From positions 1 through 64,000 of IMG/VR virus record IMGVR_UViG_3300032298_000575: a DNA stretch of 64,000 nt. The stretch is one strand, 5' to 3'. This DNA comes from a virus. The position numbers and the translations under genes were made by a program. The number at the start of each line of letters is the position of its first letter. Position 1 is the stretch's first letter. Below, piece after piece: positions 1-64,000 of the stretch. The notes under the pieces were generated by a model. That model ran no database searches. It saw only the letters and a list, made by a program, of their open reading frames with translations, and was not told the DNA's origin.

Positions 1-1
1 A

Positions 2-298
2 CGCGATGTGGCTGGGCGGGCAAACATTTGTCAGACGATGAGCTACGGACTGAGAGACGGGTCTGTCGTGCAACGAACAGCCACCAACCAAGCAAAACAA
101 CGCCAAGGTATGCCGAAGATCGAGCGCCTCGTGAAGCAGGGCCGGCTCATCCCAATCATCGCGAAGTCGGGCGACGACCTGGCCCTCATCGGCTACCGCC
201 GCAAGACGACCAGCCGGAAGGCGGGACAGCGGCCGATCCTGCTACCAACACCCTTTGTATTGAAGAAACCGGAACAGAACACCACGAACAATGACTGA
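2..298 (+). CDS. 5'-truncated protein of unknown function
   Basis: The reading frame is open from the first bases of the window, so the gene probably starts upstream. The first internal start would be GTG at 8. The visible part is basic, with a conserved-looking core (MPKIERLVKQGRLIP) and a polar tail. Its stop overlaps the next start (ATGA at 295), which supports it as part of the replication operon. I do not recognise the family. A competing frame at 28-294 covers the same stretch but does not join the next gene. Confidence 0.5.
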   Translation, partial: RDVAGRANICQTMSYGLRDGSVVQRTATNQAKQRQGMPKIERLVKQGRLIPIIAKSGDDLALIGYRRKTTSRKAGQRPILLPTPFVLKKPEQNTTNND

Positions 299-503
299 AT
301 TCGACAGAGAATACATGCGGGAACGCCGCGAAGATTACTACCGCGATCTGCGGCAAACCCTCGATGACGAGCATCGTCGCGGCCTTAACTCCGACCCATT
401 CTACGGATGGACCCAACGGGAGATCGACAACTACAACGCCTCGCTGAACGCGGATGATCTTAACGATGTGCAAGATCCAGGGGAGCAGGATCAAGATGCC
501 TAA
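291..503 (+). CDS. small acidic hypothetical protein
   Basis: This 70-residue hydrophilic protein is rich in Asp, Glu, Arg and Tyr (repeated RE/DY pairs) and has no membrane segment. It overlaps the gene before it by eight bases and the polymerase start after it by eight bases, so it is translationally linked to the DNA polymerase. No family is recognised. It is not the missing exonuclease domain: none of the Exo motifs is present. Confidence 0.6.
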   Translation: MTEFDREYMRERREDYYRDLRQTLDDEHRRGLNSDPFYGWTQREIDNYNASLNADDLNDVQDPGEQDQDA

Positions 504-1881
504 ATCCCCTTACATGACCAACGACTTCAAAAAGGAAGTCGCCCGCTACGCGCTGCTCGATACCAAAGCGACCTTCATGCTTTGGCAGCAATTCGCCGAA
601 AAGATGCCGGACCGCGAATGGCGGATCTCGGCTATGACCCGCCAGATGGGTATGCGCGGGGTGCCGGTCAATATGGACCGCCTCATCGAGGCGCGGGATA
701 AACTCATCTTGGAGAAGCGCCGTGCCGAAGCCCTGCTTCCGTGGATCGGTGGCGAGTATCCTCCCCTCTCGCTGCAAGCGATCCGCGACCAGTGTGAGAA
801 AGAAGGTATCCGGGCTCCCAAGTCTTTTGCCGAGAAGGATCCCGAAGGCGCGGCATGGGAGGCAGAGTTCGCCGACAAATTTCCTTGGGTGCGGGCGGTC
901 AGGGATTACCGCAAAGCGAATAAACACCTCAACACGGTGACCACAATGATCGCTCGCACCCGCCCCGATGGGCGTATGCCGTATGAGCTTAAATACTTCG
1001 GCGCGACGACCGGACGTGATTCCGGTGGCGGGGGCTGGAACTGTCAGAACATCCCGAAGGGTGAAGTAGCCGGCGTCGATATCCGCAAACTCATCGAGGC
1101 CCCAGAAGGTAAGACGCTCGTCATCTGTGACCTTGCCCAGATCGAAGCACGCTGCCTGCCCTACCTCGCCAAGGATTTTGATCTACTCAAGTTGATCGCC
1201 AGTGGCGTCGACATCTACGAAGCGCACGCTCGTGCGACGATGGGCTACAACGATCCGCGTCCGCTCAAGGAAGTGGATCCAAAGATGCGCTTTCTCGCCA
1301 AGGCCCGCGTCCTGGGTCTCGGCTATGGTTGCGGCCCCGCGAAGTTTGTCGTGGTCGCCAAGATGCTGGCCGGACTCGACATTAGTTTCGAAGAAGCGCA
1401 ACAGATTGTGCAGTCGTATCGCGAGGCCAGTCCGAGGATTGTTGGGCTTTGGAAGATGCTTCAAACTAAACTTCGGGAGTCGACAGATCCAGAAGACAAG
1501 CAGTTAACCATCCCCCTACCCTCTGGCCGTGAACTCGTCTACCGGAAGATCATGCGCCGTGATGGCGGGGGCGGCGAGATCACCGGACTCCTCCCGCGGC
1601 TCGGGAAGATGATGGAGGTCAAATTGTATGGCGGGCTCTTGGCCGAAAACGCAACTCAAGCCTTTGCGAGGGACGTTTTTATGAATCGCTGTATCGCACT
1701 CCACGACGCGGGTTATGAAATTTTGCTAAGAGTCCACGACGAAGTAGTTTTGCTGGTGGACGAATCCGACGCCGAAGCCCATCGCCAAGCCGTCGAGAAG
1801 ATCATGTCGACCCCACCTTCCTGGTGCTCGGACCTCCCCCTCGGAGCCGAAGCCATCATCTCTAAACAGTATACCAAGTAA
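496..1881 (+). CDS. family-A DNA polymerase, exonuclease domain mostly missing
   Basis: This 461-residue protein has the palm and fingers motifs of family-A (Pol I type) replicative phage polymerases. Motif A is VICDLAQIEAR (about 209-219), motif B is RFLAKARVLGLGYG (about 265-278), and motif C is VHDEV (about 413-417). The protein begins at what looks like the last exonuclease motif (Y and D in RYALLDTKATF, about 17-26), so Exo I and Exo II are absent from this chain. I chose ATG 496 over 454 because it sits behind a purine-rich stretch and overlaps the previous stop; the extra N-terminal residues at 454 look non-conserved. It should copy phage DNA together with the primase-helicase that follows ten bases later. 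Proofreading, if any, must come from another gene. Confidence 0.93.
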   Translation: MPKSPYMTNDFKKEVARYALLDTKATFMLWQQFAEKMPDREWRISAMTRQMGMRGVPVNMDRLIEARDKLILEKRRAEALLPWIGGEYPPLSLQAIRDQCEKEGIRAPKSFAEKDPEGAAWEAEFADKFPWVRAVRDYRKANKHLNTVTTMIARTRPDGRMPYELKYFGATTGRDSGGGGWNCQNIPKGEVAGVDIRKLIEAPEGKTLVICDLAQIEARCLPYLAKDFDLLKLIASGVDIYEAHARATMGYNDPRPLKEVDPKMRFLAKARVLGLGYGCGPAKFVVVAKMLAGLDISFEEAQQIVQSYREASPRIVGLWKMLQTKLRESTDPEDKQLTIPLPSGRELVYRKIMRRDGGGGEITGLLPRLGKMMEVKLYGGLLAENATQAFARDVFMNRCIALHDAGYEILLRVHDEVVLLVDESDAEAHRQAVEKIMSTPPSWCSDLPLGAEAIISKQYTK

Positions 1882-1891
1882 TAACCACCTA

Positions 1892-4210
1892 ATGAACCCC
1901 ACACCTGAAGAACTCGGAATTAAACCATGCCCAGCCTCCGGCCAAGGATGCCATAGCTGGATGTATGGCGCAGTGCACGCGCTGGTTGCTAACCAATTCA
2001 GCGATGGTGACATCGACCAGTGGATCACTTACTACCTTGAGCGCCCACCCCAACCCCGCGAGATCGCCGACACGGTCTCCAAAGTCCGCGCCGAGGTCGA
2101 GGGGCTGATCGAGCCCAAGGCCCGTGTCTCGCTCAAGCGGGAGTTCGATGAGGAGAAGCTCAAGGCCCTGACCGCGGAAGGCCCGCTTCCGGTGGAAGAT
2201 TTCCTCCAGTCCTCGCCTGTCGCGGTCGCCGACATCACCGCGTCCGAGTTTCTCCGCCGACTCTACCCAAAGCAGGCGAACATCATTTTCACCGACCAGC
2301 AGTCCCAGGGGAAGCTCGTCTGGAACGAGACGGTGCCCGACCAACTGGTCACCAGCGCCATCGCGAACAATACCGAAGGTGCATGGATCATGGTCAATCC
2401 GGTCAACGGGAAGTTCCTCGCCATTCCGCGGCTCGGTAAGAAGTCGCAACGGGCCGAGGAGAACTTGGTCGCCTACGAATACCTCCTCATCGAATCCGAT
2501 TCGGTCGAGATGGAACTCTGGCTCCGTGTCCTTACCAAGCTCGATCTCCCAATCGTCGCCGTCACTACCTCGGGCTCGAAGTCCGCTCACGCTCTCGTCC
2601 GTGTCAGCCAGAAGAACCGCGAGGGCTACTTGGCTCGCGCTTCCGAGATCGCCGACCTCGTCGTCCCGCTCGGCGCGGACCCCGCGGCCATGTCCGCGGT
2701 TCGCCTGACCCGGGTGCCTGGGTGCGTTCGCAAGGATACGGGCAAAGCTCAGACCTTGATCTACTTCAATCCGGAGGCTGGGCGCGTGAACCCGTCGAAA
2801 TCCACGGGATTAGAATCAAGCGACGAAGTATCAGAAAGTGATACAAACTGTCAGGATTCGACAGATTCCAGCAAACCGTCCACTTCCGCAGAGAAGAGTG
2901 GACAGTATGACGACATATACTACGACGGGAAAACCTTCTTCATGCGAGCGGGCGACGGGATCTGGCGATACGAGATGGTCGCGATGCTGTCCAGCGAACT
3001 CAAATGCCGCAACATCTCCGACCGTGCCCCGAAAGGTGCAGCCATGTCGCCAATGGACCGCGCCAAAGCATTCATCCGCGAACACCGCCGGGTCGATGGT
3101 GCCGGCCCCAGCCTCTACAACCCGAACGAACTTTGGTTCGAGGGGGGCAAGAAATACCTGAACACCGCCAAGAACGTGAAGATTATGCCCGCGGCCGAGA
3201 CCGCAGACGCTTGGGGTGTCGGGTTCCCCCGCTACGCAGCCATCCTCGACAACGTCTTCGCCCACCTCGACTACCGCGACTTCTTCATGGCGTGGCTGAA
3301 ACGCTTCTACGAGTCCGCGGAAAAAGGGAAACTCTGCATGGGGCAAGCGATGATCCTGGTCGGACCCGTCCACTGCTATAAGACCTTCTTCATCGAGCGC
3401 CTGCTCAAGCCTGCGATGGGCGGCTACGCCGACCTTAGTTCCATCGTCTCGGGCGAAGGTAATGGCTTCAACGCCGACCTCTTCCAGTCCCCGCTCGCGA
3501 TCATCGACGACACCAAGGCCGCGGAGAGCGAGGCCCAGACTAACCGCTACTCCTCCGCCATTAAGAAGTTGGTCGCCCACGGCACTCACAAATACCACGA
3601 GAAATACCTGACCCCGATCATGGTCGAATGGCGCGGCCGAGTCGTCATCGCCGCCAACGACGATCCAGTCTCAATCAAAGCGGTCCCCGCTCTCGATATG
3701 TCCAACAAGGACAAGATCATCGCGCTCGCCCTCAAGACCTTCGAGGAAGGGCCGACGGTCGACGATCTCAAGGACGTGGAGATCGAACTGCCGGCCTTCC
3801 TCGCGTGGCTCAAGGCTTGGGATATCCCCGCCAAATATATCGACGCAGCCAACCGCTACTATGTGATGAGCTACATCTCTCCAGAGGTCATGGAGAAGAT
3901 CGCCGCGGCCAGCCCGTCCGCGGAACTCCGCGACACGATCAACGCTTGGTGGGATCGCCGGGATGGCAATGAATGGGAAGGCACCGCGGTCGAACTGCAC
4001 CAGTCGTTCAACGATACCTTCGACAATGCGTCCCTGACCCGGCAATGGACGGTGCGCTCGATTGGCCGGCGGTTGGGTGAACTCCAGAGCCAAGGTGACC
4101 CGAACGTGGAACTCGTCGCGAAACGCTCGGGCAAAGCGAAACTCTACAAATACCGGCTGACCCGTCCGAAGATCGAGCCGGAACCGGAACCAGAGCCGGA
4201 AGCATTTTAA
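1892..4210 (+). CDS. primase-helicase (AEP-like N-terminus, SF3/D5-like ATPase)
   Basis: This 772-residue protein likely combines priming and helicase activities at the fork. The N-terminal part (roughly 150-300) resembles archaeo-eukaryotic primase-like domains, with VVPLGADPAAMSAVRLTRVPG as its most telling run. A low-complexity linker (about 300-335) follows. The C-terminal half carries an atypical Walker A, GPVHCYKT (about 491-498, Tyr where Gly is usual), and a Walker B, AIIDDT (about 536-541), as in virus primase-helicases of the D5/VapE/DUF5906 kind. The C-terminus is an acidic PEPEPEPE tail. It starts ten bases after the polymerase's double stop (TAATAAC). The exact primase class is inferred. 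Confidence 0.85.
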   Translation: MNPTPEELGIKPCPASGQGCHSWMYGAVHALVANQFSDGDIDQWITYYLERPPQPREIADTVSKVRAEVEGLIEPKARVSLKREFDEEKLKALTAEGPLPVEDFLQSSPVAVADITASEFLRRLYPKQANIIFTDQQSQGKLVWNETVPDQLVTSAIANNTEGAWIMVNPVNGKFLAIPRLGKKSQRAEENLVAYEYLLIESDSVEMELWLRVLTKLDLPIVAVTTSGSKSAHALVRVSQKNREGYLARASEIADLVVPLGADPAAMSAVRLTRVPGCVRKDTGKAQTLIYFNPEAGRVNPSKSTGLESSDEVSESDTNCQDSTDSSKPSTSAEKSGQYDDIYYDGKTFFMRAGDGIWRYEMVAMLSSELKCRNISDRAPKGAAMSPMDRAKAFIREHRRVDGAGPSLYNPNELWFEGGKKYLNTAKNVKIMPAAETADAWGVGFPRYAAILDNVFAHLDYRDFFMAWLKRFYESAEKGKLCMGQAMILVGPVHCYKTFFIERLLKPAMGGYADLSSIVSGEGNGFNADLFQSPLAIIDDTKAAESEAQTNRYSSAIKKLVAHGTHKYHEKYLTPIMVEWRGRVVIAANDDPVSIKAVPALDMSNKDKIIALALKTFEEGPTVDDLKDVEIELPAFLAWLKAWDIPAKYIDAANRYYVMSYISPEVMEKIAAASPSAELRDTINAWWDRRDGNEWEGTAVELHQSFNDTFDNASLTRQWTVRSIGRRLGELQSQGDPNVELVAKRSGKAKLYKYRLTRPKIEPEPEPEPEAF

Positions 4211-4214
4211 CTTA

Positions 4215-4309
4215 TGGCGGTGCGGCGTGGATGGACACGCGGCCGGACAACGGAGGGTCACAGAATAACCAATATGTGACGTAGCGGGTATCAAGGCCCG
4301 CCACCGCCA
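4215..4309 (+). ncRNA. candidate structured RNA, cloverleaf-like
   Basis: The gap before the deaminase gene folds by eye into a closed four-way junction. A closing stem of 8 bp (4215-4222 with 4302-4309) encloses three hairpins: 4225-4229/4236-4240, 4257-4262/4275-4280 and 4284-4288/4297-4301. The last hairpin abuts the closing stem exactly, as a T-arm does in a tRNA. It is not a normal tRNA: the middle loop has 12 bases and the T-loop lacks the TTCRA pattern. It could be a degenerate tRNA, a leader RNA acting on the downstream gene, or chance folding of GC-rich DNA. Confidence 0.3.
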
Positions 4310-4319
4310 CCTCAAAACT

Positions 4320-4745
4320 ATGAACGCCAAATGGACCGCGAGGTTTATTAACTTAGCCTCGCACGTTGCCACATGGTCCAAGGACCCCAGTAGCCAGGTC
4401 GGGGCCGTCATCGTCCGGCCAGACCGATCGATCGCCTCGGTTGGCTTCAACGGGTTCCCCCGCGGGGTCGAGGACAAGGCCGACCGATTGGCCGACCGAC
4501 CGACCCGACTCCTCTACACCCTGCACGCGGAGATGAATGCCATCCTCGCGGCCAAGGAGCCCTTGGGAGGGCACTCGATCTTCGTCTACCCATACCAGCC
4601 CTGCGCCCACTGCGCGGCTGCTATAGTCCAAGCAGGCATCAAAGAGGTCTACTGCCCGGAGCACTCGGTCCCCCGATGGGAGGAGAGCTTCTCCGCAGCA
4701 CGCACCATGTTCCATGAAGCGGGCTGCGTGGTCCGGTGGCTCTAG
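4320..4745 (+). CDS. dCMP/cytidine deaminase-like protein
   Basis: This 141-residue zinc deaminase of the dCMP deaminase family would make dUMP from dCMP for dTMP synthesis. The zinc site is complete: HAE at about 69-71 (His ligand and catalytic Glu) and PCAHC at about 94-98 (two Cys ligands). The N-terminal motif DPSSQVGAVIV is typical. No thymidylate synthase is seen in the window. It lies 109 bases after the helicase, behind a possible structured RNA, and has no clear Shine-Dalgarno. The stop overlaps the first inverted repeat of the origin-like block. Confidence 0.92.
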   Translation: MNAKWTARFINLASHVATWSKDPSSQVGAVIVRPDRSIASVGFNGFPRGVEDKADRLADRPTRLLYTLHAEMNAILAAKEPLGGHSIFVYPYQPCAHCAAAIVQAGIKEVYCPEHSVPRWEESFSAARTMFHEAGCVVRWL

Positions 4746-5120
4746 TTCGCTAGAACTACCCAAACGCCTCCTCACCTCCTCGCTGGTCGACGGGACAAGC
4801 TGCACCGGAACATGATACATGGTTCCTATGTGCTTATTTAGGGGGAACTATGATATTAGTTCCACCCTAAGTTCCCTCGCGTAACCCGATGCCCGATAGG
4901 GGCTTATGCGAAAAGGGAACTTAGGAACTCACTTTTCGGGAAAACCCTACCGTCGTGCGCGTCCGCGGGGGACGGATTTCGGGGGTATATAATATATTTT
5001 CTATGAGAAAAAGTATAAGGGTAAGTTCCTCAGTTCCCTTTTGACGTAAGTATACTGTCCATCAGCGAGTTAAGTGTGGGAACTATGGGGGGAACTATTA
5101 GGGGAACTTTGCATAGTTCC
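4743..5120. repeat. iteron-like GGAACT/AGTTCC repeat block, candidate origin or operator array
   Basis: There is no gene from 4746 to 5137. Eleven exact GGAACT or AGTTCC hexamers begin at 4844, 4858, 4870, 4916, 4924, 5024, 5032, 5079, 5091, 5103 and 5115. The last four are exactly 12 bp apart, as are 4858 and 4870. Further inverted pairs lie at 4743-4758 (TAGTTC/GAACTA) and 4807-4826 (GGAAC/GGTTCC). An AT-rich stretch (4984-5020) sits between the two repeat clusters. Regularly phased repeats beside AT-rich DNA are typical of iteron origins or clustered repressor sites. It lies between plus- and minus-strand operons next to the replication genes. Confidence 0.6.
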
Positions 5121-5137
5121 CATCGGGCACCTCGGAG

Positions 5138-5287
5138 TCAGCCCTGCCGGCTGACTATATAGAGCCCGATCTGGGCGAAAGCATATCCGGCCCAGACGAT
5201 CGCCAACGGCCACTTACCGGATAACGCCATCTCAATCGCAACCCAAGCGTAAGCCACGCCGGTCGCCGCGATGAGCCAGCCGGACAT
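5138..5287 (-). CDS. 49-residue membrane protein
   Basis: I place the start at ATG 5287, which overlaps the stop of the preceding gene by one base (TAATG). The longer upstream extension is Arg/Pro-rich shadow sequence. The protein is almost wholly hydrophobic, with two likely membrane helices (about 4-20 and 28-45) separated by a short polar turn. It is last in a three-gene minus-strand operon. Function is unknown; small two-helix phage membrane proteins include holins and superinfection-exclusion proteins, but nothing here decides. Confidence 0.6.
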   Translation of the reverse strand: MSGWLIAATGVAYAWVAIEMALSGKWPLAIVWAGYAFAQIGLYIVSRQG

Positions 5288-5505
5288 TACCAGACCCTCA
5301 GATCGCGCTCTTCGAGGATCTGGGACAACTTCTCCCGCACCTTGTCGAAGATCGCGTATTCCTCGGCCGAGTGGTCGGCGTGCTTGGTCTCGGACCGGAG
5401 GTATTGGAATAGGTCCTCGACTGCCCACTTCCAATCGGACCCCTTTCGGGCGTCGGTCAGGGCCTCGTCGTCTTGGGGTAGGTTGAACTCCAGGGTGGCT
5501 TTCAT
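5287..5505 (-). CDS. small conserved phage protein of unknown function
   Basis: I chose ATG 5505, giving 72 residues. The upstream extension lies in a region used by the neighbouring gene and is not conserved-looking. The start MKATLEFNLP followed by an acidic helix and KVREKLSQILEE is a pattern I recall from small proteins in many phage genomes, without known function. It is soluble and helical, with its stop one base into the downstream membrane-protein gene. Confidence 0.65.
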   Translation of the reverse strand: MKATLEFNLPQDDEALTDARKGSDWKWAVEDLFQYLRSETKHADHSAEEYAIFDKVREKLSQILEERDLRVW

Positions 5506-5509
5506 TTTA

Positions 5510-5902
5510 TTATTTACGCGCCCGAAGCTGAGACCCGACCAGATTCGCCCACTCTTTCTGACGGGCCGTGAGTTTCCCAGCCGACGGGTCTCCTGCAATA
5601 GCCCTGGCGAGGATCGTCTCCTTCAATGCTTCCTCGTTCTCCTCGTATGCGGTTCCCTTGAATTTACTCCTCTGTTCGTCGGTCACATCGAAGTCTGGCT
5701 TGATCTTGTTTTCCCGCATCAAGAGCCGTGCGGCTTCGTTCGTGGCAACGGACTTCTGGGACGCTGGGTCCAAGTCAGAGAAGGGGTTGAGGATGATCCG
5801 GCCGTCTTCAGTGGCCATGCCGGTGGTGTTTAAGTTCTTTTTGAAGAAATCCAATTCCGAGTCGTAGGGAGTTCTGATTTCGTAGCCGAAGATTTTGTCC
5901 AT
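5510..5902 (-). CDS. hypothetical protein, first gene of minus-strand operon
   Basis: This 130-residue soluble protein has mixed charge (GRIILNPFSDLDP about 35-46, basic C-terminus RARK). It ends five bases before the next gene, so the three genes 5138-5902 form one operon. In this strand's sense it lies upstream of the repeat block at 4743-5120. In the upstream leader GTTATTATAG appears, a variant of the GTAATAAC motif found elsewhere in the window. The family is not recognised. Confidence 0.7.
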   Translation of the reverse strand: MDKIFGYEIRTPYDSELDFFKKNLNTTGMATEDGRIILNPFSDLDPASQKSVATNEAARLLMRENKIKPDFDVTDEQRSKFKGTAYEENEEALKETILARAIAGDPSAGKLTARQKEWANLVGSQLRARK

Positions 5903-5983
5903 AGTTTGTGATCGTCTGTGGTTATTATAGCACTTGGCCCGATGTGTGCTTTCTTATGGGCCTATGAAAGGAGGTGAACCCGT

Positions 5984-6121
5984 ATGTATCGATCGAATGA
6001 TCTTGGCCTGGTCTATGGACCCTATGGCGGTCTCGGTTTCTTCGAGCGGTGCGATCGGAAGGCTGTCGTGACTGCTTCCCGGTGGCGTCGTTTCCTGAAG
6101 TGCCTTGCCGCCCTCTTCTAG
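5984..6121 (+). CDS. 45-residue protein with perfect Shine-Dalgarno
   Basis: The start ATG 5984 follows AAAGGAGGTGA (5968-5978), the strongest ribosome binding site in the window and unlike the GAAAGGAA sites of other genes. The product begins MYRSNDLGLVYGPYGGLGFF and ends in a basic-hydrophobic stretch (RWRRFLKCLAALF) that could bind a membrane or form an amphipathic helix. It lies alone on the plus strand between two minus-strand genes. An AGCAC/GTGCT hairpin lies about 20 bases upstream of the ribosome binding site. Function is unknown. Confidence 0.6.
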   Translation: MYRSNDLGLVYGPYGGLGFFERCDRKAVVTASRWRRFLKCLAALF

Positions 6122-6268
6122 CGCATCGAGGGGGTTCCGTCCGACCCGGCTCCCCTTCGAAAAGTTAATAATTCCATTTTGGGCGAAAAAATTTACAGCC
6201 CATGATAATGATAGATATAGGGGCGAGTTGGGGCCTGGCCCTCTACTCTGGTGGGGTGGGTGGTGGTG

Positions 6269-6769
6269 TCACAAGGGTTCGGAATCTTTGTGTCCGACAG
6301 AGTAATCACCATCGATTGTGTCACTTTGTATACTTTGCACCATGTTCCCCGAATCGGTGTAACTCCCTAACAATGCGATGTTTACAACATTCTTGTCCTC
6401 TTGTCTGTCCAGCCCTACAATCTTTCCTGCTATCTCTGTCGCTATCTTTACCTTATCAGCCTTGGCAAGTAACTGATCTTCAGGTAGTTGCTCTGCATAT
6501 CGTGTCATCTTTGATCCGATATTGTGGATGCTCTCTCTGATCGCCTCTCTTCTCTCTGCCCAAATGTCCCTTGCGATTGCCGCGCTTTTCTCTGAAGGGG
6601 AAAGTTTGGATCGATTCAAAATGTCATTCCAACCTTCTCTGCAAGCTCTTGCCCTCAAGGTCTTTACGTTGATTTCAAATCGATCTGCTATCTCCTTTGC
6701 TTGGATGCCTTGGAGGTATAGTCCCCTTATTGCTTGCCAATCTACTGCAAGAGGTCTGTTTGCCATCAT
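6269..6769 (-). CDS. HTH protein, terminase small subunit-like
   Basis: I chose the ATGATG at 6769/6766, giving about 166 residues; the ORF extends to 6823, but that extension looks uninformative. The N-terminus has a helix-turn-helix: DWQAIRGLYLQGIQAKEIAD followed by a TLRARACREGW helix, a pattern usual in phage terminase small subunits and some transposase-like regulators. The rest is helical and charged. The gene is clearly poorer in G+C than its neighbours. It is some 52 kb from the large terminase gene, so the packaging role is an inference and a transcription-factor role is equally possible. Confidence 0.7.
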   Translation of the reverse strand: MMANRPLAVDWQAIRGLYLQGIQAKEIADRFEINVKTLRARACREGWNDILNRSKLSPSEKSAAIARDIWAERREAIRESIHNIGSKMTRYAEQLPEDQLLAKADKVKIATEIAGKIVGLDRQEDKNVVNIALLGSYTDSGNMVQSIQSDTIDGDYSVGHKDSEPL

Positions 6770-6795
6770 TAATAATCGCACAAATCCCCCACAAT

Positions 6796-6810
6796 TAACA
6801 GAGTAAATCG
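6796..6810 (-). promoter_or_regulatory. operator-like 15-mer shared with the integrase upstream region
   Basis: On the minus strand this reads CGATTTACTCTGTTA, identical over 15 bases to 61189-61203 upstream of the integrase. It lies just upstream of the HTH gene at 6769. An exact shared sequence ahead of two likely regulatory genes suggests a common binding site. A chance 15-mer match somewhere in 64 kb is not rare, so the location is what makes it notable. Confidence 0.3.
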
Positions 6811-6873
6811 CGCTGCTGGTCACTTATTAATGAGGCGAGGAACAGTTCCTCATCACCTCATCAACCATAACAA

Positions 6874-6887
6874 GTCCGTAAACGGAC
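6874..6887. repeat. palindrome GTCCGTAAACGGAC (variant copy)
   Basis: This is a copy of the GTCCGTTAACGGAC palindrome family with one central change. It lies 20 bases ahead of the first gene of the accessory block (6907) and could be an operator or RNA hairpin in its leader. Confidence 0.5.
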
Positions 6888-6906
6888 AAAGAAAGAACTA
6901 GAGAAA

Positions 6907-7302
6907 ATGAAAAAGAACACAATGACCATCAGTATCAGCTACAGCGTTGCCAACACGACAGACAGCGTGAATGACGCAATCGCTCGTGAGATTCACGAGA
7001 TCGAAACGCTAACCCAAGCTGCCAAGGCGCAACGCGACAAGCTATGCGCGTTCATCAAGGAGAACCGCGAAGCAATCGACGTTGACGCTGTCACGGCCAC
7101 ACTCAAAGCGAATGGCTACGCGAAGCAACGCATCTCCGAGTTGCTTCTGTCCTACGGCATCCGCCGCAAAGCACAGAAGAAAACGTGCGCGTCCGCCGCG
7201 TTGCAGAAAGAGGTCATGGCCGAGTTGGCTATCCTCCAGAAAAAGCACACCGATAAGAAGAAGCTCAAGGCTCTTCTCATTCGGATGTATCGCGCTTTGT
7301 AA
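6907..7302 (+). CDS. hypothetical helical, C-terminally basic protein
   Basis: This 131-residue protein is first in the rightward accessory block. It has a helical acidic N-terminal half (about 20-60) and a C-terminal half rich in Lys and Ala that could contact DNA or RNA. The region VTATLKANGYAKQRISELLL (about 63-82) has a helix-turn-helix feel but no clear family match. The stop overlaps the next palindrome by one base. A purine-rich GAAAGAACTAGAG precedes the start. Confidence 0.7.
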   Translation: MKKNTMTISISYSVANTTDSVNDAIAREIHEIETLTQAAKAQRDKLCAFIKENREAIDVDAVTATLKANGYAKQRISELLLSYGIRRKAQKKTCASAALQKEVMAELAILQKKHTDKKKLKALLIRMYRAL

Positions 7303-7317
7303 GTCCGTTAACGGACT
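7302..7317. repeat. perfect palindrome AGTCCGTTAACGGACT
   Basis: This 16-bp perfect dyad begins at the stop codon of 6907-7302. It belongs to a family of the same 14-mer core at 7908 and 8984, with a variant at 6874. It can form an intercistronic hairpin or bind a dimeric regulator. There is no T-run, so it is not a classic terminator. Confidence 0.6.
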
Positions 7318-7320
7318 CAC

Positions 7321-7348
7321 TGAACCATGAACCATGAACCAAGAACCA
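7321..7348 (+). repeat. TGAACCA heptamer tandem repeat
   Basis: Three exact TGAACCA units and one variant (AGAACCA) lie head to tail just before and across possible start codons of the next gene. Related shorter runs occur at 17579-17599 and 18486-18499, also in leaders. The 7-bp period places ATGs in different frames. Confidence 0.6.
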
Positions 7349-7554
7349 TGAAAAAAGAAGACATCAGGAAGCTGCACGTTGTGATGACGCATCGTGCCAT
7401 CGACACGCTCACCCGCGAGGAATTGCACGCTGCCAAGTATGGTGGCATGGAGTTCACCCGCCCCGAGCGGACAACTGTGAACCTCATCGAGCGGCCCCGT
7501 GTCGCGCAACCGATGACGTTCAGTCTTGCCAACCTCCTTCCGGTTGGCGTGTAA
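7348..7554 (+). CDS. hypothetical protein
   Basis: I place the start at ATG 7348 (MKKEDIRKLH), after the TGAACCA repeat; ATG 7327 in the same frame would add seven repeat-encoded residues. The product has about 68 residues, with a basic helical start and RTTVNLIERPRVAQPMTF in its second half. It ends with the tandem stop motif GTAATAAC. No family is recognised. Confidence 0.55.
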   Translation: MKKEDIRKLHVVMTHRAIDTLTREELHAAKYGGMEFTRPERTTVNLIERPRVAQPMTFSLANLLPVGV

Positions 7555-7576
7555 TAACCCCGCAAACCCACATACC

Positions 7577-7759
7577 ATGACCATCGAAAAAGCCGCGCCC
7601 CAAAAGCGCATTGTCGAAGTCATCTGGTCACCCTCGCGTAATATCGTGAAGGTGAACGGAAAGAAGGTCGAAGCTCCCCTTCCTTTGCCGGAAGCGTGTG
7701 TCTTCGAGTTCTATCGTCCCGCAACATCTGAAACCGGAGGCGTCTATGCGGAAGCCTAA
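7577..7759 (+). CDS. hypothetical protein
   Basis: This 60-residue protein looks like a small beta-rich fold (RIVEVIWSPSRNIVKVNGKK, about 11-30) with a Pro-rich end. It overlaps the following 32-residue membrane gene by 14 bases. The leader is short and AC-rich, without the usual GAAAGGAA. Confidence 0.55.
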   Translation: MTIEKAAPQKRIVEVIWSPSRNIVKVNGKKVEAPLPLPEACVFEFYRPATSETGGVYAEA

Positions 7760-7844
7760 CGACGACATCCTCGACGCGATCCTCTGCAAGTTGGCGATCC
7801 TCGCCTTCCTCGCCGTCTGGATCTTGATCGAGGTCACCAAGTAA
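7746..7844 (+). CDS. 32-residue single-pass membrane peptide
   Basis: ATG 7746 opens a short frame with a polar start (MRKPNDDILDA) and one hydrophobic helix (ILCKLAILAFLAVWILIEV). It ends in the window's common GTAATAAC stop motif. The start overlaps the end of the previous gene in another frame, as in coupled translation. Function unknown. Confidence 0.5.
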   Translation: MRKPNDDILDAILCKLAILAFLAVWILIEVTK

Positions 7845-7907
7845 TAACGCCACACGCATACGCATACACTGCCCGGAACGTCCCATCCGTTTCTGGCAGT
7901 GCAGCGT

Positions 7908-7921
7908 GTCCGTTAACGGAC
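7908..7921. repeat. palindrome GTCCGTTAACGGAC
   Basis: This is a perfect 14-bp dyad in the leader of the gene at 7968. A separate inverted repeat, CACTGCC (7867-7873) with GGCAGTG (7895-7901), lies just upstream, so this leader may be structured. Confidence 0.6.
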
Positions 7922-7967
7922 TCGGGTGAATCGGCCCCGCCATTAGGGCCGGAGAGAAAGGTAAACA

Positions 7968-8234
7968 ATGCAAGCGATCATCACGAAGTATCTCGGCCCC
8001 ACAAATTCGCGGGGTGCGAGGATCAAGGCGGAATGCGGAAGGGGAAAGATCTTCTTCTCGTATCCGTATGAGTTGAGCGGCGATGAGGTTCATCGCGCTG
8101 CCGTCGAAGCGTTGGTCAGCAAGTTCAACGCGGAAGACCAGAAGGAATACGGGACAACACTGGCAACGTGGAATCGTCCGTTCATCACGGGGCAGATCCC
8201 GTCCGGTGAATATGTCCATGTCTTCACCGAATAG
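7968..8234 (+). CDS. conserved small protein of unknown function
   Basis: This 88-residue protein begins MQAIITKYLGPTNSRGARIK, a start I recall from small proteins on phages and plasmids whose role is unknown. A beta-rich N-terminal half is followed by a helix with ELSGDEVHRAAVEALV (about 36-51). The ribosome binding site GAGAAAGG lies well placed before ATG 7968. It is followed one base later by the next gene. Confidence 0.7.
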   Translation: MQAIITKYLGPTNSRGARIKAECGRGKIFFSYPYELSGDEVHRAAVEALVSKFNAEDQKEYGTTLATWNRPFITGQIPSGEYVHVFTE

Positions 8235-8235
8235 C

Positions 8236-8448
8236 ATGAAGACCTACCGCATCACCGCAACGGGCCGCGAGAAGGGTGCAGAGGGTATTGTCTACCCGTT
8301 CACCGACATCGTGGAAGCCGAGTCCGACAGCATGGAGGACATCCTCCTGCCCTTGATCCAAGGCAAGACAGCGAGCGGCAAAGCGTGGGAACACATCCTG
8401 CCCCGCCGCATCGAAGAACAACCCCGAGTCCCAAACCGGACTCAATAG
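8236..8448 (+). CDS. hypothetical protein
   Basis: This 70-residue protein starts MKTYRITATGREKG, a short beta strand with turn as often seen in small phage proteins. Its last codons contain the stem-loop 8426-8443, so the hairpin is both coding and possibly regulatory. It begins right after the preceding stop, suggesting coupled translation. Confidence 0.6.
   Translation: MKTYRITATGREKGAEGIVYPFTDIVEAESDSMEDILLPLIQGKTASGKAWEHILPRRIEEQPRVPNRTQ
8426..8443. repeat. stem-loop GAGTCCCAAACCGGACTC
   Basis: Six-bp arms (GAGTCC/GGACTC) enclose a six-base loop. It is identical over 18 bases to 10289-10306. Both copies lie at the 3' end of a gene just before the next ribosome binding site. The arms resemble those of the GTCCGTTAACGGAC family. 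Confidence 0.55.
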
Positions 8449-8460
8449 AAAGGAAACCAC

Positions 8461-8979
8461 ATGAGCATAACAGACATCGAACTCACGCCATTGCGTGACG
8501 TAGTAGAGAACCCGAGCGGTTGGGATTCACTTTCCAACTACCTCGGCGAGATACCGGAACCCGAATGGCTTTGCGTGATGACCCGCAATCGTGATTCGGA
8601 TCACCTCACCGAGAGCAACTGGCGTTGTGCGCTCAAGCAACTCGGCGGCGAGGGTGACAACGTGTCGATCTCCCGCTTCGGCCATTGGGCTTGCGGTTGG
8701 TGGGAAGCGTTGTCGGTCAAGGCCGGATCACCACAGCAACGCATTGCACAGGAGATTGTCTCATCGCTCTCGGACTACCCCGTCCTCGACGACGACGACT
8801 TCTGCAACCTTGAACAAGAGGAAGCGGATCGAGTGTGGCGTGACTGCTACAACGACAGCGACCGGATCGAATACATCCGCGAGCACCGCAGCCAGTTCGA
8901 CTTCTACAACTACGCTGAACTCCTCGGCTGCGCTCGGGGAAAATACTTCTGCGGCTACGCCAACGAACTCCTCCACTAA
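8461..8979 (+). CDS. hypothetical protein, Trp- and Asp-rich
   Basis: This 172-residue soluble protein has a well-formed GAAAGGAA site. Notable stretches are PEPEWLCVMTRNRDSD (about 32-47) and CGWWEALSVKAGS (about 78-90), followed by an acidic central segment (DDDDFCNLEQEEADR). I recall similar proteins of unknown function in other phages and plasmids. No enzyme motif is seen. Confidence 0.7.
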   Translation: MSITDIELTPLRDVVENPSGWDSLSNYLGEIPEPEWLCVMTRNRDSDHLTESNWRCALKQLGGEGDNVSISRFGHWACGWWEALSVKAGSPQQRIAQEIVSSLSDYPVLDDDDFCNLEQEEADRVWRDCYNDSDRIEYIREHRSQFDFYNYAELLGCARGKYFCGYANELLH

Positions 8980-8983
8980 CCAA

Positions 8984-8997
8984 GTCCGTTAACGGAC
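8984..8997. repeat. palindrome GTCCGTTAACGGAC
   Basis: A perfect 14-bp dyad stands in the leader of the Gp88-like gene, six bases after the previous stop. It is the fourth member of the family. Confidence 0.6.
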
Positions 8998-9015
8998 ACA
9001 ACGAAAGGAACCAAC

Positions 9016-9729
9016 ATGAAAGAACTCATCACCTTCGACAATGCGAAGACCATCAAGGGCGAGGATCTCGGCTATCTCACCGGAATCCTGTACCTTGCAC
9101 CATATACCTTGAGCGGACGCAACGTGTGTCCGTTCGCCAGCAAGGAGTGCATCAAGCTCTGCCTCAATACAGCGGGGCGGGGCGCAATGGATCCGGTGCA
9201 GGAAGCCCGCATCCGCAAGACGCACCTCTTCCACCAAGATCCGAAAGCGTTCGTCGAGAACATCGACCACAACATCATCAAGGCCAAGGCCAAGGCCGGT
9301 CGCAAGCGCATGACGCTCGCCATCCGGCTCAACGGCACAAGCGACTTGCCTTGGGAGAACTTGGGCGGCGAGCTTGGCTTGACCCTCATGGAACGTCACC
9401 CCGATCTGACGTTCTACGACTACACCAAGAACCCTAAGCGGATGTATCGGTATCTCGCCGGAGTGATGCCGGAGAACTACAAGCTCACGTTCTCCCGCTC
9501 CGAGAGTAACGAGACCGAGGCGTATGCGGTGACCCGACTCGGCGGCAATGTGGCGGTTGTCTTCACCACTCCCAAGGGTGACACGTTACCCGAGACCTAC
9601 CTCGGTCGTCCGGTCATCGACGGCGACGAGCATGACTTGCGCTTCCTTGATCCCTCCGGCGTGGTCGTCGGATTACGGGCCAAGGGCAAGGCGCGGAAGC
9701 AACGCGGCGGCTTTGTGGTCGCAGCGTAA
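9016..9729 (+). CDS. Gp88-like phage protein
   Basis: This 237-residue protein matches what I know of the phage gene product 88 family: an opening like KGEDLGYLTGILYLAPYTLS, then a cysteine cluster C38, C45 and C49 (in NVCPFASKECIKLCLNTAGRG), and later a conserved LTFSRSESNE. The cysteines suggest a metal site, possibly a cluster. The biochemical role of the family is not known to me. It follows a GTCCGTTAACGGAC palindrome and a good GAAAGGAA site, and ends with GTAATAAC. Confidence 0.8.
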   Translation: MKELITFDNAKTIKGEDLGYLTGILYLAPYTLSGRNVCPFASKECIKLCLNTAGRGAMDPVQEARIRKTHLFHQDPKAFVENIDHNIIKAKAKAGRKRMTLAIRLNGTSDLPWENLGGELGLTLMERHPDLTFYDYTKNPKRMYRYLAGVMPENYKLTFSRSESNETEAYAVTRLGGNVAVVFTTPKGDTLPETYLGRPVIDGDEHDLRFLDPSGVVVGLRAKGKARKQRGGFVVAA

Positions 9730-9765
9730 TAACACCACAACAACAAACGAAAGGAACCAATAGCT

Positions 9766-10290
9766 ATGAGCATCAAAGAAATGGAAGACAGATACAACGT
9801 GCGGCTGATCGCCACACAAGACGACACTCCGGTGCGAGGCAACGCCCTCGCAAGCGGAGACGACGAAGAGGACCGGAAGTATGAAAACTTAATCCTCGCA
9901 CGGCTCGACAACGGGGATGTCTGGGCATGGGCGCAAGTCGAAGTGCAAGCCACCCTGCCTGATGGCCGCACCGGATCGGCGTACCTCGGAGGTTGTTGCT
10001 ATGAGGACGAGCAGGACTTCAAGACAGACAACCCTTACTACGAGGACATGGTGCGTGAGGCGATCGGCAACGCCCACGATTGCAACCCGATCCCTTGCGA
10101 GGAGGAACCCTTCCTGCAAGACCTCTTGTCCTTCGTCGCCTACGTCCACCGCAATACGGATATCGACGACAGCAAGAAGTTGAGCCTCCTCGTCTCGACC
10201 CTCATGCACGACTTGGGCGGCGTGATCGACGGCGACACGCACTTCCTGCCCCGAGTCAACGGATACCGCAGCAAGTATCCGCTCATTTGA
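9766..10290 (+). CDS. hypothetical protein
   Basis: This 174-residue acidic protein has a beta-rich N-terminal half (DNGDVWAWAQVEVQATLPDG, about 49-68) and a helical C-terminal half. The start is MSIKEMEDRYNVRLIATQDD. I recall similar proteins on phages and plasmids near Gp88 genes, of unknown function. Its stop codon lies inside the 10289-10306 stem-loop. Confidence 0.7.
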   Translation: MSIKEMEDRYNVRLIATQDDTPVRGNALASGDDEEDRKYENLILARLDNGDVWAWAQVEVQATLPDGRTGSAYLGGCCYEDEQDFKTDNPYYEDMVREAIGNAHDCNPIPCEEEPFLQDLLSFVAYVHRNTDIDDSKKLSLLVSTLMHDLGGVIDGDTHFLPRVNGYRSKYPLI

Positions 10291-10306
10291 GTCCCAAACC
10301 GGACTC
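10289..10306. repeat. stem-loop GAGTCCCAAACCGGACTC
   Basis: This is the second exact 18-base copy of the stem-loop at 8426. It overlaps the stop codon of 9766-10290 and precedes a GAAAGGAA site. Confidence 0.55.
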
Positions 10307-10337
10307 ACCAACCACAACACCAAACGAAAGGAACCAC

Positions 10338-10724
10338 ATGGCACTACATTGGAACGTCACTAACTGCAAAAACCACAAGGCACTCACCAACGAGGATGAG
10401 TGGCCGATCACCAACGCCCTCATCTGGATCTCGATGAGCACGGGCATCCGTGAGATCACCGAGGAGAAGATCCCCGAGATCTATGCTCGCATCCGCACAT
10501 GGGAAGACATCGTCGGCCCGATGCTGCACGGCAAAGACACCGAGACGGGTGAGATCGTCGATCGGCACATCGAAGTCGCCGATCTAGTCAAGCGCATCGG
10601 CCTGACCACCAACGCATCGAGCATGACCCGCGCCGAGTGGCGCAAGAACCTCGGTGCGTACTTCGACCGAGAAGCGAACAGACTCAAGCGGGACGCCGAG
10701 CAGAAGATGAAGGAGGCAGCATGA
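10338..10724 (+). CDS. conserved phage protein of unknown function
   Basis: This 128-residue protein starts MALHWNVTNCKNHKAL, followed by WPITNALIWISMSTGIREIT and RIGLTTNASSMTR. This layout is one I recall from actinobacteriophage proteins of unknown function, so it is a widespread phage family. The helical C-terminus is charged. It ends in ATGA overlap with the next gene. Confidence 0.75.
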   Translation: MALHWNVTNCKNHKALTNEDEWPITNALIWISMSTGIREITEEKIPEIYARIRTWEDIVGPMLHGKDTETGEIVDRHIEVADLVKRIGLTTNASSMTRAEWRKNLGAYFDREANRLKRDAEQKMKEAA

Positions 10725-10996
10725 GTCGCCTCTTACTCAAACCCCTCGACACCGGAGGCGAGATGATCCCGTGGCTCGAATACCGAACCATGCAGCATGA
10801 AGCGTGCATCATGGATTACTTCGCAGGGGCCGATGAAGAGATGGCCCAAGCCGCGCAAGCGGTGGAGGAGCGAGCCTTCGGTGTGGTCTGCGACCATGTC
10901 CGCAAGGCCCACAAAAAATTGTCTATCATCATGGAGATGGGCAAAGCGCACAAGGAACTGAAGTGGGTGCAGCAGCATCCCAAACTCAACCAATAG
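10721..10996 (+). CDS. hypothetical helical protein
   Basis: The start is ATG 10721, overlapping the previous stop by four bases. The product has 91 residues, mostly predicted helix with several Met and His and no motif. Coupling suggests it works with, or in the same amount as, the preceding conserved phage protein. Confidence 0.65.
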   Translation: MSRLLLKPLDTGGEMIPWLEYRTMQHEACIMDYFAGADEEMAQAAQAVEERAFGVVCDHVRKAHKKLSIIMEMGKAHKELKWVQQHPKLNQ

Positions 10997-11010
10997 AAAG
11001 GAAACTGAAC

Positions 11011-11283
11011 ATGACAACCGAAGAACTACACGAAGAACTCCGCAAGTGCGGGTTCCACAAGATCGGGACCGGCGGGGGCTGCGATGCCCTCGTCAAATCC
11101 TTCATCGGACGCCGCGACATCGAAGTGATGCTCACGGCATTCGAGGACGCCACTGTCCCCGAGGCCGACGACCAAGTCCACATCACCATCCGTTTCGAGG
11201 GTGACACCGAGGCATGGTTTGTTCTCTCACCGGAACAGATCTTGGACTTCGCCAAGACACTAACCATCAACGAGACCTCGTAG
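11011..11283 (+). CDS. hypothetical protein
   Basis: This 90-residue protein appears to be a compact alpha/beta fold: helix MTTEELHEELRKCGFHKI, Gly-rich turn GTGGGC, then strands IEVMLTAFED and QVHITIRFEG. It has a clean GAAAGGAA site before ATG 11011. No family is recognised. Confidence 0.65.
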   Translation: MTTEELHEELRKCGFHKIGTGGGCDALVKSFIGRRDIEVMLTAFEDATVPEADDQVHITIRFEGDTEAWFVLSPEQILDFAKTLTINETS

Positions 11284-11294
11284 AAAGGAACCAC

Positions 11295-11477
11295 ATGAAC
11301 ACATTACTGATCCTTGAGTCGGCGGCACAATTCAATGCGACCCACAACTACGACATCGAGGCGGCATTGCGTTTGTCCGCTGCGGTCGTGCGTCACGCGC
11401 ACATGGTTCAGCTTGCCCGGAAAGAGCAAGCCGACCCGCAACTCACCCTGCCCATCGAGTTCGATGCGGCTTCGTAA
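11295..11477 (+). CDS. 60-residue hypothetical protein
   Basis: A short helical protein with LPIEF near its C-terminus, behind the usual GAAAGGAA site and closed by GTAATAAC. The QLTLPIEF-like ending could be a short docking motif (QLxLPL-type peptides bind sliding clamps), but this is weak and only an idea. Confidence 0.55.
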   Translation: MNTLLILESAAQFNATHNYDIEAALRLSAAVVRHAHMVQLARKEQADPQLTLPIEFDAAS

Positions 11478-11503
11478 TAACACCACAATAGAAAGGAACT
11501 ACC

Positions 11504-12394
11504 ATGAAGAAGATCAAGAACCTCCAAGACTTCCTCGCCCATGTCGGCGGGGACACCCCGTATCAAGCGGGGCGCGGCCTCTACAAATACACCGACTGCG
11601 GCCCGTGGATTACCTACCTCGTCGAGGAGACGCCGCAGCAAAGCGTCAGTCTCGAAGTCACAGTCCACATGAAGGATGGCAAACTCCACGCCTCGTGTGC
11701 GGAGTCCATCTTCGACTACGAGAACGAACGCGCACCGGAAGTCCTCGGTCTGCTCGGGTTCCACCCCGACGGGACAGGCGACAAGATCGGACGCTCGGTC
11801 GCCGCGTATCGCCGCAAGGTCGAGGAGTTCATCGGGCGCAAGGTCGCAAAGGGGGAAGCCACCGCAACCATCGGTGACAGCACCGACCCCTACACGTTGA
11901 CCCTCTACCCTCAACGCCCGACCGAACTCGGATGCCGACCCGCCCCGAAAGCAGTCAACATCTTGATGCACCGCATCGAGAAACCGACTTACGAGGAAGT
12001 CTACTACGAGTCCGACCGGGCCAATGCCATGCTCGACAAATGCATAGGCATCAAGATGGGCAGCATCGTCGAGGGGAGCGAGGCATACGTTGATCGCGAG
12101 CCGATGATGTTCCCCTTCTCCGGCAAGGAGTTCGACGAATACGTCAAGAGCATCAACGACGAGGCTTGCTTCTACTGGGATCGCGACAACCTCGACCACT
12201 ACAAGGTCGAGAACGGCAAGAAGGAATACTACATCACCTCCGGATGGTTCCGCGAGTTGAAGCTCCCGAAGAAACTCCAAGGCATCGTCAACGAATTCCT
12301 CCAGTCCAACGACATCGAGGATGACGAAGCCATCACCATACCCAACACCAAGGTCGTCATCACAAAGATCCCGACCGACTGCTGGTCATACTAA
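11504..12394 (+). CDS. hypothetical protein, 296 residues
   Basis: One of the larger accessory proteins. The N-terminal half is beta-rich (CGPWITYLVEETPQQSVSLE, about 32-51) and contains CAESIFDYENERAPEVLG. The C-terminal half is mixed and acidic, with ITIPNTKVVITKIP near the end. I see no catalytic motif or membrane segment and do not recognise the family. The ribosome binding site GAAAGGAA lies before ATG 11504. Confidence 0.7.
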   Translation: MKKIKNLQDFLAHVGGDTPYQAGRGLYKYTDCGPWITYLVEETPQQSVSLEVTVHMKDGKLHASCAESIFDYENERAPEVLGLLGFHPDGTGDKIGRSVAAYRRKVEEFIGRKVAKGEATATIGDSTDPYTLTLYPQRPTELGCRPAPKAVNILMHRIEKPTYEEVYYESDRANAMLDKCIGIKMGSIVEGSEAYVDREPMMFPFSGKEFDEYVKSINDEACFYWDRDNLDHYKVENGKKEYYITSGWFRELKLPKKLQGIVNEFLQSNDIEDDEAITIPNTKVVITKIPTDCWSY

Positions 12395-12420
12395 ACAACA
12401 AACGAAAGGAAACTAACACC

Positions 12421-12609
12421 ATGAGACTGCAACTGTTTGAACGTAGCGTCTACGGACGCCAGAGCATCTACCCCACTGGGCAGCTTGCTCCTTACCTCCA
12501 ACGCCTGACGCGCAAGACGACCATCGATCATCGCGACCTCGACGCGCTGACCGAGTTAGGCATCGACATCGAGTGGGTCAAAGACCCGAACAACCAACAC
12601 GACAAATAA
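12421..12609 (+). CDS. 62-residue hypothetical protein
   Basis: A basic N-terminal half (MRLQLFERSVYGRQSIYP) is followed by a short acidic end. Standard GAAAGGAA leader. It is part of the run of mini-genes; no family recognised. Confidence 0.55.
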   Translation: MRLQLFERSVYGRQSIYPTGQLAPYLQRLTRKTTIDHRDLDALTELGIDIEWVKDPNNQHDK

Positions 12610-12627
12610 AGAAAGGAAACCAAAACC

Positions 12628-12840
12628 ATGATTGAGATCGACACCGAATCCACCCTCTACGTCTGCACTGATGGGACAAACGCGGAGGTTCACCTTCTTA
12701 TCCCCAAGGGTAGGAAGTTCACCGACACCGAGCATCTCCGCTGTGATGACCCCGATCCTTATGGGCCGCACGGCAGCGATGCTGCGGTCTTCAAGCTCCT
12801 TTGCGAAAGCGACATGGAGCATCACACGTTCGACATCTAA
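12628..12840 (+). CDS. 70-residue hypothetical protein
   Basis: A small acidic protein with beta strands TLYVCTDGTNAEVHLLIPKG (about 9-28) and an Asp-rich loop (CDDPDPYGPHGSD). Own GAAAGGAA site. Not recognised. Confidence 0.55.
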   Translation: MIEIDTESTLYVCTDGTNAEVHLLIPKGRKFTDTEHLRCDDPDPYGPHGSDAAVFKLLCESDMEHHTFDI

Positions 12841-12863
12841 CCACCAACGAAAGGAAACCAAAT

Positions 12864-13076
12864 ATGACAACTCACTGGTATATCTGGGGAGCAACAAACT
12901 CCCGCCGCCGTCCATCCCGCTTCGCAATCGAAGCAACCTCTGAAGAGGAGGCAAGAGCAAGAGTCTACAGACTCTACGACGATCACGACCATCGCTTTGA
13001 GGCCGACCACAAGCCGCGAGTTATGGAAACACAAGACGATCTCTACGGAGCAACGCTCCATCCCCTGCAACGATAA
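12864..13076 (+). CDS. SEEEA-motif mini-protein 1
   Basis: This 70-residue protein has an aromatic strand (MTTHWYIWGA) and a basic turn, then IEATSEEEARARVYRL, a strand-turn-helix element also found in the genes at 13273 and 15794. The three may be diverged copies of one small alpha/beta family. GAAAGGAA precedes ATG 12864. Confidence 0.55.
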   Translation: MTTHWYIWGATNSRRRPSRFAIEATSEEEARARVYRLYDDHDHRFEADHKPRVMETQDDLYGATLHPLQR

Positions 13077-13096
13077 CAACCAACGAAAGGAAACCA

Positions 13097-13276
13097 ATGA
13101 GAAAAGACAAACTGCAAGAAACCTATGACCTCGCCGTGCGCGAGGTGCTGGCCGACTTGTCGGTCATGGAGGAAGACGACGAGTTCTATACGCTCTCCGT
13201 TAACAAGGACAGCTACGACAGACTGCTCGCCGCCGAATACAAACTGCTCGCTTACAAAGAGGAGGAATACAAATGA
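13097..13276 (+). CDS. 59-residue acidic helical protein
   Basis: ATG 13097 follows CGAAAGGAAACCA. The protein is nearly all helix, very rich in Glu, Asp and Leu (MRKDKLQETYDLAVREVLAD first), and ends EEEYK with the stop overlapping the next start (ATGA). A DNA-mimic role for so acidic a peptide is possible but unproved. Confidence 0.6.
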   Translation: MRKDKLQETYDLAVREVLADLSVMEEDDEFYTLSVNKDSYDRLLAAEYKLLAYKEEEYK

Positions 13277-13509
13277 AACACCAAACCTACTACGTCTGCA
13301 TTATTCCCCTCGCCTACGAGATCATGTCTCTGGCGGCGAGCGAGGAGGAAGCCATCAACTTGGCGGCAAGCAAAGCCGCCGAGTATCTCACCAAGCAGGG
13401 GCTTGTCTACGAAGGCACGGGCAAGCCGCACACTGCTGACACCATTGTCGAGTTCTTCGGAACCCGCACTTACGCAATCGAAACCGGAACAGCCATCGTC
13501 TGTTCATAG
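13273..13509 (+). CDS. SEEEA-motif mini-protein 2
   Basis: This 78-residue protein opens with a strand QTYYVCIIPLAYEIMSLAAS, then SEEEAINLAASKAAEYL. This is the same strand-then-SEEEA-helix arrangement as in the products at 12864 and 15794. It overlaps the preceding stop by four bases. Function unknown. Confidence 0.6.
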   Translation: MKHQTYYVCIIPLAYEIMSLAASEEEAINLAASKAAEYLTKQGLVYEGTGKPHTADTIVEFFGTRTYAIETGTAIVCS

Positions 13510-13520
13510 AAAGGAAACCA

Positions 13521-13703
13521 ATGAGAAACATCATGTTTGATCTGGCTGCAACCATCGACACCGAGAAGGAGTTCGAGCAGTTGACTGTCTCCGAACTTGT
13601 CGAGGCTGTCCGCAAACGGCTGCACGACATCCTCAAAGAGAACTGCATCGAAGCCTTCGGGTATTGCGATGAATACGAAATCGAAACAACGAAAGGAGAA
13701 TGA
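13521..13703 (+). CDS. 60-residue hypothetical protein
   Basis: An acidic helical protein (TIDTEKEFEQLTVSELVEAV, about 11-30) with its own AGAAAGGAA site. The reading end, TTKGE, contains the ribosome binding site AAAGGAG of the next gene. Confidence 0.55.
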   Translation: MRNIMFDLAATIDTEKEFEQLTVSELVEAVRKRLHDILKENCIEAFGYCDEYEIETTKGE

Positions 13704-13705
13704 CC

Positions 13706-14005
13706 ATGAAACCAACATCCGAAATGATCGACCAACTTAAGATCGCCGCCGAGGCTGCATCGTTCTATTGCAGCAATCCGAGGGACGCGATCCAAGTAGA
13801 GAACGGCCTCGACCTCATCGACGACGATGTCGTTCCGGGCATCTACGATGTCGAGAAGCGTCACAAGAAACTCTGCAACGTGCTGCGTGAAGCCCTCGCG
13901 TGGTGCAAGCAGGATGCCACCAATGAGGATTGTTTCCCGTCACAGGATATGCTCGACGCTCGCGTCGATGCCTTGCAGGAAGCCCTCAAGCTGGCTCGTG
14001 AGTAA
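13706..14005 (+). CDS. hypothetical protein
   Basis: I chose ATG 13706, eight bases after AAAGGAG; ATG 13700 overlaps the previous stop but is too close to the site. The product has about 99 residues, soluble, mainly helical, with a DLIDDDVVPGIYDVEKRHKK centre and a C-terminal helix. It ends in GTAATAAA. Not recognised. Confidence 0.6.
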   Translation: MKPTSEMIDQLKIAAEAASFYCSNPRDAIQVENGLDLIDDDVVPGIYDVEKRHKKLCNVLREALAWCKQDATNEDCFPSQDMLDARVDALQEALKLARE

Positions 14006-14030
14006 TAAACCCGTAACAAGAAAGGAACTA
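14001..14030 (+). repeat. duplicated intercistronic leader, copy 1
   Basis: Thirty bases spanning a double stop and ribosome binding site (AGTAATAAACCCGTAACAAG, then AAAGGAACTA) recur without change at 14440-14469. The copies flank the gene 14037-14444, so that gene could have arisen as a cassette by recombination at leaders. Confidence 0.75.
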
Positions 14031-14036
14031 ACACCA

Positions 14037-14444
14037 ATGACTATACTTAACCAACCTTGTCCCGAATGCGGACGCGAAGATGGCGGCAAGTGGGAATACC
14101 CCTGCCCTTCCGACGACTGCGTTCTTCACGGCAATCGCGTAGACCGAGCCTTCACCCATGTCGAAGCGAGCGACAACAACTGCTCCTTCCTCTGCAATGA
14201 GGATGGATTGGATATCGCCACGCTGCATCGGGTTCGTCCCGACGAAGTCTCCGACACCGATCACAAGGCTGCCTGCCTCTCCGACAAGGGGTGGCAAGCG
14301 ACAGTCAACCTGGTCGCTGCTGCACCGGCGATGCTGGAAGCGTTGCGCTACATCGCCACACTCGACACCTCGCAAGACGCCAGCCCCGCGCAGTGTCGTG
14401 CGGTCGCGGTTGCGATGGATGCAATCGACAAGGCCACCAAGTAA
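14037..14444 (+). CDS. zinc-ribbon protein with phage 'AAPxxLEAL' helix
   Basis: This 135-residue protein begins with CPECG (about 7-11) and CPSDDC further on (about 22-27), a likely four-Cys zinc ribbon. The C-terminal part contains NLVAAAPAMLEALRYIA, a helix common to many small phage proteins of unknown role. It lies between two identical 30-base leaders. Confidence 0.65.
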   Translation: MTILNQPCPECGREDGGKWEYPCPSDDCVLHGNRVDRAFTHVEASDNNCSFLCNEDGLDIATLHRVRPDEVSDTDHKAACLSDKGWQATVNLVAAAPAMLEALRYIATLDTSQDASPAQCRAVAVAMDAIDKATK

Positions 14445-14469
14445 TAAACCCGTAACAAGAAAGGAACTA
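14440..14469 (+). repeat. duplicated intercistronic leader, copy 2
   Basis: Identical to 14001-14030 over 30 bases. It provides the stop context of the previous gene and the ribosome binding site of the next. Confidence 0.75.
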
Positions 14470-14475
14470 AACACC

Positions 14476-14844
14476 ATGACGTTCACTGAATACCTCAACG
14501 AAGCCAAAGAGGCTTACAAGGAGGCGCGAGCAAAGGCTCTTCGCCACGCCAACTCCATCAACTGGAATCTTCGCAACCGCGAAGTCGAACTGATCGCGTG
14601 CAGCAAGCACGGGCGGATCGGCGAGGCCTGGTTCTGCGAGGATCTGTCCAAGGTCAAGAAGTCGGACATCGTCCGCTCGCTCACCTACCACGATCAGGAT
14701 GCCGACGGCCCTGTTGAGAGCATCTGCATCTCGGGCGGCTTCGATGTCGCGGCCAAAGACGACCCCGACTTCGACGAATACGAGCCGCTGTTCGATCTCG
14801 AATGGGATGTCTACATCCCCGCCGAAGTCATTCGGGCTTGGTAA
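14476..14844 (+). CDS. hypothetical protein
   Basis: This 122-residue protein has a helical, Ala/Lys-rich start (MTFTEYLNEAKEAYKEARAK), then a mixed region and an acidic C-terminus (DDPDFDEYEPLFDLEWDVYI). No motif is recognised. It ends with GTAATAAC. Confidence 0.6.
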   Translation: MTFTEYLNEAKEAYKEARAKALRHANSINWNLRNREVELIACSKHGRIGEAWFCEDLSKVKKSDIVRSLTYHDQDADGPVESICISGGFDVAAKDDPDFDEYEPLFDLEWDVYIPAEVIRAW

Positions 14845-14855
14845 TAACCACGCAC

Positions 14856-15173
14856 ATGAAAGCATACAAACTGCTCCGCAAGCGCAAAGACGGGTCACTC
14901 GGCCCGCTCTTCATCAACGCAAGCCAGCGCATCCCGCATGGCGAATGGCTGCAAGCCGAGGCCCATCGCCGGAAAGGTTTCGCCTTCCGGCCGGGCTGGC
15001 ATTGCGCCGTCCAACCCGAAGCCCCGCACCTCAACCTTGAACTTGCCAGCGGCGAGACACGGGTCTGGTGCGAGGTCGAGATCGACAACTTCACCGAGTA
15101 TGCCCGCCCCGCCAATCAAGGCGGCAAGTGGCTGCTCGCCGACCGGATGCGGCTCATCCGCGAACTCAACTGA
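14856..15173 (+). CDS. conserved phage protein of unknown function
   Basis: This 105-residue protein reads MKAYKLLRKRKDGSLGPLFI with downstream RPGWHCAVQPEAPHL and VWCEVEI. I recall this arrangement from many phage and plasmid proteins of unknown function, in which it forms a short beta-rich domain. There is no usual ribosome binding site; the start lies 12 bases past the previous double stop. Confidence 0.75.
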   Translation: MKAYKLLRKRKDGSLGPLFINASQRIPHGEWLQAEAHRRKGFAFRPGWHCAVQPEAPHLNLELASGETRVWCEVEIDNFTEYARPANQGGKWLLADRMRLIRELN

Positions 15174-15184
15174 AAGGAAAACCC

Positions 15185-15472
15185 ATGACCAAGACAACAA
15201 GCAAACATGACCAGCGCATGATGGCTGCGGAGATCTTCCGCACCCACGGAGACAACTACCCCAAAGATGGCCCCGTCGAACTACCCGACAACGTCATCGA
15301 TGAAGTTGCCATCGCACTCATCCTCGCCGGCATCCCGTTGGATGTGGTGAGGGAGTTGGATGAGAAACCCTACTGGTTTCTTCCCCATGACCTCGCCGGA
15401 CAGATCCACTGGTTCTCCCGCCGCTTCCGCAACTCGGGCGGCTGGGATCTCCTCAAGCAAGACAACAACTAA
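15185..15472 (+). CDS. hypothetical protein
   Basis: This 95-residue protein has a polar start, a central helix (NVIDEVAIALILAGIPLDVV, about 36-55) and an aromatic stretch PYWFLPHDLAGQIHWFSRRF. ACTGAAAGGAAAACCC precedes the start. Not recognised. Confidence 0.6.
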   Translation: MTKTTSKHDQRMMAAEIFRTHGDNYPKDGPVELPDNVIDEVAIALILAGIPLDVVRELDEKPYWFLPHDLAGQIHWFSRRFRNSGGWDLLKQDNN

Positions 15473-15488
15473 CGAAAGGAAAAACACC

Positions 15489-15761
15489 ATGCCTAAGAAA
15501 CTACACTACGGCGTCATCACCGATGACGGGATCTCCCTGCGCGGCCCCAAGATGATCGACGAAGGGCCGTTCAACGGCGTCCGCGAAGCCTTCGAGGAAG
15601 CCATCGATCACCTCACCAACTACCCCGAAGGCTTTGCCAAGGTCGTCGTCTGCAAGCTGGTTGATCCCAACGACCCGATATGGGTCGAGGATTGGAACTA
15701 CCGGGCAGTCGAGATCGACGCGACCGACAGCGATTGGGTCTGCCCCGAGGAAGAAGATTAA
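15489..15761 (+). CDS. hypothetical protein
   Basis: This 90-residue protein has a strand MPKKLHYGVITDDGIS, an amphipathic helix (GVREAFEEAIDHL) and an acidic end PEEED. GAAAGGAAAAACACC leads into ATG 15489. Not recognised. Confidence 0.6.
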   Translation: MPKKLHYGVITDDGISLRGPKMIDEGPFNGVREAFEEAIDHLTNYPEGFAKVVVCKLVDPNDPIWVEDWNYRAVEIDATDSDWVCPEEED

Positions 15762-15793
15762 ACAACCAACCAGAAAGGAAACTAAACTAAACC

Positions 15794-15967
15794 ATGAAGA
15801 CATATATGATTAGCGAAGTCGCTTACTACAAAATCCAAGCCAACTCGGAAGAGGAAGCTGAAGAGAAACTCCTCACCAGTGAGGACATGAACAAGTTCTT
15901 CCACCACGTCGAAGACCGCGAAGTGTGGGAAGCAGACACACCACTAACCAGAGAGGAAACCAAGTAA
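15794..15967 (+). CDS. SEEEA-motif mini-protein 3
   Basis: This 57-residue protein starts MKTYMISEVAYYKIQANSEE, then EAEEKLL: the same strand-then-SEEEA-helix element as the products at 12864 and 13273. GAAAGGAAACTAAAC precedes it. The stop and the next start are one base apart. Confidence 0.6.
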   Translation: MKTYMISEVAYYKIQANSEEEAEEKLLTSEDMNKFFHHVEDREVWEADTPLTREETK

Positions 15968-15968
15968 C

Positions 15969-16184
15969 ATGAAGCAAGAAGTCCGCATCGTGTTCGACGT
16001 ATCCCTGACAGTGGATGCCAAACACGACGACCAGGAAGTCAGAGCCATCGTCGAGCGTGGTGCTCGCAGCGCGTGGCCCAACAACTACAAGCACCTTCAC
16101 GAGCTTCGCTACGCCGAAGAACGGCACATCTACCACGGAGACAACATCCAGTGGCAGACCATCATCGAAAAAGAAACCAACTAA
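15969..16184 (+). CDS. 71-residue hypothetical protein
   Basis: A small protein with a strand VRIVFDVSLTVDA (about 5-17) and helix QEVRAIVERGARSAW, then a polar end. AGAGAGGAAACCAAG serves as ribosome binding site, lying inside the end of the previous gene. Not recognised. Confidence 0.6.
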   Translation: MKQEVRIVFDVSLTVDAKHDDQEVRAIVERGARSAWPNNYKHLHELRYAEERHIYHGDNIQWQTIIEKETN

Positions 16185-16201
16185 GAAAGGAACCAAGTAA
16201 C

Positions 16202-16522
16202 ATGAACCTAAGAACCAAGATCCTTGAAGCAGTGCAACGTCATCCGATCAGCATCCGCTTCGTCACCATCCACCCGCTCGACCCCGAGGCATGGGGCTGC
16301 AAGGAGGAGGCATACTGCGTTCACATCCTGACGCACAAGCACGACAACCCCGACTACGATCCGGTGGCCGGGCGGTGGGATCGCTGCATCGAGGACAAGA
16401 AAGACGCGGCCACGGCGGATGCCTTGGCGGCGGACATCGAGGCCCTCGGCAAGATCGGCGACCGCGAACTCCATAGCAACAACACGTTCTACACCCGACA
16501 AGTCTATGTCGGTGTAGAGTAA
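16202..16522 (+). CDS. hypothetical protein
   Basis: This 106-residue protein has strands SIRFVTIHPLDPEAWGC and EEAYCVHILTHKH, then a helical acidic part (DAATADALAADIEALGKIGD). The GAAAGGAA site is standard and the end is GTAATAAC. Not recognised. Confidence 0.6.
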   Translation: MNLRTKILEAVQRHPISIRFVTIHPLDPEAWGCKEEAYCVHILTHKHDNPDYDPVAGRWDRCIEDKKDAATADALAADIEALGKIGDRELHSNNTFYTRQVYVGVE

Positions 16523-16538
16523 TAACGTCATAAACCAA

Positions 16539-17555
16539 ATGAATCATGTGGATAATACCATCACTCACCTCAGTCTCTGCACCGGATACGGCGGTCTCGA
16601 CCTCGGAATCCGACAAGTCATTGGCGACCGCCTGCGAACGGTTGCTTACAGCGAAATCGAAGCATTCGCGTGCGAGTTACTTCTCTCGCGCATGGAAGGC
16701 GGGCAACTTGATGCGGCTCCGATCTGGCCTGATCTCCGCACTTTCCCTTGGGAAGAGTTCGCCGGAGTCTCGATCATCTCGGGCGGCTTCCCTTGCCCTC
16801 CATTTTCCGCCGCCGGAAAACGGGGAGCCGACACCGATCCAAGACACTTGTTCCCTTACATACTCGACGGGATCCGGCGATGCCGACCTTCCGTTGTTTT
16901 CTTGGAGAACGTCGAAGGGATCGTCTCGGCCAAACTCCAGGGCGACGGGTGGAGCGACCCCGCCGGCACTCCGGTTCTGCTCCATGTCCTCCGAGAGTTG
17001 GAGCGCGTGGGTTACCGAGCAGAGGCGGGATTATTCTCGGCGTCAGTCGATGCGGGAGCGCCACACCAACGGAAGCGAGTGTTTATCTTGGCCCACCGCC
17101 TCGGCGCGGGACTCGAAGGGTGGCTACCAAGGGGGCCGCATACGGAACGGGAAGCTCTCGATGGACACCTTGGATGTGGCAGTCCAAGCCTATCGGGAGG
17201 GGGGCATCCTTGGCCCGCCCGTCCGGGGCAAGAGCAGCATGATTGGGAACCACCCCGAGTCTTGCTGGGCAACACCGAACGCGGGGGACGGCAAAGCTGG
17301 CATGGCGGTCAACAGGAAACAGAAGTCACTCGGGCAGGATGTGAGTCAGGCCGAGGGTGGCTATCTGGTGAAGGCCAAGCTGAACCCGAGATTCTGCGAA
17401 GCCTTGATGGGACTGCCGATCGGCTGGCTTATGCCGAGTTGTGCGTGTCCTGCGATTCCCGCTGGGACGAGCTTCGATTGGCTGGCAATGGCGTTGTGCC
17501 CCAGTGCGCTGCCGTCGCCTTCCGTTCTTTGCTCGACAAAGTAATAACACCATAA
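16539..17555 (+). CDS. DNA cytosine-C5 methyltransferase
   Basis: This 338-residue enzyme would transfer a methyl group from SAM to C5 of cytosine in DNA, protecting or marking phage DNA. Motif I is LSLCTGYGGLDLG (about 11-23). Motif IV GGFPCPPFS (about 82-90) holds the catalytic Cys. Motif VI is ENVEG, motif VIII is QRKRVFILA (about 177-185) and motif X is LAGNGVVPQ (about 314-322). The start has no Shine-Dalgarno but follows GTAATAAC. The +1 frame is open over nearly the whole gene (16546-17544) and reads like the C-terminal half of related phage enzymes (see that entry). From about 17100 to 17430 that other frame has the more gene-like third positions, so the target-recognition part may be read by frameshifting or the locus may be dual-coding. 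Confidence 0.9.
   Translation: MNHVDNTITHLSLCTGYGGLDLGIRQVIGDRLRTVAYSEIEAFACELLLSRMEGGQLDAAPIWPDLRTFPWEEFAGVSIISGGFPCPPFSAAGKRGADTDPRHLFPYILDGIRRCRPSVVFLENVEGIVSAKLQGDGWSDPAGTPVLLHVLRELERVGYRAEAGLFSASVDAGAPHQRKRVFILAHRLGAGLEGWLPRGPHTEREALDGHLGCGSPSLSGGGHPWPARPGQEQHDWEPPRVLLGNTERGGRQSWHGGQQETEVTRAGCESGRGWLSGEGQAEPEILRSLDGTADRLAYAELCVSCDSRWDELRLAGNGVVPQCAAVAFRSLLDKVITP
16546..17544 (+). CDS. overprinted +1 frame of the methyltransferase, recognition-domain-like
   Basis: This frame stays open for 332 codons inside the methyltransferase gene. Its second half looks like the C-terminal region of phage cytosine methyltransferases: SWPTASARDSKGGY (from about 17083), CWATPNAGDGK, and LNPRFCEALMGLPIGW (17380-17427). 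It ends AAG TAA TAA C, the double-stop motif used by many genes here. Third codon positions over 17100-17430 look richer in G/C than in the other frame. Internal starts are at 16984 and 17050. It could be made by +1 frameshifting near 17080, by internal initiation, or reflect two compensating indels in the sequence. Confidence 0.45.
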   Translation: MWIIPSLTSVSAPDTAVSTSESDKSLATACERLLTAKSKHSRASYFSRAWKAGNLMRLRSGLISALSLGKSSPESRSSRAASLALHFPPPENGEPTPIQDTCSLTYSTGSGDADLPLFSWRTSKGSSRPNSRATGGATPPALRFCSMSSESWSAWVTEQRRDYSRRQSMRERHTNGSECLSWPTASARDSKGGYQGGRIRNGKLSMDTLDVAVQAYREGGILGPPVRGKSSMIGNHPESCWATPNAGDGKAGMAVNRKQKSLGQDVSQAEGGYLVKAKLNPRFCEALMGLPIGWLMPSCACPAIPAGTSFDWLAMALCPSALPSPSVLCSTK

Positions 17556-17578
17556 ACCATACAACAAGAAAGGAACCC

Positions 17579-17599
17579 TGAACCATGAACCATGAAGCA
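17579..17599 (+). repeat. TGAACCA heptamer repeat
   Basis: Two exact TGAACCA units and one variant (TGAAGCA) span the start codon of the next gene. A further pair of units lies at 18486-18499, just after that gene's stop. Confidence 0.5.
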
Positions 17600-18481
17600 T
17601 TGAAGCAAGAACTATTGGAGAAACTGCAACAAGTGGCGATCGAGCGCGGTTCGCGCAAATCGTTCTCCACTATAAAAGGGCTGGCCCGTTTCCTTAAACG
17701 GCGTCCGGCTACACCACCTTGGCAGGGCGGCGTGGATGAAAACTTCACCCGCAGTCGTGACGAGTATGTCTCCGAGCGACACATCGATGTGCCGCTCTAC
17801 GATCACGACTTGGAGATCCGTGCAAATGACCTTGCCATAAAGCAGCACCCACGCCGTCAGAACTGGCGTCGGCCGAAACCGACCCATAGCGCGGTCGAGA
17901 CCGGGCACGTTGAAGTGATCGATCTCGGCGCGTATTCCCGTCGGTGCACCTACCGCCACTACGAGTATCGGCCGCAATATCAATCCGCCTTGCGGGTATG
18001 GCGCACCGGAAAGAATGCCCACTATATCCGCGAGGGCGTGGAGCGGTATGTTCCGGCACCGAGCGGCACCGAGTGGCAGCGCGACGAGTATGGCGCGTTG
18101 CTGCGGAGGTTGTCCGACGGCATGGACTACCATCCGACCGCGGAAGATCTCCAAGCACGGGACTTTGTTGGTCGCGTTCGGCGCGGGATGAGTGAGAACT
18201 ACAAAGCCAGGGCCAAGGCCAAGCGCGACGAGCGCGATCGCGCCCTATCCGAAGCGTTGGAGCGACACGCCTTGCGGAACAACCGCCGTCAGATTTCGCT
18301 TCGCAGCATTTCCAAGATGGCCGGCAATTGCTTGGCCGGAACTGACGAGTATCTGCGTTGGCTCGGAATTGAGGCACGCAAGCGTGCGGTGGCTGGTGCT
18401 GTTTATCGGCTGGCCGAGCGCAAGAAGATGATCAACGAGCGGTTCGTGGCTGCGGCGAGGATGGCCCTCCAAGCAGCTTGA
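17585..18481 (+). CDS. hypothetical basic protein, 298 residues
   Basis: An Arg-rich protein with an N-terminal helix, a central aromatic region (YRHYEYRPQYQSALRVWR, about 122-139) and a strongly basic helical C-terminal third (SENYKARAKAKRDERDRAL, then an Arg/Lys-rich helix). The charge suggests nucleic-acid binding. No family recognised. AAGAAAGGAACCC precedes ATG 17585, which lies within a TGAACCA repeat. Confidence 0.65.
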   Translation: MNHEALKQELLEKLQQVAIERGSRKSFSTIKGLARFLKRRPATPPWQGGVDENFTRSRDEYVSERHIDVPLYDHDLEIRANDLAIKQHPRRQNWRRPKPTHSAVETGHVEVIDLGAYSRRCTYRHYEYRPQYQSALRVWRTGKNAHYIREGVERYVPAPSGTEWQRDEYGALLRRLSDGMDYHPTAEDLQARDFVGRVRRGMSENYKARAKAKRDERDRALSEALERHALRNNRRQISLRSISKMAGNCLAGTDEYLRWLGIEARKRAVAGAVYRLAERKKMINERFVAAARMALQAA

Positions 18482-18520
18482 ACCCTGAACCATGAACCAA
18501 GTAGAAAGAACCCAAAACCA

Positions 18521-18658
18521 ATGAAAAAGAAACCCGTGAAGAAAGCAGCCAAGAAGAAAACCGCCAAGCGTTTGACCCCAGCCGCTTTGAAGAAAGCGTT
18601 GATCGAGCGCGGCGGTCTCAACAAGGACTGGGCCAAAGATCACCTCATCGTGATGTGA
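18521..18658 (+). CDS. 45-residue Lys-rich, histone-tail-like peptide
   Basis: ATG 18521 opens MKKKPVKKAAKKKTAKRLTP, followed by a short helical part, LKKALIERGGLNKDWAKDH. Such Lys/Ala/Pro tails bind DNA non-specifically in phage and bacterial histone H1-like proteins. AGAAAGAACCC lies upstream. Confidence 0.6.
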   Translation: MKKKPVKKAAKKKTAKRLTPAALKKALIERGGLNKDWAKDHLIVM

Positions 18659-18717
18659 CCCCAAAGTCATTTGAACGAGTAATAACGCCATACTGTCAGA
18701 CCAACATGAGCAAACCC

Positions 18718-18780
18718 GAGACGCGGACCATGACGCGAGTCGAAGTCACAAAGGACGGTATGCGCTTCCGTCCGCGTCTC
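18718..18780 (+). repeat. 11-bp inverted repeat, possible hairpin leader
   Basis: GAGACGCGGAC at 18718-18728 is exactly complementary to GTCCGCGTCTC at 18770-18780. The 41-base loop leaves room for inner structure. It lies in the leader of the gene called at 18814, in a stretch that is also open in the same frame. Confidence 0.4.
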
Positions 18781-18813
18781 GTCACCCATAACCAAAGAAA
18801 GAAACCAAATACC

Positions 18814-19155
18814 ATGAACTACAGAGACCACGACCCTAAAAACCCCTGCCTTCCAGCCGAAGTCTACCCGCATCTGTGGGCGACCCTGCTGGCCAACCCG
18901 CAACCCGCCGCCCCGACCTTGTGGGACCGCACCCGCCGCTTCTTCCGCGGACTGGTCGCGGCTACCCCACTCATTGTCGCGGCGGCTTTCCTGCCCTTGG
19001 CCGACCCGCCGACCGACCAGCTACAGCCGTTGGTCTACCAAGTCAGCGCCGAGAGCAAGATCCATAGCCTTGTCTGGGTGCAGCCGCTCCCCGGCAAGCG
19101 GCTCCCCGCACCCCCGACCTTGCCGGCCATCAACGAAAACCCGTATAGCTTCTAA
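18814..19155 (+). CDS. single-pass membrane protein, Pro-rich exterior
   Basis: I chose ATG 18814 (MNYRDHDPKNP) because AAAGAAAGAAACC precedes it; ATG 18706 in the same frame would add 36 residues across an inverted repeat. The 113-residue product has a basic stretch (RTRRFFRG) and a hydrophobic helix (LVAATPLIVAAAFLPLA, about 52-68), then a Pro-rich tail. Topology suggests the basic side is inside. Function unknown. Confidence 0.55.
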   Translation: MNYRDHDPKNPCLPAEVYPHLWATLLANPQPAAPTLWDRTRRFFRGLVAATPLIVAAAFLPLADPPTDQLQPLVYQVSAESKIHSLVWVQPLPGKRLPAPPTLPAINENPYSF

Positions 19156-19174
19156 CCGAAAGGAACCCGAAACC

Positions 19175-19420
19175 GTGAATCTACCTACCACACCAACAAA
19201 CGATCGGATCGAACTCGAAGGGACCATCCGGACCCGCGTCTCTAACTTCGTCAATAAGGCTGCTTGTAAGCAGTATATTATGGACTGGGCCAACCAGACC
19301 CGTCACCACAAGTTCAGTCGTCTCGATCCCGAGATCTACGCCGAACTCAACGCCGTGCTGCGTAAGCACATGAAGGCAATCGTGACCCGAAATCCCTCCT
19401 TCGGGAAGACCATCCGATGA
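19175..19420 (+). CDS. conserved phage protein, GTG start
   Basis: GTG 19175 lies correctly spaced behind CGAAAGGAACCC, and no ATG fits. The 81-residue product ends HMKAIVTRNPSFGKTIR, with FSRLDPEIYAELN in the middle. I recall similar 'VGKTIR'-ended proteins in other phages, of unknown function. It is helical and basic. The stop overlaps the possible start 19417. Confidence 0.65.
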   Translation: MNLPTTPTNDRIELEGTIRTRVSNFVNKAACKQYIMDWANQTRHHKFSRLDPEIYAELNAVLRKHMKAIVTRNPSFGKTIR

Positions 19421-19461
19421 GCCGCAGTTGCGAGTTAGTAATAACGCCATACATTGATTCC

Positions 19462-19839
19462 ATGCAAGTGACGGCAACCGAGCGCACCTTCGGCCTGAAG
19501 GTCAGGGTCAAAGTTGGGGGCGATGCGCTCTCGGCTTGGCGCTCGGCGACCAAGTTCACCGACACCTTATCCACCGACGGGGACGATGACGAATCCGATG
19601 CGGGCTGGGCGCTATCCAACGCCAACCGGGCCTACATCTGGCTCAAGTCATGGCCCGAGTCGCGGAAGAAGGGGAACAGCAAGACCCTGACCCACGAGTG
19701 CGTCCATGTCGCCATGAGCTTCCTGCGTGACCATGTCCGCGAGGACATCCGCAAGGCCGAGGAGACATGCTGCTACCTGGTGCAGCACTTGGTCGACGAG
19801 ATCGAACACAAGCTCAACAACCGGAGGAAGTCCCGATGA
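19462..19839 (+). CDS. zincin-like (HExxH) phage protein
   Basis: I chose ATG 19462, after the GTAATAAC motif (19438); ATG 19417, overlapping the previous stop, would add 15 motif-encoded residues. The 125-residue protein has a THECVHVAM segment: H78, E79 and H82 make a metalloprotease-type HExxH. It is followed by an acidic helix with ETCCYLVQHLVDEI that could supply a third ligand. Phage proteins with this layout are common, and their substrates are unknown. Its stop overlaps the next start. Confidence 0.65.
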   Translation: MQVTATERTFGLKVRVKVGGDALSAWRSATKFTDTLSTDGDDDESDAGWALSNANRAYIWLKSWPESRKKGNSKTLTHECVHVAMSFLRDHVREDIRKAEETCCYLVQHLVDEIEHKLNNRRKSR

Positions 19840-20144
19840 ATAAAGAAAAGCTCTGGGGGATTTTCCTCCAGCAAAATCCTCGGTTGTGCACCGACCCCTG
19901 CCTTACGCCGGAGTCGCTTCGCCGCTTCTTCGACCTGACTTGGAACGCCGCCTATGAGGCCGGCGCTTTCGATATGGCCGATCGGGCGGAGGAGATCTCT
20001 GGCGACAACGACGAGGACGCAGCCAAAGAGGCGGCACTGCAAACCGTCTTGGCTGATGCCGAGAAGGCGCTCTCCGCCATCTTCGGACAACCCATGCAGA
20101 AGAAGATCTATGTTAAAAAAGCGAACAAGAAGAAAGCTGACTAA
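19836..20144 (+). CDS. hypothetical protein with Lys-rich tail
   Basis: This 102-residue protein follows CGGAGGAAGTCCCG, a stronger-than-usual ribosome binding site. The N-terminal two thirds is acidic and helical; the last dozen residues are basic (KKIYVKKANKKKAD). First in a chain of overlapping genes up to 22721. No family recognised. Confidence 0.6.
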   Translation: MNKEKLWGIFLQQNPRLCTDPCLTPESLRRFFDLTWNAAYEAGAFDMADRAEEISGDNDEDAAKEAALQTVLADAEKALSAIFGQPMQKKIYVKKANKKKAD

Positions 20145-20334
20145 AGAGGAAAGCGAAGGCGCACAGGCTTGGAAGAACCGCTTCGTGCAAAGCTACGACC
20201 GCGAACTCTCGATCGTCGACAACCTCCGGGTCGCTGTCGGTCTGATCGACCTCTTCAACTACGGCGATGCCAAGTCGATGGTGCAGTCTGTCATCGACCG
20301 CCACGATCAAGAGACCAAGGAGCTATTGGCATGA
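20110..20334 (+). CDS. hypothetical protein, overlaps previous gene
   Basis: ATG 20110 lies 35 bases inside the previous gene in another frame; no later ATG would leave a sensible product. The 74 residues start MLKKRTRRKLTKEES and continue with an amphipathic helical part (SIVDNLRVAVGLIDLFNYGD). The basic N-terminus could bind nucleic acid. The start is uncertain. Confidence 0.5.
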   Translation: MLKKRTRRKLTKEESEGAQAWKNRFVQSYDRELSIVDNLRVAVGLIDLFNYGDAKSMVQSVIDRHDQETKELLA

Positions 20335-20417
20335 TGAGTCCCCGCGACATCACGCTGGTTCTGCTGGTCGCTTGGGCCGCTTTCGCCACGGTCATCTTCT
20401 TCCGGTATTTCCTATGA
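20331..20417 (+). CDS. 28-residue membrane peptide
   Basis: ATG 20331 overlaps the previous stop and its own stop overlaps the next start. The peptide is one hydrophobic helix (ITLVLLVAWAAFATVIFF) with short polar ends. The overlaps at both ends argue it is translated. Confidence 0.5.
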   Translation: MMSPRDITLVLLVAWAAFATVIFFRYFL

Positions 20418-20551
20418 GCCTATACGAAAACATCAACAAACGTCGGAAGGCGGGCACGTCCCGTCCGAAGTCCAAGTCCACCGTCGACCCCAAGACCTAC
20501 GCAAAGATGAAGAATAAGCGCGGCGGGTTCTCGGCCAAGAAGCGGAGGTAA
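20414..20551 (+). CDS. 45-residue conserved basic phage protein
   Basis: MSLYENINKRRKAGTSRPKS and an ending of GGFSAKKRR are features I recall from a widespread tiny phage protein of unknown role that often sits near head genes. It is very basic and without hydrophobic core, so probably nucleic-acid binding or disordered. Confidence 0.65.
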   Translation: MSLYENINKRRKAGTSRPKSKSTVDPKTYAKMKNKRGGFSAKKRR

Positions 20552-20553
20552 TC

Positions 20554-20820
20554 ATGGCTACCTACAAAGGCAAGAAGGTCACGCTGTATAAGCCCCGCAA
20601 GATGGCGGGCATCACTCCGGCCGCGAAGAAGAAGTCGGTCTTCGTGCCGGGTAAGAAGGCTGGCACCGCGAAGGTCGTCCACTTCGGGGACTCCTCGATG
20701 TCGGACTTCACCAAGCACAAGAATCCGAAACGCCGCGCCAACTTCCGAAGCCGACACAACTGCGCGGCCAAGAAGGACAAATCCACCGCGGGCTACTGGG
20801 CCTGTAAGGACTTATGGTGA
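20554..20820 (+). CDS. conserved phage protein, 'RANFRSRHNC' type
   Basis: This 88-residue basic protein starts MATYKGKKVTLYKPRK. Later it reads VHFGDSSMSDFTKHKNPKRR, then FRSRHNC and YWACKDLW. I know this pattern from many phages (often annotated as unknown or as a head-gene neighbour). The two Cys and a His might bind metal. CGGAGGTA lies before the start. Confidence 0.75.
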   Translation: MATYKGKKVTLYKPRKMAGITPAAKKKSVFVPGKKAGTAKVVHFGDSSMSDFTKHKNPKRRANFRSRHNCAAKKDKSTAGYWACKDLW

Positions 20821-21062
20821 GCACTGAATACCCGCGCATCGCCCAACTAGGCATGACCGTTATCGAGGATCCAGTGCAGCACGTCACATGGACCGATCTC
20901 GATGAAAAGGTGATCGATGCAGGGTTGGACCGTGAACGGTTCAGCGAATTGTTTGGGGTCCAGACGTGCTACGCCCGCGGCCCCTACCCCTGGGACGTGG
21001 AAGCCGTGCTTGTCCGGATGATGTCCGGACAACTCACCGGCACGCAGAAGTATTGGGATTAA
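20814..21062 (+). CDS. hypothetical protein
   Basis: ATG 20814 and GTG 20817 are both possible; both overlap the previous stop. The 82-residue product is acidic, with VQHVTWTDLDEKVIDAGLDR (about 21-40) and a helical end. Not recognised. Confidence 0.6.
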   Translation: MVSTEYPRIAQLGMTVIEDPVQHVTWTDLDEKVIDAGLDRERFSELFGVQTCYARGPYPWDVEAVLVRMMSGQLTGTQKYWD

Positions 21063-21302
21063 ATGATCCACGAGTTCAAAGCACCGATTTCAGTCCACAC
21101 TCCGCTCGGCCAGGGTGATGCCTTTCTGTTTGTAGACTATGGAATTGTTTCGGCCGGCACTGGGGTAAACTCCGTCTGGGTAGTGCGCCTCCACCATACT
21201 GGTATAGTTAAGCACTTCTTCTCCGAGGACATCCGCGTCTACGGCAATCCGATGGACGGGCGGGAGTGGGATGTGGAGATACCGGAGGAGTGGGTGAAAT
21301 GA
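21063..21302 (+). CDS. small beta-rich phage protein
   Basis: This 79-residue protein starts directly after the previous stop. Strands AFLFVDYGIVSAG and SVWVVRLHHTGIVKHFF are followed by an acidic end. I recall similar proteins in other phages, of unknown function. ATGA overlap with the next gene. Confidence 0.6.
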   Translation: MIHEFKAPISVHTPLGQGDAFLFVDYGIVSAGTGVNSVWVVRLHHTGIVKHFFSEDIRVYGNPMDGREWDVEIPEEWVK

Positions 21303-21895
21303 TCCCCGCCGTCATCACTTGCTACTCGGAGAACATGGCCGAGGTCGCAGCCCTGACCGTGCCGACCCATGCACGGCTCGCTGAAACATGGTCCATGCAC
21401 CATGAAGCACGCACCGTGCCGCAGGAAGGATGTCTTTGGGCCAAGGTCGCCATGATCCGTGAATACTTGGAGCGCGGTCACCGCTTGGTCTGTTGGCTCG
21501 ATGCCGATGCCGCGGTGACCAATCCGGACAAGAAGCCCCCCAAGACCACGGGCGTGGCGCTGACTTGTGATGTCCACGGCCCCAACGCGGGGATCATGTT
21601 CATTGCCAACACCCTTCTCACCCGCCAGTTCTTCTTTGCCCTTTCCGGTTACGGCCGGCAGTTGGTCGCCAACCTAATCAACCCCGAGCAGACAGCGATC
21701 CGTTGGCTAACCATGCACCCGCCCTACGATCGGCTGCTGGAGTGCCACTCCCAGCGCACGATGAATTCCTATTGGCCGGGAGCTTACGAGTATCCAGGCG
21801 CAAGCGAGGCCGATTGGCAGCAGGGCGACATGGTCCTCCATCTCCCCGCGCTTTCCGACGAGCAACGGGTCGAGATTTTGAAGAGTATTCTATGA
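21299..21895 (+). CDS. glycosyltransferase-like protein (GT-A, GMA12/MNN10 type)
   Basis: This 198-residue protein probably adds a sugar from a nucleotide sugar to phage or host material. It shows a GT-A style metal motif, CWLDADAAV (about 64-72), preceded by a KVAMIREYLERGHRLV helix. A QTAIRW and a YWPGAYEYPG loop follow, then GDMVLHLPAL, in the order typical of galactosyl transferase GMA12/MNN10-like proteins. It starts within ATGA of the previous gene and is coupled to the methyltransferase that follows. Confidence 0.7.
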   Translation: MIPAVITCYSENMAEVAALTVPTHARLAETWSMHHEARTVPQEGCLWAKVAMIREYLERGHRLVCWLDADAAVTNPDKKPPKTTGVALTCDVHGPNAGIMFIANTLLTRQFFFALSGYGRQLVANLINPEQTAIRWLTMHPPYDRLLECHSQRTMNSYWPGAYEYPGASEADWQQGDMVLHLPALSDEQRVEILKSIL

Positions 21896-22416
21896 GCACA
21901 ATTAACGATATGAGTGAGACCAGTAAGTATCGTGCTTGGTTCCTGCCACATACCCAAGGCTATGGCATCGACCTCGGTTACGGCGGCGACCCGCTTGTCC
22001 CCCATGCCATCTGCTTCGACATGCCGCAGCCTTACACCTCGGTCGGGTCGGCACCACAGCACTTAGGCGGTGACGCCCGCCGTCTGCCTTTCAAGAATAA
22101 CACCCTCGACTGGGTCTACTCTTCGCACCTGATCGAGGACTTTACCTACACTGAGCAAGTCGCAGTGGTTAAAGAGTGGCTCCGCGTGCTCAAGCCGGGC
22201 GGTCGGCTCCTTATTCTGGCCCCCGACCAGCAACGGTTCTTGGCCCACTGCGCGGCCACGGGTCAGCCAATCAACGAAGCCCACAAGGAAGCCGACTACT
22301 CGCTGAAGACTTTCAAGAAGCGCGTGCTCAAGACCGGCAACATCCGCGACGAAGTGTGGACCGAGGCCGACTTCGATGACTACTCGTGGGGCATCGTCTT
22401 GGAGAAGAATTTATGA
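21892..22416 (+). CDS. SAM-dependent methyltransferase-like protein
   Basis: This 174-residue protein has the class I fold marks: GYGIDLGYGGDP (motif I, about 20-31), GDARRLPF (about 60-67), DWVYSSHLIEDF (about 73-84) and EWLRVLKPGGRLLILAPD. It resembles methyltransferases of the Methyltransf_11 kind, often found beside phage glycosyltransferases. The substrate is unknown; glycan, peptide or small molecule is likelier than DNA because no DNA motif (e.g. NPPY) is seen. Confidence 0.75.
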   Translation: MSTINDMSETSKYRAWFLPHTQGYGIDLGYGGDPLVPHAICFDMPQPYTSVGSAPQHLGGDARRLPFKNNTLDWVYSSHLIEDFTYTEQVAVVKEWLRVLKPGGRLLILAPDQQRFLAHCAATGQPINEAHKEADYSLKTFKKRVLKTGNIRDEVWTEADFDDYSWGIVLEKNL

Positions 22417-22721
22417 CTGAAGAAAACACACAACCAATCGACGCCCCCATCCATAGCCATAGCCTGAAAGCCGTGGCGACTTACCTCGGTAAGAAGATCG
22501 AAGAGACTAAAAACGAAGGCATGTCTGAGGGCGATGCCCTCCTACAGCAAATCTTTTTCCAGCAGTCGCTTCTTCTTAATGCGATCAATTCCTCGGTCAC
22601 GCTGTCCAACCAGGTCAATCGCGCTCTCCAACGGGAGGTCGCGAAGATGAAGGGGGAAGAGCTTCCGGAGGAGCCCCTGCAAGAGGAGTCGAAAATTATT
22701 GTGCCAGACCGATTCCGGTGA
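22413..22721 (+). CDS. hypothetical helical protein, last rightward gene
   Basis: This 102-residue protein overlaps the previous stop by four bases. The centre is a long polar helix with QQIFFQQSLLLNAINSSV and possible coiled-coil character, followed by an acidic stretch (KGEELPEEPLQEESK). It ends 18 bases before the tRNA gene. Not recognised. Confidence 0.6.
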   Translation: MTEENTQPIDAPIHSHSLKAVATYLGKKIEETKNEGMSEGDALLQQIFFQQSLLLNAINSSVTLSNQVNRALQREVAKMKGEELPEEPLQEESKIIVPDRFR

Positions 22722-22739
22722 TTTCATCGGGTTTAGTCT

Positions 22740-22811
22740 GCTCTCGTCGTCTAACGGTTAGGACACAGCCCTCTCAAGGCTGCGATACGGGTTCAATTCC
22801 CGTCGAGAGTG
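22740..22811 (+). tRNA. tRNA-Glu (CTC)
   Basis: The cloverleaf is complete. The 7-bp acceptor stem pairs GCTCTCG (22740-22746) with CGAGAGT (22804-22810, one G-T pair). The D-arm has the Glu-type GTCTAACGGTTAGGAC. The anticodon arm is CAGCC/GGCTG with loop CTCTCAA (anticodon CTC, reading GAG), and the T-arm ACGGG/CCCGT has loop TTCAATT. Discriminator G; CCA is not encoded. It lies at the meeting point of the rightward and leftward gene blocks and overlaps the end of the minus-strand gene 22774-23394. Confidence 0.93.
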
Positions 22812-23394
22812 GTTTGTCATTGAGCCAGCACCACGAGGGGAAAGTGTAACCCTCGCTGACCTTCTGGGCCACATCCTGCGGCAACCAGATCTTCGCCTTG
22901 ATCGCGCAACCGCAGACCCCGCATTGGTTGAGCCGTGAAGCATGTGCCGTGGTCCGTGCACCGATCAGCTTGAAGAGCCATTCGGCCAAACCCTTGCACC
23001 GCCAGCATCCCTTGACCGTTGTGTTCAGGGGACATGAGGCACAGAGCGCGGCCCGGCGTTCGGCTTCGGTCTGATCGACGAGGCCCCTCCCCGCGAGTGC
23101 GGAGACCGCGGCTTGGATGAAACGCTTAACATCCTCCATCGTGAAGTGGGTCTTGAGCGCATAGTCACCCTCGATGACGTGACTACAACTCTCGCTGCCG
23201 ACCGGAAGCTGGGCACAGACAAAGTCTTGGATGTCGGCCGAGGGATCGCCAACTGCGATACCATTGGCCTCGCGATGGGAGGTCACCTTCTTGACCAGTT
23301 CCCGCAAGGTCGAAGCGGCAAACTCGAAGCCCGTTTCCGGTTGGACGTAACGCCAACCGCCGGGCGGGGTCACGCTGGTATCGGTTACTATCAT
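22774..23394 (-). CDS. Cys-rich protein, likely zinc binding
   Basis: This 206-residue protein is the last of the late leftward transcription unit. The C-terminal half holds several cysteine pairs: CASCP (about 118-122), GCWRCKG (about 129-135) and CGVCGC (about 158-163). This is a pattern I recall from Cys-rich phage proteins of unknown function, with probably two zinc sites. The last 12 or so residues (from LSTGIEPVSQP) are coded by the antisense strand of the tRNA gene, and the tail looks non-conserved. Confidence 0.7.
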   Translation of the reverse strand: MIVTDTSVTPPGGWRYVQPETGFEFAASTLRELVKKVTSHREANGIAVGDPSADIQDFVCAQLPVGSESCSHVIEGDYALKTHFTMEDVKRFIQAAVSALAGRGLVDQTEAERRAALCASCPLNTTVKGCWRCKGLAEWLFKLIGARTTAHASRLNQCGVCGCAIKAKIWLPQDVAQKVSEGYTFPSWCWLNDKPLSTGIEPVSQP

Positions 23395-23397
23395 CGA

Positions 23398-26300
23398 TCA
23401 GCGAGGACGGACTTCGCGGGGCGCGGCCGAGCGGCGGGCTTGGTTGTAGGCCGAGATGCGGTCGCTCTTACCACGGGCGCGAACCAAGTCGAGGCTCTGC
23501 TCGCTCGCGTTGTAAGGTTTGTAGATTCCGGTGGTCACCATCTTGATGGTGTCGCCGCCGAGACCTCCGTCGCGGAGGATCGCCTTGGCCCGCTGCACGG
23601 GAACCCCGAGGCGGATGGCGGCGAGGTAGTCCCTGCGGATTGAGTCGATCAGGCTGCGGCGGGCAGCGTTGGAACGCTCGTATCCGTCGACCACATCGCC
23701 GGCCGAGCGGGTTCCTTGGGCGGTGAACTCACGGTTAAAGAGGGCCGAGGCATCACGTATTTCCCGCATGAAGCGGGAAGACTTGAACTGAAGTGCCTGT
23801 TGCGCGTCGACCGAGGAGACACGCTGACCAGCCACCACGCTGCCGATTTCGTTGAAGAGGTTATAGGCGCGGCCCGTCTCACTCTCGATACCGAAGGCGG
23901 CTTTACCGATCCGCTCGACACTGTTCACGGTGCCGGGGATGAAGGGATCGTAGAAGATCTTGCGGGCCACGCTCAGACCGATGTTCGCTCCGGTGTCCTG
24001 CGGGTTGTAGACCTGACGGCCGGCCGCGTCACGGTTACGCATCACATCCATGATTGCTCCAGAGAAGATCTGCTCGCTCGTGAAAGGATCGAGAGCCTGG
24101 CGCACCATGTCCATCGTGCCTTTGAGGAGAATATCGTCGGCGCTGTCGGCGTTACGCAGCGATCGCATGAACGCATACAGAGGCTTTTTGAAATACTCGT
24201 AGGGGTCGAGGAAGCTGACATCGACGAAGTCGACTTCACCGTTTTCCTTACGGAAGAGAAGAAGCTGGCTGTTCTTCTGCCAGTCGGGCAAGAAGCGGCG
24301 GAGGTCTTCCTCATCCTCTCCGGAGATGCCCGCCATTGCCATCGAAGCGGAACCCACGGCAAGGGGAAGAAAAGCGGCGGTCGTCATACCACGGACACGC
24401 TTCCAGCCGATCGCTTCGAGTTCCTTGTTGCCCGTAGCGCGGCCCTCCATGATTTCTTGGCGGGCCAGCTTTTGCAGATTGTAAGTGGTGCGGATAACTT
24501 CGCTCGTGAAGGTCACGAACGGCGCGATGAAGGGGAACTTCTTGAGATCCTGCACGATGGATGGGGCCAGCGAGTAGGTCCAGTGGATGTCACGGGCGAT
24601 CTCCGCGGCTTTCTCTTTGACCTTGTTATCGTCCCAGTCGGGATAGGCTTGGCGGTATTTGTCCTGCTCGGCCTCGTAGATCATCACCTTGAACCAGTCG
24701 TCACCGGAGGAGTAAGTGCGGACGGCAAAGTCGGTCACTTTCTTGAAAGGCTCACCGACCTTATTCCAAACATAGTCACCCCAATCAGGACTTCCGGCGC
24801 GGCGGCTGGCCGTGAGGAGATCTTCAAGGAGTCCGGTGGTGATCGACTCACCGACAATGCCGCGACTAATATAGTCGTCGATTTTGGTCCGCCACTCGGC
24901 ACGGCTCATGTTGCGGTATTTGCCGAACGTGTTGGCCAAGACGGTGTCATTAGAATTTTTGAACCTCTGCCAGAAGTCGCTGCCCGGGGCGATATCACCC
25001 AGACCCAAGTTACCCGTCGCCACCAAGTTCAAGTAGTTACCCAAGTAGTTACGGATCTGGGACGCTACCGATCCGACCGTCTTGGTCGCCATCGAGATGC
25101 CCGTCAGCTTCATGGCCGACCGCAACCACCAGTAATGCTCTTCGGCTCCCCCGACAGGGAACATCTTGAAGAGACCCTCGGCCAGCATCGGGTGGGCATA
25201 CATGCCACCGAGCGGTGTCAGTGAAGGGTTCTTCTCGGTCGAGATCCGGACGTAGCCGGGAGGATGGCGGGTGTCGTCGGGATTGTTCTCGCGGCTCCAG
25301 AGCCAGCCCTCTTCGATACCGATGTCACGCAGTTCCTTGAGGAAGTTATCGTTGGCGATGACGCTGGAGAGCTTCATCACCGTCTTGGCGTAGTTGATCT
25401 TCGGATCTTCGTAGCGTCCCCAGAGGGCTTGGATCTCCGGCGCGATGTTGCCGCGCTGGTAGAACATGCTGAGATTCTTCTGCCCTGGAATACGACCGGA
25501 GAGCACTTCGATGGTCGGGGCTTCTTGCCCCACGGCGAGATAGCCTTCGAGGAGGTTCTCGACTTCGTCCTCGGTCACCGAATCATTGGCCATCACCAAA
25601 GCATCCTCACGGGATAGCGTCCGTCCATCCTCGGCGGCAGTGGCGATAAGCTCAGTCGTTTTGTCTTTGACCAAGCTGCTGCTGATGTATTTGCGGGCCG
25701 CGTCCATGACCTTCGGGTCTTTACGCACGCGGTCGGCCCACTGCGGATCGTCAAAGATCGCGTAGCTGCGATTCAGGTAAGTGCCGAGGGCTTCGTCGAC
25801 CGTGATCGCCAAGTCACCATTGACCAAGCCCTCATTCGGCAGACGGCGCGATAGCGATTCGATGTGCGCCGACATCTCGCGGATCGTCGCAGCAAGTTCC
25901 TCCGGCAACTGGGCCAGGGCTTGCGTCTGCTTGTTCTGCTTAAAGTTACGGCGATTGTCGCGGATATACTGGTCGCGTTTCTTGGCCGCGGCGTTGGTCT
26001 TTCCGTTAGCCCGCATCTGCTCGATCTCGGCGATCTGCTCCGAGGTCAACGGGTTGTCCAAGTTACCAAGAGCCGTGTTGATCGTTTCCACTGGCGGTGT
26101 CTGGCCCTTGTAGAATTTCTTCATCTGCCTTTCCAAGAGGCGCGAGAGATCTTGGATGGTCGCGACATCGACCTTGATCGCCATCCGGCTGGAGCGGTAG
26201 AGGTCACCGGCTTTCTTATCGAGAAGCTCATCGACGGCGAACATGCCGCCTTGGGTGATCGTGCCGCCCGTCGGAGTGCGGCGGGTCACCGGACGCCAGA

Positions 26301-29300
26301 CACGACCGCGTGCCACAGAATAGGCTACAGGACCTAGATTAGGTCGCCGATTATTATCCCCCTCAGACTCTCGTCCGAAAAGTCCCTCAGATGCGGCCTT
26401 CGCCGCACTATAGCGAGACATTGTTCGAATTCCGATTCGCTCAGGGTCAAAAGCCCCTCGTCCTTTCTTTTCCTTAGTGAGCGAAGCAAGTCTCTCTCCC
26501 GCGAGTTCTCTACTGAGGGATTTGCTTGATTTGTCGTCGATAAAGCTGTCGGAAGTTGGGTCATATCTCATTGAGACAAGTTCCGGGATAACTTGTTCAA
26601 CATAACTTTTTTCGGCGCGAGTTAGCGCAGCAATTTTTTCTTCAGTTGTCGCTGAGTTCCATAGGTTTCTGCGAGCCGCGACATTCTCGGGGCGATTCGT
26701 CGCCATCGGAAACGCTCGGGAAAGTTGGTCGTTAGTCGGAATGAAGTGATCTGCGCTGCCGGAACGTAGGGCCGAAGACAGTTGATGGGCGTTGCGACGG
26801 TAGTTTCCAGCAGGGGTGGTTCCTCGGGGATCGGGAACGATGCGAAATCCGTTGTTCAGCGCCCACTGGTAGATCGCTTGATATATGGCAGAAGAGGAGG
26901 CAATGCCGCCGAAAGAACCGGAGCCGGAGTCGACATAAAAGTCGGTGTCGGTGAGCCGTTTGATTTTGATATTTTTGAAGTCGATAACGTCTTCAGTCGG
27001 GACGACTCGGTTATTTCCATTTTCGAGGATCTCCACACCATCATTGGTCACACGCAGCACTTCAAAACCCCGCGTCGAGGGTTCGGTAATTGCCGCCGTA
27101 GGTATGTCCACATCGTCAGGGTCAAGAAATGCCGACTCCGGAATGGCGTCCTCTTTTGGTAAAACTACCGAATCACCTTCGGCCGTAAGCGAGAGAGGCT
27201 CTTCGCTGCCCTCTTTCCACGAGGCGTATTCCACGCGCATCCCTGGAATAATCTGATCTTCTACGGCGATCGCTATCGAGTTGTCGGAGGTGTTGAGGAT
27301 CCGGAAGCGGGTCTTGTCTACGGAAGACAATACTGTCACCAAGTCAGTGCTGTCGGACAGAACACGGGGGAACGAGAAAAACCTCTGCTCCATGTCACGG
27401 GACAGTTGCAGCAGGGTTTCGCCTGTTTCCTGCGGAGTCCTCCGGATAGCGACCGACTCCGAGACGGTGTCAGTAAAAGCCGAGTCAGGGATGTCGCTCT
27501 CTTTGGGGAGAACTACGCTGTCGCCTTGCTCCCATTTGTTCACCTCCCATTGGTTTCTGTCGCGTTTCTTTAGTGAGTAGCCTGAAGCGCGAAGCCATTC
27601 CTTTTCGCTTTTCCACAGCTTCCAGAAAGAATGTCCCATCGGAAGCCTGGCTGTTTTGACGCGCTTGAATCCGCGGCGGGTGTTTGCTTCTCTCCATGCT
27701 GACCAATCAAGTCCAAAGCCGTCTTGCTCTTCGAGTTCTTTACTTTGCTCGACAGCCTTTTCTTTTTTCTCTGTTTTCTTTTCAGCCTGTTTCGGTGCTT
27801 TAGGCGATAGATCCTTCGGCTCTTTGGTTTTATTGCGCTTGGTCGTCTTTTGCGGTGTTTGCGCCTCGGCAGCTTCTTGTGGCGCGGGTTCAGGTGTGGC
27901 CGATGCTTGAGGCTCTATGACGTTTTGCGCTGGGGGCTCTTGCTGTCTCTCAACGGCTTTCTGTCTGCGCTCGGTTTTCCGGCGAGCTTTACGGGCAGCA
28001 GCTACGGCTGGAGTTGAATTGATTTGGCTCCACTCGGCCAATAAACGATTCCGCTCCTCGGTTGTGCCGGCCAAGTTTTGCTCCTCAATACGTGCATCAA
28101 TGAAGGCGCGGATTTCAGCCAACTTGGCTAATTCGTCGGCCATTGCCGTGCGGCGGACTTCAGGGATCGTATATTCACCCAAGTTAAGGTCGGCTCCGGC
28201 ATTGGCGAAGGTGACCACCCAAGAATCTTTGAAGGCTTTGGCCAGCGGGGAATTGGGATCGGCTTTGACCCCGGTGATGAATTGAACCAAGGAGTCCCAA
28301 GCATTCTTCAAAGCCCCGAGCATAGTGACCCTACCTCTGCCTTCGCCGAATCCGAGCCGCACCATGAGGTCGGCCAGTTCCGGATTGCTCGATACCTCGA
28401 CGACAAACTCATCGAGGTTGCGTAGCGAAGCCAAAGCACGATCGCCGTTCTCCACATCAGGAAGACTTAGCCGATAAAGTTGTTCTGACAGTGAGTCTAC
28501 ATCATTCGTCAGAGCGGCTAACAGCGGTGTTCGGTTCGCATCGGCGATCAAACCTCTCTGTATTGCAGCGGCGACCACGACTTCGCGGCGAATGCCTTCG
28601 AGGCGGTCGAGAGCTTCTTGCTCGACGCGGTTAAGCGGAATGCGGCGGGCGACTTTCTCCTTGAGGACAACATGCTGAAGCTCGTGCAGCATCGTGTTGA
28701 CCACGCTGTCGCGGTCGTGCACGGCATCCAAATTGATTGTGATGTTGTAGCCGCCACTACCTCCCGTGGTTAGTCCGGCCCATGAGGTATCCGGCCCGAA
28801 GCGTCCGATCTGGATACCGACGTTGTTGAAATCAATTCTACGGGCTCCCCTTCTAAGTCTCGGGTCCAGGTTAATCTCAGGCCGAGCGAGCTTTAAGAAC
28901 TCCCGCGCACGGAGGACGATGTCCCGCGGCATCGACCCAGTCGCCGCTACACGATCTAAAAACGTGTTGGCGTCAGCAAATGCGCCACTCTTCAGCAACG
29001 CCCCGAGATTTTCACGGGCCGTGTTGACCGCGTCCCGGTTGGCTTGCTCGGTGGCCAGTTCAGCCGCCGCTCCACGCAGTAGATCCAAACCCGAACGCCG
29101 CGCCAAGTCGGCGACGGATGCCGCCGTGGATCCGATCGCTACGCGATTGGCCAGCGCCTCGGCCGGGTCGCGTTCATTGAGGATGGCTTGCCGGGCGCGA
29201 TCAAGCTCGGCATCGGAAAGCGCAGTTAGCTCCGCGTCGGTTAGGCGGGCAAAGGACTGGACGAATCGTCGGGTAGTAGCTCGGGCTCTTGCGCGGACGG

Positions 29301-32300
29301 CTTGGGGGTCAAGAGGTGCTGGAACGCTAGATCCTCCATCGCGCTGAACGGGGCTTCCCTGAACAGTTCCGGCTGCTCCTTGATTAAGTCCGCCCACACG
29401 GTCTGATCTCCGCTGACCACGCGGTCTTGCACCTCCTCGGGCAACTGATTGAGAAGCTCCGGATAATACTTCTCCAGGGCTCGTCCGGCCAGCAGCGACA
29501 GCACCATCGGTGACGGCGGTGTCTCCTCCTCTTGGGGCGTTGGGGTAGATGTCTTCATAGTTTAGTTCTCCTGATATAAATCGTTCAATTTCACGGGCTC
29601 GTCTACGTTGAGCCGCATTGAGGCTGCTCTTTTGACCACGAAGAGCCCTTCCGCGTTCATCTTGAAGTAGGGCTCTATTCCTGAGAACGAGGTCCAGATC
29701 GTCGTCATTGATCTGAAGAAGGCGGTCGCGGCCTTGCTCCAATGCGTCTTGGACATCACCCTCTTCGGAAGCGGCGACGGCACCTTCCTCTGTCTGTTGG
29801 TTATCGTCCTCCGGAAGTTCAACTTGCCCGACTTCGGCTTCCCGCGTCTCTGGCACCCGCTCTAATTCCCCAGTCACCGCGGCTTGCCGCGTCTCGGTGT
29901 CGACGGGGGTTTGGCGAGTCGCAGATTGTTCAGCCTCTCGGTCGGTCATATTGACCGTAGGATCATTGCTCTCTTGGCGGCGGATCGTCCGCTTGGCCGA
30001 GAAGGCTGCACGGGTCGCAATACCGATTGGATTGAACCGCCCAAGACGGCGGTAACGGTCGGCTACTTGGTTGATAGCGCGAACGACATCGCCTTTTGCG
30101 TTACCTTTGAGCCCTTCCGTAAATTCTTTTTCGAGGATTGTCTTGGCCTTGTTGAGCATTCCCGATGTGCCCTTTTCAATGCGGCCGAGGATTTGCTTCT
30201 CGATGTCCTCGCGGGATTTTCCGGCAAGCGCCTGACCCTCCAAGAAGTTTTCCAAGTCATCAAAGGCTTGCTTCTGCACCTCGTTCGGTGTCTTAGCCAG
30301 ATTACGCTGCGAAGCGCCGAGTTTCTCCAGCGAACGCTCGGGACTTTGTTGCCGCACGCTGCCGAGAGCTTTTCCGGTTAGGCGATTGACCCGCGTCTGG
30401 GCCGACCGGATTTCCTTTGAGCCGCGCACGTCGCCATAGATCGAGGAGAGAGCTTTGTCTTTGGCCTGCGCCAGTTCTTCAGCCCGAAGTTCAGCCAAGA
30501 TCTCTGTCAACCGCTTGGCAATTTGATCGCGCCCCTCCGCACGAAACGGTGCTCCCCGGCTGGTGCGGGCAGCTTTTTCGTAGGCCAAAACGACTTTGTC
30601 TTGCGCCATTTGCTGTGCCAAACGCTTTTCATTTTCCGGAAGATTGGAGTCCTCCAAGAAGTCGGTCGCCCTCTGGAAGTCGTCTTGGTAGAACATGTTC
30701 TCCACCGCATCGAGCTTGGCGATGTTGCCAGCCACACGGCGCAGTTGTTCTTCAAGTGGCCCACCTTGGCGCGTTTCAGCCGCTTGTCTACCGGCTTCGC
30801 TCATCGCTATGCGTTCGGGCGCGTTGCGATAGATTTCATCGAAAAGCCACAATCCACGCCTCTTCGATTTACCACCGCGAGAAGTCAATGGAAGGTCGAC
30901 TGAAAAATCATCAGGTGTTTTACCGCGGCGGTAAGTGCGGCCCCAGAGATTGACCGCGGTCACAATGTTTTTACGACCACCTTTCTTATTGCTGACCGAT
31001 TCAACTTGAATGTCCGGACTAAGGTCGGCCAACTGGTCATCTGGCACCTCGACGCCAAGACCTTCGTTCATCTGGAATACCGTCGTCAGTGGCGAGTTTG
31101 TGAACTTGCCTTTGAATGTCGGAATGACTGTGCCCTTCTCACCCTTTTTGTTGAACCATCTCACCAGAACGGGGATCGGCCCGCTACCCATCCGGTTGCT
31201 GATCGTTGTTTCTTGCGGAGCCCCTGCCCCCGTGAATGGAGATCCTAGGGCTTGTCCAGCAGAACGCTTGTCGGGATTCGTTCCGAGCAATTCACGCATC
31301 GTCTCTTCGAACGGACTGACCAACGGTCGCGACTCCGGCGGTGGGGCCAAGCTGATGCGATTGAATTTATCAGGGGTTATATCGATCCGCTGCACGGGAC
31401 CGACTAATGTTTCGCCGCGTGCCCTTTGTTCTGCGCTCGCTTCCGCCGAGCGTGGAGAGAGCCTTGCCACTTTGAACACGGCATTGCCGCTCGGCCGGCG
31501 CTTTACAAATACCCCCGTGGTTTCGGAAAAGTTGTCGTCGCCAATATCTCCGGAGACAATACTGACCCGATCGCCGGGGTTAAGACCGTCAACGAATTGT
31601 TTTGTTTCGTCGGGTTTACGGGCAATGATGCGACCCCACTGAAGCATTCGCTCGTTGATTTTTCTTTCGCGGGAGTTTTCTGCATCGGCCCGCTTGCGCT
31701 GGAACAATGCACCGAATGGACTTTGTCCCGTCCTTTCAGCTTCAGTATAAATGTCGTCGATGGCCCGCGCCGATTCTTCGGCGGACTTTATCGGCTGACC
31801 CATACCAAGATCTCGGCGCTGGGGCTCTTCACCGATGGCCAACCCCTCACGGACTTCTTGAAGCTCCGCATCCTCACCTAACTCATCTTCGTCATCGGCG
31901 ATTTGATTTGTTTCCTCACCAGCTAAATCATCGGTGGTCTGCCCTTCAGAAACTTCGTTTAAGGCACTCTCCGCTTCCTCAATAAGCCAAGCGTTTTGCT
32001 CGCCAGCCGCACTACGCAGCACCACGACATTCGATCCGTCTTCAAGCGTATTGCGCGGGGCCGCGGGGTCCAGATCGTCCGGAGGATTGATCGCCGCCCA
32101 GATACCCGAGGCACTCTTACGCATGGTGATTCCGCCGACATCGACGGGCTGCGACCACTGTCCGGGTAAAGCAGCACCAGGTTCAGCCGGAGCCTGATCT
32201 GCCTGACGAGGAGGCAACTGCCGCAACTTCTCCGCCGTCTGCGGAGCCAGTGCTTCGATGACACTGCCAGCGCCACCGAGACCGCCACCGACCGTGGCTC

Positions 32301-33468
32301 CAGCCACCGCGGCGATCTGACGTTCACGTTCGGCTTCGGGGGTGCCGACAACTTCTTCGATCGTGCGATTGGGGTCCGCCGCACCGAGAGCGGCTTGCTC
32401 CAATCCGGTCTGCACATACTCGGTGCCACCTTCCAAGGTTGTCGCAGCAGGAAGACCAACGCCCACGCTTCGGGCCACACGGCCAGGGAACGAGATACCC
32501 GTCGCCGTATCGACACCCTCTGCCGCCGCCCGTCCCGCCCTCGTGAAAGGCTTGAGAAACTTTCCGGCAATAAAGACTTCACCGAGCGTATCGAGTGCAG
32601 CCCCAGGAACAGCAAAAGCTGCCGCTGCCAAGGCATCCCCTTCACCCGTCTCTTGGGCAATCTGACCGAAGCTCCCTCCCGCGATCTGACCGAAGTTGGC
32701 GAGGTAAGCACCCGCGATACCGCCACGGGCTGCGGCTTGCCCTTCCCGCATGAGCGCACCTTGGGCCACCTGCTCGGCGACCTCTTTGGCCGCTTGTTTG
32801 GTTACCTCACCACGAGCCGTAATCTCTGCCGCCTTATTGGCAAACTCCCGTCCGGCCATCCCTGCCGCCACCCGCTTGCCAACTTCATTGGCCACGATCC
32901 GCTTGGCCAAAGCCCTACCAGCAAACCCGCCGATGCCGCCACCAACCGCCGAAGCGAGCAACTGCGGAATCTGCTCACCCAAGAGCCCTGCCGCGTAGGT
33001 CGCCGCATCCCCTGCCCCCTCGATTTCCTCGAAGGGATCCTGCACTGTAGCTTGATTCAGCGCGGCCTCCTCCATCTTACGGACGTAATTATCCAGCCCG
33101 AACTCCTCGATTCCCTCCACCCCGAGTGCCTGCCCCATGAGCCCGACCAACCCGTAGCCGAGACCTTGGGTCTGGTCGGTTCCTCTGGCTAATCCCGTTG
33201 AGAACTCCTCACTAAGAGTTCTCGGGGTGCGGTATTCAGGTGTTTGAAATGCTCCTACCGAAGCCAGTGCGTCCTCGATCGCAATAGCACCCTCTTCATC
33301 TTCGGCTTCCTGCTCGGCCGGACGGTTATCCAAACTGGCAAACGACTCGGGCTGAGTAGCAAAATCGAGCCGCGGCTCGGAGGCGGCTACCGCCTCGTTG
33401 TCTTCTTCGTCTTCGAGAGGCTCGTTGGCTACAGCCAGAAGCCTCTTAATTTCATCTGCGGCAAGCAT
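23398..33468 (-). CDS. giant polyvalent virion protein, 3,356 residues
   Basis: A protein of this size in the late operon, next to internal virion proteins, is most likely an ejected polyvalent protein. In order: an acidic N-terminus (about 1-90); a Gly/Ala-rich hydrophobic region (about 150-420) with several helices; Ala/Arg-rich helical regions; a zincin-like TMLHELQHVVL (HELQH about 1595-1599); a Lys/Glu/Pro linker (about 1800-1930); a DFYVDSGSGSFGG/GFRIVPDPRGTTPAGNYRR region (about 2160-2240) that resembles domains of other phage polyvalent proteins; and a C-terminal 800 residues with membrane-prone stretches, FIAPFVTFTSEVIRTTYNLQ and AAFLPLAVGSASMAMAG. Domain assignments are by resemblance. 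The frame is unbroken. The start has no strong ribosome binding site. Confidence 0.85.
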   Translation of the reverse strand: MLAADEIKRLLAVANEPLEDEEDNEAVAASEPRLDFATQPESFASLDNRPAEQEAEDEEGAIAIEDALASVGAFQTPEYRTPRTLSEEFSTGLARGTDQTQGLGYGLVGLMGQALGVEGIEEFGLDNYVRKMEEAALNQATVQDPFEEIEGAGDAATYAAGLLGEQIPQLLASAVGGGIGGFAGRALAKRIVANEVGKRVAAGMAGREFANKAAEITARGEVTKQAAKEVAEQVAQGALMREGQAAARGGIAGAYLANFGQIAGGSFGQIAQETGEGDALAAAAFAVPGAALDTLGEVFIAGKFLKPFTRAGRAAAEGVDTATGISFPGRVARSVGVGLPAATTLEGGTEYVQTGLEQAALGAADPNRTIEEVVGTPEAERERQIAAVAGATVGGGLGGAGSVIEALAPQTAEKLRQLPPRQADQAPAEPGAALPGQWSQPVDVGGITMRKSASGIWAAINPPDDLDPAAPRNTLEDGSNVVVLRSAAGEQNAWLIEEAESALNEVSEGQTTDDLAGEETNQIADDEDELGEDAELQEVREGLAIGEEPQRRDLGMGQPIKSAEESARAIDDIYTEAERTGQSPFGALFQRKRADAENSRERKINERMLQWGRIIARKPDETKQFVDGLNPGDRVSIVSGDIGDDNFSETTGVFVKRRPSGNAVFKVARLSPRSAEASAEQRARGETLVGPVQRIDITPDKFNRISLAPPPESRPLVSPFEETMRELLGTNPDKRSAGQALGSPFTGAGAPQETTISNRMGSGPIPVLVRWFNKKGEKGTVIPTFKGKFTNSPLTTVFQMNEGLGVEVPDDQLADLSPDIQVESVSNKKGGRKNIVTAVNLWGRTYRRGKTPDDFSVDLPLTSRGGKSKRRGLWLFDEIYRNAPERIAMSEAGRQAAETRQGGPLEEQLRRVAGNIAKLDAVENMFYQDDFQRATDFLEDSNLPENEKRLAQQMAQDKVVLAYEKAARTSRGAPFRAEGRDQIAKRLTEILAELRAEELAQAKDKALSSIYGDVRGSKEIRSAQTRVNRLTGKALGSVRQQSPERSLEKLGASQRNLAKTPNEVQKQAFDDLENFLEGQALAGKSREDIEKQILGRIEKGTSGMLNKAKTILEKEFTEGLKGNAKGDVVRAINQVADRYRRLGRFNPIGIATRAAFSAKRTIRRQESNDPTVNMTDREAEQSATRQTPVDTETRQAAVTGELERVPETREAEVGQVELPEDDNQQTEEGAVAASEEGDVQDALEQGRDRLLQINDDDLDLVLRNRALLQDERGRALRGQKSSLNAAQRRRAREIERFISGELNYEDIYPNAPRGGDTAVTDGAVAAGRTSPGEVLSGASQSVARGGARPRGQRRSDRVGGLNQGAAGTVQGSPVQRDGGSSVPAPLDPQAVRARARATTRRFVQSFARLTDAELTALSDAELDRARQAILNERDPAEALANRVAIGSTAASVADLARRSGLDLLRGAAAELATEQANRDAVNTARENLGALLKSGAFADANTFLDRVAATGSMPRDIVLRAREFLKLARPEINLDPRLRRGARRIDFNNVGIQIGRFGPDTSWAGLTTGGSGGYNITINLDAVHDRDSVVNTMLHELQHVVLKEKVARRIPLNRVEQEALDRLEGIRREVVVAAAIQRGLIADANRTPLLAALTNDVDSLSEQLYRLSLPDVENGDRALASLRNLDEFVVEVSSNPELADLMVRLGFGEGRGRVTMLGALKNAWDSLVQFITGVKADPNSPLAKAFKDSWVVTFANAGADLNLGEYTIPEVRRTAMADELAKLAEIRAFIDARIEEQNLAGTTEERNRLLAEWSQINSTPAVAAARKARRKTERRQKAVERQQEPPAQNVIEPQASATPEPAPQEAAEAQTPQKTTKRNKTKEPKDLSPKAPKQAEKKTEKKEKAVEQSKELEEQDGFGLDWSAWREANTRRGFKRVKTARLPMGHSFWKLWKSEKEWLRASGYSLKKRDRNQWEVNKWEQGDSVVLPKESDIPDSAFTDTVSESVAIRRTPQETGETLLQLSRDMEQRFFSFPRVLSDSTDLVTVLSSVDKTRFRILNTSDNSIAIAVEDQIIPGMRVEYASWKEGSEEPLSLTAEGDSVVLPKEDAIPESAFLDPDDVDIPTAAITEPSTRGFEVLRVTNDGVEILENGNNRVVPTEDVIDFKNIKIKRLTDTDFYVDSGSGSFGGIASSSAIYQAIYQWALNNGFRIVPDPRGTTPAGNYRRNAHQLSSALRSGSADHFIPTNDQLSRAFPMATNRPENVAARRNLWNSATTEEKIAALTRAEKSYVEQVIPELVSMRYDPTSDSFIDDKSSKSLSRELAGERLASLTKEKKGRGAFDPERIGIRTMSRYSAAKAASEGLFGRESEGDNNRRPNLGPVAYSVARGRVWRPVTRRTPTGGTITQGGMFAVDELLDKKAGDLYRSSRMAIKVDVATIQDLSRLLERQMKKFYKGQTPPVETINTALGNLDNPLTSEQIAEIEQMRANGKTNAAAKKRDQYIRDNRRNFKQNKQTQALAQLPEELAATIREMSAHIESLSRRLPNEGLVNGDLAITVDEALGTYLNRSYAIFDDPQWADRVRKDPKVMDAARKYISSSLVKDKTTELIATAAEDGRTLSREDALVMANDSVTEDEVENLLEGYLAVGQEAPTIEVLSGRIPGQKNLSMFYQRGNIAPEIQALWGRYEDPKINYAKTVMKLSSVIANDNFLKELRDIGIEEGWLWSRENNPDDTRHPPGYVRISTEKNPSLTPLGGMYAHPMLAEGLFKMFPVGGAEEHYWWLRSAMKLTGISMATKTVGSVASQIRNYLGNYLNLVATGNLGLGDIAPGSDFWQRFKNSNDTVLANTFGKYRNMSRAEWRTKIDDYISRGIVGESITTGLLEDLLTASRRAGSPDWGDYVWNKVGEPFKKVTDFAVRTYSSGDDWFKVMIYEAEQDKYRQAYPDWDDNKVKEKAAEIARDIHWTYSLAPSIVQDLKKFPFIAPFVTFTSEVIRTTYNLQKLARQEIMEGRATGNKELEAIGWKRVRGMTTAAFLPLAVGSASMAMAGISGEDEEDLRRFLPDWQKNSQLLLFRKENGEVDFVDVSFLDPYEYFKKPLYAFMRSLRNADSADDILLKGTMDMVRQALDPFTSEQIFSGAIMDVMRNRDAAGRQVYNPQDTGANIGLSVARKIFYDPFIPGTVNSVERIGKAAFGIESETGRAYNLFNEIGSVVAGQRVSSVDAQQALQFKSSRFMREIRDASALFNREFTAQGTRSAGDVVDGYERSNAARRSLIDSIRRDYLAAIRLGVPVQRAKAILRDGGLGGDTIKMVTTGIYKPYNASEQSLDLVRARGKSDRISAYNQARRSAAPREVRPR

Positions 33469-33499
33469 CCGTTAATATAGCGCACTAAGACGCCATCTT

Positions 33500-34858
33500 C
33501 TATTGCACTGCGGGTTGCTTCACTTCTTGGAGAAACGTCCGGACCCAAGGCCAAGCGGCGTCGGTAAACGGCTTGCCGACATACCTCTCATACATCTTCT
33601 TGGCGTAGATGTGCGGCGGATCTTCCATGCCAGTGGCTTTGCCTATATCGCGTAGGGTTTTAGCCACGACTTTGGCACTAGCTGGTCCTTCGACCGGAAC
33701 AGGAGTTGTGGCAACCTCCTCTGGGGTCGCTGGGACTTCACCTTCACCCTTGCCCGTCACATTAAACCTATTGCCGTCGAATACGACCGCTTGCCCAAAG
33801 AGCTTTTTCGCTTCAGTAACATCGGTTTTATACTGCTCAAAAGCAGAGGACGTAATTCGTCCATCCTTGGTCTTGGCATAGGAGTTCATGTTCACGAACA
33901 TTTTGCTACCGCTTCTCAGACCCTCCATTCCTGCGGCCAACTGGGCATCGGTCAGTTCCGCGCTGATATTGTCGTAATCATCACGCCCTTCGAATGGTCG
34001 CCCATTCGCCGCATAGACTGGGATCATTTGACGTTTGGTCTCCACATCCATGAAAAGACCTTCGGGAGTCTCTTTAATCCCCAAACGCTGCTGCCCGAGC
34101 CGCTTTAAGTTTTCCCGCTCCAATTTTACTTCCGGAGCATTTTCATCAAGCCCACCCCCAAGAAGCTGAGTTAAGCGGTAGCTGGATTGGTTCATCGTCT
34201 CATCCAAAACCTTGGGGTCGACGGATCCCCCAGTGTTGGCACGCCGCATCGAGCCGACTTGGAAAACGGCATCTTCAGAAGCGACTCCGGCATCTGTCAG
34301 TTGTTTGAAAAGAGCTTGCTGCTGTGAATCGAAATTCGGGATGGCGCTGGCAATCACCGGACTGAACTCGCTCTCCAACAGCTTTTTCCGTGAGAGAAAC
34401 TGCGGTGTCTTGATTCGCCCTTGGTTGAGTTCCTCAGTCAGTGCGGCCAAGTCGCCCTTATACCTTTGCAGATCTTCTTTGTAGGTATTCGTGGTCCAGT
34501 TGTAGAAGTCATCTTGCGGGGCAGCTTGTGCGGCCGGAGCCTGTTGTGCTTGCGCTCGGGGTTCAGGCTGACTCTCCGCAAAACGAACGACTGGATTTTC
34601 CGACACCAGGGTCGGTTGCATTTCCTGCTCGGTCAGGCTCAAGGTTTGGGGTTCGTAGGCTGGGGCTTCGGGTAGATTCGTCAGCGGATTCGGCTTACTT
34701 CCTGTGAAGCTGGACATATCCGCCGCAGGAGCCGAAGCGCCCCCAAACTTTGCGGTAAGAGCGGCATACTCACTCTTTGGGATTTGCTCCCCTGGGGCAT
34801 AGTTTTTCCCCGTGCGAGGATTCGGCTGCGAATAGATAAACTGTTTGAGATCATCCAT
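33500..34858 (-). CDS. probable internal virion/structural protein
   Basis: This 452-residue protein has a Pro/Ala/Gln-rich N-terminal third (low complexity about 40-120), a helical middle and a C-terminal part with a polar linker (about 365-390). It lies between the giant protein and a Gly-zipper protein, where podovirus internal proteins usually lie. No enzyme motif is seen. The start is at ATG 34858, four bases past the upstream gene's stop. Confidence 0.7.
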   Translation of the reverse strand: MDDLKQFIYSQPNPRTGKNYAPGEQIPKSEYAALTAKFGGASAPAADMSSFTGSKPNPLTNLPEAPAYEPQTLSLTEQEMQPTLVSENPVVRFAESQPEPRAQAQQAPAAQAAPQDDFYNWTTNTYKEDLQRYKGDLAALTEELNQGRIKTPQFLSRKKLLESEFSPVIASAIPNFDSQQQALFKQLTDAGVASEDAVFQVGSMRRANTGGSVDPKVLDETMNQSSYRLTQLLGGGLDENAPEVKLERENLKRLGQQRLGIKETPEGLFMDVETKRQMIPVYAANGRPFEGRDDYDNISAELTDAQLAAGMEGLRSGSKMFVNMNSYAKTKDGRITSSAFEQYKTDVTEAKKLFGQAVVFDGNRFNVTGKGEGEVPATPEEVATTPVPVEGPASAKVVAKTLRDIGKATGMEDPPHIYAKKMYERYVGKPFTDAAWPWVRTFLQEVKQPAVQ

Positions 34859-34862
34859 AGCT

Positions 34863-35291
34863 TTAGATGGTCACCATCTCCTCTTGACTGGTTTGAGGTG
34901 CTGAAGTCCCAAACGGCCGGAAACGCGGTTGAGCCGGAGGCTGCTGTGCATTAGTAGCCGGAGCATTGATACCCCCACCCCCACTACCTTGCCCACCACC
35001 GACAGCCGAGGTCACACCACGATAGCTATTATCCAGAGCGGCCGACTTGGTTCGGTATATTTTCTCCAAAAGCTGCGAATCATACGCAAACTTCTTTATG
35101 TTAAATTCAGCCTCGGCCGCTTTTGCCGGAAGCAAAATACGCTGCAACTCCGCAGCCATTTGCATCTCCTGCTTGTCGCGCTGATTCTCCTGCATCGAGG
35201 TATATGCAGTGAGAAAAGTTGCAGCAGGGTTCCATCCCCAAGGCGGGGTAGTTTCAACGGGATCCCAGAGCGGTGTTGGTTGGAAAGACAT
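34863..35291 (-). CDS. small structural protein with disordered C-terminus
   Basis: This 142-residue protein has an N-terminal WDPVETTPPWGWNP, a helical centre (about 30-80) and a Gly/Pro/Gln-rich tail. It sits between two internal-virion-like genes. Probably structural; no family recognised. Confidence 0.65.
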   Translation of the reverse strand: MSFQPTPLWDPVETTPPWGWNPAATFLTAYTSMQENQRDKQEMQMAAELQRILLPAKAAEAEFNIKKFAYDSQLLEKIYRTKSAALDNSYRGVTSAVGGGQGSGGGGINAPATNAQQPPAQPRFRPFGTSAPQTSQEEMVTI

Positions 35292-35296
35292 ACGGG

Positions 35297-37207
35297 TTAG
35301 GCTTTGTATCCGGCGTTGTAATATCCGGAGTCACCCCAGCGGGCGATTTGCGCTCCGCGTCCGTAGGCTGCTCCAGCAGCTTGCGGGTTAGTGTAGAATC
35401 CGGTCTGAGCATTCAGCCCAGTGTAAGAGCTTCCAGAGGGCATCCGGTTGGTCAGTGCCGTGCCGGCTTGTCCAAGTGAGGAGATGCCACCGCCACCTCC
35501 ACCACCCCCACCAAACCCAAGGATACCGCTCGCCCCAGAGCCGAGCGCACCGCCGACCGAGGCTCCGGTCAAAGCGCCTCCAAGAGCCGCGCCTGTCGCC
35601 GCACCAGGAGCCGCACCTACACCACCCGCAAGAGCGCCGACCGCAGCACCGGCAAGGGTAGCGCCGGTCGAAATGATCGAACCCCACATCGCGTTTTGAT
35701 TGGATTGGTTCTGCTGGTTAATCATTGCGTCCTGCTGGTAGGCACGTTCGATCTGCGAAGCAGCACCCCCACGGACAGTCGTCAACGCATTGAAAGCGTT
35801 GGTTCTCGCGGCTTCGCGCATCCCCGCAGCGCGGGTAGCCGCGTTAACATCCGTGTTATAGACGCTGCCCAAAGCATTGGCGTTGGTGGTGTAGAAGTTG
35901 CCCGCGGAGTCGACGTTCGTTTTATACAACGACCCCATCGTATCGAGGCCGACGCCGAGAAGTTTGGCGGCACGATCGGACTTCGTGTTAAAGATGTCCG
36001 TCGTCGTCTTTCTCTGGTTGTTGAAAAAGTTTTGCGTGTTGGCGACACCCATCCCGAGAAGCTCCCGGCCCCTCGCGACGTTTGTCGAATATATGTCTTT
36101 CGAGAGTCCGATCTGCTCGGCTCTGCGCGTATCAATACCGGCAAGATTTGTCCCGAATACGGTGCCCAGCGCACCCTGCCGTTGATTGCGATCGAACTCG
36201 GAAGTCTTCAGCCCTGCGTCGAAAAGATTGGCTGCTCTGTTCGTCAGGGTGTTTTGGTTGGCTTGCAAGAGACCCTCCGCATCGGTCTGGAGTCCGGCGA
36301 CCCGTGAATTGTAATTGAGCACCCGCTGGCGCTCGTAGTCATTCATCCCACGCTGTTGAAGCTCCGCCGACGTTAGCCCGAGATCACGCGCCGTAAGACC
36401 TCGGCCCATTTCGCTTGAAGCCCCGAAGCCGCCCTGCAAAGCACGCATCGCGCTGGACCGCGCCAAGTTGGCTTGCGTATCGGCCGAGATCCGGCCGCTC
36501 ATCATCGCGGCGGCGTTCTCGTCAGCGATTTGCGAAAGCTCGACGGCGCGAGGGTCGGCTTCCGCCAACATTGCCGCCCGGGTCTGAACCGCAGCCATCG
36601 ACAACTGGCGGGCGGCATTGGTGAAAATATTCAAGCGTTCCGGGGTCAGAGACGCCGCTTCGTCCATGATGCCGCGATACTCGTCGGTGGCTCTTTGAAC
36701 TTGGGATAGATAAGTATCTCCGAGCGTATCGGACCCGCGTTGGAACTCGTCCGTCGCCGCAAGGCGATCGGTGTCCATGCGGTCAAGAGCCGCTCCAACG
36801 TCTGTCGAAAGTTTGGTGTCGAGGGCTTGTGCTTCTCGCCGGAAATCAGTGAGGCGGTTTTCAACCGCATCGCGCTCGTCGACGTTCAATGCACGGGATG
36901 CCGTGGTGAGGTCGTTAAGGATCTTGTCGATCTCGCCGGAGAACTCCGAGCCAACTTTTTCAGCCTGGGTGGAAAGCCAGTTGTTTGCTTGTTCAAGACG
37001 GCCGAGAGCGACTTTTTCCTCGGAGGTCATCGAAGCCAAGAACTGCTGGCCCCGCGACTTCACGCTCGACTCCATCTGGCTGGCGAGAGCCGAGATATCG
37101 CCGATCAATGCCTGCCCGTCGCGTTGCGTATCCGCGACGTAACGATCCATCCGGCGCGTGGTTTCCGCCGCGCTATTTCCTCCGCCCCCTCCTCCTCCGC
37201 CGCCCAT
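35297..37207 (-). CDS. internal virion protein with glycine zipper
   Basis: This 636-residue protein starts with a run of nine glycines (MGGGGGGGGGN). It continues with about 450 residues of Ala/Gln/Arg/Asn-rich helix with repeated TN motifs. A long glycine-zipper region (about 505-565; AGAAVGALAGGVGAAPGAAT is a sample) ends in another nine-Gly run. Gly-zippers form membrane helices in phage ejection proteins, so a role in forming a DNA channel through the envelope is plausible. The start overlaps the previous stop by one base. Confidence 0.75.
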   Translation of the reverse strand: MGGGGGGGGGNSAAETTRRMDRYVADTQRDGQALIGDISALASQMESSVKSRGQQFLASMTSEEKVALGRLEQANNWLSTQAEKVGSEFSGEIDKILNDLTTASRALNVDERDAVENRLTDFRREAQALDTKLSTDVGAALDRMDTDRLAATDEFQRGSDTLGDTYLSQVQRATDEYRGIMDEAASLTPERLNIFTNAARQLSMAAVQTRAAMLAEADPRAVELSQIADENAAAMMSGRISADTQANLARSSAMRALQGGFGASSEMGRGLTARDLGLTSAELQQRGMNDYERQRVLNYNSRVAGLQTDAEGLLQANQNTLTNRAANLFDAGLKTSEFDRNQRQGALGTVFGTNLAGIDTRRAEQIGLSKDIYSTNVARGRELLGMGVANTQNFFNNQRKTTTDIFNTKSDRAAKLLGVGLDTMGSLYKTNVDSAGNFYTTNANALGSVYNTDVNAATRAAGMREAARTNAFNALTTVRGGAASQIERAYQQDAMINQQNQSNQNAMWGSIISTGATLAGAAVGALAGGVGAAPGAATGAALGGALTGASVGGALGSGASGILGFGGGGGGGGGISSLGQAGTALTNRMPSGSSYTGLNAQTGFYTNPQAAGAAYGRGAQIARWGDSGYYNAGYKA

Positions 37208-37548
37208 TAGAGACCCACCTTTCTAGACAAGTGTTCGTGCCGGTAGACACGCAAACCGTTATTGTTGCGCGACCAGATGACAAAAAGTTGCGGGCGCGGA
37301 GCCACGCGCACCATCTCGCGCACAGGGTTTTCCGTGCCGGTGGCCGCGGCCATATAGACAAACCAAGCGTTCGGGGTCTTATCCATGATGGATTTCTCCC
37401 CGTCCCAGTGTAATTCCTCCGCGCACAGAAAGATTTCCGGCGTCACATGCACGAGCCCGTGAAGCAGATAATACTCCAGCGCGATTTCGAAGGTGCGCTC
37501 CGGCACATACTTCCGGTGCCAGTCCCGTGCAATCTGTAAAGCGGTCAT
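37207..37548 (-). CDS. conserved small protein in tail region
   Basis: This 113-residue protein has ARDWHRKYVPERTFEIALEY (about 7-26), VHVTPEIFLCAEEL and a basic end. The layout recalls small phage proteins with an acetyltransferase-like or structural role, but I cannot decide. Leader with GTAATAAC (37564-37571, minus). Confidence 0.6.
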   Translation of the reverse strand: MTALQIARDWHRKYVPERTFEIALEYYLLHGLVHVTPEIFLCAEELHWDGEKSIMDKTPNAWFVYMAAATGTENPVREMVRVAPRPQLFVIWSRNNNGLRVYRHEHLSRKVGL

Positions 37549-37576
37549 TGGTCATGTTTAGGGCGTTATTACTATA

Positions 37577-39919
37577 TCACCGAAACATAAGAACGCGACG
37601 GGTGTGGGCGGCTCCGCGGTTTCCGGTAAAGTTTTGTTGGGCGATCTGGCCAGCCAGCATCTCCTTGGCCTTCTCGATATGGGGGGTGATTTGCTCGCCG
37701 CCCAAGAGAATCCCTTTGGTTGCCTCGTAGATCGCTTGGTAGTTGCGAAGATACATCTTTTCCGAGTCGGCGGTATGTGGGACGAAGCGGCGTTTGGCCA
37801 AGATCCGAACCACCGGAACCACGTTCGGCAGCGTGATCCAATACTTCCGCTTGAGGAACCCATCGGCCGGATCAATCGCCTCGCCGCGGTCGACCGCGCC
37901 CTCGCGCCAACTATCATCAGTCTCGCGGTATCCGGTGCCGCCCCGAATCCACTCATTGAGCCGATCATGCACGGGCTTGGGATCGCCGTCGAAAGACATA
38001 TAGAGAATCGTCTCGACCTCACGGGGTAGGAAGAACTCACCCGTGGTAGAAACCGAAAGGGTATACTCGGCCACGGTGCCGACCCACTTGCCGGCAAACA
38101 TCAGTTGCTCCTCGGCCGCGTTGACCATGCGCTTCACGGCGGAGTCCGAGAGTCGGTAAGCCTCGGGCAGTTCCAGCCCGATCCGGCCCCAGTGGTAGCC
38201 GAAGCTGTCATTAGCCGAAGCGAGCAACGCTTCACGGGTCGAGCGGCGGGCGGCTTCGATCGCAGTCATCACATCGCGTTCGACCGCAGCTAGGGCTTGC
38301 TGCTTGAGCGCGTTCGCCACATCCGGCTGGCCCGCCGAGGTCGCCAGATAGCTTTCGACCAAGATCTTCCGCTGCTCGTAGGTCGGCGTCGGTGCGGAAC
38401 CGTTGTAATCCTCGCGGCGTTGGAGGAAGTCTTGCTGCGCCCCGATCTCGGTCGAAGCCTGGGACAGATAGGTGGTCAACCGTGCCGTGGGGATCGTGAC
38501 CCCGTTGGGTAGTTCATTGTGCAGCTTACCCTCGTCGCCGGCCGCAGCCCGACGGGCCGCTTCGACTTGGGCCATCAAGTCACGCTCGATCAACGCTTGG
38601 CCTTCGGCTTTGAGCGCCGACGCGGCTTCGATTTGACCAGCCCCGGTCGCGACATAGGACTCCACGAACTTTTTCCGCACTTCATAGGTAAAAGGATTTG
38701 GTTTGGTTCCGCTCGAATAGTTCTCACGACGGGCCAAGAAGTCCCAGTGAGCGCCAGCCTCGGCGGCGGCTTGGCTCAGATACTCGTTGATACGGGCCGT
38801 GGCGATCCGCACACCCTCGGGGAGTTCGTTGTGCAGACGCCCCGCCTCTCCGGCCGTAGCACGGCGTGCGGCTTCGACATTCTGCATCAAGTCGCGCTCG
38901 ATGATCGAAAACGCTTCCTGCTTCTTGGCTGTGGACACATCGACAGTTCCACTCAAAGTGGCGATGTAAGACTCAACCAAGGGCTTGAGCACCTCGTAAG
39001 CGAACGGATTGGGCTCCACTCCGCTGGAGTAATCTTCGCGGCGAGTCAGAAAGTCGTAGTGTGTCCCTGCCTCGGTCGCCGCTTGGGAGAGATACGTGGT
39101 CAGGCGTGCCGTCGGGATTTGCAGACCTCCTGGCAGTTCATTGTGGAGCCGCCCTTCGGTTCCGGCCGCATCGCGCCGAGTCTGCTCAACCAAAGTCGTC
39201 ACATTGCGGTCAATCAACTCGAAGGCTTGAGTCTTGAGCCCCGTGCCATCGCCGCCCGCATCGGTAACGATCAACGACAGAGTCAGGAGTCGGACGACTT
39301 CGACGGGAAGTAGTGAATTAAAAATCGCCACATCGGAAGTCAGGGCTGTGTAAGTAAGCGGTGTCCTCGACTTGTCTTCGCGGCGGCTGACAAAGTTGTG
39401 TTGGTCGATTGCTTGCTGGTAAGCCTGATTGATGAGGCTCTTGATCCGACCTTCAGGCAGGCGGTATTGGACGAGGGTCTCCAGACCGGCACGCCCCGTC
39501 AGTCCGCCAAAGGTATTCTGCCCGTTGTTGGTCGCAAGGGTCTGGAACGTGGCACGGCGAGCCCGCTCGACATCATTCATCAGGTTGCGCTCGATGTAGG
39601 AGTTGGCCTTGGTTTCCAACCCCGTGGCCAGTTCAAGCTGGTTATTCTCCTCACGCCAGAGCGCCAAGATCATGTTCTTGGTGGCGTCCAAGTTGTCGAG
39701 GATGAGGTTACCCGTAGCGGGGTTACCAGTCGTGCCGCCAGCGTTCCAAGTCAGGGAGGCTTTCTCCATTTCCTCGCGGCGGGAGAGGAAGTTGTAGTGG
39801 TCGATCAGCCTACGCTGGGCCTCGTCAATCCTTTGGTCGATACGCGCCGTGTCGGTCACCGCCACGCCATTGTCGACGTAGGGTGCCAGCAAGTTACGCG
39901 CTTCGAGGTAGGTCGCCAT
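37577..39919 (-). CDS. large tandem-repeat structural protein, adaptor-like
   Basis: This 780-residue protein contains about five diverged repeats of 104-131 residues. Each has a LPxG start (near 154, 262, 366, 470, and weakly 583), an NFLSRREE/DFLTRREDYSSG core (RRED near 48, 179, 293, 397, 501) and a helix ERDLMxxVEAARRA. The last part (about 600-780) has beta-rich sequences (TGEFFLPREVETILYMSFDG) and an LPNVVPVVRILAKRRFVP run like tail-adaptor or gatekeeper proteins. It is in the region where podoviruses keep a tail tubular protein A-like gene. The repeats are unusual for that. Confidence 0.75.
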   Translation of the reverse strand: MATYLEARNLLAPYVDNGVAVTDTARIDQRIDEAQRRLIDHYNFLSRREEMEKASLTWNAGGTTGNPATGNLILDNLDATKNMILALWREENNQLELATGLETKANSYIERNLMNDVERARRATFQTLATNNGQNTFGGLTGRAGLETLVQYRLPEGRIKSLINQAYQQAIDQHNFVSRREDKSRTPLTYTALTSDVAIFNSLLPVEVVRLLTLSLIVTDAGGDGTGLKTQAFELIDRNVTTLVEQTRRDAAGTEGRLHNELPGGLQIPTARLTTYLSQAATEAGTHYDFLTRREDYSSGVEPNPFAYEVLKPLVESYIATLSGTVDVSTAKKQEAFSIIERDLMQNVEAARRATAGEAGRLHNELPEGVRIATARINEYLSQAAAEAGAHWDFLARRENYSSGTKPNPFTYEVRKKFVESYVATGAGQIEAASALKAEGQALIERDLMAQVEAARRAAAGDEGKLHNELPNGVTIPTARLTTYLSQASTEIGAQQDFLQRREDYNGSAPTPTYEQRKILVESYLATSAGQPDVANALKQQALAAVERDVMTAIEAARRSTREALLASANDSFGYHWGRIGLELPEAYRLSDSAVKRMVNAAEEQLMFAGKWVGTVAEYTLSVSTTGEFFLPREVETILYMSFDGDPKPVHDRLNEWIRGGTGYRETDDSWREGAVDRGEAIDPADGFLKRKYWITLPNVVPVVRILAKRRFVPHTADSEKMYLRNYQAIYEATKGILLGGEQITPHIEKAKEMLAGQIAQQNFTGNRGAAHTRRVLMFR

Positions 39920-40338
39920 TACTGGATCCTAATCCAAGTGTTGTTGGTCACTTTCTGCCACTCATAGTTTGTCGTTGCCGAATAAGAAGTCGGGTTGGTT
40001 CCGACCACAGACTGCCCCCCGAGGGTATAGGAAACCGTGGCGTTGACCGCGGTCTTCGGGAAGACACGAATAGTCTGGCCGACGACGCTCGTGCTGTTGG
40101 ACGGGAAAACGACTTCTAGTCCCGTGATGGCTGGATCGTGATTCAAGTAAATTGTCTCGTCCTGCCCTCCGGAATTGAAGGTGATTGTCCCGCCACCTGT
40201 CGGAGTAACGACACTGACCGTGGGGCGATTCTTCTTCGCTTCAGGTGCCGTGAGATAGGACGCAAAAGTATCCAGCAACGACTGCGGGTCGTTAGGATAC
40301 TTGGTTCCGTTGGGAAGTGTTCCTGGGATGAGAGCCAT
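39919..40338 (-). CDS. probable fibre/structural protein, beta-rich
   Basis: This 139-residue protein starts MALIPGTLPNGTKYPNDPQS, then Thr/Val/Gly-rich strands such as TVSVVTPTGGGTITFNSGGQ typical of fibre or decoration proteins. It overlaps the repeat protein by one base. Function inferred from position. Confidence 0.65.
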   Translation of the reverse strand: MALIPGTLPNGTKYPNDPQSLLDTFASYLTAPEAKKNRPTVSVVTPTGGGTITFNSGGQDETIYLNHDPAITGLEVVFPSNSTSVVGQTIRVFPKTAVNATVSYTLGGQSVVGTNPTSYSATTNYEWQKVTNNTWIRIQ

Positions 40339-40349
40339 TGTCTAATATA

Positions 40350-40724
40350 TTACTCTTCAAGGATACTGGCAATCTGTGCGTCCAGTGTCGGCTGCATTAG
40401 TTCACCCTTGCGGTTGAAGAAAAATAGGGCTGGTAGCCCTTCAACTCCGAAAAGTTTCACCAGATCTCCGGACCAGCTTTTGCCGTCGAAGATCTGGGGC
40501 CACTGGATGTCGTGCTCGGCGACAAACTTTTTGAACTCTTGTTCGTCGTCATCCAAACACACCCCGACGATCTCAAAGCCTTGGCCGCGATATTTCTCGT
40601 AGGCCCGCTTCAAGTTTGGCATCTCGGCGACACACGTCCCGCAGCGGGTGTCCCAGAAATCAAGAAGCACTGCCGAGTTTTCGGGGACTTCTACGTGTTG
40701 ACGCAGTGTGCTAATGATATTCAT
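40350..40724 (-). CDS. thioredoxin/TlpA-like protein
   Basis: This 124-residue protein has a redox CxxC in FWDTRCGTCVAEMP (C28 and C31) and the thioredoxin-fold tail, VEGLPALFFFNRKGELM with the cis-Pro (GLP). The helical insertion VCLDDDEQEFKKFVAEHDIQ recalls TlpA/ResA-like proteins. It could reduce or form disulphides in virion or host proteins. It lacks a signal peptide, so it is probably cytosolic. It overlaps the upstream glycine-rich gene by four bases, inside a run of tail-fibre genes, which is odd. Confidence 0.8.
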   Translation of the reverse strand: MNIISTLRQHVEVPENSAVLLDFWDTRCGTCVAEMPNLKRAYEKYRGQGFEIVGVCLDDDEQEFKKFVAEHDIQWPQIFDGKSWSGDLVKLFGVEGLPALFFFNRKGELMQPTLDAQIASILEE

Positions 40725-41467
40725 GCCACGATACCTCCTCTGACGGTTCCTGCCGTGATTACAGTTATTTTACTCGAACCTTGGTAGTAATTACCCGCAG
40801 CGCCACCCGCACCTCCACCGTAATAAGGGGACGCGCCAGCGTTACCATTCAATCCTGAACCACTACCCCCTGAAGCTCCAGGGCTACCGTTTGGATAAGT
40901 ATAACCAGTTGCGTAATTTGGAGTGCACGCTGCGTTATAGGCAGTAGACGACCGAATGGGTTGACATCGGCCGCAAGTCCCTCCCGTTGATGATATGTAT
41001 ATATCGTTGCCGTTGCATCTTGGGGTATATGACGCCAAATAAGTATAAGACGTTATACTAGTTCCATCTCCACCGTTACCACCCCCACCACCACCGATGA
41101 CGCCATTGTTTATGATGCGAACATTAGACTGAGCTTGCAGTGCTGTTCCCCCGTTGCCACCAGCACCGCCGTTACTCATAACACCACCGGATCCTCCAGC
41201 ACCCGCCGCCCCCAATATATTCCCATTGTTAATGAGGGTCACATAGTCGATATCCTTGATATTGACTAAGAATGCGGGTGACCCAGTCGAAGCAGAACCG
41301 ACAGTCACACCAGCATTAATGGTGACTTCAACTCGGGCTCTTTTTGAAGTTGACCACCCCAACGCTTGAAGGGATGTCGATAGATTATAGTTATTCGTGT
41401 TGGCGGGAATCACCAACTTTGCATTAAAGACCGAGGTGAGTCCTAGACTAATTGATCGACGAAGCAT
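40721..41467 (-). CDS. glycine-rich adhesin-like tail tip protein
   Basis: This 248-residue protein has an N-terminal domain of about 80 residues and then long runs of Gly-rich repeats (GAAGAGGSGGVMSNGGAGGN and later GGGGGGNGGDG). These match the Gly-rich blocks of phage receptor-binding adhesins that form polyglycine II. Three Cys lie in the region TCGRCQP/AACTPN. It probably contacts a host receptor or tips a fibre. Confidence 0.65.
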   Translation of the reverse strand: MLRRSISLGLTSVFNAKLVIPANTNNYNLSTSLQALGWSTSKRARVEVTINAGVTVGSASTGSPAFLVNIKDIDYVTLINNGNILGAAGAGGSGGVMSNGGAGGNGGTALQAQSNVRIINNGVIGGGGGGNGGDGTSITSYTYLASYTPRCNGNDIYISSTGGTCGRCQPIRSSTAYNAACTPNYATGYTYPNGSPGASGGSGSGLNGNAGASPYYGGGAGGAAGNYYQGSSKITVITAGTVRGGIVA

Positions 41468-41470
41468 GGA

Positions 41471-42664
41471 CTAGATGAGATCACCCGCGAGAACCCAGTT
41501 GTTCACCGAAACATAGAGTGCGGTTGCCGCAGACCATTGTTTGTAGAATCTTGTTAAATTGTCCGTTGTGCGCAGTGACGCTCCCCCACTGGCTGCAAAA
41601 GTAGTCTGGCCCGCTCCAATCTGGATGACCGTCACTTGTGTCCCTACAGGGAGTCCGATAGGCAGCGTCACAGTGTTTGCCACAGCCACATTCATTAGAA
41701 TCACTTTGTTGGCGTCGGATGCCGTGACGGTGTAGGAATTGGCTTGAGTGTTGAACTCAACGGGCGCTACTTTCACCGCGGTAACATTGGCGTCGACAAT
41801 TTTTATCGTGCTTACGGTTCCGTCGGCGATGGCACTGGCGGTTCCGGTTAGGTTCGCCGTAATCGTCCCAGCCGAAAAATTGCCGCTGGCGTCACGCGCT
41901 ACGATAGCGTTGGCTGTGTTGGCATTCGTTGCGGTGGTCGCGGAGTTAGAAACCTTTCCGGCCGTCGAGATCGTGGCCAGCTTCGTGTCAATAATACCCG
42001 CCGCCGAGTTGATGTTCGCGTTGACGATCGTGTCTGCTGTAATTACGGCCGGAATCGTAATGTTGGTCGAACCGTTGAACGAAGTTGCTGTCCCAGTCAC
42101 GTCTCCGCTGATTGCGATGGTGCGGGCGGTCTGAAGGGTGGTCGCCGTGCTGACGTTGCCTGAGACTCCGCCGGTGGCAGTAAGGACTCCAGTAACAGCA
42201 AGGGTTCCACTGACGGTAGCGTTTCCTGTGATTGTCGTAGCGCCCGCTGCCAAAGTGCTCGATGTCGCAATAGCTCCGCTAGTATTGAACCCCGCCGATC
42301 CACCGATTGTCCCGTCCGTAATGGACCCACCGCCAACTTTTCCAGCGGTAGTGATCTTGGCCAGTTTGCTGTCTTCAATTCCGGCAGCAGCAACGACCTT
42401 CTCTTTAGTGATCGCACCGTCTGGGATGAGGTTTTGTGTCTCCAACTGACGGATTAGCGAACCTCGACGGACGACTACAACGTCACCCAACTGAGGTGTG
42501 TCGCCGGAAGTCTTAGTGGCAAAAATCGCCGCCTCGACTTGGGAGACGGTAGTTTTGAGGGTGTCTCCGTTTTTATTGACGACAAGCTCATCGGAGGCCG
42601 AAAGCGACCCTGTAATAGAGTCTAAGGCGTTGATTTTTTTGTCTGAGGTGTAAGACGTGGCCAT
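41471..42664 (-). CDS. tail fibre protein
   Basis: This 397-residue protein has an N-terminal module (SYTSDKKINALDSITGSLSA) and then Thr/Ala/Gly-rich repeats like TSGAIATSSTLAAGATTITG, LAVTGVLTATGG and TTATNANTAN. These are typical of triple-stranded beta-helix fibre shafts. The C-terminus is a beta-rich head with AASGGASLRTTDNLTRF. Role in adsorption inferred. Confidence 0.75.
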   Translation of the reverse strand: MATSYTSDKKINALDSITGSLSASDELVVNKNGDTLKTTVSQVEAAIFATKTSGDTPQLGDVVVVRRGSLIRQLETQNLIPDGAITKEKVVAAAGIEDSKLAKITTAGKVGGGSITDGTIGGSAGFNTSGAIATSSTLAAGATTITGNATVSGTLAVTGVLTATGGVSGNVSTATTLQTARTIAISGDVTGTATSFNGSTNITIPAVITADTIVNANINSAAGIIDTKLATISTAGKVSNSATTATNANTANAIVARDASGNFSAGTITANLTGTASAIADGTVSTIKIVDANVTAVKVAPVEFNTQANSYTVTASDANKVILMNVAVANTVTLPIGLPVGTQVTVIQIGAGQTTFAASGGASLRTTDNLTRFYKQWSAATALYVSVNNWVLAGDLI

Positions 42665-42685
42665 TGTGCTTAAATTACGCTTTTA

Positions 42686-42847
42686 TTACTGGACGATCAA
42701 ACGATTCCCCTCATCGTCCAAAAGGAGTTCGTGGTCAGGGGAAGTCTGGATTTGCAGGGCATAGCCGTCGGTCGGGCTAGACCAAGAATTATGGTCAGCT
42801 TCAATGTCGTTATCCAAGGTTCTCAGGATTTTCGGGTCAGCACTCAT
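42686..42847 (-). CDS. 53-residue hypothetical protein in fibre module
   Basis: ATG 42847 (rc) opens MSADPKILRTLDNDIEADHN, with a mostly acidic rest ending LLLDDEGNRLIVQ. It overlaps the upstream large gene by four bases and ends with GTAATAAA. Tight coupling supports it as a real gene. Probably structural. Confidence 0.55.
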   Translation of the reverse strand: MSADPKILRTLDNDIEADHNSWSSPTDGYALQIQTSPDHELLLDDEGNRLIVQ

Positions 42848-45681
42848 AGGGATCCTCCGTTTACAGCTTCAACGACCTTCTGACCATGTAACATGAGTCG
42901 GCCAAGCCGGGCGTGTCCTGCCCACTCAACACGCAGCGTGAAGTCGTGGCCCAAGTAGGCGGGCACGTCGGTCGCCAAGTTGGCCGTCCTGGGCGGGGTC
43001 GGGAAGCGGACTTGGGGGGCGTAGCCGCGGGAATAGTTGAGAAGCTGCGGTGGGTCGGGATCGTAAGCCGAGACGGTGTTGGCTTGTTCCAACTGGGCTC
43101 CCCAGACGTAGGCTCCAGCAAACCCGTCACCCGCGTATGTCGCACCTCCCGCCGTAGTTGCCAAGCCAATCACGCACTCAGTCGACCCCGCACTATTAGT
43201 CATTGCGGTGATGGAGCAGCGATACCACCCGTTGACGAGAGCCTCAATCCTTGCGGTCGTTCCGGCGCTGGCACTGCTCGCTGTTCCAGTGACCCCACTC
43301 AAATGGAACCACGCCTCTCGGTTGGCACTGAAAGCCGCGCCCGTGCTATTCATCCGTAAATAGATACGGTCGCGCTCGTCGGATTTGGCGTAGATAGAAA
43401 ATGTGTAGGCAGCACCCGAGACCAAAGTCGGGCTGGTGTCAGTCGCCGTATGAACGCCGTTGGTTGTCGTGTCGACGAGTTTATCGGCGTCGATCAGTTC
43501 ACCGAGAGGGTTGGCCACTCGGTCGAATATAACCGCGGCGTTGGTCTTGGTCCAAACCGCATTGTCGATTGCCTCGGTGAAGAAAAGTAAATTCTTATCC
43601 TGAAGCAGGAACTCGGTAACGAAGTTGCGCTGAAACGTCTGCCATGTCGTGAAGTTCGGGTAGTCATCGGGGCGGTAAGCCAGCGATGAAGTGAAAATGT
43701 TGTCCGGCCCACCACCGATGTCATCGAACCACAAGTCGCAGCGCAGCAACTTCTTGAGGCTCATGTTGTCTCTAAAATCGTAAGCCCTGGTTACGATGCT
43801 CGAATTGATGACCCGCGAACCCTCCATCGGGGTGTCGTATTCGTCATTACGAGTGATCTCCCAGATCTCGTTGCGGCGTCCGGTCTCGTCGGAATGCAGG
43901 CAGATGGCAAAGCACTTGGGCTCACCGTCGAACGTGCCTTGAAGAAGTTTGTATATACGAAGGCCGGTCCAAACACCATCGAACACAGCAGCAGCTTTTC
44001 CACGTCCAGTGGAAACAGACTGGAAGTCGAGCACGGCGATACCGTCGTAGAGTGTCGGGATTGGCTCGGAGGCAAAGGTATCAGCCTGAGTTTGGTTGGC
44101 CGCACGGCGCGGGTATTGCTTGGGAAGACACGTCATTAAAAGACGGTTGTCGAAGTTGGCGAAGGTCACTCCGTCGAGCATCCACTGGGTATCCTGCTTG
44201 AGCACGGGATCAATCTCCGCACTCACCGGGGTCAGACCATAGTTGTCAGCCTCGGCCCTGGCGTTGCGGTAGGTGCGGATGCCGTTGCCTTCTCTGCTGC
44301 GGAAAAACAAATCGCCGTTGACCGGAATGACGCTGTCGCTGGTCGATCCAATATTGTCGAAAAGCACGCGCTGGAATCCTTGGGTATTCTTCCATTGATC
44401 GCGGGGGGCAGAGACTTGGAAGGTCACCGCACCGCGCTCGCAGAAAGCGATCAAGTCGCCTTGTCCGGTCGACGTGTCCTGCACCGGAAGAAAGACAAGC
44501 CCTGTAATCCGGCCGAGTTTGCCGGTCGGGGCAAAGCTGCCACCTTCGTTGAGGAATGTATTCTCGGTAAATCGAAGAAGGTCGCTGTCTTGCCCCGCAT
44601 TGAATCGGCTGACAAAGCCCCCGCTGCCCGCGCTGGTCACCGCGACAGGAATCGTAAAAGTGGTCGTAGTGGGGGCGGTCGCCACGGTATAGGTCGAGTT
44701 GATTGTCGGCGTGCTGCTATGGCCCTGGATCGTGATCTGGTCGCCAGCGACAAGTCCGTGGGCACTCGATGTGGTGATGACACTTGGGTTGGCCGCGCTC
44801 GAACTGGTGATCGCCACGTTGGTTGTGGAGCCGCCGAACACCAAGTCACCGGCAATGATCTCGGCTCCCTCGTTCACCGCGACGAAAAGCCGCCCTTGCC
44901 CGTAAGACATCTGTTTCCCGATCGGGATAACTTGCAATCCGTAGTAACTGGCCCGGCGGAGCACGTAGCCGTCATAGACCCGAGGCTCGTCTTTCCCCGT
45001 CTGGATAACGAGGAACTTTTCCGCTTGGGTCATGTAGACCGGAACGTCAGCGGAGATCTCATCGGTCGAGTTGAGCAAGTAGCATGAGGCGTTTTCAAAG
45101 TTCAGCGCGTAGATCTTGCCGTCGGCCACAACGATCATCTGGGCGGGGTTTCCCTCGCGGGGATCTTGGTAGACGATTGCCCCTTGGATCAGGATCGCTC
45201 CAATAATGTCGGAGACGCGATTCCGGCTGGTGTCTCCATCGATCAAGTCGTCCTGATAAGTAGAGTCGACATCCCGGCGTGCTGTGATCGTGCCTGTGAC
45301 TGATCCAGTCTCGGACGTTGGGAAAGTGTAGGAATTCGCATCGACGATCGTGATCCGATGAGTGCCATTGATCCCTGCCGGAGTAGCCCCTGCGATCGTG
45401 ACTTGGTCTTTGTTGTCGTAGCCGTGGGCCGTGGCCGAGACTGTCGCTTTACCACCAGCAATCGAAATCGTCACCGTCTGCACAGGACGCGGATTGCGCC
45501 AGTAGGTCGGCGGGATCTCACGAAACCCGGGACGGGTCTTCGGTCCGTTGCCGCCGCGGAAGGTGACGTTAGTGGCATACCAAGCGGCTTCGCTTGGTGT
45601 CTGGGGCGGCTCCTTCGAGCCGTCCATTCCCGCCGGAAGGCCGCGGAAGCCGTCGATAAGACGCTCCGTATCGGCGATCAC
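42844..45681 (-). CDS. tail nozzle/hub-like protein with inserted beta domains
   Basis: This 945-residue protein has the general character of podovirus tail tubular protein B/nozzle proteins. The N-terminus (DGFRGLPAGMDGSKEPPQTP) and middle (FRSREGNGIRTYRNARAEAD) are beta-propeller-like. Two Ig-like inserts are visible: AHGYDNKDQVTIAGATPAGI (about 85-105) and AHGLVAGDQITIQGHS (about 315-330). The C-terminal 250 residues contain a carbohydrate-binding-like module (AAYTFSIYAKSDERDRIYLR and GWYRCSITAMTNSA). The product probably forms the tail tip and binds the host surface. Confidence 0.75.
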   Translation of the reverse strand: MIADTERLIDGFRGLPAGMDGSKEPPQTPSEAAWYATNVTFRGGNGPKTRPGFREIPPTYWRNPRPVQTVTISIAGGKATVSATAHGYDNKDQVTIAGATPAGINGTHRITIVDANSYTFPTSETGSVTGTITARRDVDSTYQDDLIDGDTSRNRVSDIIGAILIQGAIVYQDPREGNPAQMIVVADGKIYALNFENASCYLLNSTDEISADVPVYMTQAEKFLVIQTGKDEPRVYDGYVLRRASYYGLQVIPIGKQMSYGQGRLFVAVNEGAEIIAGDLVFGGSTTNVAITSSSAANPSVITTSSAHGLVAGDQITIQGHSSTPTINSTYTVATAPTTTTFTIPVAVTSAGSGGFVSRFNAGQDSDLLRFTENTFLNEGGSFAPTGKLGRITGLVFLPVQDTSTGQGDLIAFCERGAVTFQVSAPRDQWKNTQGFQRVLFDNIGSTSDSVIPVNGDLFFRSREGNGIRTYRNARAEADNYGLTPVSAEIDPVLKQDTQWMLDGVTFANFDNRLLMTCLPKQYPRRAANQTQADTFASEPIPTLYDGIAVLDFQSVSTGRGKAAAVFDGVWTGLRIYKLLQGTFDGEPKCFAICLHSDETGRRNEIWEITRNDEYDTPMEGSRVINSSIVTRAYDFRDNMSLKKLLRCDLWFDDIGGGPDNIFTSSLAYRPDDYPNFTTWQTFQRNFVTEFLLQDKNLLFFTEAIDNAVWTKTNAAVIFDRVANPLGELIDADKLVDTTTNGVHTATDTSPTLVSGAAYTFSIYAKSDERDRIYLRMNSTGAAFSANREAWFHLSGVTGTASSASAGTTARIEALVNGWYRCSITAMTNSAGSTECVIGLATTAGGATYAGDGFAGAYVWGAQLEQANTVSAYDPDPPQLLNYSRGYAPQVRFPTPPRTANLATDVPAYLGHDFTLRVEWAGHARLGRLMLHGQKVVEAVNGGSL

Positions 45682-45685
45682 GGGA

Positions 45686-45910
45686 TTATTCCTCCGTCAT
45701 TCCGGCGCGGATGGCTTCGTCGAAGCCCATCTCTTCACCAGCGGCTTCGACTTCAGGAGCTTCCTCGGCAGCACCTTCAACGGGAAGACCGTCAACGGCG
45801 ACCAAGGTGAGTCCGTCAGCTTCAAGGCGCAGGGTAGCCAGCGCGTCAAAGGTGGAGCCTTCGGTCACGCCATCGGGCGGAACCATGCCTTCGGGAATAG
45901 GGAATTTCAT
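45686..45910 (-). CDS. small acidic protein after capsid gene
   Basis: This 74-residue protein starts MKFPIPEGMVPPDGVTEGST and then turns acidic with AEEAPEVEAAGEEMG. It lies between the capsid and nozzle genes. Could be a decoration or assembly protein; no family recognised. Confidence 0.6.
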   Translation of the reverse strand: MKFPIPEGMVPPDGVTEGSTFDALATLRLEADGLTLVAVDGLPVEGAAEEAPEVEAAGEEMGFDEAIRAGMTEE

Positions 45911-45961
45911 AATGATTGGTTTTCTTGCTCGACGTTACTTTAATGCAGCGCCTCTGGCACC

Positions 45962-45981
45962 CTGGGAGCCGAAACTCCCAG
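45962..45981 (-). terminator. hairpin after the major capsid gene
   Basis: CTGGGAG (45962-45968) and CTCCCAG (45975-45981) form a 7-bp stem with a six-base loop, 22 bases after the capsid stop. There is no clear T-run on the minus strand, so it may weaken or process transcription rather than end it. Confidence 0.35.
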
Positions 45982-46002
45982 AGTGATGTGAGGTGCTACC
46001 TC

Positions 46003-47178
46003 TTAGTAGCAAGCGACCAGATCGAGGGCACGCTGGCAGCGACGGTGGCGAACCACGAAGCCGAGGTCAGGGCGCTCAATTTTCGGGCCGTAGGCGAACA
46101 GCGCCCGGAAGAAGCCGATATTAGAATCGACGTTACAATCCCTCGAAGGGATGTTCCGGAAAACAAATTCTCCGGTCCAGCTATACTGGGGATTGTATTT
46201 CATCGGGCTGGCTGCTTTCGGCTTGGGCACAAGAACCTTCAACACGTCAGCGTGATAAATCACGGTGTCGGTGAATTGAGCGTTCTTATACGCATCCGAA
46301 ACTTCCCACTTGTCACCCTTCGACGTCGGGGTCGACGCGAACGGCTGACGGCGAACCCATGCACCGCCGACGAAGTCGTAGCGGGGCGGGAATTCAACCG
46401 TGAAGAAGCGGAAGCCGCGATACACGCCGGACAGACCGGGCGCTCCGAGCATCGGGGACTGGGTCTCCGATCCTTCGTAAGCGTAACGGAAGTCGTCACG
46501 GGTGTTGGCGTCCTGGCGCTTGAGGTCATGGAACGTGAAACGCTCGCCGACTGCCGCGTAGATGGGGGTCATCTCGTCGACACGGGCGAACGGATTGATG
46601 CCACCGCCTGCGTAGCCCAACTGTTCGTAAATCGCCTCGAGGATACCCCAGGTCAGTTTAGAAGTAGCGGGTGTGACAGGGAAGGTCGCACTACCGGACG
46701 GGAGGTTCGCCGCCGCGACCATTTTGGTGCCGCAAGCGTCGATATACTCGTCCTGATAAGCGTTGGTCCAAACCCATTTCGTGTTCTCAGAAAGAACGCG
46801 AACGATGTTTTTGACCTGATCTTCGACCTGCCAGGCGAACTGAAGGTCGTCCAGACAGATGTCGGGCGAGTTCAGCGCGGCCTTTTTGAGGCTGGTCTGG
46901 CGCAGGGTGATGCCGAAGTTGTCGATCGACTGACCGGCAGTTCCGCAAGTGCCACCCGCTTCGCCATCCGAGGACTCCCATGCGTTGAAAGAAACCGGGC
47001 TGGACGAGAGCGTGCGCTCATAGATCGGGTAACTATATTCCGTTCCTTGCCCGTCCATCCACTGCTCACGCGGCAGATACTTCAGGTAGAAATCGGAGTT
47101 GATGATGTTCTTCGAGACATTGTTCCGGATAAGGCCGGCATGTTCCACGAAGAGAGCTTCAATATTATTGCAAGGCAT
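46003..47178 (-). CDS. major capsid protein (candidate)
   Basis: This 391-residue protein sits directly after the scaffold-like gene, with a terminator and a TTGACA promoter between, as expected for a highly expressed capsid gene. It has strands and helices such as EYSYPIYERTLSSSPVSFNA and YRGFRFFTVEFPPRYDFVGG, and no enzyme motif. I do not see a family signature strong enough to be certain; the call rests on size, position and expression signals. Six or more Cys residues (for example CGTAGQ, DACGTK, SRDC) are unusual for a capsid. Confidence 0.7.
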   Translation of the reverse strand: MPCNNIEALFVEHAGLIRNNVSKNIINSDFYLKYLPREQWMDGQGTEYSYPIYERTLSSSPVSFNAWESSDGEAGGTCGTAGQSIDNFGITLRQTSLKKAALNSPDICLDDLQFAWQVEDQVKNIVRVLSENTKWVWTNAYQDEYIDACGTKMVAAANLPSGSATFPVTPATSKLTWGILEAIYEQLGYAGGGINPFARVDEMTPIYAAVGERFTFHDLKRQDANTRDDFRYAYEGSETQSPMLGAPGLSGVYRGFRFFTVEFPPRYDFVGGAWVRRQPFASTPTSKGDKWEVSDAYKNAQFTDTVIYHADVLKVLVPKPKAASPMKYNPQYSWTGEFVFRNIPSRDCNVDSNIGFFRALFAYGPKIERPDLGFVVRHRRCQRALDLVACY

Positions 47179-47365
47179 AATGCTTGTTTTTCTCCTAATT
47201 TGTGGGGTTATTACTTTGCCTTGATCGGGAGACGCACATGCGGTCCGAGGCTAGTAACAACACCACGATTTTGCTTTTCTCTTCCCGTCGCGGATCGGGC
47301 TTCCTCGCGAACCTAACTTTTCTGATTTCTACCGGATGATTGCCGCTACCCGTAAACGTGAGACT

Positions 47366-47393
47366 AAGTTACGCTCGGTTAAGGGGTTGTCAA
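47366..47393 (-). promoter_or_regulatory. candidate promoter for the capsid gene
   Basis: On the minus strand TTGACA (47393-47388) is a perfect -35 box and TAACTT (47371-47366) a poor -10, spaced by 16 bases. It lies just past the terminator of the scaffold gene, about 190 bases before the capsid start. The 299-base gap 47179-47477 holds only this, the terminator and a GTAATAAC motif (47207-47214). Confidence 0.35.
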
Positions 47394-47418
47394 ATTACGG
47401 GCTTATTATAAATGCAAA

Positions 47419-47444
47419 GGGAGGGGGACATTTTGCCCCCTCCC
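47419..47444 (-). terminator. rho-independent-type terminator after the scaffold gene
   Basis: GGGAGGGGG (47419-47427) and CCCCCTCCC (47436-47444) form a perfect 9-bp stem with an eight-base loop. In the direction of minus-strand transcription it is followed by TTTGCATTTATAAT. It lies 34 bases after the scaffold stop, separating it from the capsid gene. Confidence 0.75.
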
Positions 47445-47477
47445 TCGCGTCCGGTCACCGAAGTTTCCGGAGGGATT

Positions 47478-48740
47478 TTAAGATAACCCCGACTTGATCG
47501 CCGAGAAGAAGTCCTCGTGCTCGACCTTCTCCTCTTGGCCGCTGCCCACGATTGGGTCGGCTGCTCCCCCACCCGCACCAGGCTTCGCGCTCTGGTATTT
47601 CGAGAGGGTTTTGTTTAGCTCGGCCGTCTTGGCGAACAACTGCTGCACCAGACCATAGAGGAACGGCGAGGCTGCGGCCCGGAGAGCGACTTCGGCTCGT
47701 GCTTGGTCGTTGTCGGCCACCGTGTTCCAATCCAGCCCCGTGGCGAATTGCTCGATCTCCCCGATCTTCTGGTTCCACGCATCGTCGCCTTCACGGCGGC
47801 GGAAGAGCGGAGCTTTCTCGGAGACATCGCCCCAGATCTTCTCCAGGGCTCCCCGATACTGCTTGTTGCGCTGCTCGATGAACGCATTCTGCTGCTCGGT
47901 GTGGTGTTCTTGGATCTTTTCCAGGGCGAGCTTCGCATTGTGGCGCACCTTGTTGGCGATGCCCTCAACCTTCTGCCATTCTTCCGCCATCGCGTAGAAA
48001 CGCATCCGGTCGCGGTCGTTCATGCCGCTGGCCATGTCGACGAGTAGCTCGGTCTGCTTCTCCGGATCGGCTTCGGCAAACGCTACGCGAGCGTCGGCCT
48101 CACGGAACTCATACTTCTTGGCGAAGGATTCGAGTTGTCCGTTGATCCGTTCACGGGGCACCGCGACCGCATCTTTGAATTCCTTGGTCGCCTCGACCCG
48201 CGCAATTTGAAGCTCGCGCTCGTAGGCGTCGACCGTCTCGCGGAGAGCTTTGACCTCGTCGGGTGCGACATCGGTCGACTTCTTCTCCAGTTCGACCACC
48301 TTGGCTTCAAGTTCCTCGCGGCGACGGCGCTCCTCTTTGAGTGCCTTGCGCTGCTCGGCCCACTTCTTCGTGGCACCTTCGGTCATCGCCCCTTCGGGGG
48401 GTGCGTCGTCCGGCTCCGGCTTGGCCTCGGCTTTCTTCGGTCCGCCCAAGAGTTCAGCCAAAGCGTCGGCATCGGCCGTAGCCGGGGCTTCTGCTTTGGT
48501 CGGTTCCGCAACGGGTTCCGTCTTAGGTGCTTCGGTTTTGGTCTCGGGAGCCTTGGGGGCTTCCGCCTTGGGTGCCTCGGGCGTGGGAGCGCCGATCGAG
48601 TTGAAGGCTTCCGACAGCGAACGAGCCGCGTCGAAAGTCATAGTGCCACCGGCTTCGGAAAGTTCCGGAGTGACGGTGGGTTGTGTTTGGTTGTCCGACG
48701 CCGGGGCGGACGGGTTACTCGGCGTGTTTGCTTCTGCCAT
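47478..48740 (-). CDS. scaffolding-like protein
   Basis: This 420-residue protein looks like phage scaffolds. It has a disordered Pro/Glu/Ala/Lys-rich N-terminal part (APKAEAPKAPETKTEAPKTE about 55-74), a long coiled-coil stretch (KKWAEQRKALKEERRRREEL) and a charged helical C-terminal half. It lies just before the major capsid gene, as scaffolds do. Very high Glu/Lys/Ala content. Function inferred from composition and position. Confidence 0.75.
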   Translation of the reverse strand: MAEANTPSNPSAPASDNQTQPTVTPELSEAGGTMTFDAARSLSEAFNSIGAPTPEAPKAEAPKAPETKTEAPKTEPVAEPTKAEAPATADADALAELLGGPKKAEAKPEPDDAPPEGAMTEGATKKWAEQRKALKEERRRREELEAKVVELEKKSTDVAPDEVKALRETVDAYERELQIARVEATKEFKDAVAVPRERINGQLESFAKKYEFREADARVAFAEADPEKQTELLVDMASGMNDRDRMRFYAMAEEWQKVEGIANKVRHNAKLALEKIQEHHTEQQNAFIEQRNKQYRGALEKIWGDVSEKAPLFRRREGDDAWNQKIGEIEQFATGLDWNTVADNDQARAEVALRAAASPFLYGLVQQLFAKTAELNKTLSKYQSAKPGAGGGAADPIVGSGQEEKVEHEDFFSAIKSGLS

Positions 48741-48743
48741 AAA

Positions 48744-49031
48744 TTATTCGTCGACCAAGCTCGGCATCAGATCTTTGGTGGACGGGACAACCTTGATCGG
48801 GGTCGCCAAGGCTTCGAGGGAACGCAGCGCGTGGAAGAACCCTTCACGGCGGGCGTTTTGCAGGGCGTTGAAAATTAGAAAGTCGACATCGCTCGGCACC
48901 GGCATCTCGGTCGGCTCTCCCAGATCGCGCAGCACATCCAGGGCGGCTTGCATCGAGGGGTGGCGCAGCACTTCAGCGAGTCCGCCTTGTAGGAGTTCGT
49001 TGCGGCGAAATGAGTTTAGATTGTGTTTCAT
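48744..49031 (-). CDS. hypothetical helical protein
   Basis: This 95-residue protein starts MKHNLNSFRRNELLQGGLAE, then LRHPSMQAALDVLRDLGEPT. It lies between the endolysin and scaffold genes, both within a few to twenty bases, so it is part of one operon. No family recognised. Confidence 0.6.
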   Translation of the reverse strand: MKHNLNSFRRNELLQGGLAEVLRHPSMQAALDVLRDLGEPTEMPVPSDVDFLIFNALQNARREGFFHALRSLEALATPIKVVPSTKDLMPSLVDE

Positions 49032-49049
49032 AAAGTGGTTGCGGCGTTA

Positions 49050-49565
49050 TTACGCTTTGCTCGGATGAATCCGCAGGAAGGCACGAGCCAACGAGACGTT
49101 GCGCTTCTTGAGCCAAACCCCGTCGCCCGTCTCGGAGTCACGGTCACCGCGGCCATTGGTATTGCCTTCAACTACATCGATCGTCCGAGCCCCCACCCCG
49201 ACCACGATCCCTGTATGGGAGAAGTCAAAGACGACGATGTCACCCACCGCAGCCTTGGCCGATTCGGGTAGCACGGTCACGGTGTTCGGACGCTTCTTGG
49301 CCCACTCGATCAGTCCGAAAGCCAGTGCCGTGGTCGGTCGCCATTTCGCAGGCGAGCTATGCTTCAACCCGAGCCACTCCTTCGCTTCAGGATACCCGAG
49401 CCACTGCTGCACGCACCAATCGACAAACGCCGCGCACCAAGGCCAGGGTCCGGGCGGCAAGTTCGATGCGGCTTGGTAGACGCGGACTTTGGCCCCGCGG
49501 TTATTGCCACCTGATTCACGCACTCCCACTTGGGAAATCGCGACATCCGCCAGCTTTTGAAGCAT
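49050..49565 (-). CDS. CHAP-type endolysin
   Basis: This 171-residue enzyme is probably a peptidoglycan amidase or endopeptidase. The catalytic Cys (C44) lies in PWPWCAAFVDWC, the His (H117) in FDFSHTGIVVG, and an acidic partner in VVEGN (about 131-135): the CHAP arrangement. There is no signal peptide, so it needs a holin for release; candidate membrane genes follow upstream. It ends with GTAATAAC. Confidence 0.85.
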   Translation of the reverse strand: MLQKLADVAISQVGVRESGGNNRGAKVRVYQAASNLPPGPWPWCAAFVDWCVQQWLGYPEAKEWLGLKHSSPAKWRPTTALAFGLIEWAKKRPNTVTVLPESAKAAVGDIVVFDFSHTGIVVGVGARTIDVVEGNTNGRGDRDSETGDGVWLKKRNVSLARAFLRIHPSKA

Positions 49566-49566
49566 A

Positions 49567-49710
49567 CTACTCAGGCTTAACCACTTTTTTCCCGTCGCCC
49601 GGCTCGACCGAGACCGTCATCCTTTTATTGAGGAAGTCGTAGCCGAACCCGATTTTCGGGGTCACGCAGCCGGTGAGGAGCAAAGCCACCGCAGCGACCG
49701 CGTATTTCAT
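49567..49710 (-). CDS. small lipoprotein, outer-spanin (Rz1)-like
   Basis: This 47-residue protein has MKYAVAAVALLLTGCVTPK: a short signal with lipobox LTGC, so Cys15 should be lipidated, followed by a polar tail. Position in the lysis cassette between endolysin and a holin-like gene supports an o-spanin (outer-membrane fusion at lysis). It implies a diderm host. Its start overlaps the upstream gene by four bases (ATGA). Confidence 0.7.
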   Translation of the reverse strand: MKYAVAAVALLLTGCVTPKIGFGYDFLNKRMTVSVEPGDGKKVVKPE

Positions 49711-49883
49711 TTGCGGGAGAACTTCGCGACGATGTCGGCGACCGCCTTGAGCGTCTTCTCCGGCTGCTCGCCGGGGATGAGCGCGAAGATCGCGATCAAG
49801 GCGAGGATGAGGCCGTAGGCCGCTCCGAGGATTTCCAGCCAATTAAGCTGGCTGACGATTTGGATGATGTTGGTGATGTCCAT
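49707..49883 (-). CDS. 58-residue single-pass membrane protein, holin-like
   Basis: The start ATG 49883 precedes a polar N-terminus (MDITNIIQIVSQLNWLEI), one hydrophobic helix (LGAAYGLILALIAIFALIP) and a basic tail (VADIVAKFSRK). Size and position fit a small holin; an inner-membrane spanin partner is another reading. Confidence 0.55.
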   Translation of the reverse strand: MDITNIIQIVSQLNWLEILGAAYGLILALIAIFALIPGEQPEKTLKAVADIVAKFSRK

Positions 49884-49903
49884 AATAGAATGTGTGGTTA
49901 TTA

Positions 49904-50188
49904 CTATCGCTGCAAAATTGCCGCCCGCAACCCGTCCATGATGAAAGCCGAGAGCGCCCCGATCGCGGCAGCGATCCCGTAGATCGTCGACTTGGTATTC
50001 TCCAAGTGCTTGAGCCGATCATCATGCTTCTCGAATGATCTCCGGAAGGACTCCTGGTGCTCCAAGATCAGATCTACCTTGGTCTCCAACCGGGCCAACC
50101 TTTCGCCATCATAACTCATAGACGACACATCCCTCCGACGAGGATAGCCGTCGGGATCCAAGAGGTTGAGCGGGTCGCTGACATTCAT
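49904..50188 (-). CDS. XhlA-like membrane protein (holin/lysis)
   Basis: I chose ATG 50188; GTG 50191 and ATG 50119 are alternatives. The protein has a coiled-coil (about 28-65; ERLARLETKVDLILEHQESF) followed by one C-terminal hydrophobic helix (STIYGIAAAIGALSAFIMDG), as in XhlA-type haemolysin/holin proteins. It begins the lysis cassette in the direction of transcription. Confidence 0.65.
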   Translation of the reverse strand: MNVSDPLNLLDPDGYPRRRDVSSMSYDGERLARLETKVDLILEHQESFRRSFEKHDDRLKHLENTKSTIYGIAAAIGALSAFIMDGLRAAILQR

Positions 50189-50206
50189 CACTAATATGCT
50201 TCCGGA

Positions 50207-50377
50207 TTAGGACTCCTGCAACTGAGGCTCCTCGGCTGCGGTGAGTTGCTTCTCGATACTCATCGCCACCGGCAAGATGCCTGCGGCAGCGTTCAAGCCG
50301 CCCGCCTTGGTCGCAATGTCGAGACACTGCATGACAACCTTTGCTTCGGCTTCTGTGAGTGTGACAGTCTTATTCAT
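50207..50377 (-). CDS. 56-residue hypothetical protein
   Basis: A small acidic-ended protein: MNKTVTLTEAEAKVVMQCLD, then a Gly/Ala-rich helix and TAAEEPQLQES. I recall similar tiny proteins near phage lysis genes, of unknown function. It overlaps the upstream gene by eight bases. Confidence 0.55.
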   Translation of the reverse strand: MNKTVTLTEAEAKVVMQCLDIATKAGGLNAAAGILPVAMSIEKQLTAAEEPQLQES

Positions 50378-50678
50378 TGGGCTGCTCCTGCTGGCTGGCC
50401 AAATAGGCCTGTGTCGCGGGAATCGCCGCAATTACGGCGGCAAAAGCGGCGGCAAGTTCGGGCACTGCTACCATGATTTCGGGGTTTAGTGGCGCGGTCA
50501 TTCGCTGGACCTGATCACCAGAGGCGATCTGACCATCCGAAGTCGCGGGTAAAAGCTCCACCGTAATGCTTCCCGAATCAGCCGTGGGCTGGATCGCGGA
50601 AAGCGTATACACATGGAGTTTGTCGTAGGTTAAAGACGGAACGGGGTCCGTCACTATTGGGGTTGGGTTGTTTAACAT
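50370..50678 (-). CDS. small conserved structural-region protein
   Basis: I chose ATG 50678 (MLNNPTPIVTDPVPSLTYDK); ATG 50690 would add four residues. The layout is one I recall from phage proteins near tail genes: strand LHVYTLSAIQP, then MVAVPELAAAFAAVIAAI. Function unknown. It overlaps the next gene downstream by eight bases. Confidence 0.6.
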   Translation of the reverse strand: MLNNPTPIVTDPVPSLTYDKLHVYTLSAIQPTADSGSITVELLPATSDGQIASGDQVQRMTAPLNPEIMVAVPELAAAFAAVIAAIPATQAYLASQQEQPNE

Positions 50679-50682
50679 AAAA

Positions 50683-51330
50683 TTAGGCATAAACTCGCGG
50701 GTGGTTGGCGACTGTCGCCGTGTTGTTGTTCGTGATGGTCAAACCTCCGCGCACATCTTGGAGGTTGCGAACGAGCGGAGCGTAAAAGACGAGACTTTGC
50801 GGGCGCACTTTGTCGCAGGTCATGCCGTCAGCGAGGGAAGCGACTTCTGCGGCGGTAAGGGCGGCGTTCCAAATGCCGACTTCGGCCATTTCCCCTTGTG
50901 TAAAATTAGCGGTAGCATTGCTGGCGATCCGCGTTGCCACTTGAAGACCTGTTGCCGCGTTTTGACTGCCGACATCAGTTGTGTCTTCTGCGGATGCAGA
51001 GCCGTTGAGGTAGGCAAACCTACTTGTCGCTGAGTTGTAGACGCAGCAGGCGTGATCCCATTGGTTGATTGTGGTTGCAGAGCTTGTGACGGCGCGGGAG
51101 GTTGTCGTGACGCCGATGGCGATTGCCTCTACTGCGAATGCTGGACTGCTGCCGCTTCGCAAATTGATTTGGTTGCGGTGCGTTCCAGCGTTGTCTCCCA
51201 CTGAAAGAACAGATTGGTTGGTGGCAGTGCTGCTGCGACGAACCCACAACGCCAGCGTCATGGGCGTCCCGCTGGCGGGAGCGGACGCCGTGCTTAAATA
51301 GTGACTTGTGCCGTTGAATGCGTAAGCCAT
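50683..51330 (-). CDS. LamG/concanavalin A-like domain protein
   Basis: This 215-residue protein has a beta-sandwich typical of LamG domains: FNGTSHYLSTASAPASGTPM with TLALWVRRSS, INQWDHACCVYNSATSRFAYLNGS, and EVGIWNAALTAAEVASLADG. It is found in phage tail or fibre proteins that bind glycans. It lies downstream of a large fibre gene with only two bases between. Confidence 0.75.
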   Translation of the reverse strand: MAYAFNGTSHYLSTASAPASGTPMTLALWVRRSSTATNQSVLSVGDNAGTHRNQINLRSGSSPAFAVEAIAIGVTTTSRAVTSSATTINQWDHACCVYNSATSRFAYLNGSASAEDTTDVGSQNAATGLQVATRIASNATANFTQGEMAEVGIWNAALTAAEVASLADGMTCDKVRPQSLVFYAPLVRNLQDVRGGLTITNNNTATVANHPRVYA

Positions 51331-51332
51331 GA

Positions 51333-53747
51333 TTACGCCGCGCTCCTTACTTCGACAGCGATCAACTCCGCATCGCCTGTCATGGTGTCAGCCGCATCCG
51401 CTCCAAGACGCTGGACACGCAAGCGGAACAAGTCGCCAGCCGCCAGAGAATCAATCGTTGTGATCGTTATGCTGGTCGCGGTGATTATTCCAGATGTGGC
51501 GTTGCAGGCTGCTGTTGACTCAACAGAAGTATCAAACGAATCGGCATCTAAATCCGTATTGCAGCGTTCAATAGCGACAGACCAGCGGACATTCCCGCTT
51601 GTTGCGCTTGTCGCCATCCACCGTAGCTCAATTATAAGGCCATTGGTAATCGTGGCAGAGCGCGGAAGTATTGAGACGAAAACTGCTGTTTCCGTAGCGG
51701 CATCATCGAAGTCCAACACGGCAATTCCTGTGCCGCGAGTGTCGAGGGTGGCAAATCCTGTGGACGGCGGCTGCGAGTCTCTCGCCGTAAATACGCGAGT
51801 TGCCAGATTAGAGGCATAAAGTTCAGCAAACGCCGAATCATCCGCCAGCCTAACTTGCAGCGTGGTCGAGGAGCGTTTGAGGGCAGGGAAGAGGCTGGTG
51901 GTGCCGCCGAATCGCACCAAATCCTTGCCGCAAGAAAGCATTAGAACGGTTGCGCTTCCTGCGGCGTTGTCTCCGTATATCTCAACACGTTGGTTATATA
52001 CCCACACGCTGGAAAGATAGCTGCCCATGCTGATTTGAGCCGCCCCCGTGTTTACAAACAAACCAGACGCGCCAAGACCGCTACTGGAACTGCTGCTCCC
52101 AAGACCTATAACGCCAGTGGACAGAATTGTGAATCGTGTCGTTGCGTCCGTCTGAAACTCCAATCCCCTCGCCGTGCCGCCTGCCGATCCTTTTTCGGTT
52201 CCGATAATTGCGACATTGCTTGACCATGCAAAATTCAGACGTTCATGGTTCGTTGCGGAAGTCCAAGTATTATAAATGCGGAAAGCCTGTGGATTCGTCG
52301 CGCCAAACGGGTTGCGTTGTGCAAATACGTCTGCCGCATCACGCACGATTCGCGGCCCACTTGAAAAACCCATTGAGGTTCCGTCCGCAAGAACAAGGTA
52401 GCCTGCCTGTAAAAGTGATCCGCCGCTATTGAAGGTGTTACAACTGCAAGCGCCATCATCGCGCACGTTGAAAATAGTCGAAGGATCGCTGCCAGTGCCT
52501 ACGCGAATAGAGAAAATATCAGTTGTGCTTGATGCAGCGGGGCGCGTGATACGGACGAAGTGCGGGACATTCCAAGCTGGTGAGGTTGGAAAGACCTCCA
52601 GAATAGGATTGCCGCCAGCCAAGCAGCGAAATGCCGTGCTGTTTGATCCGCTGGCCGTGTTGGTGATGTCGATGGTCGCCGCATGAAGCTGCGGTGTTCC
52701 TGTCAGTGTCGCGGAGGCTCGGTTTTGACTGGAGTTAATCGTGTAGGTTCCCGTACCGCCTGTGCCTGTACCAAGTGCCGTGATGCGCGTTCCGTAGGTG
52801 ATTGTTCCGCTGCTGGTCAGCGTCATGCCGACAGCAATCGTGCCAGAGGTAACGGCGGTGACAGTCAGAGTTGTGCCGCTGGTGGAGCCTGTGAATACGG
52901 CTGTGGTGGCGTTGAACGTCTGCGTTGCATCAATGAGCGGAGCCGATGCCGTGACCGTGCCGCCAGTTAAGGTCAGCGCGGAGCCAGAGGTCGGGGCGGC
53001 GGAAAGGGTGGTGAATGCGCCTGTGGACGGCGTGGTGTTGCCGATGGCGGGCGGGGCAGCGAAGTTGATGCGGGCGTTGTCGAAGGTTCCGCTGGTGATG
53101 TCGGCGGCGGCGTGGGTGTGGGTGTTAATTAAGCGAAGCTCCCAGCCAGAACCTAAACCACTAGGATTTACAAAAGTGAACGACTGCCCAGAAACATTGA
53201 GTGTTGCAACTGCCACAAAGGCAGGCGTCCCTCGCGGTGCGCGAATTGTAAAAACGCTTGGGACATAAAACGAAGAAACCAACGTGACCACATCTCCTGG
53301 CTCGTTCCCCGAACTTGGCAAATCGACATTAGCCGTTGCGCCAACTCCAACAAGCGTAATACGTCGATTGCGACCAGCGGTTAAGGTTGTGTCTCCTGTA
53401 ACGGTTTGCGCACTTCCAACTTCTGGCCATGCCGCACCCACATTCGCCGCCGTCAGCGAAACATTCCCCGTCTGCCCATTCACGCTGTTGACCGGGTAGT
53501 CGCCGCCGTATTCCCAGTCGGTCGCCAGCCCGGCATTGTTGCGTCGAATGTAGATGCCCGCTTGGCGTCTGTTTACCAGCCAGACGCCGGTAGAATCCCG
53601 CACGAGATATGCGGCCCCGATGGCAGGATCGCCGACCGTAACGGGTAAATCGGCAAAGGTGGGGACTTCACCCTCGAAAACGACGGTGCCCCCTCCCGAC
53701 CCAACGAGATCGAGGTTTCCGGTAAAGGGGTTGAAGCTCCAACTCAT
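51333..53747 (-). CDS. large tail fibre/spike protein
   Basis: This 804-residue protein begins with a fibre-attachment-like module ([20 protein letters not shown]) and [20 protein letters not shown]. It continues with Thr/Ser/Gly-rich blocks ([37 protein letters not shown]) and a long beta-rich C-terminal half. The pattern fits phage host-recognition fibres. No endosialidase or peptidase motif is seen. Confidence 0.75.
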
Positions 53748-53981
53748 CTAGCTCTTCAGAACTCGGGTGAGATTAGTTCCGGTGTAGGAGAAGTTGCGTG
53801 TCTCGATGATCTGGCCGTTCAACTTGTAGACCACTCGCGTCAAATTACTCCCGGCATAGGTAAGCTCGATGTCGTCCCAGGTGGGGTTGGTGCCGTAGAG
53901 CACCGAATTGATCTTCTGGAGCGACCGCTCGGTGTAGTCCTCACGCAGGGGCGTGTCTCCTTCTGGATAATAAGCTGGCAT
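53748..53981 (-). CDS. small beta-rich structural protein
   Basis: This 77-residue protein has two similar 20-residue halves, LTYAGSNLTRVVYKLNGQ and FSYTGTNLTRVL, a short internal repeat of YxGxNLTRV. It lies between the fibre and HNH-like genes. Probably part of the tail; not recognised. Confidence 0.6.
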   Translation of the reverse strand: MPAYYPEGDTPLREDYTERSLQKINSVLYGTNPTWDDIELTYAGSNLTRVVYKLNGQIIETRNFSYTGTNLTRVLKS

Positions 53982-53985
53982 GTTA

Positions 53986-54195
53986 TTACTTAATACTCCG
54001 GTTCACGGAACGGGGCAACACGGCCAGGTTACTGGAGTGGTTGCTCATTCCGTTTTTATGGTGCACGTCCTTGCCGTCGCCTTTAGAGACGCGGCCGGCA
54101 CGCTCCATCTTGCGACGGGCGGCGTTGCGCTGGGCACGACGCTTCTTCTGCTCGGGGGACGAGTGGTAAAGATATTCCTGGGCGTAGTCTCTCAT
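53986..54195 (-). CDS. HNH-like basic protein
   Basis: I chose ATG 54195 (MRDYAQEYLYHSSPEQKKRR), giving 69 residues; the longer ORF adds an Arg-rich shadow. The C-terminal part has DVHHKNGMSNHSSNLAVLPR, which resembles the HNH metal-finger pattern (HH...N...NLxVLPRSxNRS). HNH proteins in the portal-terminase region can act in packaging. It may have lost activity. Confidence 0.65.
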   Translation of the reverse strand: MRDYAQEYLYHSSPEQKKRRAQRNAARRKMERAGRVSKGDGKDVHHKNGMSNHSSNLAVLPRSVNRSIK

Positions 54196-54602
54196 AGAAA
54201 ACTTTGGTTTTGGATTTGGTTGCCGCTCAATCCTTGAAATCCGCCGATGACTCCTCCGCCGATAGCGCCCCAACCTCCCATCGAACTTCCCTGCGCTGTG
54301 CCTTGGGTTGCACCGAGCATCATGTCGTCAAACCAACCTCCGAAACCGGAAGATCCTCCGGTCTTGGCCCGAAAGATCGGCCCGTCCACCGCGCCGTCCA
54401 ACCCACCGAATACCGCGCCACCCAACGCACCCCAACCCGCACCAACCGGACCGCCGAGGCTACCGCCGGCCGAACCCTCGGACATTCCAATCGAAGCGCC
54501 CTTCATCATGCGGTCGATCCAAGGCACATTGGTCTTGAGAACGCCGGAGGAGAGCCCCGTCGAAAGCGCGTTGGTCAGTAATCCGGTAACGTCGATATTC
54601 AC
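54192..54602 (-). CDS. glycine-zipper structural protein
   Basis: This 136-residue protein is rich in Gly/Ala (SLGGPVGAGWGALGGAVFGG about 48-67 and GGWGAIGGGVIGGFQG). It could insert into membranes during ejection or line a channel. It overlaps the portal gene by four bases. Confidence 0.65.
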   Translation of the reverse strand: MNIDVTGLLTNALSTGLSSGVLKTNVPWIDRMMKGASIGMSEGSAGGSLGGPVGAGWGALGGAVFGGLDGAVDGPIFRAKTGGSSGFGGWFDDMMLGATQGTAQGSSMGGWGAIGGGVIGGFQGLSGNQIQNQSFL

Positions 54603-56920
54603 GGCATCGTCGGTTGTGCAGCCGGTGAAATCTCGGCAGCGGTTTTGGCGTCTTTGAGGGCAAGCTCCTGCATGACCTTGGCTTGCTTGGTCTGCATATC
54701 GACTTGGTGCTTCTCGATTTGCATCTCTAGTTTAGCCCGGCGCTCGATAAGATCCGCTTGGGCTTTGGGTGAGAGCATTTGAGCTTCGGCCAACTGCTGC
54801 TCCATCTGGGCGATGCGGGCACGCTCGGCTTCGATCATTCGAGCTTGTTCGGCTTGCTCGGCTTTCGCCTGCTGTTCGGCGGCAGCGGCAAGCTCATCGG
54901 AAAGCCGCTTGGCCGAGGCACTCAACTGCTGAAAGCGTTGACGCATGAGTGCGATTTGGTCTTGGCGAGCCACGTCGGCTGCGAGTAACTGCAAGTGCTG
55001 GCCGAGGTGAGGAATCATCGTGGCGTAGGCTTTCATTGCCGCCGCGGGCTCCGCTTGGCCTTGCGAGACTGCGGCATCCAAACCATCAAGGGAGGTCAGA
55101 TGGCGGGAGGCGTGGATGAAGTGATTTTCCCCAGAGTTGACGGGCAACATCGTGCCCATTGAGAGATCGGAGTTTTCGAGCATCGCGATCTTGTCATCAA
55201 TAGGAGTGCGAAGAGTTACTGAAGGTGACGGCAAGTAGCGGTCGACCACTTCCTGACCGAAGCGGGCGGCGATGCGGTCGCGGAGAAGATTGATCCGGCC
55301 CGCCTCGTCGAGCGATCCGAAGATCTGCATCGTCTCATCGATAGCGGCCGAGCGCATCCCAGGGCTTCCGTAACCAATGGCACGAACGGGCTCGACTGTA
55401 GAGAAACGATGGATCGCTTCGGCCGGCACTCCGCGGGCCAAGCAACGCCTCTTGAAGTCGACGGCTTCGCGACCGCCGGGTTCGTTCGCGGCATAATCAC
55501 GTGACACTAAACGCCTGTATGCCTCACGAAGAAGACGTTTCCACGGGTGGTAGAAAAGATTGATCGCTGCGGCCCCGAGCACGGCTTCTTGCTGCAACTG
55601 GGCGCGGACTTCATACGCAGTGCGGGATTGACCATCCGGAGTGATCGAGCGGGACTGGTAGCCGATCGTCCGGTTCTGCATGTTCATGGTGAGGTCGTTC
55701 AAGACCGGCATGAGGTTCTGGTTGTAGTTCGGGATCGCCTTCTCGACGATCTTCAGCCCCGGAGGAAAGAGTGCGTAGGGGCCGTAGTAGGAAAGCGTGA
55801 GGTCTTCGAGGGCGCGGGAACCATTGTCACCGGGCTGGACGATCAGGGCCGAGGAGAGCAACGCACCATCGACCATGCCGCAGCGTAGACGATTCAAAAG
55901 CTGGATGTGTGGATACACCTTGTATCCAAGCCCGCGGATGCCGTGGTAGGTGCCGTTGCCGACGCCATAGCAAAAAGTAACGAAGCAATTCGTCGGGGCG
56001 GCGAAACGATTCGGGCGCTTGAAGAGGAAGTCCTCCTCCTTGGCGTTCTCGTCCGAGCCGATCGGATCCTTGAGGAACATGAGGTGACTGACCTTGCCGT
56101 CGAACTCGCGCACCCACATGTGGACGACGTGGACTTTCTTGCCACGGCTGTTGCCGTAGAGGAGGTCGTTGTTCTTGAGTTCTACTTCGAGCTTCTCCCA
56201 CTCGCCGGCCTCTTGGAACGAACTGTCGCGGCAAGCGCGGATCAACGCCTGTTTCACCATCTTCACGTTCCATCCGAGGTCTTTAGCCACGGAGGGATCT
56301 TCGATGAATTTGTAAAGCTGGTGGGCTTGGTATTCGCGATCAACCGTGGCGACCTCGATCTCCCACTCGGAAGCGCGTGTTCCACGCGGCAACCGGAACT
56401 CGGAGAGTCCGGCCACGCGCCAACGCCAATCAACCTCGTCCTCAAAATAACAAACCCCGACGCCATGCGAGACGAACTGGTCGGCAAGCATCTGGTGATT
56501 GAACTCGAATTCCTGCCACTCCTTCAAAGTCCTGGTGAATTCTTCGGCCAAGATGCGCTCCCACTCGACCTTCTGCTCGGGGGAACCGTAGTCAATCGAG
56601 ATACGAGCCAAGACATCGACGGACGATGTGAGGTCGTAGTATCCGGCGAGGGCTTGCTCTTTCAGGGCGGAGGCTTCGCCGAAGTCGAGATTCGTGCGCT
56701 CGCCTTGGCCCATTTCAATCAAGTCTTGCTGATTGAACGGGGCGGCACCATTGAACATGGCGTCAACCAAGGCGCGGTTTTTACTGGAGCCTTGGTCGGA
56801 ATCCTTGATCGCTTTGTAGATCGAGCGGGCCGAATTGACGTTGTCGACGCGCATCTTCGGAGCCTTTCCGTTTTCGTCCAGGCCGAGGATTTCGAGGGGG
56901 GCTAGTTCGGAATTTGTCAT
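54599..56920 (-). CDS. portal protein
   Basis: This 773-residue protein is of a size usual for podovirus portals. It sits between terminase and capsid modules and overlaps its neighbours by four bases on each side. It has a portal-like core (VVHMWVREFDGKVSHLMFLK, LGYKVYPHIQLLNRLRCG, SALIVQPGDNGSRALEDLTL). The C-terminus is a long charged coiled coil (about 655-755) rich in Ala/Gln/Glu that could form the barrel. No ATPase or nuclease motif is seen. Confidence 0.85.
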   Translation of the reverse strand: MTNSELAPLEILGLDENGKAPKMRVDNVNSARSIYKAIKDSDQGSSKNRALVDAMFNGAAPFNQQDLIEMGQGERTNLDFGEASALKEQALAGYYDLTSSVDVLARISIDYGSPEQKVEWERILAEEFTRTLKEWQEFEFNHQMLADQFVSHGVGVCYFEDEVDWRWRVAGLSEFRLPRGTRASEWEIEVATVDREYQAHQLYKFIEDPSVAKDLGWNVKMVKQALIRACRDSSFQEAGEWEKLEVELKNNDLLYGNSRGKKVHVVHMWVREFDGKVSHLMFLKDPIGSDENAKEEDFLFKRPNRFAAPTNCFVTFCYGVGNGTYHGIRGLGYKVYPHIQLLNRLRCGMVDGALLSSALIVQPGDNGSRALEDLTLSYYGPYALFPPGLKIVEKAIPNYNQNLMPVLNDLTMNMQNRTIGYQSRSITPDGQSRTAYEVRAQLQQEAVLGAAAINLFYHPWKRLLREAYRRLVSRDYAANEPGGREAVDFKRRCLARGVPAEAIHRFSTVEPVRAIGYGSPGMRSAAIDETMQIFGSLDEAGRINLLRDRIAARFGQEVVDRYLPSPSVTLRTPIDDKIAMLENSDLSMGTMLPVNSGENHFIHASRHLTSLDGLDAAVSQGQAEPAAAMKAYATMIPHLGQHLQLLAADVARQDQIALMRQRFQQLSASAKRLSDELAAAAEQQAKAEQAEQARMIEAERARIAQMEQQLAEAQMLSPKAQADLIERRAKLEMQIEKHQVDMQTKQAKVMQELALKDAKTAAEISPAAQPTMP

Positions 56921-57672
56921 TTTTGCAGGGCTTCGATAAGTGAGCCGTCTTTACAACCGTGGACGACTGCGGCATTGGTCGGCACAGGGCCGTAGACCGA
57001 TTTGTCGTCGATCGGATCGCAGTAGATGCGGCCGTCTTCATCGATCTCGTAATTTTTCGTGCGCCAGTTGTTGTGTATCAACTGTGATACCGCGGTGCTC
57101 GGGCGCATCTCATGGCGGAGATACACGTCGAAGGGTTCGACATTCGGGCCGTCGTCGGTGCGGACATAGCTCCACAAGAGCGAGCGGGTCGGAAAATCAG
57201 CCGGATAGACACAGGTGCCAATGACATGCTCGCCGTCGACTTTGACGAATTCGCTGGTCTTACGATCCAGCATCCGGGTCACTTGGGTGGCTCCGAGGAA
57301 AGGTTTCTGGGCTTGGTTGTATTCGGTCTCGATCGCGTCGAGCCAATCCTCGCGGATCGGGGTGTTGTCGGCCTCGAACCAATACCAAGTGTCCTTGTTC
57401 CCGCTGTGCTGGAGGTGGCGCACGGTGCGAGCCCAAAGGTGGTTGGCCGATTGGGGCCAGCCGAGTTCGCACTCGCTATCAGGAATAAAGAGATCGGCCG
57501 AGGCAAAGCTCGGGGCCAGGCTCTCTTTCAAAGAAGCGGCTTCGTCTTTCGTATTGTAGGCTCCGACCACCAGCAGCTTGTGCCGGGAAAGGTTCCCCAA
57601 AAGGGCCATGTGCCCGGCCAGCTTGGTGGCGAGCTTGAGGTCGACTTGGGAAACAGGCAGGACGAGGAGCAT
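56917..57672 (-). CDS. glycosyltransferase-like protein
   Basis: This 251-residue protein has a nucleotide-sugar binding-type fold: MLLVLPVSQVDLKLATKLAG, then a WYWFEADNTPIREDW segment (about 96-110) that resembles a GT-A metal motif, then HVIGTCVYPADF and AAVVHGCKDGSL. It may glycosylate virion or host material. A GTAATAAC leader (57683-57690, minus) precedes it. It lies between the nuclease and portal genes, unusual for a GT. Confidence 0.65.
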   Translation of the reverse strand: MLLVLPVSQVDLKLATKLAGHMALLGNLSRHKLLVVGAYNTKDEAASLKESLAPSFASADLFIPDSECELGWPQSANHLWARTVRHLQHSGNKDTWYWFEADNTPIREDWLDAIETEYNQAQKPFLGATQVTRMLDRKTSEFVKVDGEHVIGTCVYPADFPTRSLLWSYVRTDDGPNVEPFDVYLRHEMRPSTAVSQLIHNNWRTKNYEIDEDGRIYCDPIDDKSVYGPVPTNAAVVHGCKDGSLIEALQK

Positions 57673-57686
57673 GGTTTACGGAGTTA

Positions 57687-58091
57687 TTACTTTAGCACGG
57701 TGTCGAGCAAATCCCAATTATCTGGCTGACGGTGCAGCCGCGGCGAATAGCAAATCTTCTTCCGGTCGGCGATCTCGTCAAATCGCCAGAAAACAAACTT
57801 TTCTATATCCGGCAACCACGCCGCCAGAATATCGAAGTCCCCATAGAGATAGGCCGTCTTCGCTGCCCCGCGCCCACGACTCGACATCACCCCGTATACA
57901 TTGTCGCGGTCGGCATATACCGTCGCCGTCTTGATCTGCACCGTGATCGGTCGCTGCGGTGGCCTGATCACAATCGCGTCCGCAGGTCGGGCGTGTCCGT
58001 TCGACGTGTAGACCCAGTAACCCCGCCTCAACGACTCGGAGGCAAAGATCGACTCACTGAGGTCTCCGGTGGTGCAAGTGGTATGAATCAT
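57687..58091 (-). CDS. PD-(D/E)XK endonuclease-like protein
   Basis: This 134-residue protein follows the small PD-(D/E)XK layout: GDLSESIFASESLRRGYWVY (helix with Glu), then ARPADAIVI (Asp), then ITVQIKTATVY (QxK). Possible roles are packaging, junction resolution or host DNA cleavage. It ends in the double stop TAATAAC and starts inside ATGA of the glycosyltransferase gene upstream. Confidence 0.7.
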   Translation of the reverse strand: MIHTTCTTGDLSESIFASESLRRGYWVYTSNGHARPADAIVIRPPQRPITVQIKTATVYADRDNVYGVMSSRGRGAAKTAYLYGDFDILAAWLPDIEKFVFWRFDEIADRKKICYSPRLHRQPDNWDLLDTVLK

Positions 58092-59068
58092 GCAGCAACG
58101 GCGTGGACCAGAGGGGCCACTTTGCCGAAGATTTCAAAAGTCGAGTTGCGCCGGACGAGATGCGGAATGCGGAGGGCGTTCTGCCGATCGACCTCTTGAG
58201 CCGCTTGTTCCTCGGTGAAATAACGGTCGGTCTTGTAGAGGTGGCGGGTCGCGGCACGGTGGCTCTTGAGCGTGACACGCTCGCCCGTGCTGCGTGAGAC
58301 CACTTGCCAATCTCCGGGCGGGAGCACATTGCGGTCGACATCCGGCGGAGGAATGAACGGCGGGATCTCGAAGTGGGATATCCCACCGTCATAACAATAG
58401 GTGCCGTCTTTTCGCGGGTAGAGACAGTCGGGCGTCCAGAGACATGTCTCTTGGATAAAGGGGACTCCCAGGCCGATCGCCAAGCCCATCGGGGATGACT
58501 GGTTGCCGATGAAAAGATCGGCCCCCGCAATGAGCTTGGCTAGTTCGAGGTAGTCGTTGGTCACGGCATATTCCGCGTGGACCGAGGTCACTTTGCGGAG
58601 TTCTTCGACCTCTTGCGGCAACCCGACAAAGATCATCTTCGTGCCAAGAGCTTCACCGATAAGATCCCACCGGAAGTAAGGGTTGTGGTAGCGCGGGCTG
58701 CGATGACAAACGACCCGCCCCCGAGCCCGCACCGAGGGGGAAACTTTCAGCCAAGGATCGGGCACTGCGTTCGCATTGACCCAATCACTTTGCAGTTCCA
58801 TGAGATTGACCCCGTAGATCAGCCCGCCATTACGGAACGTAGAGAAATTGACGCAGTGTTCATTGGCCGGCGCATCCCCGTGAATCACCTTGCCAACATA
58901 GTCTTGGGCTTCGAGGAGCGGACGAAGCACGTTGGCCCGCTCGGGCGTCATCTTCGCCGTCCAAGGCCGCGAGTTGAGATACAGATTCCCGCGCCCAAGT
59001 TCCCTCATCGAGGGCAGCGCGTAGAGGACATCCCCTAAGTCTCCGGAGTGGAAATAATTCACGACCAA
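58088..59068 (-). CDS. GT9-like (heptosyltransferase-type) glycosyltransferase
   Basis: This 326-residue protein starts MVVNYFHSGDLGDVLYALPS, like the N-terminal domain of ADP-heptose LPS heptosyltransferases. It has LIAGADLFIGNQSSPMGLAI as the donor-binding region (about 179-198). It may modify phage or host glycans. Together with the 56917 gene it forms a glycosylation pair embedded in the packaging genes. Confidence 0.7.
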   Translation of the reverse strand: MVVNYFHSGDLGDVLYALPSMRELGRGNLYLNSRPWTAKMTPERANVLRPLLEAQDYVGKVIHGDAPANEHCVNFSTFRNGGLIYGVNLMELQSDWVNANAVPDPWLKVSPSVRARGRVVCHRSPRYHNPYFRWDLIGEALGTKMIFVGLPQEVEELRKVTSVHAEYAVTNDYLELAKLIAGADLFIGNQSSPMGLAIGLGVPFIQETCLWTPDCLYPRKDGTYCYDGGISHFEIPPFIPPPDVDRNVLPPGDWQVVSRSTGERVTLKSHRAATRHLYKTDRYFTEEQAAQEVDRQNALRIPHLVRRNSTFEIFGKVAPLVHAVAA

Positions 59069-59244
59069 TCGTCGTTAGCTTCTTCGCGTGTTTCGGTCTC
59101 GTCCTGTTGGAACATGGTGTCTTCCTTGGACAACACCTCGGTCACCGCATCGACGGCCTGAAGCCAATCCGGCGCGGTCAGCGAAATCATCCGCAGCGGC
59201 GGTGCATTCTTGCGCAACTCCTCAACTGTGACGCGATACGACAT
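59059..59244 (-). CDS. 61-residue hypothetical protein
   Basis: I chose ATG 59244 (MSYRVTVEELRKNAPPLRMI); the ORF upstream of it is shadow. The product is acidic-tailed (TREEANDDWS) and overlaps the glycosyltransferase gene by ten bases. Between terminase and glycosyltransferase genes; no family recognised. Confidence 0.55.
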   Translation of the reverse strand: MSYRVTVEELRKNAPPLRMISLTAPDWLQAVDAVTEVLSKEDTMFQQDETETREEANDDWS

Positions 59245-59267
59245 TGTTATGCTGTTATGATACCGCC

Positions 59268-61040
59268 TCAAAAAGACTGGAGCAACTGACCCGACCGCCG
59301 CGGGGCATACTTCGAAGTCATCGTCGACTTCCAACTGCTCATGCCGCGGCGACTCCCACCAGTCTCTTGGGGAGGACGCAGCCCGAACCGCTCGCGGACC
59401 ACGTCGAGCATGACGAAGGCGGCATCGGCCACGTCGGGCGATCGGCCGATCCTGGCTTTCATATCGGTTTTCGACTCGACGACCACCTTCATCGATCCGG
59501 ACTTACGGGTGTCGTAGTTGCGGCTGGTCATCTCCCGAGCCAGATCCGGCCCGATCCCTCTTAGTTGATTATTCTGCAAAAACTCCTTCGCCCCGAACCA
59601 AAGCTCGGTCACGCGGTTCACATACTTATCTTGGGCCGCAGTCGCATCGTAAGCCGAGAGTGAGCGCCCCGAGGGAGCCCCGCCGAAGTGAACCCGGAGA
59701 AACTCATTCGACCCGCAGACCGTGGCCATCGCATCGCAGAAGGGCACGCCGCCGCCCGTCACGTCGACCCCGATGTTTCGCCACGGCACCCCAGCTTTGA
59801 CCACGATGTCTTTGATCTTCTTGGCGATCTGGAAGGTGCGCGGCTCGGGGTTGCTCGCCTCCTCGTCGAGGTAATGGAACTCGTCGAACGAAACCTGATC
59901 GACCCCATCTTTATTCTGGCCAAACGAGCCCAAATAAATGACACACCTATCCCCGCCGCTCACAAAGGAGGGGTCGATGCCGACAATACGTTCGGCGCGG
60001 CCCCTCCAGATCGGCTTCTGATCGGCTTGGAAGCGGATGATCTCGGCCTCGCTGTAGATGGCTTTGCTGACCGCCTGGGGTGGCCAGAACCCCCGATAGT
60101 CACGCCAGAAGATCGGATTGTCCTCGCCGAGTCGCTCACGCGCCTCATCGATCTTCTCCCATTTTTGGATCGGCCATTTGTTTTCGCCGGCCAAGTAGTT
60201 CGGATTCTTGAGGGCATCGAGGTGCAGACAGACCCCACCCAGCTTCGTCTCCCACTTCTCATCATTGACCGTGATGCTCCCCCACCCATTCGTCGGCTCG
60301 ACGAAGCGCCCGAAGGGGTCGTAGTAGGAGACAGGGTTTGCCGCGGCACAGATGTGGAGAAACGGGTTGTTCGAAAGGTTGGACATCGCCGTGTCGAGGA
60401 AGGCATGACCTAACTCGCTCAACTCGTCGGCCGCGACGATGACCCGCGGAGCTTTCATGCCTCTCATTTTGCCGGTAACTTCCGAGGTCTTTTTCGCCTC
60501 GGCCGGAATCAAGTAAACCCCAGCCTGCTCCATCCGCTCCCCGTTCCGGATCGTGTAGATCGCCGGAGTCGGAGTATCGGCGAGCTTCCCTGGAGCCACG
60601 GGCTTGATGCACGGCCAATACCTCTGGATGGCTCCCCAGACCCGCTTCTTGGCGTCACGAATGCTTGTGGACGTGACCAATGAGAGCGTGTGGAACGGCG
60701 CAGCCATCCAATTCAGGAGAGCCCAGATGGCCATGAATTCCGACTTGCCGGACGAACCACAGCCTGCGAAACCGACGAACTTATTGTGACAGCACTCATA
60801 CAACATGTCATCGGCCCAAGGGTGCCAAATAAAGTTCTCAGTTTTCTTATTGAAGAAAATCTGAGCCGCGTTTTTGAAGTGATCTTCGATGGGCAACATC
60901 TCCGGCGACCGCCGGTCACGGTTCACAAAGCAGTAAAGCTCGATCGCCCAATCAGCCGTCCCCGGCACAAAATAGACCCCGTATTTAAGTCGGTATCCGA
61001 CCGGAGGAGTCGGGGCATCGGAGGCAAAAATCGGGGTCAT
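59268..61040 (-). CDS. terL: terminase large subunit
   Basis: This 590-residue packaging motor and nuclease has Walker A GCGSSGKS (about 93-100) and Walker B VIVAADEL (about 200-207, with D205 E206). Its nuclease domain has GIDPSF (D356) and a late Asp in RSPDVADAAF (about 545-554). It is the first gene of the leftward late operon, and the AT-rich region before it (61041-61299) probably holds its promoter. The matching small subunit is uncertain (see 6269-6769). Confidence 0.93.
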   Translation of the reverse strand: MTPIFASDAPTPPVGYRLKYGVYFVPGTADWAIELYCFVNRDRRSPEMLPIEDHFKNAAQIFFNKKTENFIWHPWADDMLYECCHNKFVGFAGCGSSGKSEFMAIWALLNWMAAPFHTLSLVTSTSIRDAKKRVWGAIQRYWPCIKPVAPGKLADTPTPAIYTIRNGERMEQAGVYLIPAEAKKTSEVTGKMRGMKAPRVIVAADELSELGHAFLDTAMSNLSNNPFLHICAAANPVSYYDPFGRFVEPTNGWGSITVNDEKWETKLGGVCLHLDALKNPNYLAGENKWPIQKWEKIDEARERLGEDNPIFWRDYRGFWPPQAVSKAIYSEAEIIRFQADQKPIWRGRAERIVGIDPSFVSGGDRCVIYLGSFGQNKDGVDQVSFDEFHYLDEEASNPEPRTFQIAKKIKDIVVKAGVPWRNIGVDVTGGGVPFCDAMATVCGSNEFLRVHFGGAPSGRSLSAYDATAAQDKYVNRVTELWFGAKEFLQNNQLRGIGPDLAREMTSRNYDTRKSGSMKVVVESKTDMKARIGRSPDVADAAFVMLDVVRERFGLRPPQETGGSRRGMSSWKSTMTSKYAPRRSGQLLQSF

Positions 61041-61299
61041 TTTGGAAATTTTTCTGCTACAGAGTTATACAAGCGGACACAATCGTTTTTGATACTTCGC
61101 AGTCACCTCATTACCAACACTTTATGACAACCGTAGCACGGGTTCGAATTTACGGGTTTAGGGGATTATTTAACTTCTGTAAGTCACTCGATTTACTCTG
61201 TTAGCGACGAATTTACGTCTGTTATCATTTTCGATATTATTATGCGCTTATGAATATTTTTGAACATTTTGACACAAAATCTGGTCACAATTAACAAGC
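61041..61299. other. divergent control region, candidate attP and operators
   Basis: This 259-base AT-rich gap separates the divergent TerL and integrase genes. It holds GGGTTCGAAT (61140-61149), a T-arm-like string. It also holds repeats of one motif: CGAATTTACG at 61145-61154 and again at 61208-61217, with CGATTTACTCTGTTA at 61189-61203 and CGAATTTACGTCTGTTA at 61208-61224. The 61189 copy matches 6796-6810 exactly on the other strand. It likely carries promoters for both genes, and possibly attP and regulator sites. Confidence 0.4.
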
Positions 61300-62526
61300 A
61301 TGAAAATCGAAATTACTGACACCCGAAACGAGGGCGTTGTCGTCCGGCTCAATGGGGCCAAGGCGCACATCGCCAAGGTCCGCAATGGAGCTTACCGCCA
61401 GTTCCTCATCCGCTGGAAGGTAGGGCGGAAGACGATGAGGCGCGTCTTTGCCAAACGCGACAAAGCGATAGAGGAGGCTCAAAGGATCGTCACTGACTTG
61501 GCCAGCGCCCTCGGCGAGAGAACTACAATTCATCCGGAGGATAATCTATTCCTTCGCGAGTGCTTACGCAAAGCGGGCGGCAAAAGTCGCCTACTCGAAG
61601 CCGTGGAACAATACGTCGCCAAGAACCCGATCGGGGCTGGTCGGAGGACAGTAAAAGAAGTGTCGGTCGAATTCGTCGAAGCGATGCGGGAGCGACAGAA
61701 ATTGAAGGGGCTCTCGAAGTCCTACCTCAACGGGCTCTCGACCGATTCAAACCACATCCGGCGCTGGATCGGACACCGACAACTTAACAGTGTGACCCAT
61801 GAGGAGTTCCAGGGCTACATCAGCAAGGGCGAGTGGTCGCCATTCACTTACCGCAATCTGGTGCGCCATTGGCAGATGATGGAAAAGTTCGCCAAGAAAA
61901 AAGGCTACCTCGGTAAGGACGCCGACTCCATCACCGCGGACCTGGCTCTCCCCTCCCTCGACCGCAGAGTGGTGCCGACCTTCAAGCCTTGGGAGCTTAT
62001 GCACCTCCTCTTGATCGCCAAGCCGGACGAGATCCCCTACATCGCGACGATGGCATTCGCCGGTTCGCGTCGGGCAGAGTTCCAGCGGATGACGGCGGCT
62101 CAACTCAAGTTCGATGAGCATCATGCGGTCATCGATGAGACGATCGCCAAGACTGCGGCTCGCCGGACTTTGGACATCACCGACCAGATGAAAGCCTGGC
62201 TCGCAGTCGCCGAGATCCCCAAGGAGGGTCGCCTGACCAGCCACCGCCGGGTGGCGGCACTGAGCCGCAACAAGGCTCGGCTCTCAGCCGTCGGGGTTGA
62301 GTGGAAGAACAATGTGCTCCGGCACTCGTTCTGCACCTACCACTATGCTAAATACCGCAACGCCAACGAGACCTCCTACCTCGCGGGTAACAGCCCGAAG
62401 ACCCTGCAAAAGCACTACCGCGGCCTCGTAACCACGGCGGAAGCTGACGAATGGTTTAATATCACACCGATAGTGGTGCGGGCTTACGCGGAAGAAAACG
62501 GCTTGTCCTCTTTAATAAAGTGGTGA
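61300..62526 (+). CDS. int: tyrosine recombinase (integrase)
   Basis: This 408-residue protein has an N-terminal DNA-binding region and a C-terminal catalytic domain. The first Arg lies in AGSRRAEF (R257/R258), the second in VLRHSF (R341, with N338 where the usual His stands). The nucleophile Tyr is in QKHYRGLV (Y373), with N364 in place of the second His/Trp (AGNSPKTL). The two Asn substitutions are also, as I recall, typical of integrases from Verrucomicrobiota-related genomes. It would integrate the phage genome or resolve multimers. Its leader is the AT-rich control region. Confidence 0.85.
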   Translation: MKIEITDTRNEGVVVRLNGAKAHIAKVRNGAYRQFLIRWKVGRKTMRRVFAKRDKAIEEAQRIVTDLASALGERTTIHPEDNLFLRECLRKAGGKSRLLEAVEQYVAKNPIGAGRRTVKEVSVEFVEAMRERQKLKGLSKSYLNGLSTDSNHIRRWIGHRQLNSVTHEEFQGYISKGEWSPFTYRNLVRHWQMMEKFAKKKGYLGKDADSITADLALPSLDRRVVPTFKPWELMHLLLIAKPDEIPYIATMAFAGSRRAEFQRMTAAQLKFDEHHAVIDETIAKTAARRTLDITDQMKAWLAVAEIPKEGRLTSHRRVAALSRNKARLSAVGVEWKNNVLRHSFCTYHYAKYRNANETSYLAGNSPKTLQKHYRGLVTTAEADEWFNITPIVVRAYAEENGLSSLIKW

Positions 62527-62536
62527 ACAACCACGC

Positions 62537-62554
62537 ATGTTCGTTGTCGAACAT
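62537..62554. promoter_or_regulatory. dyad ATGTTCG-TTGT-CGAACAT, operator-like
   Basis: Perfect 7-bp arms around four bases lie ten bases after the integrase stop and about 25 bases before the RHH gene. It fits a dimeric repressor site, such as autoregulation by the RHH protein. It also has TGTTC and GAACA half-sites like LexA boxes of some bacteria, but the spacing is six, not the four I recall for the verrucomicrobial type. Confidence 0.45.
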
Positions 62555-62579
62555 AGAGAAAGAAAGAACCCAAATAACC

Positions 62580-62885
62580 ATGAGCACAACAAAACACGGT
62601 CGTCTGAAGGCCGGAACTGAACGAGTGAGCTACGTAGAGAGTAAAATGACCTCCTCTGCCCTGCGCCTTTTGGCCGCAGCCAAGCAGACGAATGTCAGTT
62701 CACTCATCCGCGAAGCGACCTCCGCCTACATAACCTCGGAAGACAAAGACGGGACGCTGTCCCGCGTTGCCGAGGAGTTAGCCGTCTACAAGGCCGACAC
62801 CAAGGAAGAACGCGCTGCCGACAGCCTCGATCCACAAATGCAAAAAACCATTGCTGCCCTGCTCCGGAAACACCGGAACGGGTGA
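62580..62885 (+). CDS. ribbon-helix-helix-like DNA-binding protein
   Basis: I chose ATG 62580, behind GAAAGAAAGAACC. The 101-residue protein has a basic N-terminus, a strand ERVSYVESKM and helices SSALRLLAAAKQTNVSSLIR, as in RHH (CopG-like) repressors, then an acidic C-terminus. It probably regulates the operon via the dyad at 62537. It is followed by a strong terminator. Confidence 0.65.
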   Translation: MSTTKHGRLKAGTERVSYVESKMTSSALRLLAAAKQTNVSSLIREATSAYITSEDKDGTLSRVAEELAVYKADTKEERAADSLDPQMQKTIAALLRKHRNG

Positions 62886-62891
62886 CGCGGT

Positions 62892-62921
62892 GCCGCGGGG
62901 TTCATTCCCCGCGGCTTCTTT
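62892..62921 (+). terminator. rho-independent terminator
   Basis: GCCGCGGGG (62892-62900) and CCCCGCGGC (62907-62915) form a perfect 9-bp GC stem with a six-base loop, followed by TTCTTTTT. It ends the integrase-RHH unit. From here to 63033 no gene is seen; the stretch is AT-rich and could hold a promoter. Confidence 0.9.
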
Positions 62922-63033
62922 TTGACCACAAGTAATAGGCACATACCCATACCCTACCACTACATATATTTGCTCACATACCAACAAAGGAAACACCAAC
63001 ATAAACATAAAACACCGTAAGAAAGCCCAAGTG

Positions 63034-63201
63034 ATGACAATCCACCTCACCGAAACCGCCAAGCACGAACTCGAACAGACCGCCCATCACTGTTCGATCC
63101 CCCCGGAGAAACTTGCCTCCCTATTTGTCGAAGACGGGTTAAGGAGTTATCGTGACTCTCGTGACGAACTCCGAGACTCCATTGACCACGAAGATAGCTA
63201 A
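63034..63201 (+). CDS. 55-residue RHH-like protein, overlapped by the next gene
   Basis: ATG 63034 follows GTAAGAAAG. The product starts MTIHLTETAKHELEQTAHHC and ends acidic; a strand followed by two helices is likely. Its last third contains both the Shine-Dalgarno and the first 50 bases of the next gene. Function likely DNA-binding or antitoxin-like; not proved. Confidence 0.5.
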   Translation: MTIHLTETAKHELEQTAHHCSIPPEKLASLFVEDGLRSYRDSRDELRDSIDHEDS

Positions 63202-63340
63202 CCTTCGCAACCCGAAGTTGATCCGCTCATTCGCCAGCGACCCCGAACTTGAAGACCGGCTAAAAGCTGAGTCCGAAAGTTCGGGGCGCTCGATGAGCGC
63301 AGTCATCCGGCTGGCTCTTCGGAAATTCTTCGGGCTGTAG
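63152..63340 (+). CDS. 62-residue RHH-type protein, GTG start
   Basis: GTG 63152 lies five bases after a clear TAAGGAG (63139-63145), so translation inside the previous gene is plausible. The C-terminal half, DRLKAESESSGRSMSAVIRL, followed by ALRKFF, is a ribbon-helix-helix pattern (strand, helix, then R(S/M)xSxxIRxAL). It ends TAG then TAATAAC. Probably a regulator. Confidence 0.65.
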   Translation: MTLVTNSETPLTTKIANLRNPKLIRSFASDPELEDRLKAESESSGRSMSAVIRLALRKFFGL

Positions 63341-63353
63341 TAATAACACCATA

Positions 63354-63641
63354 ATGACTTCGATGATCTTGGAGTGCGAGTCCTTCACTGCGACTCCGCT
63401 CGAAAGTGGGAAGCTGCGCCTGGAGATCAAGGCTCCGGTCGAGCGGCCCAAAGAAACACTCGGCCCTCGCGAAGCGGCTGAGAGGTTAAGCACCATCTTC
63501 GGCAAGCCGGTGCAGAAGCACTCGCTCGGATATTGGCGAGCACGCGGTCTCCCCTACACCCAAGTTGGCGACCGGAAATTTATCTACCACGAGGTCGCGA
63601 TCACTCGATGGGCGCAAGGACTGGGAGCTTCGATTCTATGA
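63354..63641 (+). CDS. HTH protein, excisionase/MerR-like
   Basis: This 95-residue protein has a winged-helix-like C-terminal half. LGPREAAERLSTIFGKPVQK is followed by HSLGYWRARGLPYTQVGDRK and YHEVAITRW, the layout of HTH_17/excisionase-type DNA-binding proteins. It may serve as excisionase or regulator near the integrase. The start follows GTAATAAC by six bases; the stop overlaps the next start (ATGA). Confidence 0.7.
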   Translation: MTSMILECESFTATPLESGKLRLEIKAPVERPKETLGPREAAERLSTIFGKPVQKHSLGYWRARGLPYTQVGDRKFIYHEVAITRWAQGLGASIL

Positions 63642-64000
63642 ACTCCAGGCAAAAAGGAAAACGGGTCGAGCGCCTTTGGCGCGATCAACTTCGCGAGGCA
63701 GGATTCCTCAAGTCGTTCCGCGGTCAGCAATACTGCGGTGCGGCCGGCAATGCCGACGTAGTTTGTCCTGAGTTGCCGTCGTTGCACTTCGAAGTGAAAG
63801 GCGTGCAGAACTTGAACGTCTTGGCTGCGATGAAGCAGGCGATCAATGACGCTGGAAAGAAAACTCCGGTTGTCACGCACAAGAAAAACGGCGAGCCGTG
63901 GTTGGTCACGATGCTCGCCGCTGATTGGCTGCGTCTGGTGAAAGATTCGGATTGGGTCAGTCCAGCAGACTCCCCAGCAACTCCCGATTCTGTGCCTCCC
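63638..64000 (+). CDS. Holliday-junction resolvase-like PD-(D/E)XK nuclease, runs off the window
   Basis: ATG 63638 overlaps the previous stop; the frame is still open at 64000. The visible 121 residues begin NSRQKGKRVERLWRDQLREA, then FRGQQYCGAAGNADVVCPEL and LHFEVKGVQ: the E...D...E-x-K pattern of archaeal Hjc-like and phage resolvase nucleases. Predicted to cut branched DNA in recombination or packaging. Later residues ADWLRLVKD and a Pro-rich stretch follow. Confidence 0.75.
   Translation, partial: MNSRQKGKRVERLWRDQLREAGFLKSFRGQQYCGAAGNADVVCPELPSLHFEVKGVQNLNVLAAMKQAINDAGKKTPVVTHKKNGEPWLVTMLAADWLRLVKDSDWVSPADSPATPDSVPP

Follow-up and report, generated by a model that had tools for sequence, protein, structure and literature searches.

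The window, a 64,000-nucleotide stretch of a 70,004-base virus record (IMGVR_UViG_3300032298_000575), contains a C5 cytosine methyltransferase gene that is open in two frames of the same strand (Table 1). The frame-0 product, here called alpha, matches the Pfam family PF00145 (E 4e-28, residues 9–188), and motifs I, IV, VI, VIII and X are all present, as the original prediction had held. Equally in line with that prediction, the +1 frame (beta) is open over 332 codons and contains WPTASARDSKGG, CWATPNAGDGK and LNPRFCEALMGLPIGW, with two modules of the W-x-T-P type. Beta matches the family phrog_1008 (“DNA methyltransferase”) at 2.8e-11, and the betas of its relatives do so at up to 4.1e-17. 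The window beta has no match in Pfam, and the beta profile matched neither a Pfam family nor a sequence among solved structures. A plasmid search with P0002 gave no matches; a query with the N15 beta did give plasmid matches.

Codon-usage log-odds prefer frame 0 along most of the gene up to approximately 17088, the +1 frame from 17088 to approximately 17358 (GC3 0.70–0.87 vs. 0.50–0.57), and frame 0 again near motif X, which bears out the earlier impression that third positions of the +1 frame look more gene-like in the middle of the gene. Beta was also said to end at a local gene-end signature. This signature, GTAATAAC, occurs at 11 plus-strand sites in the window and is often followed by RCCA; eight of the 11 TAATAAC sites terminate a frame that has been open for at least 62 codons, and the beta stop lies in one of them.

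Table 1. Features of the two-frame methyltransferase gene and gene-end signature sites in the window.
Feature	Position	Strand	Remarks
Alpha CDS, frame 0	16539..17555	+	338 aa; C5 cytosine methyltransferase catalytic part, motifs I–VIII and X
Beta CDS, +1 frame	16546..17544	+	332 aa; polypeptide with modules and motif IX, phrog_1008 family
ATGTG, overlapping starts	16546..16550	+	Beta ATG 16546–16548; possible alpha GTG 16548–16550
Alpha upstream ATG	16539	+	Second possible alpha start
Alpha motif I, LSLCTGYGGLDLG	16569..16607	+	
Alpha motif IV, GGFPCPPFSAAGKR	16782..16823	+	
Alpha motif VI, ENVEG	16905..16919	+	
Alpha motif VIII, QRKRVFIL	17067..17090	+	
Beta module 1, WPTASARDSKGGYQGGRIRNGKLSMDTLDVAVQA	17089..17190	+	Common to distant phages
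Beta module 2, start, WATPNAGDGKAG	17266..17301	+	W-x-T-P type
Beta motif IX, LNPRFCEALMGLPIGW	17380..17427	+	Third-base identity and motif pattern in relatives
Alpha motif X, GNGVVPQ	17484..17504	+	
Beta stop within TAATAAC gene-end signature	17542..17548	+	
Alpha stop, TAA	17553–17555	+	Downstream of beta stop
TAATAAC sites in window	1879, 7552, 7842, 9727, 11475, 14842, 16520, 17542, 18680, 19439, 63341	+	

When viral contigs were searched with the frame-0 protein, 80 relatives (41–95% identity) emerged. In nearly all of these, the +1 frame stays open over the gene and codes for a protein related to beta. Synonymous codons were shuffled within each gene in 66 non-redundant relatives (<80% identity), and 12 stops were observed in the +1 frame vs. 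335 expected, counts to be read as effect sizes rather than exact probabilities since the relatives share a phylogeny. The +2 frame of the same relatives contains 1069 stops (1042 expected), and the +1 frame of 91 neighboring control genes 1255 (1201 expected). The deficit is found in the N-terminal half (11 vs. 242.5) as well as the C-terminal half (1 vs. 140.4), the halves having been trimmed slightly differently from the whole-gene count. By itself the window gene is only borderline, with a chance of zero +1 stops of approximately 6–9% per half.

Selection was examined at the level of single bases. At fourfold-degenerate sites of frame 0, third bases are identical far above the codon-usage expectation in codons 1–80, 141–180 and 281–300, with a peak (0.99 vs. 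0.29 expected) in codons 281–300, the region of beta motif IX. Single-base changes were also counted between 16 close pairs, assuming a transition bias of 3. For the C-terminal half, +1-only silent changes (1.20 times expected) and frame-0-only silent changes (1.24 times) are nearly balanced, doubly silent changes are the commonest (3.3 times), and changes altering both frames are rare (0.76 times). Over the N-terminal half, constraint is stronger in frame 0 yet also present in the +1 frame, and changes creating a +1 stop are depleted (0.08–0.21). Protein-level constraint thus acts on both frames, and the per-frame comparison of homologs that had been proposed as a check finds both conserved, not just one.

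The start of beta could be examined in the 64 relatives with a locatable conserved Trp of beta, and in every one it lies 2, 5 or 8 nt upstream of an alpha start. The beta start codon is ATG in 59 and TTG in five, and in 46 the sequence ATGTG is common to both starts (beta ATG, alpha GTG); 34 of the 64 have no other possible start for alpha nearby. In the start region of the window gene (ATGAATCATGTGG), the candidate starts are 16539 and 16548 for alpha and 16546 for beta. A second alpha family has a start region (ATGAATGAG) in which the first ATG belongs to alpha and the second to beta. The original prediction had offered a second start as one route to dual coding, and this branch holds: beta has its own conserved start overlapping that of alpha, with further support from the selection on its N-terminal half. 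In four relatives (L045, L052, L070 and L074) beta is split by TAAAAAATG, in which a stop codon precedes what appears to be a new start. The division falls at approximately codon 107 of the +1 frame, within a less conserved region of beta, leaving an N-terminal piece of approximately 107 aa and a C-terminal piece that begins MQYELFS.

The motifs of a C5 methyltransferase are distributed over the two products. AlphaFold2 models alpha confidently over most of residues 1–200 and over 316–338 but poorly between, and the model aligns with the large domain of M.HhaI (Z 19.4, 201 residues). Motifs I, IV (Pro-Cys), VI (ENV), VIII and X of alpha contain invariant columns in 60 relatives. The motif IX pattern, in contrast, is found in the +1 frame in 64 of 66 genes of the window family. 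In frame 0 it is found in none of them, whether the narrower text pattern is used or the one that was widened once to take in the streptococcal LTPRECWRLQGFP. Of 166 genes in three families, 161 carry motif IX in the +1 frame and lack it in frame 0, while motif X is in frame 0; the Streptococcus family differs from these in having motif IX in frame 0. Given its lack of motif IX, the window alpha alone is not a complete single-chain C5 methyltransferase. The AlphaFold2 model of beta is poor (pLDDT 54.7) save for two helices; this would fit a chain that folds only with its partner, although a poor model is no evidence by itself.

The same parts exist in other arrangements. In Mycobacterium phage Phasih, gp65 unites them in one chain and a single frame, with alpha at residues 5–158 and 376–402, beta at 287–398, and motif X, and it is matched by both phrog_363, which corresponds to alpha, and phrog_1008, which corresponds to beta. 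These are separate families, both labeled “DNA methyltransferase”, and the labels give no hint that one segment can encode both. In the mycobacteriophage JewelBug, profile searches identify gp81 as alpha and gp80 as beta; here the two genes overlap only partly, and beta carries motif X.

Modules of the W-x-T-P type recur in the beta family, with up to seven per beta. Eleven distinct copies of the 34-residue module 1 have a mean identity of 76% when read as beta and 36% when read as alpha, so that beta drives conservation there, and the module appears from its distribution to move between phages. A module of the form KGGYxGGRxRNGKxSxDxLDV is found in L001–L004, L006, L015, L108, L109, L137, L166 and L264, from phages whose methyltransferases are otherwise distant, and may correspond to one common target sequence. 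Some betas have more W-x-T-P modules beyond the end of alpha (L069:4098-4876, L078:4275-4735 and L032:3615-3961) and resemble multispecific phage methyltransferases with tandem recognition domains. At L012:3001-6204 the beta frame stays open and leads into a PD-(D/E)XK nuclease-like protein (PF12705, residues 481–734 of 1067), a possible fusion of a methyltransferase subunit and an exonuclease. Such non-overlapping stretches of beta, past the alpha end and in L012, are hard to explain without translation of the +1 frame.

The beta profile retrieved a further 75 viral loci (L107–L181), and every one of them, like eight of nine contigs from bacterial genomes or MAGs, has both frames in the same +1 relation. 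Sharply bounded +1 ORFs are also found in three further alpha families. The Acinetobacter ABMM1 type has one +1 stop vs. 214 expected, counting both halves. The epsilon15/N15 type, in which the N15-type betas are short, has none vs. approximately 190 (over a stretch that begins 120 codons ahead of motif VIII and ends 139 past it), and the Streptococcus/Staphylococcus type has one vs. approximately 290 (beginning 100 codons ahead of motif VIII and ending 19 past it). The +1 ORF of this last type (L272:1667-2086; L279–L357) is conserved, encodes approximately 140 aa and belongs to phrog_16143. It spans approximately motifs III–VIII and lacks IX and X, both of which the frame-0 enzyme has itself. 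A role as part of a split enzyme leaves this ORF, inside a complete enzyme, unexplained, and at least this part of beta could serve some other purpose. Dual coding in C5 methyltransferase genes could be a general and ancient phage feature, with a +1 protein overprinted on the catalytic domain in at least four distant families, complete single-chain enzymes among them, and with the overprinted part having a function of its own beyond modules and motif IX; we regard this broader proposal as a real possibility, though one that falls slightly short of an even chance.

The suggestion that the arrangement is widespread therefore stands, in view of the viral loci, the bacterial contigs and the further alpha families. 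That it has been overlooked is true in part. Often only one frame is annotated, namely alpha in N15 and epsilon15, and beta in Cronobacter phage JC01, Synechococcus phage JY39 and Acidovorax Alfacinha1. On the other hand, both frames are annotated in JewelBug and Streptococcus P0092, and M.EcoHK31I (PMC3404938) and the overlaps of Streptococcus phages (PMC5601072) had been published.

Several explanations of the open +1 frame do not involve a second protein begun at its own start. The frame could be a side effect of base composition or codon usage, a reading that the borderline result for the window gene alone would allow. However, the shuffles preserve the codon usage of each gene, the +2 frame and the neighboring genes are normal, and the open stretch is sharply bounded, with ends that differ between families; a compositional origin is extremely improbable, and the codon shuffles together with the control genes rule it out. 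A single methyltransferase gene broken by sequencing or assembly indels is a conceivable origin insofar as a single-frame version is known, that of Phasih, but independent assemblies show the two-frame layout again in 66 + 50 + 50 non-redundant genes, and it also recurs in isolated phages (e.g., N15) and in bacterial MAG contigs. Its repetition in independent assemblies means that the two frames are not a sequencing artifact, and we give this origin practically no chance and consider it ruled out. Programmed +1 ribosomal frameshifting, which was the other route in the original prediction, would fuse the N-terminus of alpha to the recognition part of beta and would produce the observed move of codon usage from frame 0 to +1 near 17088. 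Against it, the +1 frame ends without motif X, which sits in frame 0, so that a second, opposite shift would be required; beta has a conserved start of its own; and the +1 frame is nearly free of stops and constrained in its N-terminal half, although a shift would leave that half untranslated. Frameshifting between the two frames is accordingly disfavored and very unlikely.

A different alternative accepts beta as a genuine overprinted protein and gives it a separate job, for example as a regulator or counter-defense factor, with alpha acting alone or with some other partner. The Streptococcus-type +1 ORF, kept open inside a complete methyltransferase, speaks for such a role. In the window family, however, alpha has neither motif IX nor a confidently modeled small domain, beta carries motif IX, and Phasih unites both parts in one chain, all of which makes a separate job rather unlikely there.

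Dual coding with conserved starts, selection in two frames, complementary motifs, and natural fused or less-overlapping versions are established for this gene and its relatives. We consider it probable that the segment encodes two full-length proteins from near-coincident starts, most likely joining as a split methyltransferase. Alpha would fold as the large domain of a C5 methyltransferase, providing SAM binding, the catalytic Pro-Cys, and motifs I–VIII and X. Beta would supply the parts missing from alpha, namely motif IX and one or more W-x-T-P modules at the position of the target recognition domain; beta, for which the structure model is poor, may adopt a recognition-domain fold. The two would form a heterodimer in which beta sets sequence specificity by DNA recognition, with modules exchanged between phages, and the assembled enzyme would mark phage DNA and so may protect it from host restriction. 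In frame 0, the sequence facing the modules is likewise kept open and in part conserved; alpha may therefore have a share in recognition, in keeping with a prediction made for M.EcoHK31I. Historically, the ancestor may have been a single-chain enzyme like that of Phasih, in which small indels on either side shifted the recognition part into the +1 frame; alpha could then have retained an open path to motif X while beta acquired a start and an overprinted N-terminal part. The switch in codon usage near 17088, and its return after approximately 17360, fits such a history.

Precedents exist for both the two-polypeptide enzyme and the overlapping frames. In M.EcoHK31I (YGGCCR), the gene for the second polypeptide is nested, out of frame, within that for the first, and its beta of approximately 176 aa is contained inside alpha. 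The second polypeptide of the window system is likewise in another frame of the same DNA, but it is 332 aa long and, beginning at a nearly shared start, accompanies alpha over its full length rather than being C-terminal only. M.EcoHK31I consists of two polypeptides, the larger with motifs I–VIII and X and the smaller with motif IX (PMC3404938), a division that, by description, is that of the window system. Both polypeptides are needed for methylation in vitro, according to the title of the original paper (reference 18 in PMC3404938). The recognition domain of M.EcoHK31I is predicted in the large subunit (PMC3404938), unlike the recognition-type modules of the window system, which are in beta. 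By analogy, the window system would work like M.EcoHK31I, and we class it as a variant of that enzyme rather than a member of its type. M.AquI is also a C5 methyltransferase in two chains, whose small subunit has motifs IX and X (PMC3404938), whereas in the window motif X stays in alpha.

In Streptococcus thermophilus phages of the 5093 group, C5 methyltransferases that overlap in different frames have been described as a striking feature; phage MM1 and Tn5252 were earlier examples, and the overlap is reported as total (PMC5601072). Here as there, a single piece of DNA gives two products by being read in different frames; unlike the window gene, the streptococcal type has, where tested, a frame-0 enzyme with motifs IX and X and a +1 ORF covering only approximately motifs III–VIII. 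Out-of-frame insertions of HNH endonucleases in mycobacteriophage methylase genes (PMC11855218) are a different phenomenon. In open-access papers we found no description of the co-extensive layout, the shared start or the breadth. What is new is the co-extensive overlap with near-coincident starts, the exchangeable beta modules and the breadth, the idea of two polypeptides or overlapping frames being already known.

For double-stranded DNA phages, a same-strand overlap of approximately 330 codons that many viruses conserve at approximately 45–50% protein identity makes an unusually strong case of dual coding. Natural controls exist alongside it in the form of fused, partly overlapping, divided and nested versions. 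Constructs that lose the second frame, for example by codon optimization, could give false negatives in tests of methyltransferases. Annotation picks a single frame in such genes, and protein databases may as a result lack one half of many phage methyltransferases.
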